IMG/VR virus record: IMGVR_UViG_3300036760_000083
Span: 1 to 41,210 of that record
DNA length: 41,210 nt
Direction: 5' to 3' (one strand)
Source of the DNA: a virus
Below are positions 1 through 41,210 of this stretch, piece after piece (within the stretch, counting starts at the first letter, position 1; each line of letters starts with the position of its first letter). The position numbers were made by a program, and so were the translations under genes. The notes under the pieces were generated by a model, which was not told the origin of the DNA, did no database searches, and was given only the letters and a program-made list of their open reading frames with translations.

Positions 1-931
1 CAATAAGCGAAGGTTTTGCGAACTTGTCGCTCTTGTTGTGTCTAAACTCACCCCAGTATTCAAGAACTTCTATTTTCCCTTCAAACTTTTTCGATTCTGT
101 CTTATTTTTCTTGTTCCGGCTGGCAGTAGAACTAAAAGAAGAATTTTCATCTTTCTTTTCTTCTTCTTTTTTCTCGTCAAGCAGTTCTTGTATTTTTTTC
201 TTGTTCCGTTCGTAATTGGGATTTTGTGCCAGTTCTTCTAAAGAACGGTAAGTGCGATGGATAACAAACTCCATCTTTTGGATGTCGGTATTCGTGGCCG
301 AACGCGGAATGAAAAAATCGAACAAGGACAGATTATAAAATACAGGACCATCGTGTTTTTTATACTCGTTCGTCTGCGTGATTGTTTCAAATTCTCCAGT
401 ATCTATCGCTTGTCCAGTAAGAGGATCAATGCCAATAATAGGTTGGTCAACTTCTTCATCAACGTCTAAAATATCTGTTTCCCATGCAACCTTCATTACG
501 GCAGTTCCGTATTTTCCAAGATTTCTATAGTATTGAATTTTAGCCGGAAGGAACCCCCCACAATCAAGCTGATACTGCGCGTAATTCGTTATTTCTTCCG
601 CAGCGGGCTCGTCGTCTAAATTACGACCTTCATAAGCAATATACGGAGCTTCTCCAAGCATCGTCTCCGTCATAGTATCTACAAAAGGCTCGACTTGCTG
701 AAAACCGAGAGGAAGTTCTAAATTAGCTCGTCCATAAGGAACATTGGATTTGGCTGCACCTTTGGTGTAAAGGCGGTCAAAATAAGTAAATTGTTTAAAT
801 TTTTCACAATAAAAAGTTTCTGAGTCTTTCTTTGCCCCACAAACCAAATCAATAGCACGTTGCTCTACATCAGAAACATCTTCTGTTTCTTCCTTCGGGA
901 TTTCGTTGTCGGTTTTCTTTTTTCGCGCCAT
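1..931 (-). CDS. portal protein, N-terminal part (runs off the window)
   Basis: The portal is the dodecameric ring at the capsid vertex through which DNA is packaged and ejected. Reading leftward from ATG at 931 the frame is open for 310 codons to the window edge. The product starts MARKKKTDNE and contains a segment with PYGRANLELPLGFQQVEPFV, a polar insert rich in K and E (about residues 255-285), and then VLEYWGEF, typical of large portals of short-tailed phages. The C-terminal part is at 40272-41210, so the window was opened inside this gene. A direct join of the two ends puts the halves out of frame, and the usual stretch between the YWG motif and an NPF..PF motif is missing, so some tens of residues lie outside the window. 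It starts one nucleotide past the end of the terminase nuclease frame. Portal identity is by pattern recognition and gene order. Confidence 0.85.
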   Translation of the reverse strand, partial: MARKKKTDNEIPKEETEDVSDVEQRAIDLVCGAKKDSETFYCEKFKQFTYFDRLYTKGAAKSNVPYGRANLELPLGFQQVEPFVDTMTETMLGEAPYIAYEGRNLDDEPAAEEITNYAQYQLDCGGFLPAKIQYYRNLGKYGTAVMKVAWETDILDVDEEVDQPIIGIDPLTGQAIDTGEFETITQTNEYKKHDGPVFYNLSLFDFFIPRSATNTDIQKMEFVIHRTYRSLEELAQNPNYERNKKKIQELLDEKKEEEKKDENSSFSSTASRNKKNKTESKKFEGKIEVLEYWGEFRHNKSDKFAKPSLI

Positions 932-932
932 A

Positions 933-1673
933 TTAGAAAGGGTATTCGTCCTCTACGAAATTTTCTCCACCAAAAGAACCATCAGATATAGGAAATCCTG
1001 TAGATGTGTCATATTTAATATTAGAAACATGAGAATTTTTAGTAGCAACAGAACCTTCGATTATAAGTCGGGCTTGTTCCCAAGCTAGGGCTAGAGCCAT
1101 GACTCGATCATCGTGGGCATTTCCTTTGGCTCCAAGCTTTCCCGTTTTTTGATCTTTACAAAAACTCCCTAATTCTTGAATCGTATATCTGTCGTATGTC
1201 GTAACTTCTCCAGCCTTCATTGCCGCTTTGAAATTTCCGATTAATCTAGGTTTGCTGTTTGGTCCTGTTTTAAAACCAATAATCTTTGTGCGCTTCGCTG
1301 TGAATTCATTATATTCAATTCGACGATACAGATTGGAATAAGCAAGTGACCCTGCGGAACCACCCAGGATTGCGATAACGCCATTGCCATGATTATTGGC
1401 TTCGACATTGATAAATGCTTTGTTGTACCAGATTCCTAATTTGTACAATTCTGCCGCGTAAGTATCAATGTCAGAAGAATTGGACCAATAAGAAGCAACA
1501 TGAACCCCGTTGCTGCAATCTAATACAGCGGCGCAAGAAGCGTCGCCTCCGATTCCTTCGGCTACGTCCGCGCCTATCGCGTAAACGCCCGTAGGTTTCG
1601 GTTTGACCCAAATTCTAAATCCCGCGTAGTCTCTTAGATTTTTGGCGTCGCGGTGTTGTAAAGATATTTTCAC
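933..1673 (-). CDS. terL: terminase large subunit, nuclease half
   Basis: This is the RNase H-like nuclease domain that cuts concatemeric DNA during packaging. Reading from GTG at 1673 it gives 246 residues. Near the N-terminus is GFRIWVKPKPTGVYAIGADVAEG with the first acidic residue at D36, and D44 lies in GIGGD. EANNHGNG follows in the middle, and HDDRVMALALA near the end holds the last metal-binding acidic residues. It lacks an ATPase domain, which is in the separate frame at 1794-2819. Both frames are in the same register (start difference 1146 nt, a multiple of 3). No Shine-Dalgarno sequence precedes GTG 1673, which argues against independent translation and for a joined product of about 589 residues. 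The coordinates given are the open nuclease segment. Splicing or bypass would place the true junction at the AAT codon at 1680-1682. Confidence 0.85.
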   Translation of the reverse strand: MKISLQHRDAKNLRDYAGFRIWVKPKPTGVYAIGADVAEGIGGDASCAAVLDCSNGVHVASYWSNSSDIDTYAAELYKLGIWYNKAFINVEANNHGNGVIAILGGSAGSLAYSNLYRRIEYNEFTAKRTKIIGFKTGPNSKPRLIGNFKAAMKAGEVTTYDRYTIQELGSFCKDQKTGKLGAKGNAHDDRVMALALAWEQARLIIEGSVATKNSHVSNIKYDTSTGFPISDGSFGGENFVEDEYPF

Positions 1674-1679
1674 AAAATA

Positions 1680-1799
1680 ATTTCATATAACGGGATCGAA
1701 TTACTTCGTCTTTAGGCGGGAGCGTCCTCCCTAGCAATAATCCTTATCCTCTGAGTATTAGTTTATTGGGACTAAGCAGAGGCCCGTTGTAGACTAATT
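1680..1799 (-). other. structured intervening sequence splitting terL (bypass element or mini-intron candidate)
   Basis: Read on the minus strand, the ATPase frame ends with AAT (1799-1797) followed at once by TAG. After 114 nt with in-frame stops TAG, TAA, TAG, TAA and TGA, an identical in-frame AAT (1682-1680) opens the nuclease frame. AAATTA is shared at both borders. Complementary arms fold the interval: a closing stem of CCCGTT 1783-1788 with AACGGG 1689-1694; hairpin A of CAGAGG 1777-1782 with CCTCTG 1748-1753, continued by ACTAA 1771-1775 with TTAGT 1758-1762; stem B of 1736-1743 with 1698-1705 (8 pairs, 2 G-U); and, inside stem B, hairpin C of 1727-1731 with 1718-1722 around a GACG loop in the RNA. 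Hairpin A adjoins the closing stem. A translational bypass like that of T4 gene 60 (matched codons, UAG after take-off) or a very small intron would both restore the protein. I could not find a convincing group I core. Confidence 0.6.
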
Positions 1800-2819
1800 T
1801 AAAACTAAATCACCTATAAAACTAGGAGCTTTCTCATTCTTCCACAAAGCACCTAAAACATCGGGAGGAAATTCAGAACTAGAACCGGACAAGAAACAAG
1901 TTAAGGGGTCTTCGGGATATTTCCGTAAAAACTCCCCCTCATCGCCTCCGGATTCAGAAATTTTTAATCGTCTCCAAAGAATGTGCTCGTTTTGTAAGTC
2001 GTATTGTTTTGTTAATCCGTGTTCTTTATCTGTAACTTTAAATTCTTTGGTGGGTTTCAACATTCCCAAATCTTCTTCTTCTGGGTATTGTGTCCACCAG
2101 GGAAAGAAGTGTCCTTTGTACATTGACACGTCGCCCTTGTGATATAAGTCCCAAAGATCATAAAACATTCCCGCCGCCGTATCGGGCGTAGTTTCCATGA
2201 TAACCCAACAGGATAAGGGAACGGATTCAACAGATTCCGAGATTCGAGAATCTTCTACGAAGGCAGCTTCCGAAATATGCAAGAAGTCTAAAGTCAAGCC
2301 TTTCGATTCGGTGCAAACGATCAGTTCCGATCCGGTTTCTTTTATGTGCAACTCAGATACGTTATCAACCGTGTTCGTAACCGGATAAAACTGACCCCAG
2401 TCTTTTTGAAAAGCGCGAAAAGCTGTTTTAGTAATACGAAAAAATTTCTTAACATTGTCTTTAACATGGGCCATTACCGCAGAATGCGTTCCTGGTTCCC
2501 ATAAAGCTTTATCCAGACCGATAAGGCAAGAAAGAGTCGTAACGCCTCCCTGCCGCATCTTGACTATTAAATCCCGGTTAGTGCGATCTTTCCAGAACAA
2601 GTTTTGAAGTTTGTTCATTTTAAAAAACTGTAATCGGGAAGGAACGCCTGGGATAGGACGTTTGGGACGGATGCGATAAAGATTATTTAATCTTTCCCAT
2701 TGTCCCAAAGACAAACAAGCCTCTCGGAAATATGTTTGGATCTCTTCGTCGCTTGCTTTTGAATCTATAAGCGATTTGATGCGATCCGCAACTTTCTGAA
2801 AGGCTGGTGTGTAAGACAT
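1794..2819 (-). CDS. terL: terminase large subunit, ATPase half
   Basis: This is the ATP-driven motor domain of DNA packaging, acting at the portal. It has 341 residues from ATG 2819. A variant Walker A, RQGGVTT (residues 89-95), follows the conserved FFKMNKLQNLF segment, and Walker B with the catalytic glutamate is LDFLHISE (about 177-184). CWVIMETTPDTAAGMFYDLW matches the coupling motif region, and FLRKYPEDPLTCFLSG is the usual end of the ATPase domain. The frame stops at TAG just where the nuclease domain should follow, and that domain continues in the same frame after about 117 nt. No good ribosome site precedes ATG 2819. Its leader holds a long hairpin at 2847-2895 and a promoter at 2918-2946. 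Confidence 0.9.
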   Translation of the reverse strand: MSYTPAFQKVADRIKSLIDSKASDEEIQTYFREACLSLGQWERLNNLYRIRPKRPIPGVPSRLQFFKMNKLQNLFWKDRTNRDLIVKMRQGGVTTLSCLIGLDKALWEPGTHSAVMAHVKDNVKKFFRITKTAFRAFQKDWGQFYPVTNTVDNVSELHIKETGSELIVCTESKGLTLDFLHISEAAFVEDSRISESVESVPLSCWVIMETTPDTAAGMFYDLWDLYHKGDVSMYKGHFFPWWTQYPEEEDLGMLKPTKEFKVTDKEHGLTKQYDLQNEHILWRRLKISESGGDEGEFLRKYPEDPLTCFLSGSSSEFPPDVLGALWKNEKAPSFIGDLVLN

Positions 2820-2846
2820 TCTTACTTATTTGTGGGGTGGGGTGAT

Positions 2847-2895
2847 GCTCCCGGTCGCGCAAAGTCGGTCTGACTGTGCATTTATGACCGGGAGC
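2847..2895 (-). promoter_or_regulatory. 10-bp-arm hairpin in the terL leader
   Basis: GCTCCCGGTC at 2847-2856 is perfectly complementary to GACCGGGAGC at 2886-2895, with a 29-nt loop. It lies between the predicted terL promoter and the terL start codon, so it would form in the mRNA leader. The run between the hairpin and ATG on the minus strand is C-rich (CACCCCACCCC) and has no Shine-Dalgarno sequence. It could be a leader control structure, a processing site, or part of a packaging recognition site beside the terminase genes. The function is not known from sequence. Confidence 0.5.
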
Positions 2896-2917
2896 TTGGT
2901 GGGTTCACCTAATAACC

Positions 2918-2946
2918 AACATAACATAAAAAAACAGACATGTCAA
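2918..2946 (-). promoter_or_regulatory. sigma70-type promoter for terL
   Basis: On the minus strand TTGACA lies at 2946-2941, then a 17-nt spacer, then TATGTT at 2923-2918 preceded by a TG extended -10. Transcription would start near 2911 and run through the hairpin leader into terL. Confidence 0.55.
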
Positions 2947-2974
2947 GCGAAATCGTACAAGGACTAAAAATAAT

Positions 2975-3130
2975 TTAAACAGCGATAATCTGGTAGCCGT
3001 GGCAGTCTTCTAAAGAAGCAATGTAACTATCTGAATAGATTGACATATAACGCATACGTTCGTAAGCCCACAGATATTTTCCGTAGTGCTTTCTCTCTAA
3101 AAAGTCAATAATTCTAATTAGTTCGCCCAC
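2975..3130 (-). CDS. small hypothetical protein (51 aa)
   Basis: The minus-strand frame from GTG 3130 to TAA 2977-2975 encodes MGELIRIIDFLERKHYGKYL and continues with a tyrosine-rich middle (YERMRYMSIYSDSY) to IIAV. It begins 6 nt after the stop of the upstream 61-residue gene and in the same frame, and AAGGGAGA at the end of that gene could serve as ribosome site at a long spacing. ATT one codon upstream is a less likely start. The composition looks like coding sequence, but no family is recognised. It lies between the small and large terminase genes, where small late genes often occur. Confidence 0.45.
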   Translation of the reverse strand: MGELIRIIDFLERKHYGKYLWAYERMRYMSIYSDSYIASLEDCHGYQIIAV

Positions 3131-3136
3131 AATACA

Positions 3137-3322
3137 TTAACAGTAATCTCCCTTACGGTCATAATTTGCCATAGGGGCCTTCTTGCTGTTATTCTTTGAT
3201 TCTTTGTTCGGCTTCCAGCCGGTATTACGTAAAGTGCCATACACATACGCCCCGGTTCGCTCTTTTCCGAATCCACGAGCACGGGCTTGTTTCTTTAATT
3301 TCTGTTCAAGTTCTTTGGGCAT
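3137..3322 (-). CDS. small conserved phage protein (61 aa), basic
   Basis: The 61-residue product starts MPKELEQKLKKQARARGFGK and has a central AYVYGTLRNTGWKP segment, followed by a K/N-rich tail ending KGDYC. Proteins of the form PKELE.KL....AY.YGT.R.TGW are common small phage proteins of unknown function. ATG 3322 is preceded by AAGAGGAA at good spacing. It is the first gene after the minus-strand promoter at 3585-3613. The basic charge suggests nucleic acid contact, which is inference only. Confidence 0.7.
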   Translation of the reverse strand: MPKELEQKLKKQARARGFGKERTGAYVYGTLRNTGWKPNKESKNNSKKAPMANYDRKGDYC

Positions 3323-3507
3323 TGGATATTCCTCTTGTCACAATTCAAACGCTTTGGGGGAAAGGTTAAGACTTACGGACTGGGTCTGGGGCTAGATGCT
3401 TGTTGTTGCAAATAACGGCCCATATTCAATTCTGGTAATTGTGGATAGATTTATCCTGTCGATCAATTGCTTCGCTGTGCGGGCTATCGCACATGCTCGT
3501 GATTGCC

Positions 3508-3525
3508 TGTGTACGACTGTACACA
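3508..3525. promoter_or_regulatory. palindrome, operator-like
   Basis: TGTGTAC (3508-3514) and GTACACA (3519-3525) are perfect inverted arms around GACT. The site lies about 60 bp downstream of the -10 box of the leftward promoter at 3585-3613. Its form is that of a dimeric repressor or activator site, but no candidate regulator is encoded nearby. Confidence 0.4.
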
Positions 3526-3544
3526 CTCAATCACTTCCTATCGC

Positions 3545-3560
3545 GTATTTCACCCCACAA
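3545..3560. repeat. 16-bp inverted repeat, left copy
   Basis: GTATTTCACCCCACAA is the exact reverse complement of 4571-4586, about 1 kb away on the other side of the small terminase gene. Its TTGTGGGGTG core occurs a third time at 2830-2839 beside the terL start. Confidence 0.7.
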
Positions 3561-3584
3561 CAACACTTGTTTTGCTTGGTTTCT

Positions 3585-3613
3585 AGTTTATCATATTTTG
3601 AGAGAAAAGTCAA
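3585..3613 (-). promoter_or_regulatory. sigma70-type promoter, leftward
   Basis: On the minus strand TTGACT at 3613-3608, a 17-nt spacer, and TAAACT at 3590-3585. It would drive the 61-residue gene at 3137-3322 and read on into the terminase genes. The transcript start would fall near 3578, just before the 16-bp repeat copy. Confidence 0.5.
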
Positions 3614-4032
3614 GTAAAAAATGAAAGTGCCAGATATTTCTGTATGTTTTTAGGTATCCCGGAGGCCCGAATTTCCTTAATTAAATCAGTAGAATAGAAC
3701 ACACGGAGGGGTGGGGGTATGGGTCGGTATTCTAAAAAATTATTATTTTCCTCTAAATCATGCAAAACTGAAATGTTCCTGGAAACTATAATAATTCCAG
3801 TACTATATGCGAAAGTGCGGGTATCGTCCCTCATATCCTCTGTATCCATCTACTTGTATCTCTTAAGGAATCCCTTATTTTCATTCGCACCCACTCGCAC
3901 TCGCACGTATTTTCGAGCCGGGGGTAGGGGGGGGTACCCTTGACATTACACTTGCAATTGCAATCACTGTGTACAGCTAACGATTGCACCCACCTACTGC
4001 AATCGAGTGCAACTACTATACCAGTGCAATTG

Positions 4033-4419
4033 TTAGGCTTTCGGAAGGGTGTACTTATTATGCTGGATAGCAGTCTTGGGTCCGCTAGTTGCACTTGCAA
4101 TAACCTTGCCTATCTCTCCGAGAAACTTCAGTGCTTGCAATTGCAATTTCTCGTCATTGGAGTCTAGCCACTTGCGAGATAGTGCGAGTGCAATGTCTGT
4201 TACTTCTTGCCAATGCGTCTTTACCCCACCCAGTATACTGTCAATCGCGCCAGATGCGTTAGCCCGGGTGAGTAATTCTGAACCCGCTACCTTTGCACTC
4301 TCGTGGGTTAAATGTGGCTTAAGCGATTGAATTGCTTGCGTTGCGTTCATGCCATTATCGAGATAAGCAGTCGCAAAGAGTCTTTCTTCAAGTGCTTTTG
4401 TCTCGGGTTTCTTGGCCAT
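4033..4419 (-). CDS. terS: terminase small subunit candidate
   Basis: The 128-residue product has the N-terminal helix-turn-helix pattern of terminase small subunits: MNATQAIQSLKPHLTHESAK followed by VAGSELLTRA (about residues 23-52), then a helical oligomerisation region (about 70-105). Such proteins recognise the packaging site and hand DNA to the large subunit. Gene order (leftward, before the large terminase and portal) supports this. The start ATG 4419 has no clear Shine-Dalgarno sequence. The leader from the predicted promoter at 4733-4762 is about 300 nt long and full of TTGCAA sites. The short C-terminal tail (KYTLPKA) is unremarkable. Assignment rests on the helix-turn-helix pattern and position. 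Confidence 0.7.
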   Translation of the reverse strand: MAKKPETKALEERLFATAYLDNGMNATQAIQSLKPHLTHESAKVAGSELLTRANASGAIDSILGGVKTHWQEVTDIALALSRKWLDSNDEKLQLQALKFLGEIGKVIASATSGPKTAIQHNKYTLPKA

Positions 4420-4570
4420 TGTTTATAGTTGACGGTTTAGAGTAAACACTTAAATGAAATAAGCTAGCAATTGCAATAACTTAACTGTTGCAATCGCTTG
4501 TGTTAAGCTTTGTGTTTAGAGGAAGAGATTGAAACATTACAGATGCAAGAAGTTGCAAGTAGTGATTTTA

Positions 4571-4586
4571 TTGTGGGGTGAAATAC
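4571..4586. repeat. 16-bp inverted repeat, right copy
   Basis: TTGTGGGGTGAAATAC is the exact reverse complement of 3545-3560. Together the two copies bracket the small terminase gene and the TTGCAA cluster. Confidence 0.7.
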
Positions 4587-4604
4587 TCAATTGCTTGCAA
4601 GCTA

Positions 4605-4621
4605 CTGTCAATTAGTGACAG
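4605..4621. promoter_or_regulatory. palindrome CTGTCA-N5-TGACAG
   Basis: There are six-base inverted arms around ATTAG in the small terminase leader. It is operator-like in form, and no regulator is identified. Confidence 0.35.
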
Positions 4622-4732
4622 TTATTGACTAAAGATTTCACTCACTCGCTTTTAACTCTTTAATACCTTAGTGCTGGAATATGAAGGCTTAAAGAGTTTA
4701 TCACTCGACTGCCCCCCCGTTAGAACCCCCCC

Positions 4733-4762
4733 ACCATAACATATTTGACATACCTTTGTCAA
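4733..4762 (-). promoter_or_regulatory. leftward promoter for terS and the late unit
   Basis: On the minus strand TTGACA at 4762-4757, an 18-nt spacer, and TATGGT at 4738-4733 with an upstream TG. The same -35 is half of an inverted repeat with TTGACA on the plus strand at 4745-4750, so a regulator could bind here. A run of seven G follows the -10 on this strand. Confidence 0.45.
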
Positions 4763-4836
4763 GCTAAATCTTTTAAAATCTTTTGATGCTTGACTTAACG
4801 CGTTAGTAAATAAAATATTTCGAATGAAAATAATTG

Positions 4837-4865
4837 TTGACGTAGTTGTAAGGTTGTGCGATAGT
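4837..4865 (+). promoter_or_regulatory. rightward early promoter
   Basis: TTGACG at 4837-4842, a 17-nt spacer, and GATAGT at 4860-4865. The expected transcript start coincides with ATG 4872. A second possible -35 (TTGACT, 4790-4795) precedes TAAAAT at 4811-4816, but at a short 15-nt spacing. Confidence 0.5.
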
Positions 4866-4871
4866 TGTGGT

Positions 4872-5000
4872 ATGGAAACAATAACCCTTAAAAACTGGAA
4901 AGAGATAATTAGAGAGTTTGGGATGAAATGTTTCTTAACTTTCTTCTGGCACCGAATTATTAAACGTGAGACATTCATTACACATATAATGCACAACTAA
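4872..5000 (+). CDS. small early protein candidate (42 aa)
   Basis: ATG 4872 to TAA 4998-5000 encodes METITLKNWKEIIREFGMKC followed by an aromatic basic stretch (FLTFFWHRIIKR). It is the first frame after the rightward promoter and would be leaderless, since the -10 box ends 6 nt before ATG. No Shine-Dalgarno sequence is visible. The next gene starts 14 nt later with its own strong ribosome site. It has no recognised family and could be chance. Confidence 0.4.
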   Translation: METITLKNWKEIIREFGMKCFLTFFWHRIIKRETFITHIMHN

Positions 5001-5016
5001 CAAAGGGGGAATTATG
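4997..5016 (+). repeat. duplicated ribosome-binding segment, copy 1
   Basis: CTAACAAAGGGGGAATTATG is identical at 5513-5532. Each copy ends in the ATG of a gene, with AAAGGGGG as a strong Shine-Dalgarno sequence. This decides the starts of the genes at 5014 and 5530. Confidence 0.8.
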
Positions 5017-5496
5017 ATGCTAAAAAAGTGGACTGATGCTGATCCAGCTACGGGACTTAAAGGAAACTATATAGGACCGGACTATTCCGAATTTCTTATC
5101 TTCTTAGGACGCAATAGAGACTCGTCACACCTAGCTAATTCTAATTTTGAAGTGGGTTTAGATAGACTAGGCGGGGAATCCACTCAAATCCAAGTTATTA
5201 CAACGGGACATTGGGCTTGTGGGTGGGTAGCGCTTATAGGCATTCATAAAGATGCACGAGATAAGATTGAGTTAGCCGAAAAAATGTACGCGGAATTACA
5301 GAAGTATCCAGTTTTAGATGAGGAAGACTTTTCAAAGCGCGAGTGGGAAGCGGCAACTTCTTATTGGGAAGCACTATCGAACGAAGAGCGCAAAGAATTG
5401 GCCGTCCGATACGAATGTACACTTGACCCAAAATACCCTTTGTCTATACCAAGAGATGATGACGGGTCTTTATTTGACATGCTGCGAGGGGACTAA
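5014..5496 (+). CDS. conserved hypothetical early phage protein
   Basis: 160 residues. An N-terminal region holds FLIFLGRNRDSSHLANSNFE and a GHWACGWVALIGI segment, followed by a helical, acidic half with KYPVLDEEDFSKREWEAA. This arrangement, with LGRNRDS, a HW.xGW block and a YPVLDEE block, is familiar from hypothetical proteins of many phages and their hosts, but no function is known to me. The start uses the first of two adjacent ATG codons after AAAGGGGG. It opens the series of small early genes. Confidence 0.75.
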   Translation: MMLKKWTDADPATGLKGNYIGPDYSEFLIFLGRNRDSSHLANSNFEVGLDRLGGESTQIQVITTGHWACGWVALIGIHKDARDKIELAEKMYAELQKYPVLDEEDFSKREWEAATSYWEALSNEERKELAVRYECTLDPKYPLSIPRDDDGSLFDMLRGD

Positions 5497-5512
5497 TTTA
5501 CGGCTCGGTTGG

Positions 5513-5532
5513 CTAACAAAGGGGGAATTATG
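5513..5532 (+). repeat. duplicated ribosome-binding segment, copy 2
   Basis: This is an exact copy of 4997-5016 placed before the next gene, suggesting duplication of the translation start region. Confidence 0.8.
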
Positions 5533-5826
5533 GGACAAACCCACAAGGTGCGCGGAGTAGCAACAAGCATAAGGACGGAAGCCGGAAAGACCAAGGTTCG
5601 GTATCATAATACTGACGTCGTTACGTTCGATGATAAAGAGATTGTGTTAGATACAGGTAATTGGTACACGGTTACAACGAAGGTAAGAATGAACCAAGCG
5701 AGCAATCAATACGGCTTAGGTTATTCAGTCTTTAAGAAAGACGGTTTTTGGCACGTTGTGACACAAAGAGATGGGAAGGTTCATACCTTTGGCGATGACG
5801 ACAAACTTACATTAAAGAGAGGTTAA
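5530..5826 (+). CDS. conserved small phage protein of unknown function
   Basis: 98 residues from ATG 5530, chosen over an in-frame upstream ATG at 5509 because of the AAAGGGGG ribosome site. The core VRYHNTDVVTFDDKEIVLDT followed by GNWYTVTTKVRMNQASNQYG and LGYSVFKKDGFWHV is a pattern I recognise from a small phage protein family with the same order of motifs. It is predicted to be a small beta-rich protein. Its role is unknown. It sits 2 nt before the next gene's ATG, so it is probably cotranslated with it. Confidence 0.75.
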   Translation: MGQTHKVRGVATSIRTEAGKTKVRYHNTDVVTFDDKEIVLDTGNWYTVTTKVRMNQASNQYGLGYSVFKKDGFWHVVTQRDGKVHTFGDDDKLTLKRG

Positions 5827-5827
5827 T

Positions 5828-6214
5828 ATGAGCTACAGAGACACCCAAGAGAAGAAATGGAATAAGGCAATCGCACTAAAATACTTCGATACTCTTCCCG
5901 AAAGGATTAGACGACTAATCAATACAGCTACATTTGATCTTTATTATGGTCCCATAGACGAGAATCCGGACGGCGACGATTTTAGATACCCCGGCTTTTC
6001 ATTAGCAGTAGACGAGATTGTGAAACATCTTGATTTACCCTCTGTATTGTATTGGGAGGGAGACTGTGAGGAATTGTTAGAATCGTGTCCCGAAGGCTAT
6101 ACCGAAGAGGAAACAGGAGAATACGTAGAGCCATATTTAGAGAATACGTTTGAATTAGACGCCAAGACTATTAAACAAGCAGTCTTAGGGAAGGAATTAG
6201 CAAACACAATATGA
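5828..6214 (+). CDS. hypothetical acidic early protein
   Basis: 128 residues, strongly acidic in the second half (YTEEETGEYVEPYLENTFEL). No recognised family. AAAGAGAGGT precedes ATG 5828 as ribosome site, and its TGA overlaps the ATG of the next gene. Confidence 0.75.
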   Translation: MSYRDTQEKKWNKAIALKYFDTLPERIRRLINTATFDLYYGPIDENPDGDDFRYPGFSLAVDEIVKHLDLPSVLYWEGDCEELLESCPEGYTEEETGEYVEPYLENTFELDAKTIKQAVLGKELANTI

Positions 6215-6378
6215 AGATTAATCAAAGATTCATTGCACGCACTGATTATATTACTCTTGACGATGATTACGAGATTAACATTTATCCGCAATTAAAGGTT
6301 GACGAGGAAGCCGTATATCAGTACGATCAAAATGGGGTGGACGTTATTGGGTGGATAATAAAGGAGAAATATAAATGA
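6211..6378 (+). CDS. small hypothetical protein (55 aa)
   Basis: ATG 6211 overlaps the previous stop (ATGA), and its TGA 6376-6378 overlaps ATG 6375 of the next gene. The product starts MKINQRFIARTDYITLDDDY and ends GWIIKEKYK. This tight double overlap and acidic composition like its neighbours argue that it is real. No function is recognised. Confidence 0.7.
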   Translation: MKINQRFIARTDYITLDDDYEINIYPQLKVDEEAVYQYDQNGVDVIGWIIKEKYK

Positions 6379-7013
6379 AATACAAAACTACTAAAGACGA
6401 GAAAACAGGCTTATATAGGATTGAAGCCTTGATTGATATTCCTAAATGGGGAATTGTGAAAGGCGATAAGGGCGGTTTGTTAGAAAAAGAAAACAGTCTT
6501 TCACAAAATGGCAATGCTTGGGTGTCCGACGATGCTCAGGTGTCCGGCAATGCTCGGGTGTACGGCAATGCTTGGGTGTACGGCAATGCTCAGGTGTACG
6601 GCAATGCTTGGGTGTCCGGCGATGCTCGGGTGTCCGGCGATGCTTGGGTGTCCGGCGATGCTCAGGTGTACGGCAATGCTCAGGTGTCCGGCGATGCTCG
6701 GGTGTACGGCAATGCTCAGGTGTACGGCAATGCTCAGGTGTACGGCGATGCTCGGGTGTACGGCAATGCTTGGGTGTCCGGCGATGCTCGGGTGTCCGGC
6801 GATGCTTGGAAAAAATCTCCTTTATATATTTGTGGAACTAAATTCGCACTAACCAACTGTAAGAAAGGCTATATTCAGATAGGCTGTTTATGTTACACCT
6901 TTGCGAAATGGTTAAAGAATTATAAGAGGATAGGCAAAGACAACGGTTTTACCGATGCGGAAACAGAAGAATATTACGAGTACATTAAACTATTTAAAAA
7001 AATAGGTAAGTAA
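6375..7013 (+). CDS. hexapeptide-repeat (left-handed beta-helix type) protein
   Basis: 212 residues in three parts. Residues 1-45 are a short domain (KYKTTKDEKTGLYRIEALID). Residues about 46-145 are some 16 hexapeptide units of the form G-(N/D)-A-(R/Q/W)-V-(Y/S). Residues about 146-212 are a mixed domain with two cysteines in IQIGCLCYTF and a helical end. Hexapeptide repeats of this spacing form left-handed beta-helix prisms in acyltransferases and in phage proteins of unknown role. No acyltransferase catalytic histidine is evident, so a structural or binding role is likelier. GGAGAAAT precedes ATG. A promoter for the next genes follows at 7022. Confidence 0.75.
   Translation: MKYKTTKDEKTGLYRIEALIDIPKWGIVKGDKGGLLEKENSLSQNGNAWVSDDAQVSGNARVYGNAWVYGNAQVYGNAWVSGDARVSGDAWVSGDAQVYGNAQVSGDARVYGNAQVYGNAQVYGDARVYGNAWVSGDARVSGDAWKKSPLYICGTKFALTNCKKGYIQIGCLCYTFAKWLKNYKRIGKDNGFTDAETEEYYEYIKLFKKIGK
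6510..6809 (+). repeat. tandem 18-bp repeat within the hexapeptide gene
   Basis: Units of 18 bases vary only at a few fixed positions (GGC(A/G)ATGCT(C/T)(A/G)GGTGT(C/A)C), about 16 units in a row. Units alternate between a few near-identical versions, as expected for slippage or unequal exchange. The array is open in all three forward frames. Confidence 0.9.
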
Positions 7014-7021
7014 AATAAAAC

Positions 7022-7050
7022 TTGACAAAGTAAGCAAAATGTGTCAAGAT
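7022..7050 (+). promoter_or_regulatory. internal rightward promoter
   Basis: TTGACA at 7022-7027, a 17-nt spacer, and CAAGAT at 7045-7050. TTGACA and TGTCAA (7042-7047) also form an inverted repeat. An ATG lies 6 nt beyond the -10 box but opens only a 9-codon frame (MKAVIPWTL). The first real gene starts at 7074. Confidence 0.45.
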
Positions 7051-7073
7051 ACTTACATGAAGGCGGTAATACC

Positions 7074-7274
7074 ATGGACGTTGTAGACATGTTTCTAAGA
7101 GATTTCTTTAAGGAATACGAGAGGTTAAGCACGGATCCTCGTAAAGACTTGAAGGACAATTATGAGATTAGCTTTAAATATGCTTTGTCCGTCTTGCCGC
7201 GAAAATTGACTGTAGACGAGACGGATACGGTCATTAGTGCACTAGATGGATTGAGGAATGGGTTGTATACATGA
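7074..7274 (+). CDS. hypothetical protein (66 aa)
   Basis: From ATG 7074: MDVVDMFLRDFFKEYERLST, then an acidic helical protein ending LRNGLYT. GTG 7041 in the same frame is an alternative, but it lies inside the predicted promoter. GAAGGCGG precedes 7074. It overlaps the resolvase gene start by 4 nt, so it is probably cotranslated. No recognised family. Confidence 0.65.
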   Translation: MDVVDMFLRDFFKEYERLSTDPRKDLKDNYEISFKYALSVLPRKLTVDETDTVISALDGLRNGLYT

Positions 7275-7645
7275 TAGAATTGTATCTCAAAGGACAATGT
7301 CCGAGCGGAAAGAACGCAGTAGTTGTGACACGTACCGGACATCGTTTCCCGGCAAAGAGATTTAAGGAATGGCGAGAAGATGCTTTATTGCAGCTAAAAC
7401 CGCAATTAACAAAGTGGAAAGATTGCTTGCCTTTTAATAGGCCTATTAGTATACAAGTATATTATACAACGAAAGATTTACGAAGACGAGATGTTCCCGG
7501 CATACTAGACGCAATATGGCATTTATTGGAAAAAGCTAATATAGTAACGGACGATACTTTCTTAGGGGGACACGGTGAACAAGTATTATTTCATAATCGA
7601 GGCAAAGTCATCAAACCGGAAATAATTATAAAATTAATGGGGTGA
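7271..7645 (+). CDS. rusA: RusA-like Holliday junction resolvase
   Basis: RusA-family enzymes are small dimeric nucleases that resolve branched DNA, in phages usually before packaging. The 124-residue product has the family layout: a short N-terminal strand with GQCPSGKN, a central region with RRRDVPGILDAIWHLLEKA (about residues 75-93), in which the aspartates match the family's D-x(n)-D active-site helix, then IVTDDTFLGG with the following acidic pair, and a C-terminal basic strand. Length is as expected (about 120). It starts by an ATGA overlap with the previous gene, within the replication and recombination set. Confidence 0.85.
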   Translation: MIELYLKGQCPSGKNAVVVTRTGHRFPAKRFKEWREDALLQLKPQLTKWKDCLPFNRPISIQVYYTTKDLRRRDVPGILDAIWHLLEKANIVTDDTFLGGHGEQVLFHNRGKVIKPEIIIKLMG

Positions 7646-7648
7646 ATT

Positions 7649-7912
7649 GTGAAACATAAATATGGCATGAAACGAATATGGCTAATGACTATACTCGAAG
7701 CGGTTAATGATTTAGGCCACTCATCAACGGTAATAAAAGAATCTGCTAAAAGATTTTTATCAGGAAAAGACGGAATGCTACAAGAAATATGCGAAAGAAT
7801 AGACGTAAATCATAAAGCTATCATTAATAGTTACAAAGAATTAGGACCAAAGAAGCTACAAAAAATGTTTTTAAAAGAGATGCAGAATCGAGAAACTAAT
7901 GCTTCCGAATAA
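7649..7912 (+). CDS. hypothetical helical protein (87 aa)
   Basis: GTG 7649 begins MKHKYGMKRIWLMTILEAVN, followed by a basic helical protein with a possible helix-turn-helix (ICERIDVNHKAIINSYKEL, about 50-68). It overlaps the next gene by 14 nt. It could be a small DNA-binding protein, but no family is recognised. Confidence 0.65.
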   Translation: MKHKYGMKRIWLMTILEAVNDLGHSSTVIKESAKRFLSGKDGMLQEICERIDVNHKAIINSYKELGPKKLQKMFLKEMQNRETNASE

Positions 7913-8906
7913 TTTTAGCTTGGGTAAACTCGCAGTAACTAGCTTTACGAAACTACCTTCGTTTCGTTTTAGAGATAAGAACGTCACTATTCATAATGCC
8001 AGTGATGCCACTAAATGCGGAAGACAAATAACTTATAAAGCATTGAAGACATCCGAATCAAACCCCACTGATACACTGGGAATGTTTCGAATGCGCTTTG
8101 GCAGTTGGTTAGAAAAAGGAATGGTCTATGAGATTTTTAACAAACTCGCACCTTTTGGGGTGTTTAACCTTGCTTCTCAAGGTGATTGTGGTGAGCACGG
8201 TACTTTTTACGGCACTTCTTGGCATGGGTATAGGGATTTGGATATTGCTATTAAATCGGTTGATGGGAAACTTAAGCCTGTAATTGTAGAAATTAAAACT
8301 AAGGTGGGATATGGGGCTTCTGTTACGCTAAAGAAAACCGCTTGGTCTAAAGAGTATGTCATTCCCACCCCAGACACGGAATGGGGCTACTCACAACAAC
8401 TTGGCCTTTACTTACGGGATGCATACAATAAAACAAAAGATAATCCACAATTTTCGTCTCCTATCGTGGACGGTATCCTCTTGCAGCTCTTGTACGCCGA
8501 CGGTATTGCATGTTTTGTAGAATACTTTTTTGAGTATAAGCCGGATACTGACTCAGTTCATTGTTACAAAGTACACTGTGAAGAGTATCCCGAATGTTCG
8601 GCACCTTTGGATATTACTATTTCTTTGAAAGAAGTTGCCGAAAGATGGAAGAAGACCGACGAATATCTAGCGAAAGGAGAACTAGCCCCACCTGCTTTCG
8701 AGAGGCGTTATAAACTAGATGATCCTAGAATAGAAGAACAAACAAAAAGTGCACTCGAAAAGGCTGTTAAAAATAACGGGTTAGTTGGTGATGTTCAATG
8801 TAAATATTGTCCGTTTAGAGATAAATGTGCGGGTGATTTAGGAATTAACTTGACATACAACGCCGATGATGTTAAGATCCTAAAAGGAATACTAAAGAAT
8901 AGGTAA
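7899..8906 (+). CDS. Cas4/RecB-like PD-(D/E)XK nuclease with iron-sulfur cysteines
   Basis: 335 residues. Cas4/RecB-like nucleases resect DNA ends, and in phages they usually lie in recombination or replication modules. An early glutamate lies in WLEKG (E72), the metal ligand in YRDLDIAI (D113/D115) and the EXK motif in VEIKTK (E131, K133), and QLGLY (Q167-Y171) fits the QxxxY motif. C40 together with C301, C304 and C310 (CKYCPFRDKC) form the four-cysteine set that holds a 4Fe-4S cluster in Cas4 and AddB relatives. It overlaps the previous gene. A promoter (8850-8878) lies inside its 3' end. Confidence 0.85.
   Translation: MLPNNFSLGKLAVTSFTKLPSFRFRDKNVTIHNASDATKCGRQITYKALKTSESNPTDTLGMFRMRFGSWLEKGMVYEIFNKLAPFGVFNLASQGDCGEHGTFYGTSWHGYRDLDIAIKSVDGKLKPVIVEIKTKVGYGASVTLKKTAWSKEYVIPTPDTEWGYSQQLGLYLRDAYNKTKDNPQFSSPIVDGILLQLLYADGIACFVEYFFEYKPDTDSVHCYKVHCEEYPECSAPLDITISLKEVAERWKKTDEYLAKGELAPPAFERRYKLDDPRIEEQTKSALEKAVKNNGLVGDVQCKYCPFRDKCAGDLGINLTYNADDVKILKGILKNR
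8850..8878 (+). promoter_or_regulatory. internal promoter in the nuclease 3' end
   Basis: TTGACA at 8850-8855, a 17-nt spacer, and TAAGAT at 8873-8878. Both boxes and the spacing are identical to the lysis promoter at 23229-23257. It would drive 8910 onward, including the SSB-like, helicase and polymerase genes. Confidence 0.5.
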
Positions 8907-8909
8907 TAA

Positions 8910-9161
8910 ATGAAACAACACGACTATGAGGTAGCGAAACATCTTGCTGAAAGATGTTTAAAATTTCATGTATCTTATAATGAACACGGTAAGATGTATA
9001 TCGAGATATGTGGACAAAGATGGGACTTTCCAGACAAGACAGATGCGGAGGTTATGGAAGAAATTACGTCCATATGGACAGATATTAGTGTGTGTATGTG
9101 GGAGATTGTTAATCAGAAGGTTTTAAGTTTTATACAGAGAAACAAGACGAATTTTAATTAG
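8910..9161 (+). CDS. hypothetical protein (83 aa)
   Basis: Starts MKQHDYEVAKHLAERCLKFH. A small mixed protein with EICGQRWDFPDKTDAEVMEE in the middle and a helical end. AATAGGTAATAA precedes ATG. It lies just downstream of the internal promoter. No recognised family. Confidence 0.65.
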   Translation: MKQHDYEVAKHLAERCLKFHVSYNEHGKMYIEICGQRWDFPDKTDAEVMEEITSIWTDISVCMWEIVNQKVLSFIQRNKTNFN

Positions 9162-9169
9162 GAGGATTT

Positions 9170-9757
9170 GTGGCAGATAAAGACAACAATGATGGCGTGA
9201 GCGGGTCCGATGGCGTGAGCGGGTCCTATGGCGTGAGCGGGTCCTATGGCGTGAGCGGGTCCGATGGCGTGAGCGGGTCCTATGGCGTGAGAGGGTCCGA
9301 TGGCGTGAGCGGGTCCGATGGCGTGAGCGGGTCCTATGGCGTGAGCGGGTCCTATGGCGTGAGAGGGTCCGATGGCGTGAGCTTTTCAATTTTTTGTGCA
9401 AACCGGAAACGGGTGTTTAGGGTCTTTGAAAAAGACGTGACCGAGAAACGCTTTTGTGAAGTCTTAAACACACTTAAAGAGAAGTTAAATGGTTGGCACC
9501 CCAAGATGAATACAGCTTTTACTTTGTACGATGCGAAGGGACGCAAGTGGTCGAAGATTGACGCAGCGAATATCCAAGATCAAGACGACAAAACTGCGTG
9601 GGCGGATATGCCAAAAGAAGCAATCGACTACTTAAAGAGTTTGCCGGAGTTTGATGCTTCTATTTTTACAGCCGTGACAGAAATTGATTTATCTGTAACT
9701 TGCGAAGGTAAAATTGTCGATATTGACGGAAAGAAATATAAACTAGTTTCGGTTTAA
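9170..9757 (+). CDS. protein with GVSGS(Y/D) tandem repeats and a unique C-terminal domain
   Basis: GTG 9170 is preceded by an ideal AGGAGG. Residues about 8-70 are ten to eleven copies of a hexapeptide G-V-(S/R)-G-S-(Y/D), a flexible or beta-structured low-complexity arm. Residues about 71-195 are a compact domain starting FSIFCANRKRVFRVFEKDVT and ending DIDGKKYKLVSV, without a recognised family. It directly precedes the SSB-like gene, so a replication accessory role is possible. That is inference from position only. Confidence 0.7.
   Translation: MADKDNNDGVSGSDGVSGSYGVSGSYGVSGSDGVSGSYGVRGSDGVSGSDGVSGSYGVSGSYGVRGSDGVSFSIFCANRKRVFRVFEKDVTEKRFCEVLNTLKEKLNGWHPKMNTAFTLYDAKGRKWSKIDAANIQDQDDKTAWADMPKEAIDYLKSLPEFDASIFTAVTEIDLSVTCEGKIVDIDGKKYKLVSV
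9191..9381 (+). repeat. tandem 18-bp repeat within the GVSGS gene
   Basis: Units of the type GATGGCGTGAGCGGGTCC (alternating GAT/TAT and AGC/AGA) are repeated about ten times. The period is the same 18 bp as at 6510-6809, but the sequence is unrelated. The minus strand is open across it only because of the repeat. Confidence 0.9.
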
Positions 9758-9776
9758 CATACAGGAGGAAAATAAG

Positions 9777-10196
9777 ATGGGAACGGAAACACAACAGAAT
9801 AAGAATGTAGGGTCTGCTTATATGAATCTAAAGAAAGGTTCATCTGGCGGAGAAGTTGACAGGTTGGCCGAAATTGTAGAAGAGTTGACACAACTGGGGG
9901 CTTATGTAGCGATTAGTCTGAGACAACCAGACGGCGATGGTTTTGTAAAGTTTACAGGCTTTTTTAATAACTACAAGAGAGACGGTCAGAAAGACCCGGA
10001 TATTATGATTAAAAAGTCCGAAGTAGGAAAATCTTCTGGTGGGGTGAAGAAGAGTTATGGTCCTAAGAAGTACGATAATAGAGCCACTAGTCCCTCTAAG
10101 TATCAAAAAGGTCCAGCAACAAGACCAACAGCTACACGACCCGTTCCTAAACAAGAGGTACAGGATGATTCTGAAAGCGAAGAAATCCCTTTCTAA
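9777..10196 (+). CDS. ssb: putative single-stranded DNA-binding protein
   Basis: 139 residues. The C-terminus is a basic, Pro/Lys/Ser-rich linker (about 80-125) followed by an acidic tip, DDSESEEIPF. SSB proteins end in a very similar acidic tip (DDDIPF) that recruits replication and repair partners. The N-terminal domain (residues 1-78) is short and not a recognisable canonical SSB fold, with GAYVAISLRQPDGDG then FVKFTGFFNN as the likely strand-rich core. AGGAGGAAA precedes ATG. It is followed directly by replication genes and overlaps the next one by 32 nt. Assignment rests on tail, size and context. Confidence 0.6.
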   Translation: MGTETQQNKNVGSAYMNLKKGSSGGEVDRLAEIVEELTQLGAYVAISLRQPDGDGFVKFTGFFNNYKRDGQKDPDIMIKKSEVGKSSGGVKKSYGPKKYDNRATSPSKYQKGPATRPTATRPVPKQEVQDDSESEEIPF

Positions 10197-10491
10197 AACA
10201 CCAGAGGGAGAGCTTCTTAAACATTTCTCAAGTCTGTATCGAGATAAGATAGGGGAACAGTACCCCCCTTCTTGGGGCCGAGATCTGAAGATGTTTAAGA
10301 ACTTGCTTGGTCTTTATCCCAAGGGAAGATTAGAACGTTTGTTGTCGCTGTACTTTGAAGAGAAGAGAGACATTTATTCTATCCCTTATTTTAAGTTGGC
10401 TGTAGCTGATTTGGTCCAGAAAGAAAACAAGGTTAAAGCCCACACACCTCATTGGATAGAGAATAGTGAAAATTGGCGATACGAGGATTAA
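10165..10491 (+). CDS. putative replication accessory protein (helicase loader-like)
   Basis: 108 residues from ATG 10165 (AAGAGG upstream), overlapping the end of the SSB-like gene. Upstream starts are less likely because they would overlap it far more. PPSWGRDLKMFKNLLGLYPK and LERLLSLYFEEK resemble small phage replication proteins in which an SWG(R/K)D..... helix pair precedes the helicase gene. It abuts the helicase start without a gap. The family is not certain. It may be a loader or primosomal-type partner. Confidence 0.55.
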   Translation: MILKAKKSLSKTPEGELLKHFSSLYRDKIGEQYPPSWGRDLKMFKNLLGLYPKGRLERLLSLYFEEKRDIYSIPYFKLAVADLVQKENKVKAHTPHWIENSENWRYED

Positions 10492-11286
10492 TTGCTTGAT
10501 GAATACCACATTTCAAAAGATTGGGAAAAATATGAGGAGTTTCGACTAAAGAAAAAGACCGGGTTGACTACAGGTTTTCCGTCGATTGATAAAGAGATAA
10601 GAGCATTACCCGGTTTTATTACTTTGGTTGGCGATACTGGTTTAGGCAAGAGTTATTTCACAATGAACGTGTTCTTGCACTTGGCCCGTACTGGAATTCC
10701 CGTCATTCTCCTAGATCTTGAAAACGGAAGGAATCGCACTCGAACGCGAATACTTTCTTATTTGGCACGGATAACACCAGATGCGATCCAATCGGGGAAA
10801 TTTATAAATGGCGAAAAAGAAAAATACGAGGAAGCGGTTGCCGAGTTGTCCGGCTTGCCGATATATTACTTCAATGAAATGCGACCAGACCAACTCGAAA
10901 CCCACATTAAAGATATTGGAACGCACCACAAAAAACGGGTATTTGTGGTTATCGACTCAATCAATAGACTTATCGAAGATTTTGAAGACAGGCGAAAAGA
11001 TATTGATATGTGGTCTACACTCTTCAATAACCTAAAGGTGAAATATGAAAATTTTGTCAATATTTGGGCAATTTGTGAAGAGAATGAAAAAGAAGGGATC
11101 AAGGAGTCAGGAACAACCAAACATATTACCGAATTATGGCTTAGAATGGCTAAAACTAAAGACAAGACAGGGATATTCATTGAGTGTAAAAAACACCGAG
11201 ATGGGCCAGTGGGTATTATGGCAGTTTTAAAGGCGGGTTATCCGTTTTGTTTTAATATGGAAGAGGTTGAAAGCGTGCCAGAATGA
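10492..11286 (+). CDS. RecA/DnaB-superfamily ATPase (replicative helicase candidate)
   Basis: 264 residues from TTG 10492, with GAGGA 5-6 nt upstream and the previous stop directly adjacent. Walker A is GDTGLGKS (47-54), LLDLEN holds the catalytic glutamate (E77), and Walker B is FVVIDSINR (D155). The size and single RecA fold fit DnaB C-domain or KaiC-like phage helicases without a primase or N-terminal domain. Its 3' end overlaps the DNA polymerase start by 4 nt. It probably unwinds the fork for the polymerase, though a recombinase role cannot be excluded. Confidence 0.75.
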   Translation: MLDEYHISKDWEKYEEFRLKKKTGLTTGFPSIDKEIRALPGFITLVGDTGLGKSYFTMNVFLHLARTGIPVILLDLENGRNRTRTRILSYLARITPDAIQSGKFINGEKEKYEEAVAELSGLPIYYFNEMRPDQLETHIKDIGTHHKKRVFVVIDSINRLIEDFEDRRKDIDMWSTLFNNLKVKYENFVNIWAICEENEKEGIKESGTTKHITELWLRMAKTKDKTGIFIECKKHRDGPVGIMAVLKAGYPFCFNMEEVESVPE

Positions 11287-13199
11287 ATAGAACTTGTTAT
11301 TACATTAAAAAACTAACTCCTCATAATGTTGAGAGTATTTTGAACTCTAAGCATTTGGTGATTGACTTAGAAACGACCGGATTAAATCCCCGCAAAGATC
11401 GTATCGTGGGCATGTCCTTTGCTATAGAACCCAATTCAGGTTGTTACACTACAGACATCAAAGGACTAATGAGTGTAGTGTATAACTACAAAGGTCAATT
11501 AGTGTTCCATAATGCCGTGTTCGATTTATCAATGCTAAAAGCCGCTGGTTATGCTTTGAGACAGACGGCTCACGATACGATGCTATTAGCGCATTTGCTA
11601 AATCCCGACCGACCCCACCTTGGACTGAAAGACCTTGCCGTTGAATTGCTGGGAGAAGGTTCGAACCGCGCCGCTCTTAAAATGTATCAATGGTTACAAG
11701 ACAACAGCCTAACCAAAGAAGACATTTCAAAAGCTCCTATTGAAGTGCTTGCCCCCTATGCAGCGGAAGACGCGATTAACACATATGAGATATTTGTAGC
11801 TCTTGCACAGAAGGCTGGGAAGTTGAACGAATACTTTAAAAAACAAAACATTAAATTTAACATTTGGAACCAGTATTTGCGCGAAGTAGTTGACCTCATT
11901 CCAGTAGTTGTTGATATGCAGCTAAATGGGGTGAAGTTGGACCTAGAAGCTACAGCATTAAAACAGAAAGAATTAGAGCTTAGAAGTGCACAACTCTGTC
12001 AAGAATTGACAGTTATTAACCAAAAAGAAATCGCACAAGTAGAGGAAATACTTCATGTGCGGAAAATAGAAGATCGCAAAAAGAAGAATAAATCCGGTAA
12101 GATAAAGGTCTTGCCCGCACGGTCTCAGTTTAATTGGGACTCCAATAATAATCTGAAACAGCTTTTCTTGGGCGTCCATAAACTACAGATAACCAAGAAG
12201 ACGGCCAAGGGTAACGCTTCGGTTGATAGTTCCTTCTTAGAGACGATAAAAGATAAGTTTGAATGGATACCCAAACTCCTTGAATATAAAGAATTGAAGA
12301 AACTTACAAGTACCTATTTAGGCAGTCTGTTAGAGCGACAAGAAGGGGGCTTTATCCATGCGAGTTTTAACGTATCCGGCACGACTACTGGACGCTTTTC
12401 GTCTAGCAATCCGAATCTTCAGAATCTTCCTAAACATGGAGGAATCAAAAGCCTTTTTATACCAAGAAAAGGGCACTCCTTTATCTATGCTGATTATTCA
12501 CAATTGGAACTCAGAATTGCAGCTCACCTCTCAAAAGACAAACGCCTTATTGAAGCATATAGACTTGGTACGGATCTTCACCAACAAACAACAGATTTTA
12601 TTGGGATCTCCGAAAGAGATAAAGGAAAGAGGATCAACTTTGCGATTATTTATAACGCTAGTGGATGGAGAGTGGCAGAGATATTGGGCCTAATGGACGG
12701 TATCCCAGTCTGCCCCAAGACCGAAAGAGATTGGAAATGCGACTGCGTGGGTTGTGTGAAGCGAAAGAAAGCAGCCAAGAAAGGTGATGAAATCATTGAG
12801 GTTTTGTTCGGAAAGTACCAAGGAATAAAGAATTATGTTGACAAGCAACGAGAGTTTATGATAAGGTACGGAGTAGTGATAAGTGAATTTAGCCGGATAC
12901 GGCGATTAGAAGGACTTAAATCACAAGTAAAGAGAGAATACACCCATGCGCTTAAAGCCGGATTTAATTTTCCTATACAGTCTTTTGGGGCTAGTTTGTG
13001 CAAGCGTAGTATGGTTGCATTATACAAGGCAGGTTATCGTTTGGTAAACCAAGTCCACGACAGTGTTATGATAGAAATACCCAATGATAGGCGAGAAAGT
13101 GCGATTGTGGAGATTAAAGACATAATGGAAAATATTTATAAGATTTCGGTACCTTTGATTGTAGAACCTAAAATTTTAACTAGTTTTGAAGAGAAATAA
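11283..13199 (+). CDS. polA: DNA polymerase, family A, with 3'-5' exonuclease
   Basis: 638 residues; the phage replicase. Exonuclease: LVIDLETTGL (D28, E30), FHNAVFDL (N77, D81), YAAED (Y159, D163). Polymerase: TGRFSSSNPNLQNLP (369-383), motif A FIYADYSQLELR (D404), motif B with R445, K449, F453 and Y457, and motif C QVHDSV (H592, D593). There is no 5'-3' exonuclease domain, as in phage enzymes of this size. Unusual is a cysteine-rich insert after motif B (C477, C486, C488, C491, in KCDCVGC), which could bind zinc, and a basic spacer at about 265-280. F453 corresponds to the F762 position of E. coli Pol I. Confidence 0.95.
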   Translation: MNRTCYYIKKLTPHNVESILNSKHLVIDLETTGLNPRKDRIVGMSFAIEPNSGCYTTDIKGLMSVVYNYKGQLVFHNAVFDLSMLKAAGYALRQTAHDTMLLAHLLNPDRPHLGLKDLAVELLGEGSNRAALKMYQWLQDNSLTKEDISKAPIEVLAPYAAEDAINTYEIFVALAQKAGKLNEYFKKQNIKFNIWNQYLREVVDLIPVVVDMQLNGVKLDLEATALKQKELELRSAQLCQELTVINQKEIAQVEEILHVRKIEDRKKKNKSGKIKVLPARSQFNWDSNNNLKQLFLGVHKLQITKKTAKGNASVDSSFLETIKDKFEWIPKLLEYKELKKLTSTYLGSLLERQEGGFIHASFNVSGTTTGRFSSSNPNLQNLPKHGGIKSLFIPRKGHSFIYADYSQLELRIAAHLSKDKRLIEAYRLGTDLHQQTTDFIGISERDKGKRINFAIIYNASGWRVAEILGLMDGIPVCPKTERDWKCDCVGCVKRKKAAKKGDEIIEVLFGKYQGIKNYVDKQREFMIRYGVVISEFSRIRRLEGLKSQVKREYTHALKAGFNFPIQSFGASLCKRSMVALYKAGYRLVNQVHDSVMIEIPNDRRESAIVEIKDIMENIYKISVPLIVEPKILTSFEEK

Positions 13200-13214
13200 C
13201 AAAAGAGGAGCAGC

Positions 13215-13898
13215 ATGAAATTATCATTAATTGTTCTAATTATTAGTTTGATAGGTAGTTTGGGTTGTGTCCGCATATCTCGGAATACTTTATGCACATT
13301 AGAACGAGTAGACAGCGTACAGCAACACGGAGTAAAAATTACATGCAAAGATGCTCACAACAAAACCAACACATCCTTTATTTCAGACGGAGCGGACGGT
13401 AATCCTGGAATTGCCGGTAATGATGGCGAGCGCGGGACAGACGGACAAGATGGAATACAAGGAGAATCTGGCAGTGCTGGAATAAACGGCACAAATGGTC
13501 TAGATGGCATTAGCAGTGCAGATGGACAAGACGGAATAGATGGTACAGATGGAGTAAACGGCACTAGCGGCATTAATGGGGCTGATGGACAATCTTGTAG
13601 TATGGCAGAATCTGAAGAGGGAATTACAATTACTTGTCCTGATGGGTCCGAAGTCTTTTTAGCCAACGGAACGGATGGAACAGACGGTACTGATGGCACA
13701 AATGGTCTAGATGGCGCGGTTGGTGCAGATGGGGAAAGAGGCTCAGACGGACAAGATGGAATAGACGGAGCAATCGGGGAGAATGGAGGTTCTTGCTCAG
13801 TTACTTGTATCAATCATTCGACAAGAACAGTTATTGAATGCGAAGACGGTTCTTCTGTTACCATTAAGGGGCACTGTTCGGAAGACGAGGAAAATTAA
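13215..13898 (+). CDS. collagen-like lipoprotein
   Basis: 227 residues. An N-terminal hydrophobic segment ends in GSLGC (C19), a plausible though imperfect lipobox, so the protein may be lipid-anchored in the cell envelope. From about residue 60 it is a Gly-X-Y collagen-like repeat rich in D, N and T, interrupted by two cysteine modules of the same plan: SCSMAESEEGITITCPDGS and a second near the end starting SCSVTCIN. AGAGGAG precedes ATG. A lipoprotein in the early region could act at the host surface, for example in superinfection exclusion. That is inference. Confidence 0.7.
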   Translation: MKLSLIVLIISLIGSLGCVRISRNTLCTLERVDSVQQHGVKITCKDAHNKTNTSFISDGADGNPGIAGNDGERGTDGQDGIQGESGSAGINGTNGLDGISSADGQDGIDGTDGVNGTSGINGADGQSCSMAESEEGITITCPDGSEVFLANGTDGTDGTDGTNGLDGAVGADGERGSDGQDGIDGAIGENGGSCSVTCINHSTRTVIECEDGSSVTIKGHCSEDEEN

Positions 13899-14366
13899 AT
13901 GACCAAAGACGAGTTTGATAAAGAAGAGAAACGATTAGCTGCGGTGGATATTACACCACTTTCTGATATGAAAGCAGCTCTTGGTGGAAAGAAACCAGTA
14001 TTAGCTCATGTCAGTGTTGCCCTTTTGAATTACGTCGCCAGAGCCCACCAATACGGAGCGCAAAAATATGAAATGGGTAATTATCTTAGAAAGCCTTCAG
14101 CTGGTACTGATGTTGATCGTTTACTTGAGTATATATCGGCTGCGCAAAGGCACCTTGCTCAATGGGCCGACTCAATCATTCGATTCGAAGGTAAGGGACT
14201 GGGGGCGAAAGTTCGAAAGGATGAAGCTTATTTCGGTGCAGACGACGAAAGCAAGCTCCCCCACGCCGCCCACGCAGGAGCGTCTTTATCCATGGCCTTA
14301 CAGCAAGCAGCAGACGCAGGACTAATTCCCCTCGACCCGGGGATTACTTGGAAGGTTACTAGATGA
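13899..14366 (+). CDS. dATP/dGTP diphosphohydrolase-like protein
   Basis: 155 residues. KKPVLAHVSVALLNYVARAH followed by QYGAQKYEMGNYLRKP and later LLEYISAAQRHLAQW and LPHAAHAGASLSMAL matches the phage nucleotide diphosphohydrolase N-terminal family, which has the plan GA.KY...N...RHL....H..HA. Members hydrolyse deoxypurine triphosphates, which changes the dNTP pool during infection. It starts directly after the previous stop and overlaps the exonuclease gene by 4 nt. I identify the family from motif layout only, and the catalytic residues are not certain. Confidence 0.65.
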   Translation: MTKDEFDKEEKRLAAVDITPLSDMKAALGGKKPVLAHVSVALLNYVARAHQYGAQKYEMGNYLRKPSAGTDVDRLLEYISAAQRHLAQWADSIIRFEGKGLGAKVRKDEAYFGADDESKLPHAAHAGASLSMALQQAADAGLIPLDPGITWKVTR

Positions 14367-15142
14367 TCAAAAAGCCACACATATTGTATTTCGACATAGA
14401 AACAACGCCAAATCTAGTCTTCGTTTGGCGGTTGGGTAAACAATACGTCTCTTATGATAGTATTCATAAAGAGCGAAAGATTTCTTGTATCTGCTACAAG
14501 TGGGGTGGTGAAAAGACTATACATACTTTAAAGATGAACATGAGTCTACATGATCTTACGAAACACGACGACCAAGCCGACAAAAAAATGCTCGAAGAAT
14601 TTTGCAAGGTCTATAAAGAAGCCGATCTTGCGGTAGGACACAACGGAATAAAATTTGACATAGGATCTATACGCAGTCGGCTAGTTGCCTATAACTTGCC
14701 CGATATTGCACCGGTTATCCTCGACGACACTTATATCTCTACCAAGGCCATTGGATTTAATAGTCACAAACTCGACTACTTATCGAAATATCTTGGTTTA
14801 GGACAGAAAGCACCCCACCCCTATCAACTGTGGGTAAATGTTATGCAGGGTAATGAGAAAGCTTTAGATGAAACAGTCGAATACTGCGTCCAGGACGTAC
14901 GATTGCTGGAAAAGATATATAATGCAGTGCTTCCGTATATAAACACGAAACTTAACCGGGCGGCATTTAACGAAGACGCAAGATTGTGCCCTTCTTGTGG
15001 CAAAAACACGCTTATATCAAACGGCACCAAAGTTACAGTTACGTGGGGTCAAAAGACGCAATTTAAATGTACTTCTTGTGGTAAATATAGTACAAGCGGA
15101 GCGACAAAGATTGCAACTGATAGCAAAATACTGCCGAGGTAA
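14363..15142 (+). CDS. DEDDy 3'-5' exonuclease with C-terminal zinc ribbon
   Basis: 259 residues. An RNase H-like exonuclease: ILYFDIETTPN (D and E of motif I, about residues 10-12), VGHNGIKFDIGSIRSR (motif II, about 91-106) and YCVQDV (Y and D of motif III, about 174-178). After residue about 205 there is a C4 zinc ribbon, CPSCGKNTL and CTSCGKYS. Such phage proteins may degrade host DNA or RNA or help recombination. It is separate from the polymerase's own exonuclease domain. It overlaps the previous gene (ATGA). Confidence 0.8.
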   Translation: MIKKPHILYFDIETTPNLVFVWRLGKQYVSYDSIHKERKISCICYKWGGEKTIHTLKMNMSLHDLTKHDDQADKKMLEEFCKVYKEADLAVGHNGIKFDIGSIRSRLVAYNLPDIAPVILDDTYISTKAIGFNSHKLDYLSKYLGLGQKAPHPYQLWVNVMQGNEKALDETVEYCVQDVRLLEKIYNAVLPYINTKLNRAAFNEDARLCPSCGKNTLISNGTKVTVTWGQKTQFKCTSCGKYSTSGATKIATDSKILPR

Positions 15143-15144
15143 AC

Positions 15145-15612
15145 ATGAGCGTATCAGACATTAGAATGCATAAGTTTGCCAAAGAATCTAATGAAATTGA
15201 AGGCATTACAGATACGCACAGACACTTAAATCATGCGGCGGCTTTGGAGAAGTTTCTTAAAGCACCAAAGATCAAAATTGATACATTGGTGGAGTTTGTG
15301 AAAGCTTTAGAACCGAACCATAATTTAAGAGTTCGTGATGAGCAGCAAGTTTGGGTTGGTGGACACGAAGGAGCTAAAGGGTCTAAAGTATTGTATTTAT
15401 TAGATGATTTGTTACAGCGAGTTGATTTAAAAGAATCTCCCAATGCGATACACCGACAATACGAAAAAATTCATCCATTTACAGACTGTAATGGGCGTTC
15501 TGGGCGGGCTTTGTGGCTTTGGCAAATGTATTGGCAAAAGAATTATGCTTTACGTTATCAATTTCTGCAAATGTATTATTACATGACCTTAGACGAGGAC
15601 CAAAACAAATGA
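15145..15612 (+). CDS. Fic-domain protein (predicted AMP transferase)
   Basis: 155 residues. The Fic motif is HPFTDCNGRSGR (110-121), with the catalytic histidine H110 and the canonical layout HPFx(D/E)xNGRxxR. The usual glycine before NGR is C114. Near the N-terminus ESNEIEG (S15, E19, G20) matches the (S/T)xxxE(G/N) inhibitory helix that keeps Fic enzymes off in cis. Fic proteins transfer AMP or another nucleotide part to Tyr, Ser or Thr of target proteins. It overlaps the tyrosine phosphatase-like gene by 4 nt (ATGA), so both are made together. The target is unknown. Confidence 0.85.
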   Translation: MSVSDIRMHKFAKESNEIEGITDTHRHLNHAAALEKFLKAPKIKIDTLVEFVKALEPNHNLRVRDEQQVWVGGHEGAKGSKVLYLLDDLLQRVDLKESPNAIHRQYEKIHPFTDCNGRSGRALWLWQMYWQKNYALRYQFLQMYYYMTLDEDQNK

Positions 15613-15977
15613 CTGAATCGAATTTTAACCGGATATGGAACGCACAGAATCCCAACCAAGGAGATTACAAAAAGGTTCTTTGTGTCTGTTCGGCAGGATT
15701 ATTGCGGTCTCCTACAGCCGCTCTTGTGTTGTCTAATGACCCGTTTAACTTCAATACTCGAGCTGCGGGACTAGACAAAGGCCACGCGCTAATCTGTGTA
15801 GACGAAGTGCTTTTAGCTTGGGCCGATGAGATTGTTTGTATGACTAAAGAACAAGAAGAAAGACTACAAGGTATGACGAAAAAGAATATCATTTGTCTGG
15901 AAATAGAAGACAGTTATACTTACAGAAATAAAGAATTGCAGAGCTTAATTGCCAAAAAATATAAGAGGATACCTTAA
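15609..15977 (+). CDS. low-molecular-weight protein tyrosine phosphatase-like protein
   Basis: 122 residues from ATG 15609, overlapping the Fic stop. An upstream frame start at 15513 would lie inside the Fic gene. VLCVCSAGLLRSPTAA holds the C-X5-R-S phosphate-binding loop (C27, R33, S34) at the expected place near the N-terminus. D101 in EIEDSYTY sits where the general acid of the DP(Y/F) loop would be, though the proline is absent. It lacks the usual glycine-asparagine of the loop (CxGNxCRS). It is probably a protein tyrosine or arginine phosphatase-like enzyme. Activity is not certain. Confidence 0.75.
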   Translation: MTESNFNRIWNAQNPNQGDYKKVLCVCSAGLLRSPTAALVLSNDPFNFNTRAAGLDKGHALICVDEVLLAWADEIVCMTKEQEERLQGMTKKNIICLEIEDSYTYRNKELQSLIAKKYKRIP

Positions 15978-16231
15978 TGCCCTACATTACAAAAGCAGAC
16001 AGAAAGAAATTAACTTTCCGAGACGATAAATTTCCTGAGACATCGGGAGAACTTAATTATCTTATAACGCAATTAGCCAATCAATATCTAAAATACAAAG
16101 GTTTGTCTTATACGACTTTAAATGAAATTATGGGCGTATTTACCTGTGCTTCTGTAGAGTTTTATAGAAGGGTGGTTGTTCCTTATGAAGACAAAAAGAA
16201 AGAAAATAACGGAGATGTTTTTGGGGCATAA
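15977..16231 (+). CDS. small conserved phage protein (84 aa)
   Basis: MPYITKADRKKL, then SGELNYLITQLANQYLKYKG, and near the end VEFYRRVVVPYEDKKKENNG DV. The layout MPYI...R...GELNYL...Y......EFYRR...PYED.K...NGDV is a small phage family known to me only as a domain of unknown function. The start overlaps the previous stop by one base (TAATG). Its end overlaps the next gene. Confidence 0.8.
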   Translation: MPYITKADRKKLTFRDDKFPETSGELNYLITQLANQYLKYKGLSYTTLNEIMGVFTCASVEFYRRVVVPYEDKKKENNGDVFGA

Positions 16232-16697
16232 ACGGTTTTACTTGTGCGGCTCTATGTCTGGCCTAAAGAATTTCGGGGCGGGATGGCGAAAGAACGTTCG
16301 AACCTTTCTTGAAAAGGTAGGACATTCGGGCTACGACCCCTGTCTTGAAGAACGACATGAGCATATTAAATATAACATAGCAAAAGATCAAATTTCAAAC
16401 TGGGAAGCTTTGCCTCAAGAATTACAGGAAGAGATTATTGAAAAGGATTTAGACGCTATTAATGAAAGTGATGCTCTTATATGCTACTTTACACGATATA
16501 GCACGGGGACCATTTCCGAATTGACTTATGCGTTATATCAAAATTTGCCGGTATATTTCGTGACACGAAAGAAATTAATAGGATGGGTGGGAACGGTATC
16601 AAGGGCGTATCCGAACAAAAAATTTAAGACTTTTAAAGAACTCAAACATTTTCTCAGGAGGCAAAATGCTAACACCAAAGAGATTGGAAGAAATTAG
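16215..16697 (+). CDS. nucleoside 2-deoxyribosyltransferase-like protein
   Basis: About 160 residues from ATG 16215 (GGAG nearby); ATG 16185 is an in-frame alternative. KRFYLCGSMSG opens the fold. DLDAINESDALICYFTRYST and GTISELTYALYQNLPVYFVT are the typical second half, with the acidic residue in the E-L-x-Y-A helix that acts in this superfamily. Deoxyribosyltransferase relatives in phages exchange or remove bases of deoxynucleosides. Here it may take part in nucleotide salvage or signalling. It overlaps the previous gene, and its 3' end overlaps the next by 32 nt. Confidence 0.7.
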   Translation: MFLGHKRFYLCGSMSGLKNFGAGWRKNVRTFLEKVGHSGYDPCLEERHEHIKYNIAKDQISNWEALPQELQEEIIEKDLDAINESDALICYFTRYSTGTISELTYALYQNLPVYFVTRKKLIGWVGTVSRAYPNKKFKTFKELKHFLRRQNANTKEIGRN

Positions 16698-16905
16698 AGT
16701 TAATCAAGCATACGCAGAACAATTGCTGGAAAATGGTTCTGTTTATAAATATGATAAATGGTTAGAGAATTATCTTATTGATACGGGTGATTTGTTGGAT
16801 GAAGTGCAGCGGCTTAAATATCACGACGAAGAAGCTTTGATTAAAGCAGAATCGGAATATCGGGCAGATGAAATTATGCGAGTAAATGGCCAAGAAACCA
16901 AATGA
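16666..16905 (+). CDS. hypothetical helical protein (79 aa)
   Basis: ATG 16666 follows an ideal CAGGAGG. A mostly helical acidic protein: MLTPKRLEEIRVNQAYAEQL to RVNGQETK. It overlaps both neighbours, so it is part of the operon. No recognised family. Confidence 0.7.
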   Translation: MLTPKRLEEIRVNQAYAEQLLENGSVYKYDKWLENYLIDTGDLLDEVQRLKYHDEEALIKAESEYRADEIMRVNGQETK

Positions 16906-17189
16906 ACGACAAAAAAGTTAAAATACAACCTGGGGATATTATAGAAGTTGTGTGGAGAGATGCTTATTCCCCCACTGGCGAGATTTGGACTACTTGTTAT
17001 GAAGTGGACAAAGAAGCTAAAAAAGCAGATACTCGAATGAGAGCATGTGGTTATTTTGTATGCACAAGTGGGTATTTTTCTTGTATTGCTAGTATGTGGG
17101 ATTTTAATCCAGACAGTTATGAATGTGGTAAAATCCTATATATTCCTAATTCCGAGATTGTGAGTTTTAAGAAGATAAAGGGACATTAA
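16902..17189 (+). CDS. hypothetical protein (95 aa)
   Basis: Starts MNDKKVKIQPGDIIEVVWRD. A small beta-rich protein with five cysteines in the middle and C-terminal half (CYEV, ACGYFVC, SCIA, YECG). PGDIIEVVWRDA and NSEIVSF would fit an SH3-like barrel. No family is recognised. It overlaps the previous gene by 4 nt. Confidence 0.65.
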   Translation: MNDKKVKIQPGDIIEVVWRDAYSPTGEIWTTCYEVDKEAKKADTRMRACGYFVCTSGYFSCIASMWDFNPDSYECGKILYIPNSEIVSFKKIKGH

Positions 17190-17198
17190 GGGGACACA

Positions 17199-18119
17199 AT
17201 GAGCAATATTGTAGCTTATCCTTCTATATATGCTATTGGACATGCCGCTATTCGAGATATTTTCTCTACTGATGTTATTGTCGAGGAGAAGATTGATGGA
17301 TCTCAGTTTTCCTTTAAATGGACAGATGGTTGTGGTATTACAGAAGCCCGTTCCAAGGGAGCAGAACTAGATATTTCCAATAACGGGGATAATTGCAATA
17401 AATTGTTTCAGCCTGCCGTAAAGACCATGTTGCAACTTGCCAAAGATGGCAAATTAAAATCAGGCTGGATTTATCGAGGCGAAGCACTGTGCAAGCCAAA
17501 GCACAACACGTTGGCTTATAATAGAGCCCCGGAAACAGGCTTTATTTTGTTTGATATTGATGATGGCTTGCAAAATTATATGTCCAGAGCAGATAAAGAA
17601 AAAGAAGCATCTAGACTCGGACTTGAAATTGTTCCTGTTTTATTTCAAGGAAAAGTAGATAATTTTGAACAAATTCAAGGATTTATGGAGCAGGAGTCTT
17701 GTTTGGGAGGAATTAAGATCGAAGGCTTTGTTGTCAAAAACTACAACTTGTTCACAGTGGAAAAGAAGGTAATGTTAGGCAAGTACGTATCTGAGGCGTT
17801 CAAGGAGAAGCACCGTTCTGATTGGAAGGCCGATCATCCCAACAAGGCTGACATTATGACCGCTCTTGAAATGACGTATAGGAATGAAAATAGATGGATT
17901 AAGGCGATTCAGCATTTACAAGAACGGGGCGAGCTAAAAGGGATGCCCGAGGATATTGGACCTTTGATGAAAGAAGTCTCTCTTGACGTGTTAAAAGAGG
18001 AGCAAGACGAGATTAAGCAGAAGCTTTTTGACTGGGCTTGGCGACGACTTAGCACTGGGGTGACTAAAGGACTAGCACAGTGGTATAAGGAAAGGTTGGC
18101 CCAAAATGCACTGTCCTAA
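17199..18119 (+). CDS. RNA ligase (Rnl2-type nucleotidyltransferase)
   Basis: 306 residues. The AMP-accepting lysine K31 lies in VEEKIDGSQFSF (motif I, KxDGS). IYRGEAL (91-97) is motif III, GFILFDID (114-121) IIIa, IEGFVVKNY (174-182) IV, and EKKVMLGKYV (188-197) V. The C-terminal third is helical, as in phage RNA ligases. It joins RNA ends, for example to repair tRNAs cut by host defence nucleases. No polynucleotide kinase is visible in the window. The start follows GGGGACACA. It is followed by an overlapping zinc-ribbon gene. Confidence 0.85.
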   Translation: MSNIVAYPSIYAIGHAAIRDIFSTDVIVEEKIDGSQFSFKWTDGCGITEARSKGAELDISNNGDNCNKLFQPAVKTMLQLAKDGKLKSGWIYRGEALCKPKHNTLAYNRAPETGFILFDIDDGLQNYMSRADKEKEASRLGLEIVPVLFQGKVDNFEQIQGFMEQESCLGGIKIEGFVVKNYNLFTVEKKVMLGKYVSEAFKEKHRSDWKADHPNKADIMTALEMTYRNENRWIKAIQHLQERGELKGMPEDIGPLMKEVSLDVLKEEQDEIKQKLFDWAWRRLSTGVTKGLAQWYKERLAQNALS

Positions 18120-18393
18120 TTGTGGCCATAAGCAATATTGTCCCTGTCCTAACTGTGTAGATACCTGTCCCAAAGATATGAAACCTTGGGTATGGCTTAA
18201 AGGGGATATTATCAATTGTGGAAATTGCGGCTTTAGTCAATACGCAGACTGGTGGGAAGAAGTGACTGTGGCAATATACAAATGGACACAACAGGCTATT
18301 AAAACACCCATGGTTCAGAATTCTGCACTTAAACAGTATAATATTCTATCAGAAAGTGCTAAAATAAACCTTGACAACCTGGACGATTTGTGA
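18106..18393 (+). CDS. zinc-ribbon protein (95 aa)
   Basis: Six cysteines lie in the N-terminal part (CPNCGH..CPCPNCVDTC), then CGNCGFSQYADWW (two more) and a helical, hydrophilic C-terminus. It is probably two zinc-binding knuckles that contact nucleic acid or protein. It overlaps the RNA ligase end by 14 nt. GAAAGGTT upstream is the ribosome site. No known family. Confidence 0.65.
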   Translation: MHCPNCGHKQYCPCPNCVDTCPKDMKPWVWLKGDIINCGNCGFSQYADWWEEVTVAIYKWTQQAIKTPMVQNSALKQYNILSESAKINLDNLDDL

Positions 18394-18399
18394 TAAGCT
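18371..18399 (+). promoter_or_regulatory. internal promoter
   Basis: TTGACA at 18371-18376, a 17-nt spacer, and TAAGCT at 18394-18399. ATG 18407 lies 7 nt beyond the -10 box. It resembles the promoters at 8850 and 23257. Confidence 0.45.
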
Positions 18400-18406
18400 A
18401 TCTTCA

Positions 18407-18634
18407 ATGATAAATGACCATTTACTTTATTTTGCTGAGATTGTAGGAGCTTGTACGGTTGTAGAAGTCTTGTTTAGGTACATAGACTCTCGCACCAACA
18501 GGCAAATCAATGAAATGCTCTGTGACGGCTGCAACAAACCGCGCAAGCTCCTACACTCTAAAGATAAGAAGTTGTGGTTATGTCGAAGCTGTGCTAGGGT
18601 TTACAAAGCGAATAAATTGGAGACATATAAATGA
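18407..18634 (+). CDS. small protein with membrane segment and zinc ribbon
   Basis: 75 residues from ATG 18407, a start suggested by the promoter; a TTG at 18371 in frame is the alternative, but it is the -35 box. The N-terminal half (LLYFAEIVGACTVVEVLF) is hydrophobic and may be one membrane helix. The C-terminal half holds CDGCNKPRKLL and WLCRSCARVY, a C4 zinc ribbon. No recognised family. The next gene starts within its stop (ATGA). Confidence 0.6.
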   Translation: MINDHLLYFAEIVGACTVVEVLFRYIDSRTNRQINEMLCDGCNKPRKLLHSKDKKLWLCRSCARVYKANKLETYK

Positions 18635-19023
18635 GCAAAGTTCTAGTTGATTTTCTAAAAGACCTCTCTCAAGAGCATCGCACTGAATCGCAACTTGAGA
18701 AAGAATCTAGATTTACAGGAAACCCCTCAGATTGTTCTTATGATGCATATTATGCTGGTATTGCGGCAACAGAAGCAGCAATTGCACTCGTAGCCCGAAG
18801 GATTTTACATACACATTTAACAGAAAGCGAAGGAGATACCAATGGGATCGTGGCGAAAGAATCAAATATCGGAACATCCGAAGATGGAAGCGAATACGTC
18901 GCAACAGAAAGAGAGTGTGACGCAGAATATTTCGTCGGTTGTGCAATCTGCGGAATTGATAGTTGGTGCAACGGTGGAGGCTGTCTCACCCAAAACTGTC
19001 CCAACTGTCCCCTCCCTTTCTAA
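18631..19023 (+). CDS. hypothetical protein with Cys-rich C-terminus (130 aa)
   Basis: ATG 18631 follows GGAGA. The helical N-terminus starts MSKVLVDFLKDLSQEHRTES; a central helix is rich in alanine (YAGIAATEAAIALVARR). The C-terminal 50 residues hold cysteines in CAICGIDSWC and CLTQNCPNCP that could bind zinc. The last 182 nt overlap the next gene, which is in the +1 frame and has its own strong ribosome site. No recognised family. Confidence 0.6.
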   Translation: MSKVLVDFLKDLSQEHRTESQLEKESRFTGNPSDCSYDAYYAGIAATEAAIALVARRILHTHLTESEGDTNGIVAKESNIGTSEDGSEYVATERECDAEYFVGCAICGIDSWCNGGGCLTQNCPNCPLPF

Positions 19024-19345
19024 GAAGCAGTTTGAATTGTCCGATGCAGATTTTGAGTTTCTGAATTTAGGACAGTACTCCCAAGAGACCTGGGAAGCAA
19101 TTGGGCGTAAGCATGGGGTGGACCCGACGACACGAGAACCTCTGCCCAATACAGGAGGGCGTGCTTTTGTTGCCGTCGTTAGAAAATACTCTCCTGTTGC
19201 ACTTCCTGGTGGCTATGTTGTAACTACCGGCAATATCAACGCCGTTCCAATTAATCCAAGAGATACAGCGGCTATTAGAGCTAGTTTGAATGGTCGTGAC
19301 TTGACTAAACCCGTTAATAACGATACTACAACCGAGGAAATTTGA
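18842..19345 (+). CDS. hypothetical protein (167 aa) overlapping the previous gene
   Basis: ATG 18842 is preceded by AAGGAGAT at ideal spacing, which decides this start despite the 182-nt overlap. The N-terminal about 60 residues are low-complexity (S, T, V, E). Residues about 65-150 look folded: YSQETWEAIGRKHGVDPTTR with PGGYVVTTGNINAVP. The C-terminus ends in TTTEEI. No recognised family. A second start inside the overlap is possible. Confidence 0.6.
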   Translation: MGSWRKNQISEHPKMEANTSQQKESVTQNISSVVQSAELIVGATVEAVSPKTVPTVPSLSKKQFELSDADFEFLNLGQYSQETWEAIGRKHGVDPTTREPLPNTGGRAFVAVVRKYSPVALPGGYVVTTGNINAVPINPRDTAAIRASLNGRDLTKPVNNDTTTEEI

Positions 19346-19665
19346 TGAGTAATTACCCCCCCGAAACAGTCGAAATGTTAGTGGAGTATCGAGTTGGATA
19401 TGTCTTGGCTATCTATCAGAAGATGTTAAAACAATGGTTTGGTGATAAATTCGAAACCACTCTGCCTAATAATGCTTTGGACTTTTTAGAGAAACATATA
19501 AAGCGAGGAATGGTAGCAAAAAATTGGATTAAAGAAAACGCGCCTAAAATAACTGGGAAAAATTATACAGAACAGAGTTCTGTCTGTGGGGAAAACGAAC
19601 ATGCGAATAAAGATACATGCGCAAGTGGGAGTGTTCCACAAGCCGAAACAGAATCCAGACATTGA
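19345..19665 (+). CDS. hypothetical protein (106 aa)
   Basis: ATG 19345 overlaps the previous stop (TGATG) with GAGGAAA upstream. Helical: EMLVEYRVGYVLAIYQKMLK then WFGDKFETTLP. The tail is hydrophilic with two cysteines. No recognised family. Confidence 0.6.
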   Translation: MSNYPPETVEMLVEYRVGYVLAIYQKMLKQWFGDKFETTLPNNALDFLEKHIKRGMVAKNWIKENAPKITGKNYTEQSSVCGENEHANKDTCASGSVPQAETESRH

Positions 19666-19825
19666 TTTCTACAAGCTCTTAGATAAAGATGCGGAGATTT
19701 TGGAATGGATGATGAATCAGGAGCACGTATTTAAATTAAAGAAGAGACACAAATTGCCCGATGGCAGTACTTTTTTAGTAGAATTTGAAGCAATTACAGA
19801 TTTACCCTTGGAGGCGGCGAAATGA
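19601..19825 (+). CDS. hypothetical protein (74 aa)
   Basis: Start chosen at ATG 19601 (GGGGAAAACGAAC upstream) rather than GTG 19586 in the same frame. MRIKIHAQVGVFHKPKQNPD, then a helix DFYKLLDKDAEILEWMMN and a strand-rich end. The first 65 nt overlap the previous gene. It overlaps the next by 4 nt. No known family. Confidence 0.6.
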   Translation: MRIKIHAQVGVFHKPKQNPDIDFYKLLDKDAEILEWMMNQEHVFKLKKRHKLPDGSTFLVEFEAITDLPLEAAK

Positions 19826-20004
19826 AACTTTCAATTAATCCCGGGATAGGCGGTTTTCCGGCACTTTTGTTTACTATCTTAAAGTTGACGGGAATAATTC
19901 ACTGGTCTTGGGTTTGGGTTTTAAGTCCTGTTTGGATACCTTTCAGTCTTATGTGTGTTCTAGTTATTTTTGTTTTAATCATTCAATCATTTGAAAGACA
20001 CTAA
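19822..20004 (+). CDS. small membrane protein (transmembrane Fragile-X-F-type)
   Basis: 60 residues with two hydrophobic segments, GFPALLFTILKLTGII and WVWVLSPVWIPFSLMCVLVI, joined by HWSW. LFTILKLTGIIHWSWVWVLS followed by PVWIP is the hallmark of a small phage membrane protein annotated as transmembrane Fragile-X-F protein, whose function is unknown. It is the last gene of the rightward unit and is followed by the terminator. Its place at the end, convergent with the lysis region, would allow a role in the envelope. Confidence 0.8.
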   Translation: MKLSINPGIGGFPALLFTILKLTGIIHWSWVWVLSPVWIPFSLMCVLVIFVLIIQSFERH

Positions 20005-20030
20005 AACCAGTCATTTAATAGATAATAAAA

Positions 20031-20066
20031 AAGCCCGGACGCTCTTTTTAGGGAGTATCCGGGCTT
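20031..20066. terminator. bidirectional intrinsic terminator
   Basis: AAGCCCGGA (20031-20039) pairs with TCCGGGCTT (20058-20066), with a further CTC/GAG pairing inside. A T-rich tract follows on the plus strand, and an A-rich tract precedes it (20021-20030), which gives a T tract on the minus strand. It serves the right-going unit ending at 20004 and the left-going unit ending at 20091. Confidence 0.85.
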
Positions 20067-20090
20067 CTTCTTTTCTAACTTCCTTTACGC

Positions 20091-20399
20091 TTACGCGCCA
20101 GATGCATCAAGATTCGCATTGCCAAAAGCGAAATAGATATACACTTTCGCACTTTCATTAGCTTCCGCATCCGAACCAAGAGAAAAACCCGTGGGCGTGA
20201 GAGTGCAGCCGTTAGTCTCTGCGCCAACTTCCGAATCCACGGATGCTACGGTCGCAGCGGTCATTCCATTAATGTGGAACCAAAAGCCGTCTCCGTCAGT
20301 CTGATTAAAACCCAAGACAAACTCGGGCTTAAATCCCAACGTAATTGCCTGAGTAGCGCCAGAACCCGTATAAGTGCCGGTTTTATATGAAGGGACCAT
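20091..20399 (-). CDS. small virion or surface-type protein, paralog of the upstream domain
   Basis: 102 residues. GFKPEFVLGFNQTDGDGFWF followed by NGCTLTPTGFSLGSDAEANE and a YIYFAFG strand match the fold plan of the neighbouring 209-residue protein: GFxPxxVxxxN, a polar loop, TPTGFxxGxD, YxxxA. This plan is common in phage virion proteins. It is the last gene of the late unit. AAAGGAG lies upstream of ATG. Confidence 0.65.
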   Translation of the reverse strand: MVPSYKTGTYTGSGATQAITLGFKPEFVLGFNQTDGDGFWFHINGMTAATVASVDSEVGAETNGCTLTPTGFSLGSDAEANESAKVYIYFAFGNANLDASGA

Positions 20400-20431
20400 A
20401 ATTTTAATTCTCCTTTAGAATATTGTTAAGT

Positions 20432-21061
20432 TTAGAACTTCCAAGCAGACCAATACAGCACCTCGGACCCGCCGGGGTTAATATCGGAATCCGTACCAAC
20501 CGTGAATCCGTTCTTCGTGGGAGTAATACCCAACGTTGTAATGAAGGCAGAATCAGCAGCACCGCCAGTAAACGAACCTGCCGGAGTGACTCCCTTAACG
20601 ATCTTATAAGCTCCCGCATCAGTATTCGCGGAACCTTGAACAGTAAGAACCGCAGGAGCAGCAGAAACCGCTGTATTGCTCAAAATGAGATTGGGCGGGG
20701 TCGCGCCTGTAGCGGAAATCAACCACATACCAGCACATTGATTAAGAGTCATAGTCTGATTATCCGTAGTCGTAATCACTTGACCAACAGCCGACAAACC
20801 CGTACCTGAAAAAGCTGGGGTCGCTAAATTCAAGTCGCTCGTAGGAGCAGTTCCGGTAAACGTACCAGAAGCCACCCCATTAACCTTGTATCCCGCTGCG
20901 TCGGGCATACGTTTATTCCATGCTAGCGTAGCTTCCCCGGTACGATTGTGTAAAAGAACGACAGCCGGTCTGAATCCGCAATCAATACTAATTGCAGAGC
21001 CGGTCGTAGCAACTTCACCACAAGCAACCTGGGGGCCTACACTTTTATCTCCGTCAGCCAT
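20432..21061 (-). CDS. virion or surface-type protein (209 aa)
   Basis: It contains GFRPAVVLLHNRTGEATLAW near the N-terminus and ITPTKNGFTVGTDSDINPGG with VLYWSAWKF at the end, a beta-sandwich style plan seen in phage structural proteins. It is placed between the rhomboid and the smaller paralog at 20091. AAGGGAGG precedes ATG. Probably a decoration or tail-surface protein; the precise role is unknown. Confidence 0.6.
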   Translation of the reverse strand: MADGDKSVGPQVACGEVATTGSAISIDCGFRPAVVLLHNRTGEATLAWNKRMPDAAGYKVNGVASGTFTGTAPTSDLNLATPAFSGTGLSAVGQVITTTDNQTMTLNQCAGMWLISATGATPPNLILSNTAVSAAPAVLTVQGSANTDAGAYKIVKGVTPAGSFTGGAADSAFITTLGITPTKNGFTVGTDSDINPGGSEVLYWSAWKF

Positions 21062-21093
21062 AATTGGCCTCCCTTAAAATGCGGACTAATCCC

Positions 21094-21112
21094 GTACTAG
21101 ACAATCTAGTAT
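21094..21112 (-). other. short intergenic hairpin
   Basis: TACTAG (21095-21100) and CTAGTA (21106-21111) form a 6-bp stem around ACAAT between the rhomboid stop and the next gene. There is no U-tract on the minus strand, so it is not a typical terminator. Confidence 0.3.
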
Positions 21113-21113
21113 G

Positions 21114-21704
21114 CTATTGGTTCCGCTTAAATAAACAAAATAAAATTAATCCGGTAACTGCACCGGCGACATGTCCTAAATGGGCAACGTCAGAGCTATT
21201 AATCAAATCTGATACGCTTGCACCAAATTGGTTGTATAACATTACTAAAAACACAAGTCCAGTCAGCAACTTCCCGACCAAAGAGCGTTGTACAAAGGGG
21301 AACACGGCCATTAAACCGCTATTGGCAACAGACGCCCCAATAATGACGCTTTTGGGATAGAACAATGCCCAACCGATACCTCCTCCAATTCCGCAAAGTA
21401 TCCAAAATGATATATAACGGAAACGGCCAAAATACGCTTCTACAGCGGGACCCAACAAAAGCAAATACAACAGATTGCCGATTAAATGATCAAAATTAAC
21501 ATGGGAGAAGTTATATCCAAATACTGCAAAAGGTTGAGAAAACAAATCATGAATATTAAAACCCCAACCGTGTCCACTGAAATGCACATAAAGGCAGGCC
21601 GTGGCGAACAAGTAGGTGCAATAGGGTATGCTATTTGACTGTACAGCCGGTTCTTTCGAGTAACCGAAGATGTTGCCACAGATTGACGTGATTTTCGATA
21701 GCAT
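21114..21704 (-). CDS. rhomboid-family intramembrane serine protease
   Basis: 196 residues with about six hydrophobic segments. FSHVNFDHLIGNLLY (66-80) is the conserved HxxxxHxxxN helix, and GPAVEAYFGR (85-94) follows. The nucleophile motif GASV (S125) is followed by SGLMAVF, and the catalytic histidine H175 lies in AHLGHVAGAVTG. Rhomboids cleave membrane proteins within or near their transmembrane helices. The usual GxSG motif has V instead of the second glycine. GGAAGGG precedes ATG 21704, which lies inside the o-spanin gene (74-nt overlap). Close linkage to spanins suggests a role at lysis or at the host envelope. The substrate is unknown. Confidence 0.85.
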   Translation of the reverse strand: MLSKITSICGNIFGYSKEPAVQSNSIPYCTYLFATACLYVHFSGHGWGFNIHDLFSQPFAVFGYNFSHVNFDHLIGNLLYLLLLGPAVEAYFGRFRYISFWILCGIGGGIGWALFYPKSVIIGASVANSGLMAVFPFVQRSLVGKLLTGLVFLVMLYNQFGASVSDLINSSDVAHLGHVAGAVTGLILFCLFKRNQ

Positions 21705-21873
21705 TAGACAAATCCCTTCCCTTAACGGAATTGTTAATAACTTGCACCGGCCTCATAATGGGGTGTGGGGGACATTTACTACGGACTAACGTATTAGTAT
21801 GTACGCAACCACAAATAGTGATACTCAATAACAAACAAATTTCAATTATCATTTTCATTTTTATTTGATACAT
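21631..21873 (-). CDS. o-spanin, outer-membrane lipoprotein (Rz1-like)
   Basis: 80 residues from ATG 21873 (AAGG upstream); ATG 21858 and 21852 are alternatives. A short basic N-terminus is followed by IIEICLLLSITICGC, a signal peptide with a lipobox-like ICGC. The processed protein would be a lipoprotein in the outer membrane, with a proline region and a helical end. Its start overlaps the i-spanin end, the usual Rz/Rz1 arrangement. With the i-spanin it would join inner and outer membranes and disrupt the latter at lysis. Confidence 0.65.
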   Translation of the reverse strand: MYQIKMKMIIEICLLLSITICGCVHTNTLVRSKCPPHPIMRPVQVINNSVKGRDLSNAIENHVNLWQHLRLLERTGCTVK

Positions 21874-22160
21874 TGGACCTTGTATGGGTCATTTGATAAA
21901 ATGCACGAATCCCTTGCATCGTCTTGTGGGTTTGACTCTCGATTAAGTCTAATACTATCTCTAACCCTATTGGTGCTTTCTCGCTCTCGTTCCACGGATT
22001 CAGTTCTTTGTTGAAGCTCTTTAACAACTGCTGCATTAATTTTTGATGCACAATCCCTCCTACCTTTGATATAAACCCAAGATAAGACAAAAAGCACAAA
22101 GCCTGAAATTGCAAAGATTTTCCAATATTTTGTAAAAAAGAGAAGAAAAACAGAAACCAT
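21861..22160 (-). CDS. i-spanin, inner-membrane subunit (Rz-like)
   Basis: 99 residues. One N-terminal transmembrane segment (VFLLFFTKYWKIFAISGFVL and on to WVYI), then a long hydrophilic helical stretch (INAAVVKELQQRTESVERER) fit for a periplasmic coiled coil. Three cysteines lie in the periplasmic part. It overlaps the o-spanin start and lies between the holin candidate and the rhomboid. Assignment rests on topology and overlap with a lipoprotein gene. Confidence 0.65.
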   Translation of the reverse strand: MVSVFLLFFTKYWKIFAISGFVLFVLSWVYIKGRRDCASKINAAVVKELQQRTESVERERESTNRVRDSIRLNRESNPQDDARDSCILSNDPYKVQCIK

Positions 22161-22163
22161 TTA

Positions 22164-22427
22164 TTACCTCGGAAGTCTCGCTTCAATTGTCGCCAGCCTT
22201 GTCATTAATACTTCTTTGTCTTGTCGGCAAGAAGCTATTTCCGCTTCGAGTTTCTCAATTCTAACAGTTAAAGCTGACGCCCAAACTAAAGTTTTATCCA
22301 GAAGAATTTGAGCCGCATCTGCTTCTGTTTTCTTTTTACTAAATTTACCTTGTATAACTGCTACCAGAACTTGACTTCCTGTAATAGCGGTTATCATTGT
22401 TCCTATACTCGCCCAATCAACAGTCAC
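22164..22427 (-). CDS. holin candidate with C-terminal coiled coil
   Basis: 87 residues from GTG 22427 (AAGGAG upstream). The first 25 residues, WASIGTMITAITGSQVLVAV, form one moderately hydrophobic helix. The rest is basic then coiled coil (VRIEKLEAEIASCRQDKEVL). Location among endolysin and spanins suggests a holin or a holin regulator. A single weak membrane helix makes this tentative. Confidence 0.5.
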   Translation of the reverse strand: MTVDWASIGTMITAITGSQVLVAVIQGKFSKKKTEADAAQILLDKTLVWASALTVRIEKLEAEIASCRQDKEVLMTRLATIEARLPR

Positions 22428-22436
22428 AAATACTCC

Positions 22437-22844
22437 TTATGGTAAAATTTCTGTTACTAAAGCATTACCATTGGCAGACTCCCAAATTCCAGTAATGTCT
22501 CCCGTATAGGCAGGATAAGGAACTTCAAAATATGCTTTGGCGGTCATTAAAACGGAATAATTAGAAGCAGACGCACCCGTTCCTAATTTGATTCTCATAT
22601 TCTTTGTTGAATCGTTGAAAATCAAAAGTCCTTTACGATTCGCATTAGCAGCCTGCAAAGTAACGACCGTCGCGGAAGAAGCAACCGCCGTAACAGTAGA
22701 AGTAGAAGGATTAGGAATGCTCGGAGGATATACTTTTAGCTGGCCTTGGGGGGTAACTTCTACTGTATTAGTACCGTCTGAGATTGTAATAGTGTCGTCT
22801 GGTGCGGCAATATTAATATCTGTAATATTAGATGTTAGAGGCAT
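22437..22844 (-). CDS. small virion protein of a conserved phage family
   Basis: 135 residues. An N-terminal stretch with TVEVTPQGQLKVYPPSIP is followed by NANRKGLLIFNDSTKNMRIK with LGTGASASNYSVLM, then EVPYPAYTGDITGIWESANG with TEI at the end. The layout (N..RKGL.I.N.S...L.IKLG..AS...Y.......E.P..YTG.I.GIW.S..G.A.VTE) is widespread in phage structural modules. Probably a decoration or tail component. It ends 10 nt before the holin candidate's GTG. Confidence 0.7.
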   Translation of the reverse strand: MPLTSNITDINIAAPDDTITISDGTNTVEVTPQGQLKVYPPSIPNPSTSTVTAVASSATVVTLQAANANRKGLLIFNDSTKNMRIKLGTGASASNYSVLMTAKAYFEVPYPAYTGDITGIWESANGNALVTEILP

Positions 22845-22850
22845 AAGAGT

Positions 22851-23222
22851 TTATTTTCCTTTCGTTTCGGGCAATTCAACATGTCCCATATCTCTTTGTT
22901 TCCAATCTCCACCCCACCGAAGACCTAGTTTCTTGGCTTCTGTTCCAATAACAAACCAATCTGGATGATGAGGAGCCCAATTTTTAAGATTAATAACCGA
23001 TAAGGGTACAATATCCATTGCGTTTGCTTTCCCATTGTTATCGGGCAAATGACGACTGTGTAATGTCCAGGATACGCCGTTTTTAATGTTGATTTTCTGT
23101 TCTTCGAGCGTTCTCAGAGTATCAAGAACCATAACTTTAAGACCCAAATGCTTAAGAATATCAAGCAATTGAGTTGCTTTTGGTTTGAATTCTGATGATA
23201 AATCTTCAATAGAACAGCTCAT
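22851..23222 (-). CDS. endolysin, M15-type L-Ala-D-Glu (or D-Ala) peptidase
   Basis: 123 residues. It cuts the peptide part of peptidoglycan during lysis. Zinc ligands fit SRH (H58), D70 in KANAMDIVP, and H114 in GHVEL; WGGDW (103-107) and R37 in LRT are typical of the family. Length fits single-domain phage peptidases. There is no signal peptide, so release would need a holin. The ATG 23222 lies 6 nt beyond the -10 box of the promoter at 23229-23257, so the transcript may be leaderless. Confidence 0.85.
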   Translation of the reverse strand: MSCSIEDLSSEFKPKATQLLDILKHLGLKVMVLDTLRTLEEQKINIKNGVSWTLHSRHLPDNNGKANAMDIVPLSVINLKNWAPHHPDWFVIGTEAKKLGLRWGGDWKQRDMGHVELPETKGK

Positions 23223-23228
23223 AATAAC

Positions 23229-23257
23229 ATCTTATCTTATACGGAGTATTTTGTCAA
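23229..23257 (-). promoter_or_regulatory. promoter of the lysis genes
   Basis: On the minus strand TTGACA at 23257-23252, a 17-nt spacer, TAAGAT at 23234-23229. ATG 23222 follows after 6 nt. The boxes are identical to those at 8850-8878. Confidence 0.55.
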
Positions 23258-23327
23258 GTACTTTAAATAAACCACCACTCTTTGTCCTGAAGAGAACAGA
23301 ACCAACCTTATCCGTAAGAATCGGCAT
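23232..23327 (-). CDS. small protein (31 aa) between tail and lysis genes
   Basis: ATG 23327 is preceded by AAGGGA at 7 nt, from the upstream gene's stop. The product begins MPILTDKVGSVLFRTKSGGL and ends KILRIR. A strong ribosome site supports it. Its 3' half is also the lysis promoter. No recognised family. Confidence 0.45.
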   Translation of the reverse strand: MPILTDKVGSVLFRTKSGGLFKVLDKILRIR

Positions 23328-23329
23328 TT

Positions 23330-24496
23330 TTATTCCCTTATGTCGAAGATGATCGCGTATGAGATATCACGGTCGGCTCCCTCGCTCGAATCGGCCTGAT
23401 ATGTCACCTTAAAATCATGATCTATGCCCATATTCAGATTTGCGAAGAAACCGTCATTGTCGATCGAGGCGTCATATGGGTAGGAGACGAATTCCCGATA
23501 ATCGGAACCGTTTATCTTATAATAGAGCCTAATGACGCCCGTAGTTGTGATGTTGGACATATCCAACCAGACGCCGTTGAGTGTCTTCCGTGTGGCGGTC
23601 GTGATCTCCACAAGAGTCTGTTCGCTGGTCCCAGAAGTATAGCTATAGGTGGACTCCGATTCGTCGCTGGCGGTCACTCCCTGCACAGTCGAAATTGTAT
23701 CCACGACAGTCTTTACTGCGGCGATATCGGTCCTGATCTGCGAATGGTCCTGTCCGAGATTATCGCCGATATCGGGTTCAACACGAGCGAAAATAGCGTC
23801 GATAGTGGTACTATTGCTATCCACTGTCGCCTTGATATCGACAGTCCTGCTATCTATACTGTTGACGGTGGTCTGGACACTAGCAATATCGCCGGATATG
23901 GTTCCCGTCTCGGGGGTACCGAGAGTGGCTTCTTGCGCCAATGAGGTCAGATATCCATCATCCGGAAGATGATCGACGATGGCATCGGTATTCGAGGTAT
24001 CGGACTTGATTGAGGTCAATTGATCGGTTATGTTCGTGAGTTCACCATTGTTCGGAAGATTATCGGTAACATCCTTTATTGTATTTAATTTGTAGACGAG
24101 ACTACCATCCATCGTCGCCAGAGGAAACTTTTGCGCCGATATGCCGAAGACCGTAAATTTATCATCCGGAGACGGTGCCGCCGGAAAGGAGCCACCGAAG
24201 GAAAAGAGCGTCTGTTGATTCGTATCGTAATCGGTCGCGGTGATGACTTGAGATTGCCCTTGGAGATCCACGGTCGCGGTATCGACATCGAAGGTCAAGA
24301 TAAGACCAATCAAAAAACCATCCGCGAATCTCGGATCGTACCTGAGCCCATTCAGATCCAATTGTCCGATGAAGGCACTATCGGTCGGTGAGACAATATT
24401 TCCGACCAAGAAATGGAGATCGATCAAGGTCCTGGCTACAGTGGTCAGAGAAGTCTCATCCACACTGACTTTATTATCCTGTGCTTGTATAGTCAT
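23330..24496 (-). CDS. tail/fibre-type protein, paralog 4 of 4
   Basis: 388 residues. N-terminal region (VSPTDSAFIGQLDLNGLRYD), then a long repeated-helix middle with VDSNSTTID-type segments (about 170-270) likely to form trimeric coiled coil. The C-terminal about 100-residue domain shared with the genes at 24505, 25819 and 26607 contains NGVWLDMSNITTTGVIRLYY, DNDGFFANLNMGIDHDFKVT and SSEGADRDI. High GC content (33 of 59 bases in a hand count at 23342-23400) differs from flanking genes. Probably a tail or host-contact protein. Confidence 0.6.
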   Translation of the reverse strand: MTIQAQDNKVSVDETSLTTVARTLIDLHFLVGNIVSPTDSAFIGQLDLNGLRYDPRFADGFLIGLILTFDVDTATVDLQGQSQVITATDYDTNQQTLFSFGGSFPAAPSPDDKFTVFGISAQKFPLATMDGSLVYKLNTIKDVTDNLPNNGELTNITDQLTSIKSDTSNTDAIVDHLPDDGYLTSLAQEATLGTPETGTISGDIASVQTTVNSIDSRTVDIKATVDSNSTTIDAIFARVEPDIGDNLGQDHSQIRTDIAAVKTVVDTISTVQGVTASDESESTYSYTSGTSEQTLVEITTATRKTLNGVWLDMSNITTTGVIRLYYKINGSDYREFVSYPYDASIDNDGFFANLNMGIDHDFKVTYQADSSEGADRDISYAIIFDIRE

Positions 24497-24504
24497 GTTT
24501 TATC

Positions 24505-25365
24505 CTATGGTCGCGTATCAATATTCATGCTGATAGGAATGGCCCGATCGGCCCCCTCGTCAGAGTTCTCTTCGTAAGTTATCTTGAAGTCGTAAAGAAT
24601 TCCCATATTGAGTGAGATGAAAAAACCGTCCGAGTCAGTTGCGGAATCGAAAGGAAATGAACCGGACAAACGATAATTAGTGCCGTCAATCTTATAATAT
24701 AGGCGGACCGTGCCAGAGGTCGTCAGATTGACGAGATCGAGCCAGATTCCTTGAATGGTCACACGATCACCGGCCAGGACAAGGGTCGTCAAGACTTGTT
24801 CTCCTCCCGCATTGGTATATGTGGCTGGAGCATTGTTATTGTAACTCCCGCTGAATTGCTGGACTTCGTTGAAGACATCTGTGACCTGTCCGCTGATTTG
24901 ATTGGCCCAACCGACCAGGGAGGTGGATGCGGTGGTATCATCTCGATTTCCGATTATGTCTCGAATGGTATCATTGCCACTTGCATCTATGGCCGGGACG
25001 GCCAGGGTAGCTTCTTTGGCCACCGTGGAATCCTGGGCGATACTCGTGAGAGCCCCACCATCCGGGAGTTGATTAAGAATAGAACTGGCGTTCTCGGTAT
25101 CGTCAAATATATTCTGTAGAATATTCGTATCGACGATGGCTTCCTTGAGTGCCGTGGTATCGGATTGTATGGCATCCGCCTGATCGCTCAGTGTCTTGAG
25201 CGTGTCGGAATCGGCTCCGCGAATATTTGTTTCGGCGTTGGCTATGCCTTCATTTAGATCATCATTGGAATCCTGGATATCTTCCGAGACCGATTCACCC
25301 GAAGGAGTGCCGAGGGTTGTTTCAATATCTTTTAGATCAATTTCATCATTGGGATAGATGGACAT
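24505..25365 (-). CDS. tail/fibre-type protein, paralog 3 of 4
   Basis: 286 residues. The N-terminal half has an ETNIRG..TLKTLSDQ motif (about 45-70) shared with two other paralogs, and a SIAQDSTVAKEAT segment. The C-terminal domain has QGIWLDLVNLTTSGTVRLYY, DSDGFFISLNMGILYDFKIT and SDEGADRAI. GAGGTAC precedes ATG. It lies in the GC-rich block. Confidence 0.6.
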   Translation of the reverse strand: MSIYPNDEIDLKDIETTLGTPSGESVSEDIQDSNDDLNEGIANAETNIRGADSDTLKTLSDQADAIQSDTTALKEAIVDTNILQNIFDDTENASSILNQLPDGGALTSIAQDSTVAKEATLAVPAIDASGNDTIRDIIGNRDDTTASTSLVGWANQISGQVTDVFNEVQQFSGSYNNNAPATYTNAGGEQVLTTLVLAGDRVTIQGIWLDLVNLTTSGTVRLYYKIDGTNYRLSGSFPFDSATDSDGFFISLNMGILYDFKITYEENSDEGADRAIPISMNIDTRP

Positions 25366-25375
25366 AGTTAGTACC

Positions 25376-25765
25376 TCAGATTAACCAACCGATGAGCGTC
25401 ACATCGGCCAGATATGCATCCGCCACGGCCTGACTCTCATCGATCACACTCAAGAAGACATTCCCGGCAAAGCACTGTGGAGTCACGGCCACATTAGGAT
25501 CTTTGCCGATGCACGATCCGCCGATATCCGTGACCTCGACTATATTCATGCTCGAGTAGACCTGATCCGCATCATCCTTATCCTTGTAGTGCACCCCGAT
25601 ACTCCCAGCACCGTTGATCAGTCCGGTGATGGTCGTGGGTTTGAGGATTAGGTATTGCGGAATGAACGTATGTCCATCGGGAACGACCAGGACAGTGTCC
25701 GTATTTGCGATACTGGTCAGATCCATGTTCGTCACGGTTCGTCTAATAAGCCTGGGCGTTGCCAT
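25376..25765 (-). CDS. small structural protein in the tail array
   Basis: 129 residues: MATPRLIRRTVTNMDLTSIA, FIPQYLILKPTTI and ADVTLIGWLI at the end; mostly beta-strand in pattern. It lacks the shared C-terminal domain of its neighbours and lies between paralogs 3 and 2. It shares their high GC. Probably a virion component. Confidence 0.5.
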   Translation of the reverse strand: MATPRLIRRTVTNMDLTSIANTDTVLVVPDGHTFIPQYLILKPTTITGLINGAGSIGVHYKDKDDADQVYSSMNIVEVTDIGGSCIGKDPNVAVTPQCFAGNVFLSVIDESQAVADAYLADVTLIGWLI

Positions 25766-25818
25766 AAATTACCTTTCTTAATATAGAAATCCGACTATTA
25801 TTGTATCAGTCCGTTATC

Positions 25819-26589
25819 CTATGACCCATCGACCGAGATGATCTCGAAGGCGATATCACGATCGTCGCCCTCATCCGATCCTTCGGTATAGGTCACCTTG
25901 AAATGATTCTTTATTCCCAGGCTCAGACCGGCGAAGAAGCCATCACTATCAAGCGCCGGATCGAAGGCGAAGGAAGAGACAAGGCGATAATTCGTCCCAT
26001 CAATCTTGTAATAGACCTTGACGGTTCCGGACACGGTGATGTTCGTCATATCCAGCCAGAAGCCACTCAGTATTCTCTTCACGCCATCGGTGAAGGAGAA
26101 GAGAATCTGTTCTCCTCCAGTATCGGTGTAGGTGTAGGTCCCGGTAGTCTCTTGAAGATTCTCGGTAGGTGAGATGCCATCGATCTGATCGGAGAGTGTC
26201 TTGAGCGTGTCGGAATCAGCACCCCTAATATTGGTCTCCGTCGTCGAGAGGGCCTGATCCAGAAACGCGGCTTTGCCGTCCGTCCAGGTCGCATTGGTCA
26301 GCGCGGTGGCCGACTTCGCGACGGTCGCATCTTTAGCAACAGTAGCGTCCTTGGCGACAGTGGCATCCTTCGCCACCGTGGAATCCTGCGCCAGGGATGT
26401 GAGAGCACCCGAATCGGGGAGTGCATCCGTGACCGACTTGATGCCGGTAAGACGGGACGCTACGGAACTATTCGCCACATCCCCGAGGACTCCGCCGAGG
26501 GTGGCCGTCCCTCCGGTATTGACCACCGTGCCGATCTGGTCGGTTTCTGGTTTTATTCTGGATGGTATAATATCGCTAGAAATTGCCAT
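25819..26589 (-). CDS. tail/fibre-type protein, paralog 2 of 4
   Basis: 256 residues. The N-terminal third holds SLAQDSTVAKDATVAKDAT and further VAKDAT units (a heptad-type or beta-helical stalk). ETNIRGADSDTLKTLSDQID follows. The C-terminal domain has SGFWLDMTNITVSGTVKVYY, DSDGFFAGLSLGIKNHFKVT and SDEGDDRDI. GC-rich, in sharp contrast to paralog 1 just upstream. Confidence 0.6.
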   Translation of the reverse strand: MAISSDIIPSRIKPETDQIGTVVNTGGTATLGGVLGDVANSSVASRLTGIKSVTDALPDSGALTSLAQDSTVAKDATVAKDATVAKDATVAKSATALTNATWTDGKAAFLDQALSTTETNIRGADSDTLKTLSDQIDGISPTENLQETTGTYTYTDTGGEQILFSFTDGVKRILSGFWLDMTNITVSGTVKVYYKIDGTNYRLVSSFAFDPALDSDGFFAGLSLGIKNHFKVTYTEGSDEGDDRDIAFEIISVDGS

Positions 26590-26606
26590 AAAGCACTACT
26601 CCTTAA

Positions 26607-27164
26607 TTATTCGTTAACGTTAAAAATTGCTGCATAGGGGATAGCCCTGTCTGCACCTTCATCAGTATCTTCTTGATACGTAACTTTAAAATCATCTGTA
26701 ATGCCCATGTTCAAGTTTATAAAAAAACCAGGTGTGTCTAGAGCTGGGTCAAACAAGGAGGCGTTTATTAACACATAGACGACGCCGTCGATCTTATAAT
26801 AACTTCTAATCGTTCCTTTTTGCGTAATATTACTAAGGTCTAGCCACACTCCTTGAACGGTTTTAATAGTCGCCGTAACAATAGTAAAAATAGTTTGTTC
26901 CCCACCAGCATTAGTATATGTATACGTGCTTTTGGTCTTGCTCGTTACTGCCGGTGTTATAGAATCAATCTGATCACTAAGGGTCTTAAGAGTATCGTTG
27001 TCTACGCCTCTAATCGCAGTCGCAGCGGCTGTGATGGCAGCCTCTAAAAGAGACTCATCCGCAGGATCGGACGGAAGATTATCCGTTTTAGCTTTTATGT
27101 CTGCAACTTCTGGATTGACCTCAGCAAAAATTTCTGCGTCAAAAATCGTTGATGTAATAGGCAT
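26607..27164 (-). CDS. tail/fibre-type protein, paralog 1 of 4
   Basis: 185 residues, the shortest of the set. AIRGVDNDTLKTLSDQIDSI links to the shared C-terminal domain (QGVWLDLSNITQKGTIRSYY, DTPGFFINLNMGITDDFKVT, TDEGADRAI). Base composition is AT-rich (21 G or C of 60 in a hand count at 26641-26700), like the rest of the genome and unlike paralogs 2-4. Confidence 0.6.
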   Translation of the reverse strand: MPITSTIFDAEIFAEVNPEVADIKAKTDNLPSDPADESLLEAAITAAATAIRGVDNDTLKTLSDQIDSITPAVTSKTKSTYTYTNAGGEQTIFTIVTATIKTVQGVWLDLSNITQKGTIRSYYKIDGVVYVLINASLFDPALDTPGFFINLNMGITDDFKVTYQEDTDEGADRAIPYAAIFNVNE

Positions 27165-27176
27165 TTGTAATCCTTC

Positions 27177-27533
27177 TTATCGTTTGGCAAACAAAGCCGT
27201 AAAATTAATAGCATTAACTGCATTACTGCGAGAATATCTGATAATTATTCCCTTAATTGGAACGGGAATATCAGCAAGATAAACTTTGTCAGAAGCTAGA
27301 ACAGCCGCGCCAAAAAGGTCCGTTGTCATATCTTTGGCGGCTCCATCTTTATTATAAAGAAAAACTTTTACAGTCATGTTAGTAAGAGTGCCTGTAACGA
27401 TACTAAAACCTTTATTAAAGTCTGCTTGATTTCGTTCTGCTGTATAATCCACGTCTCCCGAATCTACATTTGTTCCAGCCACATCTATAACATAATCGGG
27501 ATCTGTATAAATGGTTGAGGTTGCAACGGCCAT
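27177..27533 (-). CDS. small structural protein (118 aa)
   Basis: Starts MAVATSTIYTDPDYVIDVAG. Mostly beta-strand pattern with GIIIRYSRSNAVNAINFTAL at the end. It lies between the virion lysozyme and the paralog array. Probably a minor virion protein, with no recognised family. Confidence 0.55.
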   Translation of the reverse strand: MAVATSTIYTDPDYVIDVAGTNVDSGDVDYTAERNQADFNKGFSIVTGTLTNMTVKVFLYNKDGAAKDMTTDLFGAAVLASDKVYLADIPVPIKGIIIRYSRSNAVNAINFTALFAKR

Positions 27534-27535
27534 AG

Positions 27536-29203
27536 TTAAGGCTCCTTAGGATTTTTTACTGAATTGGGCGTTAAAGCCACGCCAAGTATTTTAGTTAACC
27601 AAGGCGGAACTTCTGTCATGGCTTTTCCGGCAGCACCAACAGCACTAGATCCTGGGGTGGTACCCAAGCCAGCTAAAGCAGCAAGCCATGGATTTCCTGT
27701 TAACAAAGAAGTTAAGGCTAATCCGCCTTTTCCTATATTAGTCGGACTGGTTAATTTCTTATTCTGACTAGCTTCAATGGCGTCTCTTACTTCCATGCTC
27801 TTGGCCATGCGTTGATTGAGCTTCTTGACGTCTCCGCCTACTTTAGTATTGCTGGTAGCTTTCTCTATCTCGGTCTTCAAAAAGTTTCCTTTGTCATAAG
27901 AGGCTTTAGCAGCATCCGCTGTTCCCGGATCACCAGAGACTTTAAACTTAGCTTCTCTCCAAAAGATACGTTTTAACTTGTTGGCTTGTGAAACGGGAAT
28001 CTCTCTGCCTTTAGAAAGCGTCCTAGAAATGTCAAAAAGTTCTTCTGCTTCGTCTCTCAAACCAGCTTTAGCTTTTCTGTTCGCAAGTTTAGTAATATCT
28101 GACTTAATAACCTTATCGCCAAGATTGATCTTAATGCCCGCCTCATCAGCAGTATTTAAAGTATTTTGCAGAGTAGATTCTATCTTCTGTGCATTAGCCA
28201 GATTCTTAGTAGCAAGCGCGTCCTGAGACAAAGCCGGACCTAATTCGTCAATTATGTATTTAGCTGCGTCACTTTTGATTTTCAAACCTTGGGCTACTTT
28301 GGTACCTTGTTCACCAATAAACCCCGTGACTTTACCTGCGCCTTTAATGCCTAAACCAAGGGCTTTGCCTATTACGTCTCCTCCGGCTTGTGCAGCAGCA
28401 GATTCGAGGCCTCCCTGAGCCATGGAAGTGGCCTGTTCTCCTACTGTCTTAGGAGCAGCTCCCAGAAGGTAAGTATTAATAATGTTCTCAAGACCTTTGC
28501 CTCCAGAACCGAGCAAAGCAGCGCCGCCTAAGCCACCAAAAGGACCGGCCGCAACAGTTCCTAACGCTCCTCCGAATAAGGTCCCGGCCATAGGCAAAGC
28601 ACCGGCCGTACCGCGCAATAACTGTTTGCCCATTGATTCTTGGGCAGAGGGCGGTGTTTCTTGGGGAACAGGACTGCCCAACAAAGCCTGTTGTGCAGGA
28701 TCTACAGGAGGTATTCCAGCAGCATCTAAAATCTCATCTACGGACGAAGCACCAGATATAGCCGGTATATTTGCTGCACGCTTAACAGCCTCCCTAGCTG
28801 CGTATTTAGGGCGTTCCCAATTCTTCGTAAACCATTTAGTAGCCTCTTGTGGAGTTGTGAATTCATTTTGAAGATATTTCTGTGTTTCCGGTTCGGATAA
28901 AGCAAAATCAATCTGACCCCGCCAATTACTTTGCCAATCTGGCACAGCTTGTTTAAGGGCCTCTCTGCGAGAGCCTGTATGTTGAAAAAGGCCTACCCCA
29001 CCGATAGAGACGTTCTTTTCGTGTTGTCCAGGAATGAAATCTGACTCGTGCTTAATATTAGCAATCATGCCTACTGCGTGGGATTCGGGGACGCCCTTAG
29101 CTGTCAAGTAGGTGTAGATTTCGTTTGGATCAACTTGAGCGGTCGTATCCGTTACAGGAGCCGCCAATTCTTGATCTAAAATGTCATCAATTGATTTGGG
29201 CAT
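27536..29203 (-). CDS. virion protein with tail-lysozyme domain and membrane-active segment
   Basis: 555 residues from ATG 29203 (a TAAAATG junction with the upstream gene). Residues about 30-130 form a phage tail-lysozyme domain: LTAKGVPESHAVGMIANIKH with ESDF, then GGVGLFQHTGSRREAL. Residues about 195-260 are a glycine/alanine-rich hydrophobic stretch (LFGGALGTVAAGPFGGLGGA) that could enter a membrane; the rest is helical. Such internal proteins are ejected with DNA and open the cell wall. It follows two other ejection-type proteins. Confidence 0.75.
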   Translation of the reverse strand: MPKSIDDILDQELAAPVTDTTAQVDPNEIYTYLTAKGVPESHAVGMIANIKHESDFIPGQHEKNVSIGGVGLFQHTGSRREALKQAVPDWQSNWRGQIDFALSEPETQKYLQNEFTTPQEATKWFTKNWERPKYAAREAVKRAANIPAISGASSVDEILDAAGIPPVDPAQQALLGSPVPQETPPSAQESMGKQLLRGTAGALPMAGTLFGGALGTVAAGPFGGLGGAALLGSGGKGLENIINTYLLGAAPKTVGEQATSMAQGGLESAAAQAGGDVIGKALGLGIKGAGKVTGFIGEQGTKVAQGLKIKSDAAKYIIDELGPALSQDALATKNLANAQKIESTLQNTLNTADEAGIKINLGDKVIKSDITKLANRKAKAGLRDEAEELFDISRTLSKGREIPVSQANKLKRIFWREAKFKVSGDPGTADAAKASYDKGNFLKTEIEKATSNTKVGGDVKKLNQRMAKSMEVRDAIEASQNKKLTSPTNIGKGGLALTSLLTGNPWLAALAGLGTTPGSSAVGAAGKAMTEVPPWLTKILGVALTPNSVKNPKEP

Positions 29204-29204
29204 T

Positions 29205-30407
29205 TTATGGGTTCCCGGCTCCGTAATCAATACCAAGTTGTTGTCTAATCTGCATAACTCTAGGATTAGATAACGCCTCTCCTAAGTTATGCTGCATTGC
29301 CGCACGTACTGCTTTATAGAGTCTCAGCGAATCTTCATCTGTATATTGAGAAACGTCTCCGCCTCTGTTTGCAATATTCATCAATTTAACTAATGACAAT
29401 TCTGTGGCTTTCTTGGCGTTATTCTCTAATGTATTTTTAAACACTGTGGGATCGTCGCCAGCCCCGGGCATAGTAGGACGAAGTCTTTTCGCTTCCGCTT
29501 CGGAAATGGCAACACCAGAAATAGATTTCTGAAACAAGGCCAAAGATTGCTGAATGTTCTTGCGGGCATTTGTCCATTTAGGATCAACAGTCTGCATCAA
29601 ACGTTCTCCTCCAGGAAGGAGAGAGGCAATTGCTTCTTTACCAACACTAGGACTAAATCCTTGTTCCACGTCCAGAAGAGTGTTTCGGTAACTGTTTCTC
29701 AAGGTATCAATATCTCCGATTGATTCGGCTTCTTTAGGAGTAATCTGAGATTTCCTTAACGCCAAAGCATTACTTTGGTTTTCTTGCGTCTGTGCTCCTT
29801 GCATAGCAATACGCTCGCGAGTCTGAAACATCTTATCTTCTAATGCAGCTTGTCGCTTCTGTTCTGGAGTCTCAAGATTGGTAATCTGTTTACCGAGTAA
29901 AATTGTCTGTAACAGCTCTTTAGTTTGATCAGCAGGATCTTTAACAGCCTTAGCTGAAAGAACCTTCTCCGCCAAATCAGGCCGCAGTCTGGCCATATTA
30001 GCCAAGAACTCATTAGAAGTGAAGTCAACAGGTGGAGTCACGGGGGCAGTAGGCACCCCACCTTGTTCGCCTGGAAGAATTCCTGCTGTGTCGCCACCGC
30101 CGAAAGCTTGTTGAACTTCCGGGTGGTCTAAAAGGTCCATGTTATTGGGCAATCCTCCTGCGCCCGCGAGCGCCTGTCCATATTCGGCAACTGGGGCGGT
30201 GTGGGGGTTCCCTTGAAGCAATTCAAGAAGATTCTTCTCTTCCCTAGATTGGCGCATCATCTGAGAACCGGCAAAAAACGGTGCGCTTAAATCAATACCC
30301 GAATCAGGGAAAAACAGTTTACCGGCAATACCCGCTAAGGTACCAATAAGGTTTAGGGTATTTTCCCCGCCTTTTCCCGGTGTCTTTGGTTTGTTTATTT
30401 CTGCCAC
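29205..30407 (-). CDS. ejection-type internal virion protein (400 aa)
   Basis: A largely helical protein with a small hydrophobic N-terminal segment (LIGTLAGIAGKLFFPDSGID), a glycine/proline-rich portion (about 85-130) and long helices with MQGAQTQENQSNALALRKSQ. Position between other internal proteins and the virion lysozyme suggests a DNA ejection protein. No specific family is recognised. Confidence 0.6.
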   Translation of the reverse strand: MAEINKPKTPGKGGENTLNLIGTLAGIAGKLFFPDSGIDLSAPFFAGSQMMRQSREEKNLLELLQGNPHTAPVAEYGQALAGAGGLPNNMDLLDHPEVQQAFGGGDTAGILPGEQGGVPTAPVTPPVDFTSNEFLANMARLRPDLAEKVLSAKAVKDPADQTKELLQTILLGKQITNLETPEQKRQAALEDKMFQTRERIAMQGAQTQENQSNALALRKSQITPKEAESIGDIDTLRNSYRNTLLDVEQGFSPSVGKEAIASLLPGGERLMQTVDPKWTNARKNIQQSLALFQKSISGVAISEAEAKRLRPTMPGAGDDPTVFKNTLENNAKKATELSLVKLMNIANRGGDVSQYTDEDSLRLYKAVRAAMQHNLGEALSNPRVMQIRQQLGIDYGAGNP

Positions 30408-30416
30408 GTTATCCCT

Positions 30417-31025
30417 TTAAAAAAGACTTGATTTCGCTTTTGTTTTGGTGTTTGCCTCTTCTTTGGCTCTTGTCGTAGTGGCTCGTCCCGCAGATACTCC
30501 AGCCATACCTTGAAGATTCTGTAATAGATTAGAACCTATCCCCAATTCACCAGCTTGTTGTGCGCGTGCACCGAGGGCCAAACGATTACGAGCTTCAATT
30601 AAAGCCTGTCGTTGTACATCAAATTCTCGCTGTTGGGCTAAAGCTCCAGGAATCATTGCGTTTTGAGCACCTGCTCCAGCTAAAGCCCCTTGATATCCTA
30701 ATGCAGCTAACAAAGCACTGTTGTTTCCTGTGCCACCAACTGACAGAGCATTAGCCAAAGATTGCTGTTGCTGCGACTGTTGTCCTTTAATATCCTGAAC
30801 ACCTCTAGACAACATGTTCTGGATAATAGGATCTGCTTGGTTTGAGAACAAAGGCGCACGTTCTAGTGTAATTGGTGTTCCAGCCAACTGCCCATACATA
30901 TTAGCCAACTGGTTATAGTTCTGTTTGAACTGTTGCTGATAAGGCGCAATTCCAGTTACGCGAGAGTCTTCTGTTTTATAGCCCGAAGAGACTTGATTAG
31001 TGTCGCTTGTTTTTTTAGATCCCAT
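30417..31025 (-). CDS. ejection-type virion protein (202 aa), Q/A-rich
   Basis: YQQQFKQNYNQLANMYGQLA, QSQQQQSLANALSVGGTGNN and AQQREFDVQRQALIEARNRL form a long amphipathic helical protein with a glycine-rich middle. This composition is typical of short-tailed phage ejection proteins. The start overlaps the upstream gene by 11 nt. Confidence 0.6.
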   Translation of the reverse strand: MGSKKTSDTNQVSSGYKTEDSRVTGIAPYQQQFKQNYNQLANMYGQLAGTPITLERAPLFSNQADPIIQNMLSRGVQDIKGQQSQQQQSLANALSVGGTGNNSALLAALGYQGALAGAGAQNAMIPGALAQQREFDVQRQALIEARNRLALGARAQQAGELGIGSNLLQNLQGMAGVSAGRATTTRAKEEANTKTKAKSSLF

Positions 31026-31518
31026 AATATTTCTTTAAATCTCCCGAAGCCATTTTCGGATTTCCCCGTCTAATCATATTTGAGTATTCACTATTACGAG
31101 TATAGCCTTCTGGCGTATTAACAATCGGGCTTGGTTGTTGGGGTTTGTGTTTGAATAATCCTGGGTTTTTCTGGATATAATCTCTTACCATTCCCGAGAT
31201 TTGTGCGCCTTTTTGGCTTAATGGAGACAGAGGCTGTTGTCCTGTAAAAGGTAAAGCAGGCTGTGCTTGTGGTACTTGTAAAGGTCCTGACATTGTTGGC
31301 GGAGGCGCATAACTCGGAACTTGTCCCGTATTAGCTATCCCAGATAAATTCTGAATAAGACTACCAGACCCGGGCTGTTGATAATCTTGGTATTGAATTG
31401 TGCCATATGGATTATAGGCTTGTTGCTGGGGATATTGCTGGGTTCCCCCAGCAATAGGCGGGACAATCTGAGAACCGCCTTGCTGTGTATTTTGTGTCAA
31501 ACCTTTTCTAGAACCCAT
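31015..31518 (-). CDS. virion protein, Q/P-rich (167 aa)
   Basis: Low-complexity Q/P/Y/G-rich N-terminal half (GGTQQYPQQQAYNPYG) and a short helical C-terminal part (QISGMVRDYIQKNP, YSNMIRRGNPKMASG). Probably a disordered internal virion protein. It overlaps the next gene. Confidence 0.5.
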   Translation of the reverse strand: MGSRKGLTQNTQQGGSQIVPPIAGGTQQYPQQQAYNPYGTIQYQDYQQPGSGSLIQNLSGIANTGQVPSYAPPPTMSGPLQVPQAQPALPFTGQQPLSPLSQKGAQISGMVRDYIQKNPGLFKHKPQQPSPIVNTPEGYTRNSEYSNMIRRGNPKMASGDLKKYYGI

Positions 31519-31519
31519 A

Positions 31520-31885
31520 TTAGTATCCTGGCCCTGTGCCTGTGGGCATTCTTCCTGGGCCTTTTTGTCGTGATTGTAGAATCTCTAACAGACTTGGTTG
31601 TGCAAACTGGGGAATGCCTCCAGGATTAGAGCCGTAATCAAGAAATGGCCCCTTTTGAGCTGGCGGCGTCGCAGCACTAGTCATTCCTGACATTCCACTT
31701 GCGGCCAGTTGGTCAATTCCAACGTTCATCGCTCCATTGGCTGCACCGGAAAGAGGATTTTCTCCTGAAACTGCATTAGAGAGCCCTCCAGCAATTGCGC
31801 TACCAGCAACAACTCCGGCAGGACCAAGAGGAGCCAGAGCTAGAGGTAATGCAATCTGCCCTAACTTTTTAATGAATCCGCCCAC
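31520..31885 (-). CDS. small glycine/alanine-rich virion protein (121 aa)
   Basis: LPLALAPLGPAGVVAGSAIA at the N-terminus is hydrophobic and could be membrane-active. The rest is G/P/N-rich. Its start lies inside the end of the GNAT-like gene. It resembles small internal or ejection proteins by composition. Confidence 0.5.
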   Translation of the reverse strand: MGGFIKKLGQIALPLALAPLGPAGVVAGSAIAGGLSNAVSGENPLSGAANGAMNVGIDQLAASGMSGMTSAATPPAQKGPFLDYGSNPGGIPQFAQPSLLEILQSRQKGPGRMPTGTGPGY

Positions 31886-32427
31886 AAATACACCCCATTT
31901 AAAACTTCTTTATTTACGGCGTTAAAGACTTCGTCTGCCATTGCGTATCTGTTCTCGTCTTCAAATTTGCCTTTAATAAATACTTCTTTTTCGAATACGC
32001 CTTCTTTGGTAAACCCAGTCAATTCTAAATTCTTGTTTAGTCCAATATCAGAAGATAGCGTTTCAATTATACACTTCTTGAACCCAAGACGATTAAAAGC
32101 GTAGTCCATTATAATAATCACGGCTTCCGTAGGTATTCGGTTCTTCTGATACTCTGCGTTGATAACTGTTCCAATATAAAACGCTCGATTCGTCTTAGTA
32201 TCTGGAATCATCTGACACATTCCAACTATATCCAAGGAGTCTTTAAGATAAATCAAGAATACTTCGCCGTTAATCAATCTCGGGTAATTTTCAAAATCAA
32301 CCTGTCCAAGGGCTCGGGGATAATGACGAAACAGGTTGTTATACTTTTCGTCATAAAACCAAGAGGCGAGAACCGCCCACTTATCTGGGGTAAAAGGAAC
32401 CAACTGTAATCGTTTACTAGACAACAT
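31861..32427 (-). CDS. GNAT-family acetyltransferase-like protein in the virion module
   Basis: 188 residues with RimJ/RimL-type layout: LSSKRLQLVPFTPDKWAVLA at the start, DIVGMCQMIP (strand 4), then YQKNRIPTEAVIIIMDYAFN, the helix region that binds acetyl-CoA, LGFKKCIIETLSSDIGLNKN and LTGFTKEGVF. The pyrophosphate loop lacks the usual Q/RxxGxG/A glycines (QKNRIP), so catalysis is not certain. It lies between tail and ejection genes and overlaps the next gene by 25 nt. It may modify a virion or host protein. Confidence 0.75.
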   Translation of the reverse strand: MLSSKRLQLVPFTPDKWAVLASWFYDEKYNNLFRHYPRALGQVDFENYPRLINGEVFLIYLKDSLDIVGMCQMIPDTKTNRAFYIGTVINAEYQKNRIPTEAVIIIMDYAFNRLGFKKCIIETLSSDIGLNKNLELTGFTKEGVFEKEVFIKGKFEDENRYAMADEVFNAVNKEVLNGVYLWADSLKS

Positions 32428-32435
32428 GTGTTGTA

Positions 32436-33476
32436 TTATTTGACAATCTCAATCGTGCCAGATCGTGCCACGAAGGTGCACGTAGCAACGGCACTTCCCC
32501 ACGTAAAGGAAACTGTAATGTCCTTAGCCAAAGTAGTGTCAACTGTAATAGCGGCTGCGTTAGTCGCGCCGGTGCCCGCCGTACCCATTCCTCGTGCAAC
32601 TGGAATGGTATTGCTGTTCCACATAACTTTGCCTTGAGCTTCAATAGTTCCGGTTGCTCCGGTGGTAATAGCTGTAAGCAAAAATTCACACTCAACCAAG
32701 GAATTGGCTAAACTGACTGCCGGGGTGAAAGCTCCGGTATCTAACAGAACTGTTCCGGCCACCCCACCATAATAAACTTTAATTCTGGCTGTAGCGGGAC
32801 CTGCACCAGCTGTGTTCATTCGGCCCCACAACTTGCCTCTGATAGTAGTTCCAGCTTTAAGAAAGTTGGCCGGAAGAGTAGTAGTCAAATCCGCAATTGC
32901 TAATTCAGTAGCGGTATTATCGGCAGTATAAGCCGTAGTCATGGACTTCGCAGTCAATCCCGCATTAAGACTCGTAAGGCTTCTCAAAGAGCCTTCATAA
33001 CAAGAACCCGTACCTGTCTGTGTAGACTTTACAGGAGCCACACTATTACCGGAACCAGACTGAATTGCTTCAATAGCAGCAGCATTTCCTGATTTCGTAA
33101 TTTTAATAGTAGAACCGGACCCTGTATCAGAAAACTCTAATGATGGCACCGTAGAAGACGAATTGCTCATTTCAACATAAACAAGAGCGGAATTGACTTG
33201 GGCTGCAGCGGTAGCAATCTTAAAGCCATACTTACTGGCGGCCATGACAGCACTGACAATCAAAGAAAGATTGTGGGTGTTTGCGTCAGAAACAGTCCAA
33301 GAATGTGAAGAGGTCCACGGATACGGCACAGTTGTCTTGATGTTATTCGTAGGATCAAAGTTGCTCCCATTAATAAAATCTCTAAGATATTTATCTTGTG
33401 AATTGACTTCTGTACCTTGCGCAACTTGTCCGTTGGCAAATTCAGCGTCCGCAACTGGTAAGACTGCAAGTGTCAT
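32436..33476 (-). CDS. tail/fibre or decoration-type protein (346 aa)
   Basis: NSQDKYLRDFINGSNFDPTN near the N-terminus resembles virion attachment regions. The middle is low-complexity S/T/G (SSSTVPSLEFSDTGSGS). The C-terminal 130 residues look like a beta-sandwich: LPANFLKAGTTIRGKLWGRM, ARIKVYYGG, LLDTGAF, VECEFLL. Such a composition suits a tail spike, fibre or capsid decoration. No specific family. Confidence 0.6.
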   Translation of the reverse strand: MTLAVLPVADAEFANGQVAQGTEVNSQDKYLRDFINGSNFDPTNNIKTTVPYPWTSSHSWTVSDANTHNLSLIVSAVMAASKYGFKIATAAAQVNSALVYVEMSNSSSTVPSLEFSDTGSGSTIKITKSGNAAAIEAIQSGSGNSVAPVKSTQTGTGSCYEGSLRSLTSLNAGLTAKSMTTAYTADNTATELAIADLTTTLPANFLKAGTTIRGKLWGRMNTAGAGPATARIKVYYGGVAGTVLLDTGAFTPAVSLANSLVECEFLLTAITTGATGTIEAQGKVMWNSNTIPVARGMGTAGTGATNAAAITVDTTLAKDITVSFTWGSAVATCTFVARSGTIEIVK

Positions 33477-33480
33477 TTGT

Positions 33481-34983
33481 TTATCCTATAATATTAATTG
33501 GAGAAAACCCTACTGGGAATGAAGGACTCAAATAACAGAAGTTGTCTATATCTGTTGTTCCCGGACGATACAGTAAAAGAGGTTCTCCGTCTGAATCTTT
33601 TATAAGCTGTGTATCCCAAAAAGAGTTACTCGCCACACTAAAAAGGGGGTACCACTTCATGTCAATTTCTCTGTTGGCAAGGTCTATTCTAAAAACCGTC
33701 GTACCTTGCGTAACTGCGGCATTGACCAAATACAAAATACTGCCTTTCAAAACTATGTTATTAGGAATGGTCGTAACTGTTGGAGTACCTGAATGCAATC
33801 CTGGTAGACCATACTCAGAGACTGTTCTTGTCACTAAATCAATCGCTAGCAAAGCTGCACCGAATCTATGATCAGCACTTGTAATGGATTTACCTGAATC
33901 ACTGGCCGCAGGACACAACAAATACCCATTATATTCTACTATTTGACCCATTCGGTAGCGTCGGTTTGCTGTCGTGATGGTATTAGTAAGGGTCATCGTT
34001 CCCGGTGCTACTTGATAGATTTTAGACGCTGATATCGCGGCGTCGTGTTCTGTGACATAGATATTCCCATCACTTGCATATATACAACCCAAGCCCAACG
34101 ATCCTGTGGTAGTGCTTAAAGTCAATATTGTAGCAGCTCCCCCGCCTTTTGCAAATTTAACTAAATCAGTGCCTCGGTTTGCATTTATATTAGTGGTTAC
34201 TATGTAAAAACTAGTCTGGTCATCTGTAAAGTCTAATATCGGGTCGGCTGCAACTACTGTTCCTGTATTGCTGTGCGTGGTTGTTAATGTGAAAGTTGAA
34301 ATTTTAACTTCCGCGACTGAAACAATGTTTGATCCACTTGCAGCTCTAGTGCAAATATAAATCTTGTCTTCGTCTTTTTTAACTCTTATTTTACCTGCGC
34401 CAACTCCGGCAAATATAGTTAATACTGATCTACTGCCATCGGTTCGGCTTATACGATAAAGACTAGTCGATGTCGTAGAAGAAGTGGTTACATAAAAATA
34501 ATTTCCATCAGTAGCAACGGATGTATAGTTTAAAGCCGACGCTCCACTAACCGCAGAAGGATGCGGCAGAATATTTAAGTCATTAAGGTCCCCAACAAAA
34601 AGATCGTCAACTTGGAGTTGTTGGTTTGTGTCTTGGTAACTGTCGTCTCCAACCGCACTAAGAGATTCTCCTGTAACCGGATTTCCCCCGATCAAAATAA
34701 TCTTGAAGTTGACTCCGGGTTTGGTGGATCTAACATCTACCGCTTTATTAGAAATCTCTTGTACGTATACATCTCCTACAAGAGGGAACCAAGCAACTGG
34801 CCTGGGAGTCATGCTGTGATTAAACAATTTCTCCGTGTCTGACTCTGTGTTGGTAGTACCGCTAATAGTCTGGAAATTGAAATTATCAATTGACACTCGC
34901 CCAGCCAGAACTTCACGAATAGCAGAAAAGTTCTTCTGTACTATTACATCTATATTAGTAGGCAGAATAGCCGGTATCGTCAT
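33481..34983 (-). CDS. beta-propeller-like tail protein (500 aa)
   Basis: Start at ATG 34983, just after the upstream TGA; a TTG at 34989 is the alternative. From about residue 160 there are recurring blade-like units: NYFYVTTSSTTSTSLYRISR, KIYICTRAASG, SFYIVTTNINAN, NIYVTEHDAAISASKIYQV, YLLCPAASDSG and ILYLVNAAVTQGTTVFRIDL. This is a beta-propeller pattern. It is adjacent to a second propeller-like tail protein. Probably part of the short tail or a host-binding hub. Confidence 0.6.
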   Translation of the reverse strand: MTIPAILPTNIDVIVQKNFSAIREVLAGRVSIDNFNFQTISGTTNTESDTEKLFNHSMTPRPVAWFPLVGDVYVQEISNKAVDVRSTKPGVNFKIILIGGNPVTGESLSAVGDDSYQDTNQQLQVDDLFVGDLNDLNILPHPSAVSGASALNYTSVATDGNYFYVTTSSTTSTSLYRISRTDGSRSVLTIFAGVGAGKIRVKKDEDKIYICTRAASGSNIVSVAEVKISTFTLTTTHSNTGTVVAADPILDFTDDQTSFYIVTTNINANRGTDLVKFAKGGGAATILTLSTTTGSLGLGCIYASDGNIYVTEHDAAISASKIYQVAPGTMTLTNTITTANRRYRMGQIVEYNGYLLCPAASDSGKSITSADHRFGAALLAIDLVTRTVSEYGLPGLHSGTPTVTTIPNNIVLKGSILYLVNAAVTQGTTVFRIDLANREIDMKWYPLFSVASNSFWDTQLIKDSDGEPLLLYRPGTTDIDNFCYLSPSFPVGFSPINIIG

Positions 34984-34985
34984 AT

Positions 34986-36914
34986 TCAAACACTATCAAG
35001 TTGAGTAACTCGTCCAATGCCTTTAATGGCTATAGGCTGATCGGCAAAAATGTTGTTCACCCCATACCGACCAAAGAAGGCTCTGCGCTTGGGGAAAAAG
35101 GTCAAAAGCTTAAACTTAAGAGAAGACCAATTAAACTGATTCCAATTCGAACTGTTCCACAGAGTGGTGCTGGTAGACAAGGTCGTCGTCTTCGTTCGGA
35201 CTATAACATCCTCGTCACAGTCTTCCTCGAACGTGTGTGTGACAGTGTTGTTGGCTGTGTTACCAGACCCAATAATAAAAGCGTAATACGAATGAAAAAC
35301 CTTGTATATTGTCGAGTGTTGTTCCTCTTCCCAAGGGGTCCGTATATCCCAGTAAATTCCCTTGGTGTTATCGTTTCCGCCGTCGTTCATCTTATAGAAC
35401 AAACCCACTGCGTCAGAACAACCAAAGTAGAACGTGGTCGTGTTATTCTCTGTTCCAGAGAATAGGCAACTTGCTCTTAGTCCTGGATGAATGGTACTAT
35501 CTACACCTGGAGTATAGTAGGTCCAGGCAACTTCCTGCGTGGCTTGAAAATTTCTATAATGACCAACAAATTGAAAGTCTGGTTCTATTGCACCTGGACG
35601 GCACACTGAGAACATAATCTGTTGTGTGTCGGTCTTGGTTATACCTGAAAACTTGTAAAACTGATTAAAATTAAGGGCGTTTAGCGTGTTGCGGATTCTC
35701 TTGCCTAAACGATAAATCGTAACTCCGTCGGTGGCGTAAATGTCATTCTTTCCAAGCCATGCCACGACATTATCTATCATGGCGGTTACGTGTCCAGATA
35801 AACACGTTACTCCGTTTGAAATCTCTTCATATAGATACTTTTGGGAGCCTTGTCGTTCTAAGCCTCCCTGTATTGCGTCTACTCTAACTAGTCTACCTAC
35901 AGACCTCTGTTTAAGGACTATCGTAGTAGTACCTGATTGGACCAGGCCTAGAATAATATCCCCGTCATTTATGTTACAATCTATAAAATCAAGAGCCTGG
36001 AAGGACTCGGGCATTGATCCACCGAGGCCGATTTTGCTATACTGGATACGGCTAGGATTAGATTTAAAACCAGCAACAAAAATACGATTGTCATTAACAA
36101 CTGCGTAGGTGACTTTTTCAGACAAACGGGAGTTATCTAACTCCATTTCATTTCCAAGACTTCCGTCTGAATTAGTCGAATTAAATATGGTCTCGTTGAT
36201 GTTTATTTCGCCGTCTTTAAAGAAGACGTTCCCACCAGAAACCGTTCGATAAATCCAAATCTTGTCGGCAGTAACCGAATCTCCTGCGGTTACTTGTATA
36301 CGTATCCCTGCTAAAGAATCTGTCGTAGTAAAGATAGCCGAAGGCAAAGAAGGTGACGATTGCGCTCCGGTGGAGCTATTTACATATACGTACGCAAATA
36401 GGTACGATCCTGAATTGTTCAGATTACCGCTAATGTTCGACACAAACGTAGGTGCGGAAGCGGGTTGACTTATGCCTATTTGTCTTGTCGAAATACCGTC
36501 ATAAAGAAAATCATCTTTGCCATTAAAAATAAACGCCAGATTTCGAAACTGTAAAATAGTCGGTTTGATGTTATCTGCTAATCCCGATAAAATCGTAGTC
36601 GGAACGCCAGTACCGTTTTGTTTTCCTAATATACCCGAAGTGCCGGTTATGGTCGAGCCTTCTCCATACAGAAGTATCTCAGATGTTCCATTAGTCTTGG
36701 TATAGTTAAATCCTTGTCGAATACGTCTAGTACCCCACGCTGCATTTTGGGGTGTATAACCTGATCTTTTCTTAGCCAGAGAATCGTCTACTAAGTCTGT
36801 GTTGTGCGCCTTAGAAAGAGTACCTGTCAAATCGGGCGATCCTACCGCAGTAGTGTCGTCTGTGCCTTTTATGAAGGAAATCAGCTTTCCGTAATTAGGA
36901 TTTCTAATTCCCAT
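34986..36914 (-). CDS. tail/head-completion protein with propeller-like repeats
   Basis: 642 residues from ATG 36914, one base after the adaptor stop; an upstream start at 36980 would overlap the adaptor. MGIRNPNYGKLISFIKG is followed by a middle with RQGFNYTKTNGTSEILLYGE and a beta-rich body with SRIQYSKIGLGG and QQIMFSVCRPGAIEPDFQFV. Its place directly after the adaptor fits a head-to-tail stabilisation or nozzle protein of short-tailed phages. Function by position and fold style. Confidence 0.65.
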   Translation of the reverse strand: MGIRNPNYGKLISFIKGTDDTTAVGSPDLTGTLSKAHNTDLVDDSLAKKRSGYTPQNAAWGTRRIRQGFNYTKTNGTSEILLYGEGSTITGTSGILGKQNGTGVPTTILSGLADNIKPTILQFRNLAFIFNGKDDFLYDGISTRQIGISQPASAPTFVSNISGNLNNSGSYLFAYVYVNSSTGAQSSPSLPSAIFTTTDSLAGIRIQVTAGDSVTADKIWIYRTVSGGNVFFKDGEININETIFNSTNSDGSLGNEMELDNSRLSEKVTYAVVNDNRIFVAGFKSNPSRIQYSKIGLGGSMPESFQALDFIDCNINDGDIILGLVQSGTTTIVLKQRSVGRLVRVDAIQGGLERQGSQKYLYEEISNGVTCLSGHVTAMIDNVVAWLGKNDIYATDGVTIYRLGKRIRNTLNALNFNQFYKFSGITKTDTQQIMFSVCRPGAIEPDFQFVGHYRNFQATQEVAWTYYTPGVDSTIHPGLRASCLFSGTENNTTTFYFGCSDAVGLFYKMNDGGNDNTKGIYWDIRTPWEEEQHSTIYKVFHSYYAFIIGSGNTANNTVTHTFEEDCDEDVIVRTKTTTLSTSTTLWNSSNWNQFNWSSLKFKLLTFFPKRRAFFGRYGVNNIFADQPIAIKGIGRVTQLDSV

Positions 36915-36915
36915 T

Positions 36916-37662
36916 TTAGTAGTCTGTCGTCGCCCAAGTTCTGCGTAAAAAATCGTTAAATGTAACTCCGGAAGAACCAAGTTCCTCTTCCCAAAATTTA
37001 AAACGTGTTCCTGATTCTAAATGCTGCATATCGGCTGCAATGGCGTTAAACACTAAGGAGTTGACAATTCTTGGGGTGCCAACTTCATTAATCACCGCTT
37101 GATATCTGGTATCGTCAAAATACATGAAACCTTCGGCAATCATCTTCTTAGTTACAATTTGATGGACAAAACTTGGAACGCCTAAGTCATCCTCTAAATC
37201 ATCGGAATCAGAGGTCGATTCGATAGCCTTTGATTTGTACAAGAATTTAACAACAATAGCCTCATCGGGAATGTCGGTCAAAATGATCTTATAATTACCC
37301 CACGGCGCATATCTGGACGGCTGTCCCGGATTGTCGTTCAAAGGAAAGTGTTTTCTAATTTCTCTAAGTTCTGCGGGCAAGATAGGTCGTCCGTTGGTAC
37401 TGTCCCACATACACTCGATGTGTCTCGCAGAACGGATGTCTCCATCACCACTAACTAACATAGAATCACTTAAGTCGTACTCTTCTGTGGCGGGAGTGGT
37501 AGTAAACTGATCGGCCTTGTGAGTCCATTCCCAATCGTGAATGTCGAACAGCTCATTTAAAACCTGATTAAATGAAATCTCTAGGTAGGTGCGAAATTCG
37601 TCGGAATCTTGTCCTGTAATCGCTTCAACTCTATCTAGTATATTTCCGCGTGTTAATGCCAT
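36916..37662 (-). CDS. head-tail adaptor protein
   Basis: 248 residues. RGNILDRVEAITGQDSDEFR, then YLEISFNQVLNELFDIHDWE with WTHKADQFTTTPATEEYDLS, is the layout of adaptor proteins of SU10-like short-tailed phages; KKMIAEGFMYFDDTRYQ is a later helix. Adaptors form a ring below the portal and join the tail. It lies between a small head gene and the tail protein, with a 1-nt gap to the latter's ATG. Confidence 0.75.
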   Translation of the reverse strand: MALTRGNILDRVEAITGQDSDEFRTYLEISFNQVLNELFDIHDWEWTHKADQFTTTPATEEYDLSDSMLVSGDGDIRSARHIECMWDSTNGRPILPAELREIRKHFPLNDNPGQPSRYAPWGNYKIILTDIPDEAIVVKFLYKSKAIESTSDSDDLEDDLGVPSFVHQIVTKKMIAEGFMYFDDTRYQAVINEVGTPRIVNSLVFNAIAADMQHLESGTRFKFWEEELGSSGVTFNDFLRRTWATTDY

Positions 37663-37666
37663 GTTA

Positions 37667-38104
37667 TTAATCCACTACCATTTGAATATAATGTTTAGGA
37701 TACTCAAGACGATTGCTGGGCAAATCACACTTAAATTCTCTTTGCGCTTTTGTGCGATCAATCAAACCTTTTCTGCACAGCTCCGTAAGAATTGCTAAAT
37801 AACCTCGCCACAATAGTTCTTCGGGAACTTCCACCCCATCAGGGGTAATCCCTTTTTCAATTATACTTGCAGCGGTGCTTTCTTTTCCATCCTTGACTAA
37901 TTTCTTTAAGTCAACACCCGCAATTGAGTATTTAGGTACAAAATGTTGTGGGACCGCCATAATGTATCGGTGCTGCAATCCGGAGTATAGCCCACAAATA
38001 GGATAATCTTTGTGGGGATAAACTATATCTGTATTCTGCACACGAAGGACACTATTCAATTTACTTAACTTGCGCTTGAATGTAGATAATTCCATTCCGT
38101 CCAT
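37667..38104 (-). CDS. small head protein (145 aa)
   Basis: Start at ATG 38104 because AAGGAAG lies 8-10 nt before it; ATG 38164 in frame is possible. MDGMELSTFKRKLSKLNSVL, YPICGLYSGLQHRYIMAVPQ and a helical end with KAQREFKCDLPSNRLEYPKH. Located between capsid and adaptor genes, it is probably a head component. No recognised family. Confidence 0.6.
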   Translation of the reverse strand: MDGMELSTFKRKLSKLNSVLRVQNTDIVYPHKDYPICGLYSGLQHRYIMAVPQHFVPKYSIAGVDLKKLVKDGKESTAASIIEKGITPDGVEVPEELLWRGYLAILTELCRKGLIDRTKAQREFKCDLPSNRLEYPKHYIQMVVD

Positions 38105-38170
38105 GCTTCGCTTCTTCCTTTCAGGAAGATAATTAAGAAAGGGGACTGCCTGAGCAATCCCCAATCATAA

Positions 38171-39145
38171 TTAACCTCCGGTCGCAGCTCCACGAATTTG
38201 CAGACACAAATCGGGACTGGAATCGTTGTCTCCAGAGAAACCACCGCCGACGTACTTCACTCCGAATTGGAGTTTATATCCGGCAGTCGCAATCTGATTG
38301 AGAGGATCAGCCGTTCCAGCAGAACCAGCTTGTTTCACAATCAAATCAATGTGGTCTTTATCGAACGAAGTGCAAGCAAACGCATCCTTTGCAAGCATGA
38401 GCGTTCGATAGACATTCACTGAGCCAGAATTGGCAGCAGAGCTAATATTGCTTGATTTCACAATACGAGCACCATAAACCTTGCCAATTTCGCCATTAAG
38501 AGGTTTGTCGGCAAGACCAGCTACGTATTTATTCAATTCAATGAAACCACCGGCAGACGTATCGCCCATAATATCGTGAGCAATGCGGGGATGAACAACC
38601 CACACATAATCTCCGTCAATCGTAGGCGCATCTTGCGCATCAAGTTCACGAACAGCCTTTTGAGCATCAAGTGCAACGAACGTCTCATTAGCAGCAATAT
38701 CGTTATCGGTAGAATTGCCGGAACCAACATACTGAATCAGAGTCGTTGCATTGGCAACAAGATGATCGCGGACAATCCGATCAGTGGACAAAGCCGCAGT
38801 GTATCCAAGTTCCTCAGACACGTCTTCCAGAACAGGATCAACCGCAGTCAGGATCAACCAATCAGACAACGAAATATACTGGCCGTACTGTTTAACAGTA
38901 ACCGTATATTTATTGGTTTTGATGGTTGCAGAACTGGGAACAACGCCCTCGGAGAGTTCGCTGACGCTAGCCGCAACATGACCAAACTTCAACATGAAGC
39001 TGTCCACGCCGTTACCTTTGGGGTGCATCTTTTTCTTTCCAAGACCCCACAATTTCAAATTACTCTTCGCCGTCTCAAGCAACATCTTATGATAATAAGA
39101 GTGCAGATTGCCCGACAACGAAGAAGTTGTTTCGGGATTCGCCAT
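38171..39145 (-). CDS. major capsid protein, N4-gp56 type
   Basis: 324 residues. The HK97-type fold family of N4 gp56: YYHKMLLETAKSNLKLWGLG, ELSEGVVPSSATIKTNKYTV with TVKQYGQYISLSDWLILTAV, DPVLEDVSEELGYTAALSTD, and the later YVWVVHPRIAHDIMGD and GKVYGARIVKSSNI. These motifs match the family order. AAAGGAAA lies upstream of ATG. It follows the scaffold gene, as expected. Confidence 0.9.
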   Translation of the reverse strand: MANPETTSSLSGNLHSYYHKMLLETAKSNLKLWGLGKKKMHPKGNGVDSFMLKFGHVAASVSELSEGVVPSSATIKTNKYTVTVKQYGQYISLSDWLILTAVDPVLEDVSEELGYTAALSTDRIVRDHLVANATTLIQYVGSGNSTDNDIAANETFVALDAQKAVRELDAQDAPTIDGDYVWVVHPRIAHDIMGDTSAGGFIELNKYVAGLADKPLNGEIGKVYGARIVKSSNISSAANSGSVNVYRTLMLAKDAFACTSFDKDHIDLIVKQAGSAGTADPLNQIATAGYKLQFGVKYVGGGFSGDNDSSPDLCLQIRGAATGG

Positions 39146-39157
39146 TTTAAATTTCCT

Positions 39158-39931
39158 TTATTTTTTTGGGTCTATTTTTCCGTTGCGGAAAGCTTCGCGC
39201 ATTTCAGCCGCAGACATTTTGTCAATATTAACTGTGCTTGGGCCTTTTGTACCTGAAGCTCCTTCAATCTGCGCTTTTCCTTTTTTAACCGCAGTTCGTT
39301 CGCCTTTTCTAACACCCCGCTTTTCGGCTTTTCTGGCAGCTTCGTCGGTTTTCACCCCACGAGCGGCATAGAACAGGATGTGTAGCAGCCGTGGATCGTT
39401 GGCTGATCCGTTAGCTTTAATCAAGTCTTCATACTGCGTAGCAATTTGAGACATGACTGGCTCTAAAGAACGGAATTCCTCATTCTGCATCAGACGGGAA
39501 TATTCGGTTTCAAAGCGCACAGATTGTGCTTCGGCACGCGCCTCTTCCGCTTCTTTTCTAGCAATCATTCGAACCGCTTCAACGGGGTTCTTCTTCACCG
39601 CTTCGGCAAACTGCTCAATTTCAGCTTTGGTATCGATTGAAGGTCGACCAATTTGCTGTTTTAATTGGTGCAGTTCGTTTCCACGACGGCTAAACGCGGA
39701 TTCAAGCTCTGAGTAGCTTTTAATGACATCTTCATGCGTTCTGAATCTGCCAGGAACTACCCATTTCTCTTCTTGCGTTTCGTCAGAGTCTTTCGACTCT
39801 TCAGTCTCTTCTGAGGTTTCCTCGGATGTTTCCAAGACCTCTTCATTCGTTTCCGATTCCTGGGTTTTAGTTGAGGTTTCCGCGTCTTCCGACTCGGCCT
39901 CGTCAACCACGGTATTTTCGGCTGCGGGCAT
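39158..39931 (-). CDS. capsid scaffolding protein
   Basis: 257 residues, very acidic in the first 60 (SEETSEETEESKDSDETQEE), then helical with SYSELESAFSRRGNELHQLK, a central alpha-helical coiled-coil region (about 95-175) and a basic C-terminus (KAEKRGVRKGERTAVKKGKA). This is the typical charge layout of scaffolds, with the basic end binding the capsid protein. AAGGAGAATAAAAT lies before ATG. It lies just before the major capsid gene. Confidence 0.8.
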   Translation of the reverse strand: MPAAENTVVDEAESEDAETSTKTQESETNEEVLETSEETSEETEESKDSDETQEEKWVVPGRFRTHEDVIKSYSELESAFSRRGNELHQLKQQIGRPSIDTKAEIEQFAEAVKKNPVEAVRMIARKEAEEARAEAQSVRFETEYSRLMQNEEFRSLEPVMSQIATQYEDLIKANGSANDPRLLHILFYAARGVKTDEAARKAEKRGVRKGERTAVKKGKAQIEGASGTKGPSTVNIDKMSAAEMREAFRNGKIDPKK

Positions 39932-39951
39932 ATTTTATTCTCCTTGTGCGA

Positions 39952-40272
39952 CTACGTTTTACCGTATTGGTCGCGTTCCTGTTTTTCGGCTTCCAAGTTT
40001 TCGAGTCTAAGAAGTGCTTCGCCGTGTTGTTGGCATAAGGCTTCTACAGTCTCTAACATGGATTTAAAAGCTCTAAATCTTTCTTGAAGACGCAACATTT
40101 TCTTCGGGTCTTCTTCATTCAAAATCTGGTCATTGATAACTTGTAAAACTTGTTTAAAGTGTGCGTCCACAACCGCCCAACCAGGCATACCCATCAGTTC
40201 TTTTACAGAACCCAATAGAGCTAATTCGTGTCGTAGATTTTTCTCTTCTTCGACAGAATCAAGTTCTTCCAT
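39952..40272 (-). CDS. hypothetical coiled-coil protein between portal and scaffold
   Basis: 106 residues, nearly all helical and charged: LDSVEEEKNLRHELALLGSV, then WAVVDAHFKQVLQVINDQIL and RLQERFRAFKSMLETVEALC. ATG 40272 overlaps the portal stop (TAATG). Small proteins at this place are common in short-tailed phage head modules, with a role in assembly. No specific family. Confidence 0.65.
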   Translation of the reverse strand: MEELDSVEEEKNLRHELALLGSVKELMGMPGWAVVDAHFKQVLQVINDQILNEEDPKKMLRLQERFRAFKSMLETVEALCQQHGEALLRLENLEAEKQERDQYGKT

Positions 40273-41210
40273 TACACGGTTCCTTGTGATCCTTCAGGAG
40301 GCTGTTCTACTGGCTTTCCGGTTTCATCTACAGGAATAACCTGTACCGGCTGTCCTGCTTCATCAACAAATTGTCCGTCAGGAGTTTGAATAATCGTTGT
40401 CTGCGAGGGACCTACGTACTTCTCCGGGTGGGGCATTCCTGCCAGTTTTGCAGTGTCTTTAATAAGCTCTTCAACTTTAATATTAACATTGGGCTTGACT
40501 TTGATTATCTGTCCAACAGTCTGTAAGAAATAACCCATATTGCCGCGCCGCTCATCAATAGAGAGTTTTTGTGGATTGCTCGTAGATTTAAAATCGACCT
40601 CTGTCAAAAACGCATCAGACGGAAGATGTTTGTAGGGATTTTCGGTGTCTTCTCCCGCAATTCTATAATACACATCGTCTGTAATCAGGTCTCGATTATA
40701 CCAGTTAAGCATGTGAGCCAGGGGCTTGAAAAAAGTTTGTTCCTGCAACCGCGCTTTTGTCAGAAGGCGTCTGTTTCCTTTGCCTGCCATGAAATTAACG
40801 CCGGTCGCCGTTCCAGAGAACGCACCTCCAACTGAGGCCACGTCTTGACGTGGATTCACAATTTCCGTCGTATTTTGAATATCCCAATCAATCCTAGCTA
40901 ATTCATTAACACTCGAAGAGGTTACTTGCCCCATATCCATGGGACGAATACCATTCAGGTCATTGGTAAGAATTACTTTATTAGGAGCGGTGTACAGTTC
41001 CCGTAAATTAACTCCTGCGTGACGTTCAACCAACCACACTCTATTAAGACTAATGTTGGCGACATCCAGACGGGCATTTCGTAATGCGGTTGCTTCTTCA
41101 ATAAGACCTTTGATATGATGCAACTCTCCATATCCGTAAGCTTCGCCCTCAATCGAATAGTCATTAGACATGAGAAAAGGTTTAAACTTAAATTTAAAAG
41201 GATTAAGGTC
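40272..41210 (-). CDS. portal protein, C-terminal part (enters from window edge)
   Basis: The minus-strand frame is open from 41210 and continues the gene at 1-931 with a gap. It reads DLNPFKFKFKPFLMSNDYSI, an NPF....PF motif typical of mid-portal. The next part is GYGELHHIKGLIEEATALRN with ARLDVANISLNRVW, then MAGKGNRRLLTKARLQEQTF and a helical barrel; the C-terminus is a proline and glutamine tail (PDETGKP-like). The first codons fit the reading frame of ATG 41171, so that ATG is internal rather than the true start. Minimum combined length with the N-terminal part is about 620 residues. Confidence 0.85.
   Translation of the reverse strand, partial: DLNPFKFKFKPFLMSNDYSIEGEAYGYGELHHIKGLIEEATALRNARLDVANISLNRVWLVERHAGVNLRELYTAPNKVILTNDLNGIRPMDMGQVTSSSVNELARIDWDIQNTTEIVNPRQDVASVGGAFSGTATGVNFMAGKGNRRLLTKARLQEQTFFKPLAHMLNWYNRDLITDDVYYRIAGEDTENPYKHLPSDAFLTEVDFKSTSNPQKLSIDERRGNMGYFLQTVGQIIKVKPNVNIKVEELIKDTAKLAGMPHPEKYVGPSQTTIIQTPDGQFVDEAGQPVQVIPVDETGKPVEQPPEGSQGTV

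Follow-up and report, generated by a model that had tools for sequence, protein, structure and literature searches.

Large terminases are nearly always made as one chain that joins an ATPase to a nuclease, and how both activities switch is a long-standing question. The window analysed here (the whole stretch of viral DNA, 41,210 nucleotides) raises the question of how a terminase is made when the nuclease frame, terL-C, starts 120 nt beyond the end of the ATPase frame, terL-N. The original prediction had described two terminase frames in the same register with five in-frame stops between them, and this is confirmed by the sequence, the stops being TAG at 1796-1794, TAA at 1760-1758, TAG at 1733-1731, TAA at 1703-1701 and TGA at 1685-1683. 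The AAT codon that precedes the first stop (1799-1797) was correctly noticed to recur after the last (1682-1680), and is part of a 6-nt direct repeat, AAATTA. The nuclease frame was also said to have no ribosome site; its GTG at 1673 has a Shine-Dalgarno (SD) score of -0.8 kcal/mol, equivalent to no SD, while an SD is present at most other genes of the window.

Both halves are recognisable as terminase. In a profile search terL-N matches phrog_2 (PHROG 2, terminase large subunit) across the ATPase part with an E-value of 4.8e-16, and its best Foldseek match is the ATPase domain of T4 gp17 (E 1.1e-5; the confidence of the model is modest, pLDDT 64). It shows 55-72% identity to the ATPase-only proteins of relatives. 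terL-C matches Pfam PF17289 (Terminase_6C; E 1.7e-7) and, by profile, the RB49 gp17 nuclease 3c6a (E 5.4e-15), its predicted fold matches the T4 gp17 and G20c nucleases (Foldseek E 7e-12), and the likely catalytic residues D36, E91 and D188/D189 are invariant in 11 sequences. Profiles, Foldseek and catalytic residues all indicate that each domain is complete in its separate reading frame. In its domains, their order and the likely catalytic residues the terminase of the window is of the T4 gp17 type (Terminase_6C or RNase H-like nuclease, PHROG 2), with an ATPase like that of T4 gp17 and a nuclease like those of T4 and RB49 gp17 and G20c, but unlike these proteins it is encoded in two genes, split inside the inter-domain linker.

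This arrangement is not peculiar to the window. Relatives were collected by scanning viral contigs with ATPase and nuclease profiles, which gave a clade at 55-72% ATPase identity; a scan for further terL/portal relatives returned only L001 and L035 again with the portal, and none from genome contigs. Two-gene terminases were found in eight distinct relatives within this range of identity, and in seven of the eight the insert is absent, the two genes overlapping or nearly abutting and the nuclease starting at the position of the window GTG. In L001 the ATPase gene ends in GGATGA and the nuclease starts at that ATG. The same ATGA stop-start overlap is seen in L011, L036-38 and L041-44, the overlap is longer in L013-16, and a gap of 1-2 nt separates the genes in L039 and L040. 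The M-K-I-x-F found at the N-terminus of the nuclease in relatives aligns exactly with GTG-AAA-ATA of the window, so that the nuclease ATG of L001, L011 and L036-44 is aligned with the window GTG, and that of L035 lies one codon upstream. In L012 (57%), L017, the annotated phages MW202801 and MW202803 and others this linker runs uninterrupted through a single fused protein, and the sister or outgroup terminases (L012, L017 and L003) are fused at the split point. Among the fetched terminases with both parts, 71 rows were fused and 29 split, duplicates included. The protein tree, with L012 outside the split clade, allows for one change from fused to split.

At the level of sequence comparison these data establish that the terminase of the window is a two-gene terminase by descent and that the arrangement is common to its clade. 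The spacer is thus an addition to a gene junction that already existed. A genuine two-protein terminase had been listed among the alternatives in the original prediction, and it is this alternative that matches the gene arrangement in L001, L011, L013-16 and L036-44. In the proposed comparison with relatives lacking the interruption, the insert-free members of the clade have two genes, and fused genes occur in L012 and the outgroups. Separate ATPase and nuclease frames were also observed in distant phages, overlapping in L102 (2230-2345) and L123 (1070-1180) and about 200 nt apart in L113 (2180-2480), which suggests that splitting of the large terminase happened more than once. A phrase search of the literature found no description of a two-gene large terminase, the matches concerning intron-split terL. 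A phage clade with ATPase and nuclease as two proteins is one in which the two activities have been separated genetically.

The eighth two-gene relative, L035, is an independent contig with 65% ATPase identity in which about 100 nt lie between the ATPase TAG (4083-4085) and the nuclease ATG (4184). A covariance model that used only the window element and the fold predicted for it was run unfiltered on L035. The top match was to 4079-4178 (18.2 bits, E=0.0013), the next best scoring 5.6 bits; the best score in 91.6 kb of other related loci, also searched unfiltered, was 12.7 bits. With default speed filters the spacer of L035 was not reported. All 15 comparable base pairs are kept between the two elements, five of them by compensatory change and none broken, and controls in which the partners were slid gave no compensatory pairs. 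P1 in L035 is GCGGC/GCCGC with two compensatory pairs, P2 is CCGCUG...CAGCGG with one compensatory and five identical pairs, and P4 is UGAG-GUAA-CUCA with two compensatory pairs and an identical tetraloop. A structural descriptor of the P1-P2-P4 layout was matched by none of 3000 shuffles of either sequence and at about five unrelated chance places in 1.68 Mb, and the alignment of the two elements has a z-score of 4.5, its score being reached by none of 2000 shuffles. In a column-shuffle test of covariation the observed score was reached in 23 of 500 shuffles, and the covariation statistics are thin because the RNA is carried by two sequences only. MAFFT alignments of the two elements put P2 one base out of register. 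The pairs were accordingly counted on the model-fitted alignment, which is biased towards structure, and it is the unfitted search with the window-only model that gives the homology claim its strength. Covariation of the fold in related phages, which the original prediction had put forward as a check, is thus found in one homologue with five compensatory pairs. Taken on this comparative basis, an RNA of approximately 100 nt with a conserved fold replaces the gene overlap in the window and in L035.

The fold as modelled (Table 1) differs in part from the closed three-way junction proposed originally. The closing stem and the hairpin now called P2 are upheld with high pairing probabilities, and the extra hairpin is likely. 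The 8-bp stem 1743-1736/1705-1698 was rejected, having a probability of about 0.25, competing with the conserved GUAA-tetraloop hairpin P4 and not being conserved in L035. Single-sequence fold energies are ordinary (z-scores of -1.3, -1.5 and -0.2, those of the window being -1.3 to -1.5), and it is the comparison with the L035 homologue, not fold energy, that places the structure above chance. A pseudoknot has similar relative positions in both elements, but it is kept as a candidate only, since random 4-bp matches are frequent (nine in the window element and two in that of L035).

Table 1. Coordinates of the terminase genes and of the intercistronic RNA in the window
Feature	Position	Strand	Remarks
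terL-N, terminase ATPase-only protein	1794..2819	(-)	341 aa; ATG 2819, TAG 1796-1794; C-terminus GDLVLN
terL-C, terminase nuclease-only protein	933..1673	(-)	246 aa; GTG 1673, without SD
Structured intercistronic RNA element	1684..1794	(-)	Modelled length 111 nt; helices P1, P2 and P4, the last two joined by a long segment
P1 closing helix, 5' arm AACGGG	1783..1788	(-)	Pairs with 1694-1689; pair probability 0.85-1.0
P1 closing helix, 3' arm CCCGUU	1689..1694	(-)	Pairs with 5' arm; probability 0.85-1.0
P2 hairpin CCUCUG...CAGAGG	1748..1782	(-)	Stem 1782-1777/1753-1748, probability 0.85-1.0; stacked directly on P1
P2 inner stem	1775-1771/1762-1758	(-)	Window only
P4 hairpin CGAA-GUAA-UUCG, GNRA-type tetraloop	1697..1708	(-)	Pairs 1708-1705/1700-1697; 2 bases before P1 3' arm
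Extra hairpin GGGAG-GACG-CUCCC	1718..1731	(-)	Between P2 and P4; stem 1731-1727/1722-1718, probability 0.93; absent from L035
Candidate pseudoknot	1724..1772	(-)	P2 loop GUCC 1772-1769 with GGAC 1727-1724; GACC/GGUC in L035; weak
Direct repeat AAATTA, first copy	1795..1800	(-)	Contains AAT codon; not as such in L035
Direct repeat AAATTA, second copy	1678..1683	(-)	By sequence

The RNA appears to be rare. Rfam gave no family at gathering score for the spacer of the window or for that of L035, and blastn with either element found no copy in 50,697 phage records. A degenerate pattern run over all viral contigs matched only L035, and over genome contigs it gave five bacterial matches, all at chance level by covariance model. 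A two-sequence covariance model run on 11 whole phage records recovered the window and L035 copies only. A tRNA or tRNA-like remnant was considered and none was found by ARAGORN. The fold, being one that is not in Rfam, provides a small and concrete construct.

The two ends of the element point to its possible role. P1 starts at the ATPase stop in L035, or a few bases after it in the window, and 11-16 nt separate its end from the nuclease start. For L035 an outer helix is predicted in which the nuclease SD, AAGGUU, pairs with ACUU just before the UAG with a probability of 0.61-0.88. In the window the outer pairs that extend P1 are weaker (predicted probability approximately 0.5) and there is no SD there to sequester. 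A terminating ribosome would cover exactly the bases that pair stop with start, which makes a cis translational device replacing the ATGA overlap the best reading of the element. We would give about an even chance to the proposal that this is a two-gene terminase whose intergenic RNA acts in cis on nuclease translation, a regulatory role read from position and predicted pairing. P1 and its outer extension would reach from the ATPase stop to just before the nuclease start and so tie one to the other. A ribosome ending the ATPase would then unwind the outer helix together with the 5' arm of P1, which would free the nuclease start region, and in L035 the same unwinding would free the SD that is predicted to be paired with the bases before the ATPase stop. 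The outcome may be that nuclease synthesis stays dependent on ATPase synthesis, as with the ATGA overlap of the relatives, or that the ratio of the two is tuned. L035 might accordingly represent coupling by RNA unfolding and the window, which is without an SD, perhaps a bridge between stop and start. Some coupling would be expected in the window, as its nuclease gene has no SD though the phage uses SDs. The presence of a conserved RNA between terL-N and terL-C suggests that the ratio or the timing of the two proteins is controlled.

Coupling by RNA unfolding with sequestration of the ribosome binding site is an established mechanism (PMC12548453). In the phage and bacterial operons that use it a structure links the upstream stop with the downstream start, as the predicted pairing would do here, and there is no strong free downstream ribosome binding site (PMC12548453). 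Against a cis role stand the weak outer helix and the missing SD of the window, the small number of sequences (two) with the RNA and its absence from L001. Structure right after the stop codon has also been reported to reduce coupling efficiency (PMC12548453), which bears on the window, and the elaboration of P2-P4 exceeds the needs of a simple hairpin that sequesters a ribosome binding site. Unlike those systems (PMC12548453), in which the structure is a simple hairpin, the phages described here would couple their genes through a multi-helix RNA of about 100 nt with a conserved tetraloop.

The phylogenetic distribution of the element bears on a different explanation. In the protein tree the window groups with L001 (93%), which is without the RNA, and a sister grouping of the window with L035 only narrowly escapes rejection (AU p = 0.052). 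The RNA has thus either been lost from L001 or been gained at this site on more than one occasion, and it is dispensable in the L001 lineage. Presence and absence at one exact site, with a clean ATGA in the closest relative and the element in a more distant one, could be explained by a structured element, such as a mini-intron, that is mobile or excises itself, lies at the exact junction and is removed from the RNA or moves between phages; its excision would bring back either an overlap of stop and start or a fused frame. The near-rejection of window and L035 as sisters favours this explanation, as do the AAATTA repeat that flanks the window copy and the fact that equal boundaries relative to P1 would re-establish the frame in both phages, a 1-in-3 coincidence. 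Group I introns are moreover known in phage terL, in Bastillevirinae (PMC11878797) and in Jug phages (PMC12363816), and there too a structured RNA interrupts terL coding information. However, the non-coding part of phage group I introns measures 350 +/- 108 bases (PMC11878797), far above the approximately 110 nt seen here, and no intron covariance model from Rfam, group I included, matched window 1200-2300 or L035 3950-4300 at E-values up to 5. The element also differs from these introns in lying between two complete genes of a clade that is already two-gene without it, so that the split is independent of the element, and in L035 the nuclease carries its own SD and ATG. As to movement, neither the 11 records nor the pattern searches of viral and genome contigs gave a further copy. 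On balance we regard a mobile or self-excising element as unlikely.

A stand-alone functional RNA, for example a packaging RNA or one that binds a phage protein, would account for the fold, with its GNRA-type tetraloop and possible pseudoknot, being more elaborate than a start-site hairpin needs, and for its location within the packaging module. No promoter-like or terminator-like site flanks it, though, most of the clade is without it, and the position of P1, right at the stop and the start, points to action in cis; we consider a stand-alone RNA somewhat more doubtful than a mobile element. We are just as doubtful of the broader possibility that the element is the first of a class of small (about 100 nt), site-specific structured RNAs in phage packaging modules, either self-excising and much smaller than known introns or part of the packaging machinery, and not a simple translational spacer.

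A similarly low probability attaches to there being no selected RNA here, the likeness to L035 arising by chance or from an assembly artefact. The ordinary single-sequence fold energies and the existence of two members only would agree with this, but an independent contig holds the homologue at the same site, its E-value comes from a model that never saw L035, and the shuffled alignments and the five compensatory pairs also speak against it. That the ribosome bypasses the spacer in the manner of T4 gene 60 and makes a single fused terminase is very improbable. The window has the structured non-coding gap after an in-frame UAG, the matched codon on each side and the common register that led to the parallel being drawn in the original prediction, but the shared register is a 1-in-3 coincidence and the frames of L035 do not share one register, ACT precedes the ATPase stop of L035 and no Thr codon lies in the nuclease frame between the last stop and the ATG, its nuclease has its own AAGG SD and ATG as separate nuclease starts are found throughout the clade, relatives without the insert have two genes and not one, and the gap measures 114-123 nt, which compares with 50 nt in gene 60 and is roughly double the distance of approximately 56 nt beyond which gene 60 sliding loses processivity (PMC11194080).

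Several further observations were made in the window. The starts of terS (4419), terL-N (2819) and terL-C (1673), in the minus-strand region 931-4419, are all without an SD, while most window genes have clear ones. The leader of terL-N contains a very stable hairpin (inside 2820-2915, minus strand; z-score of -6.96), stronger than the spacer, which is followed by the SD-less ATPase start. At 698-792 in L001 lies a hairpin that differs in the sequence of its stem but shares the layout and the AUAAA internal loop, and in the window as in L001 CACCCCACCCCACA follows the leader hairpin ahead of the SD-less start. This likeness is based on separate folds, an automatic two-sequence consensus fold not having aligned the helices. 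Strong hairpins are also present in the terL-N leaders of L011 and L012. The leader hairpin of terL-N is possibly a translational operator; if it binds a protein in that role, translation of the packaging genes may be controlled both there and at the spacer.

The portal gene leaves the window at its start (1-931) and resumes at its end (40272-41210), which gives the contig the look of a circularly permuted and almost complete phage genome that lacks a few residues where its ends meet; the window ends share no exact terminal repeat of length 12 or above. Genes with tandem short repeats are located at 6375-7013, 9170-9400 and 13215-13898, the repeats being VSGDAWVYGNAQ-like, GVSGSDGVSGSY-like and collagen-like GxxG. 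Several neighbouring structural genes at 23330-27164, on the minus strand, have a repeated C-terminal domain in common (GVWLDMSNI...YYKIDGTNYR...) and are apparently tandem duplicates.

Follow-up and report, generated by a model that had tools for sequence, protein, structure and literature searches.

The stretch of DNA analysed here, called the window throughout, comes from a virus record and measures 41,210 bases. Its minus strand carries a lysis cassette that reads, in order of transcription, as an M15 endolysin, a 135-aa protein, a holin-like protein, an i-spanin candidate, an o-spanin candidate and a predicted rhomboid protease. The features of this region are listed below; G002 and G006 are related records that share parts of it.

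22851..23222, minus strand: endolysin, M15 peptidase family (PF13539, E 1.8e-7; phrog_465, E 5.6e-21)
22437..22844, minus strand: 135-aa protein between the endolysin and holin-like genes, without clear family in Pfam and PHROG searches
22164..22427, minus strand: holin-like protein with a single transmembrane segment, 87 aa, GTG start (hydropathy, flank charge, homologues in G002 and, by eye, in G006)
21861..22160, minus strand: i-spanin candidate, 99 aa, N-terminal transmembrane segment followed by a charged region (phrog_312, Rz-like spanin, E 1.2e-3)
21631..21858, minus strand: o-spanin candidate, 75-aa lipoprotein (lipobox-like ICGC site, by eye)
21631..21704, minus strand: overlap of the o-spanin 3' end and the rhomboid 5' end, 74 nt, +1 frame (sequence, comparison with G002)
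21114..21704, minus strand: rhomboid intramembrane serine protease, predicted (Pfam, PHROG, AF2 model, GlpG alignment)
20432..21061, minus strand: 209-aa protein downstream of the rhomboid, resembling by eye a 248-aa protein of G006 (3447-4193)
20091..20399, minus strand: 102-aa tail/structural domain protein (phrog_24898, tail fiber, E 5.1e-6)

The i-spanin candidate has a weak but repeated match to phrog_312, found again with its G002 homologue (E 1.1e-3), and a transmembrane segment predicted by hydropathy. The o-spanin candidate follows it directly and has an alternative in-frame ATG at 21873; the only profile match in its favour is a weak one, of the G002 homologue to phrog_456 (Rz-like spanin, E 0.073). 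No holin-named profile matches the holin-like protein of either the window or G002. The PHROGs that match are all small and have either an unknown function or the label membrane protein, which leaves a weak holin assignment. Counterparts of the 102-aa tail/structural protein are seen by eye in both G002 and G006.

Elsewhere in the window, one end has terminase reading frames and the opposite end a C-terminal portal-like piece, which suggests a circular or circularly permuted genome that was cut at an arbitrary point. The large terminase is apparently divided between two adjacent minus-strand genes (936-1673 and 1794-2819), each of which aligns to its own part of the phrog_2 profile. Neighbouring reading frames of similar lengths are seen by eye in related loci (L085, 793-1818 and 1815-2537; L112 of G004, 6256-7290 and 5553-6254), so the split looks shared. 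On the plus strand, 11283-15142 holds genes for a DNA polymerase of 638 aa and, separately, for a polymerase-exonuclease (phrog_403). Between them, 13215-13898 encodes a collagen-like protein whose signal resembles that of a lipoprotein. A 60-aa protein with two predicted transmembrane segments (19822-20004, plus strand) is the last of the left operon and faces the late genes.

The rhomboid and its active site

The rhomboid reading frame starts with an ATG at 21704 and encodes 196 aa. On the plus strand over the same positions frame 1 is riddled with stops, and the longest reading frame crossing the gene has 98 aa (21064-21360). The product matches the Pfam family PF01694 (Rhomboid) with 70.5 bits (E 2.3e-19), well past the curated cut-off of 22.6, and phrog_16931 (E 1.8e-8), a family without named function that also takes in the rhomboids of G002, G006 and the megaphage LR745206. 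The sequence-only reading, which had called the gene a phage-encoded rhomboid and had asked for a structure prediction, is borne out by this match and by the predicted fold. An AlphaFold2 model built from 68 aligned sequences (mean pLDDT 82.5, pTM 0.80) has a GlpG-like multi-helix core. E. coli GlpG is a rhomboid protease of MEROPS family S54. Its structure 4qnz is the top Foldseek match (E 3.7e-5), and VIA-align superposes the model on GlpG 6pj4 with Z 19.7, 2.5 Å over 164 residues and 18% identity; iRhom folds are among the matches too. At the level of sequence, phmmer with the single window protein finds no PDB entry and a profile search retrieves GlpG. The GlpG equivalog models TIGR04239 and NF008155 give no match at E <= 1. 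Membership of the rhombosortases (TIGR03902) was rejected on score, 41.4 bits against an equivalog cut-off of 84, and a GlyGly-CTERM-like tail was seen by eye in none of the 12 window reading frames flagged by hydropathy.

Catalytic residues were placed by column counts in an alignment of 82 proteins, comprising 80 loci of a genome collection, the Enterococcus contig OR846642 and LR745206. The counts assign them to H68, H73, N77, S125 and H178: a serine in the GxS motif, a histidine on the last predicted transmembrane helix and a His/Asn pair on the second. The helix motif described earlier as HxxxxHxxxN (H68-xxxx-H73-xxx-N77) and the serine in G123-A124-S125, with V126 in place of the second Gly of GxSG, are thereby confirmed. 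The catalytic histidine had been put at H175, which is wrong: among the 68 non-gap rows column 178 holds His in 67 and Gln in one, and the profile alignment sets the histidine of the GlpG motif AHIAG against H178. Column 175 (His in 56 of 68) represents a second, often conserved histidine one turn before.

Three positions near these residues depart from the family. Val at 126 occurs in none of 78 relatives, which have Gly (55), Ala (19) or Thr (4) there; since they vary themselves, Gly after the catalytic Ser is not strictly defining. In columns 63-71 or 87-95 the scan patterns behind the alignment were partly fixed, which biases counts there to uniformity; the first of these ranges includes position 65, where the window has N65 and all 82 relatives have Met. 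S129 stands in a column of Phe (30), Tyr (28), Met (16), Leu (2) and two others (n=78). It corresponds to GlpG Y205, which forms a wall of the S2' cavity in inhibitor structures (PMC3690538). The G002 rhomboid also has S129 but keeps a regular GASG; those of G006, LR745206 and phage DLP5 have Phe. Lying beside the predicted active site, S129 may alter activity. H68, H73, N77, G123, A124, S125 and H178 are identical in all five phage rhomboids (window, G002, G006, LR745206, DLP5), even though the other four share only 18-36% identity with the window protein, and this argues for retained catalysis. We conclude that 21114..21704 is a real gene encoding a rhomboid of GlpG type in which all catalytic positions are filled.

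Gene order and overlap in related and unrelated phages

The rhomboid ATG lies within the o-spanin candidate frame, which stops at 21631, as had been noticed before, and the overlap measures 74 nt; GGGAAGGG is found upstream of the ATG. In G002 an ATG at L089:4708 is nt 155 of a 228-nt o-spanin gene and again gives a 74-nt overlap. Position 155 is the only +1-frame start common to the o-spanin genes of the two phages, and in G002 it is preceded by GGAGAGG. G002 has other in-frame rhomboid starts as well; the alignments behind its rhomboid identities and residues use the later one at 4741. A family match at E 1e-19 combined with an overlap of the same length and place in a relative is more than chance would give.

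The relatives were reached through the capsid. Scans of viral contigs with the single window rhomboid, with a 664-aa protein of the connector region and with an alignment of the window rhomboid and two others yielded no close relatives. The window capsid protein led to loci L085 and L086, the latter belonging to G002 (35,897 nt), where a rhomboid of 79.1 bits lies shortly behind the i-spanin homologue. The G002 cassette runs endolysin (phrog_7), holin-like protein, i-spanin, o-spanin, rhomboid. Identity to the window is 66% for the capsid, 37% for the rhomboid, 40% for the o-spanin, 37% for the i-spanin and 33% for the holin-like protein. The endolysins belong to different families, M15 in the window and phrog_7 in G002, and the rest is kept; the block from holin-like protein to rhomboid thus seems to have been retained through a replacement of the endolysin. 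The strain G013 (L090), which is almost identical to G002 (50 differences in 11,196 nt), has the same cassette, including the rhomboid start within the o-spanin gene. The two rhomboids show 0 differences, and a selection signal is unreadable from sequences so similar. Scans with the rhomboid pair, the i-spanin pair and an i-spanin pattern returned G002 again, plus G013. The window-type i-spanin is thus found in three records and the rhomboid adjoins it in all three, which stand for two lineages only and were found by scans built from these very sequences. A second capsid scan gave 12 loci; in the 14 records searched (these 12, L090 and MW202801) a rhomboid is present in three (G002, G006, G013) and the i-spanin in two (G002, G013). 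Most of the 14 are fragments, so that absence there says little.

The conserved order and identical overlap support the view that the rhomboid is built into the lysis cassette of these phages. An earlier suggestion linking it to lysis fits the arrangement seen in G002 and G013, but arrangement as such proves no lysis role, and the conserved order may stem from common descent of the late region and not from a common function. Rhomboids beside spanins, which the sequence-only reading had proposed to look for in other phages, do occur in G002 and G013, whereas the rhomboid of G006 (24,843 nt; 84.3 bits) lies away from the lysis genes. There it overlaps the end of a gene for a 91-aa hydrophobic protein by 13 nt and precedes an SU10-type adaptor, with a GH108 endolysin and a holin-like gene about 10 kb distant. 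Inspected by eye, the G006 lysis junction has no recognisable spanins or rhomboid, only small genes followed by structural-looking ones. In MW202801 there is an endolysin, together with genes that look spanin-like by eye, and no rhomboid was found in it. From G006 and MW202801 together it follows that spanin lysis does not in general include a rhomboid.

Two further observations concern G006. Its 91-aa hydrophobic protein (L111, 11496-11771) matches nothing in PHROG or Pfam and is a possible partner or substrate of the rhomboid; a search run without a positive control found homologues in 0 of 7 other records. At L114 4531-5170 two small genes with no obvious transmembrane segment or lipobox (by eye) occupy the place held in the window and G002 by i-spanin, o-spanin and rhomboid.

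With the DLP5 rhomboid, tblastn matched 4 of 50,697 phage records, namely DLP5 twice, Summit and DLP3; the window rhomboid matched two, one of them by eye a bacterial contig, and the G002 rhomboid none. Among 72,556 plasmid records the window protein matched two, both of Streptantibioticus. A set of 12 records with rhomboid matches includes bacterial-looking ones (Acinetobacter and Salmonella, by name or annotation) and unannotated faecal contigs. OR846642 (L002) carries the title of an Enterococcus phage contig but was not accepted as a phage relative, because its neighbouring genes are, by eye, bacterial housekeeping genes; it reads as bacterial chromosome. The rhomboid of LR745206 (634,780 nt; L003, 7881-8441) is 50.5% identical to one in LR756502, and none of its nine neighbours matches a PHROG at E <= 0.01. 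More viral proteins with the names rhomboid, rhombosortase or GlpG-like are present in BFVD.

A tree of 82 rows makes sisters of the window and G002 (99/95), which have a long stem in common (2.85). G006 joins them weakly (89/33, with a long-branch warning), and LR745206 and DLP5 are placed elsewhere. The five phage rows need three label changes; the tree lends a single phage origin no support and does not contradict it. All 14 control genomes contain rhomboids.

Proposed role and known systems

Rhomboids show a preference for single-pass substrates whose N-terminus is out and whose C-terminus is in (PMC7232013). The holin-like protein is predicted from flank charge to have this orientation. 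Among 67 reading frames of the window that were picked by hand and scanned for hydropathy, it is the only minus-strand, late single-pass protein with a negative N-terminal and a positive C-terminal flank; the plus-strand frame 18371-18634 has the same charge pattern. Its G002 counterpart shares the pattern (-1/+3) and the G006 protein, a homologue by eye, lacks it (+1/+1). I-spanins as a class are oriented N-in/C-out, and on this topology the i-spanin was set aside as preferred substrate; its own flank charges in the window (+2/+2) are not decisive. The holin-like protein is thus the better-fitting candidate in the window and G002. Taken with the N-out preference, the charge pattern leads to a modest hypothesis: the rhomboid processes the holin-like protein and so tunes lysis.

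We propose, with a probability of roughly 0.3, that the rhomboid is expressed late, coupled to the o-spanin, and cleaves the holin-like protein of its own cassette, thereby setting membrane opening. It would be read from one late message with the holin-like protein, i-spanin and o-spanin, and its translation would be coupled to that of the o-spanin, so that the protease would reach the inner membrane as the lysis proteins accumulate. There it would cleave a single-pass membrane protein, most likely the product of 22164-22427, which appears to offer a short outside N-terminus, a transmembrane segment containing glycine and serine, and a basic C-terminal side within. Cutting might activate the holin-like protein, as AarA does with Providencia TatA, where the rhomboid removes an N-terminal extension (PMC3712462). 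It might instead clear away copies that are early or unassembled, in the way that GlpG deals with orphan membrane proteins; PMC7232013 describes such removal by rhomboids. Either outcome would set the timing of membrane opening. Slightly less likely is the general form of the proposal, that in some phages an intramembrane protease in a spanin cassette acts as a dedicated timer and that proteolysis of a cassette membrane protein, beyond holin build-up, sets the burst.

The holin-like protein is the best guess at a substrate, and a host target is about as likely. A late protease acting on a host envelope protein could shed a receptor or adhesin, or a membrane factor needed by a rival phage, and so aid exit or block superinfection; its place by the spanins would then be merely a late-expressed spot. 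The G006 rhomboid, in another position of the late region, indicates that nearby spanins are unnecessary, and DLP5, DLP3 and Summit carry rhomboids too, in DLP5 within a 25-kb stretch without annotated lysis gene and close to a PIG-L deacetylase, WcaG and WecE. What a host target leaves unexplained, beyond inheritance, is the 74-nt overlap conserved in two diverged lineages. Less probable is a passenger (moron) gene of bacterial origin that gives a slight late benefit through general membrane-protein quality control, with no specific substrate. Sources abound, to judge from the control genomes; the five phage rows need three label changes in the tree, which would also allow a single origin, and clearance of orphan membrane proteins is a known rhomboid activity. 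Nevertheless, the window and G002 have kept the gene, every catalytic residue and the overlap while the two proteins diverged to 37% identity, and their long shared stem points to an old phage line.

It is improbable that the protein is a pseudoprotease, a rhomboid fold of lost or reduced catalysis that binds membrane proteins and, for example, holds the holin-like protein or the i-spanin. The departures at V126, N65 and S129, the last at the cavity-wall position of Y205, and the iRhom folds matching the model would suit such a role. S125, H178, H73 and N77 are, however, kept in all five phage rhomboids, and G002 has its regular GASG despite S129.

Phage lysis is usually described by holins, endolysins and spanins only. 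Phage rhomboids are already known: those of DLP5 and DLP3 are published (PMC5834331, PMC7326821), and the Stenotrophomonas phage rhomboid is called a moron by its authors (PMC5834331). Among the matches listed for the open-access literature none ties a rhomboid to lysis or places one in a lysis cassette. The spanin survey PMC6139136 does not use the word rhomboid in its main text, PMC9527704 has it once, in a reference only, and two phage-genome papers use it for a plot symbol. The overlap with the o-spanin, kept in a distantly related phage, suggests a protease that acts together with the genes responsible for ending infection, and a conserved protease gene starting within an o-spanin gene points to proteolysis as a step of lysis or as one closely timed with it. 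If true, this would be a new kind of control over lysis timing. It would also be the first defined role for phage rhomboids, as the records and papers examined otherwise call them morons or name no function for them.

Compared with Rz/Rz1-type two-component spanin cassettes, the window has the common order of endolysin, holin-like gene, i-spanin candidate and o-spanin candidate, and adds after the o-spanin a rhomboid gene that overlaps it. With E. coli GlpG the rhomboid shares fold and catalytic positions. It differs in its 18% identity, in lacking the N-terminal cytosolic domain that GlpG has, in V126 and S129 beside the catalytic Ser, and in being phage-borne with a start inside an o-spanin gene. 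The rhomboids of the Stenotrophomonas phages DLP5, DLP3 and Summit are likewise phage-encoded, that of DLP5 with identical catalytic residues; it is, however, only 18% identical to the window protein. Its neighbours are metabolic genes and genes that modify the envelope, and the 50-75 kb stretch contains no annotated lysis gene. The model for our proposal is, by analogy, Providencia AarA and TatA, a rhomboid that activates a small membrane protein; in the window, enzyme and proposed substrate would both be phage genes of one cassette.
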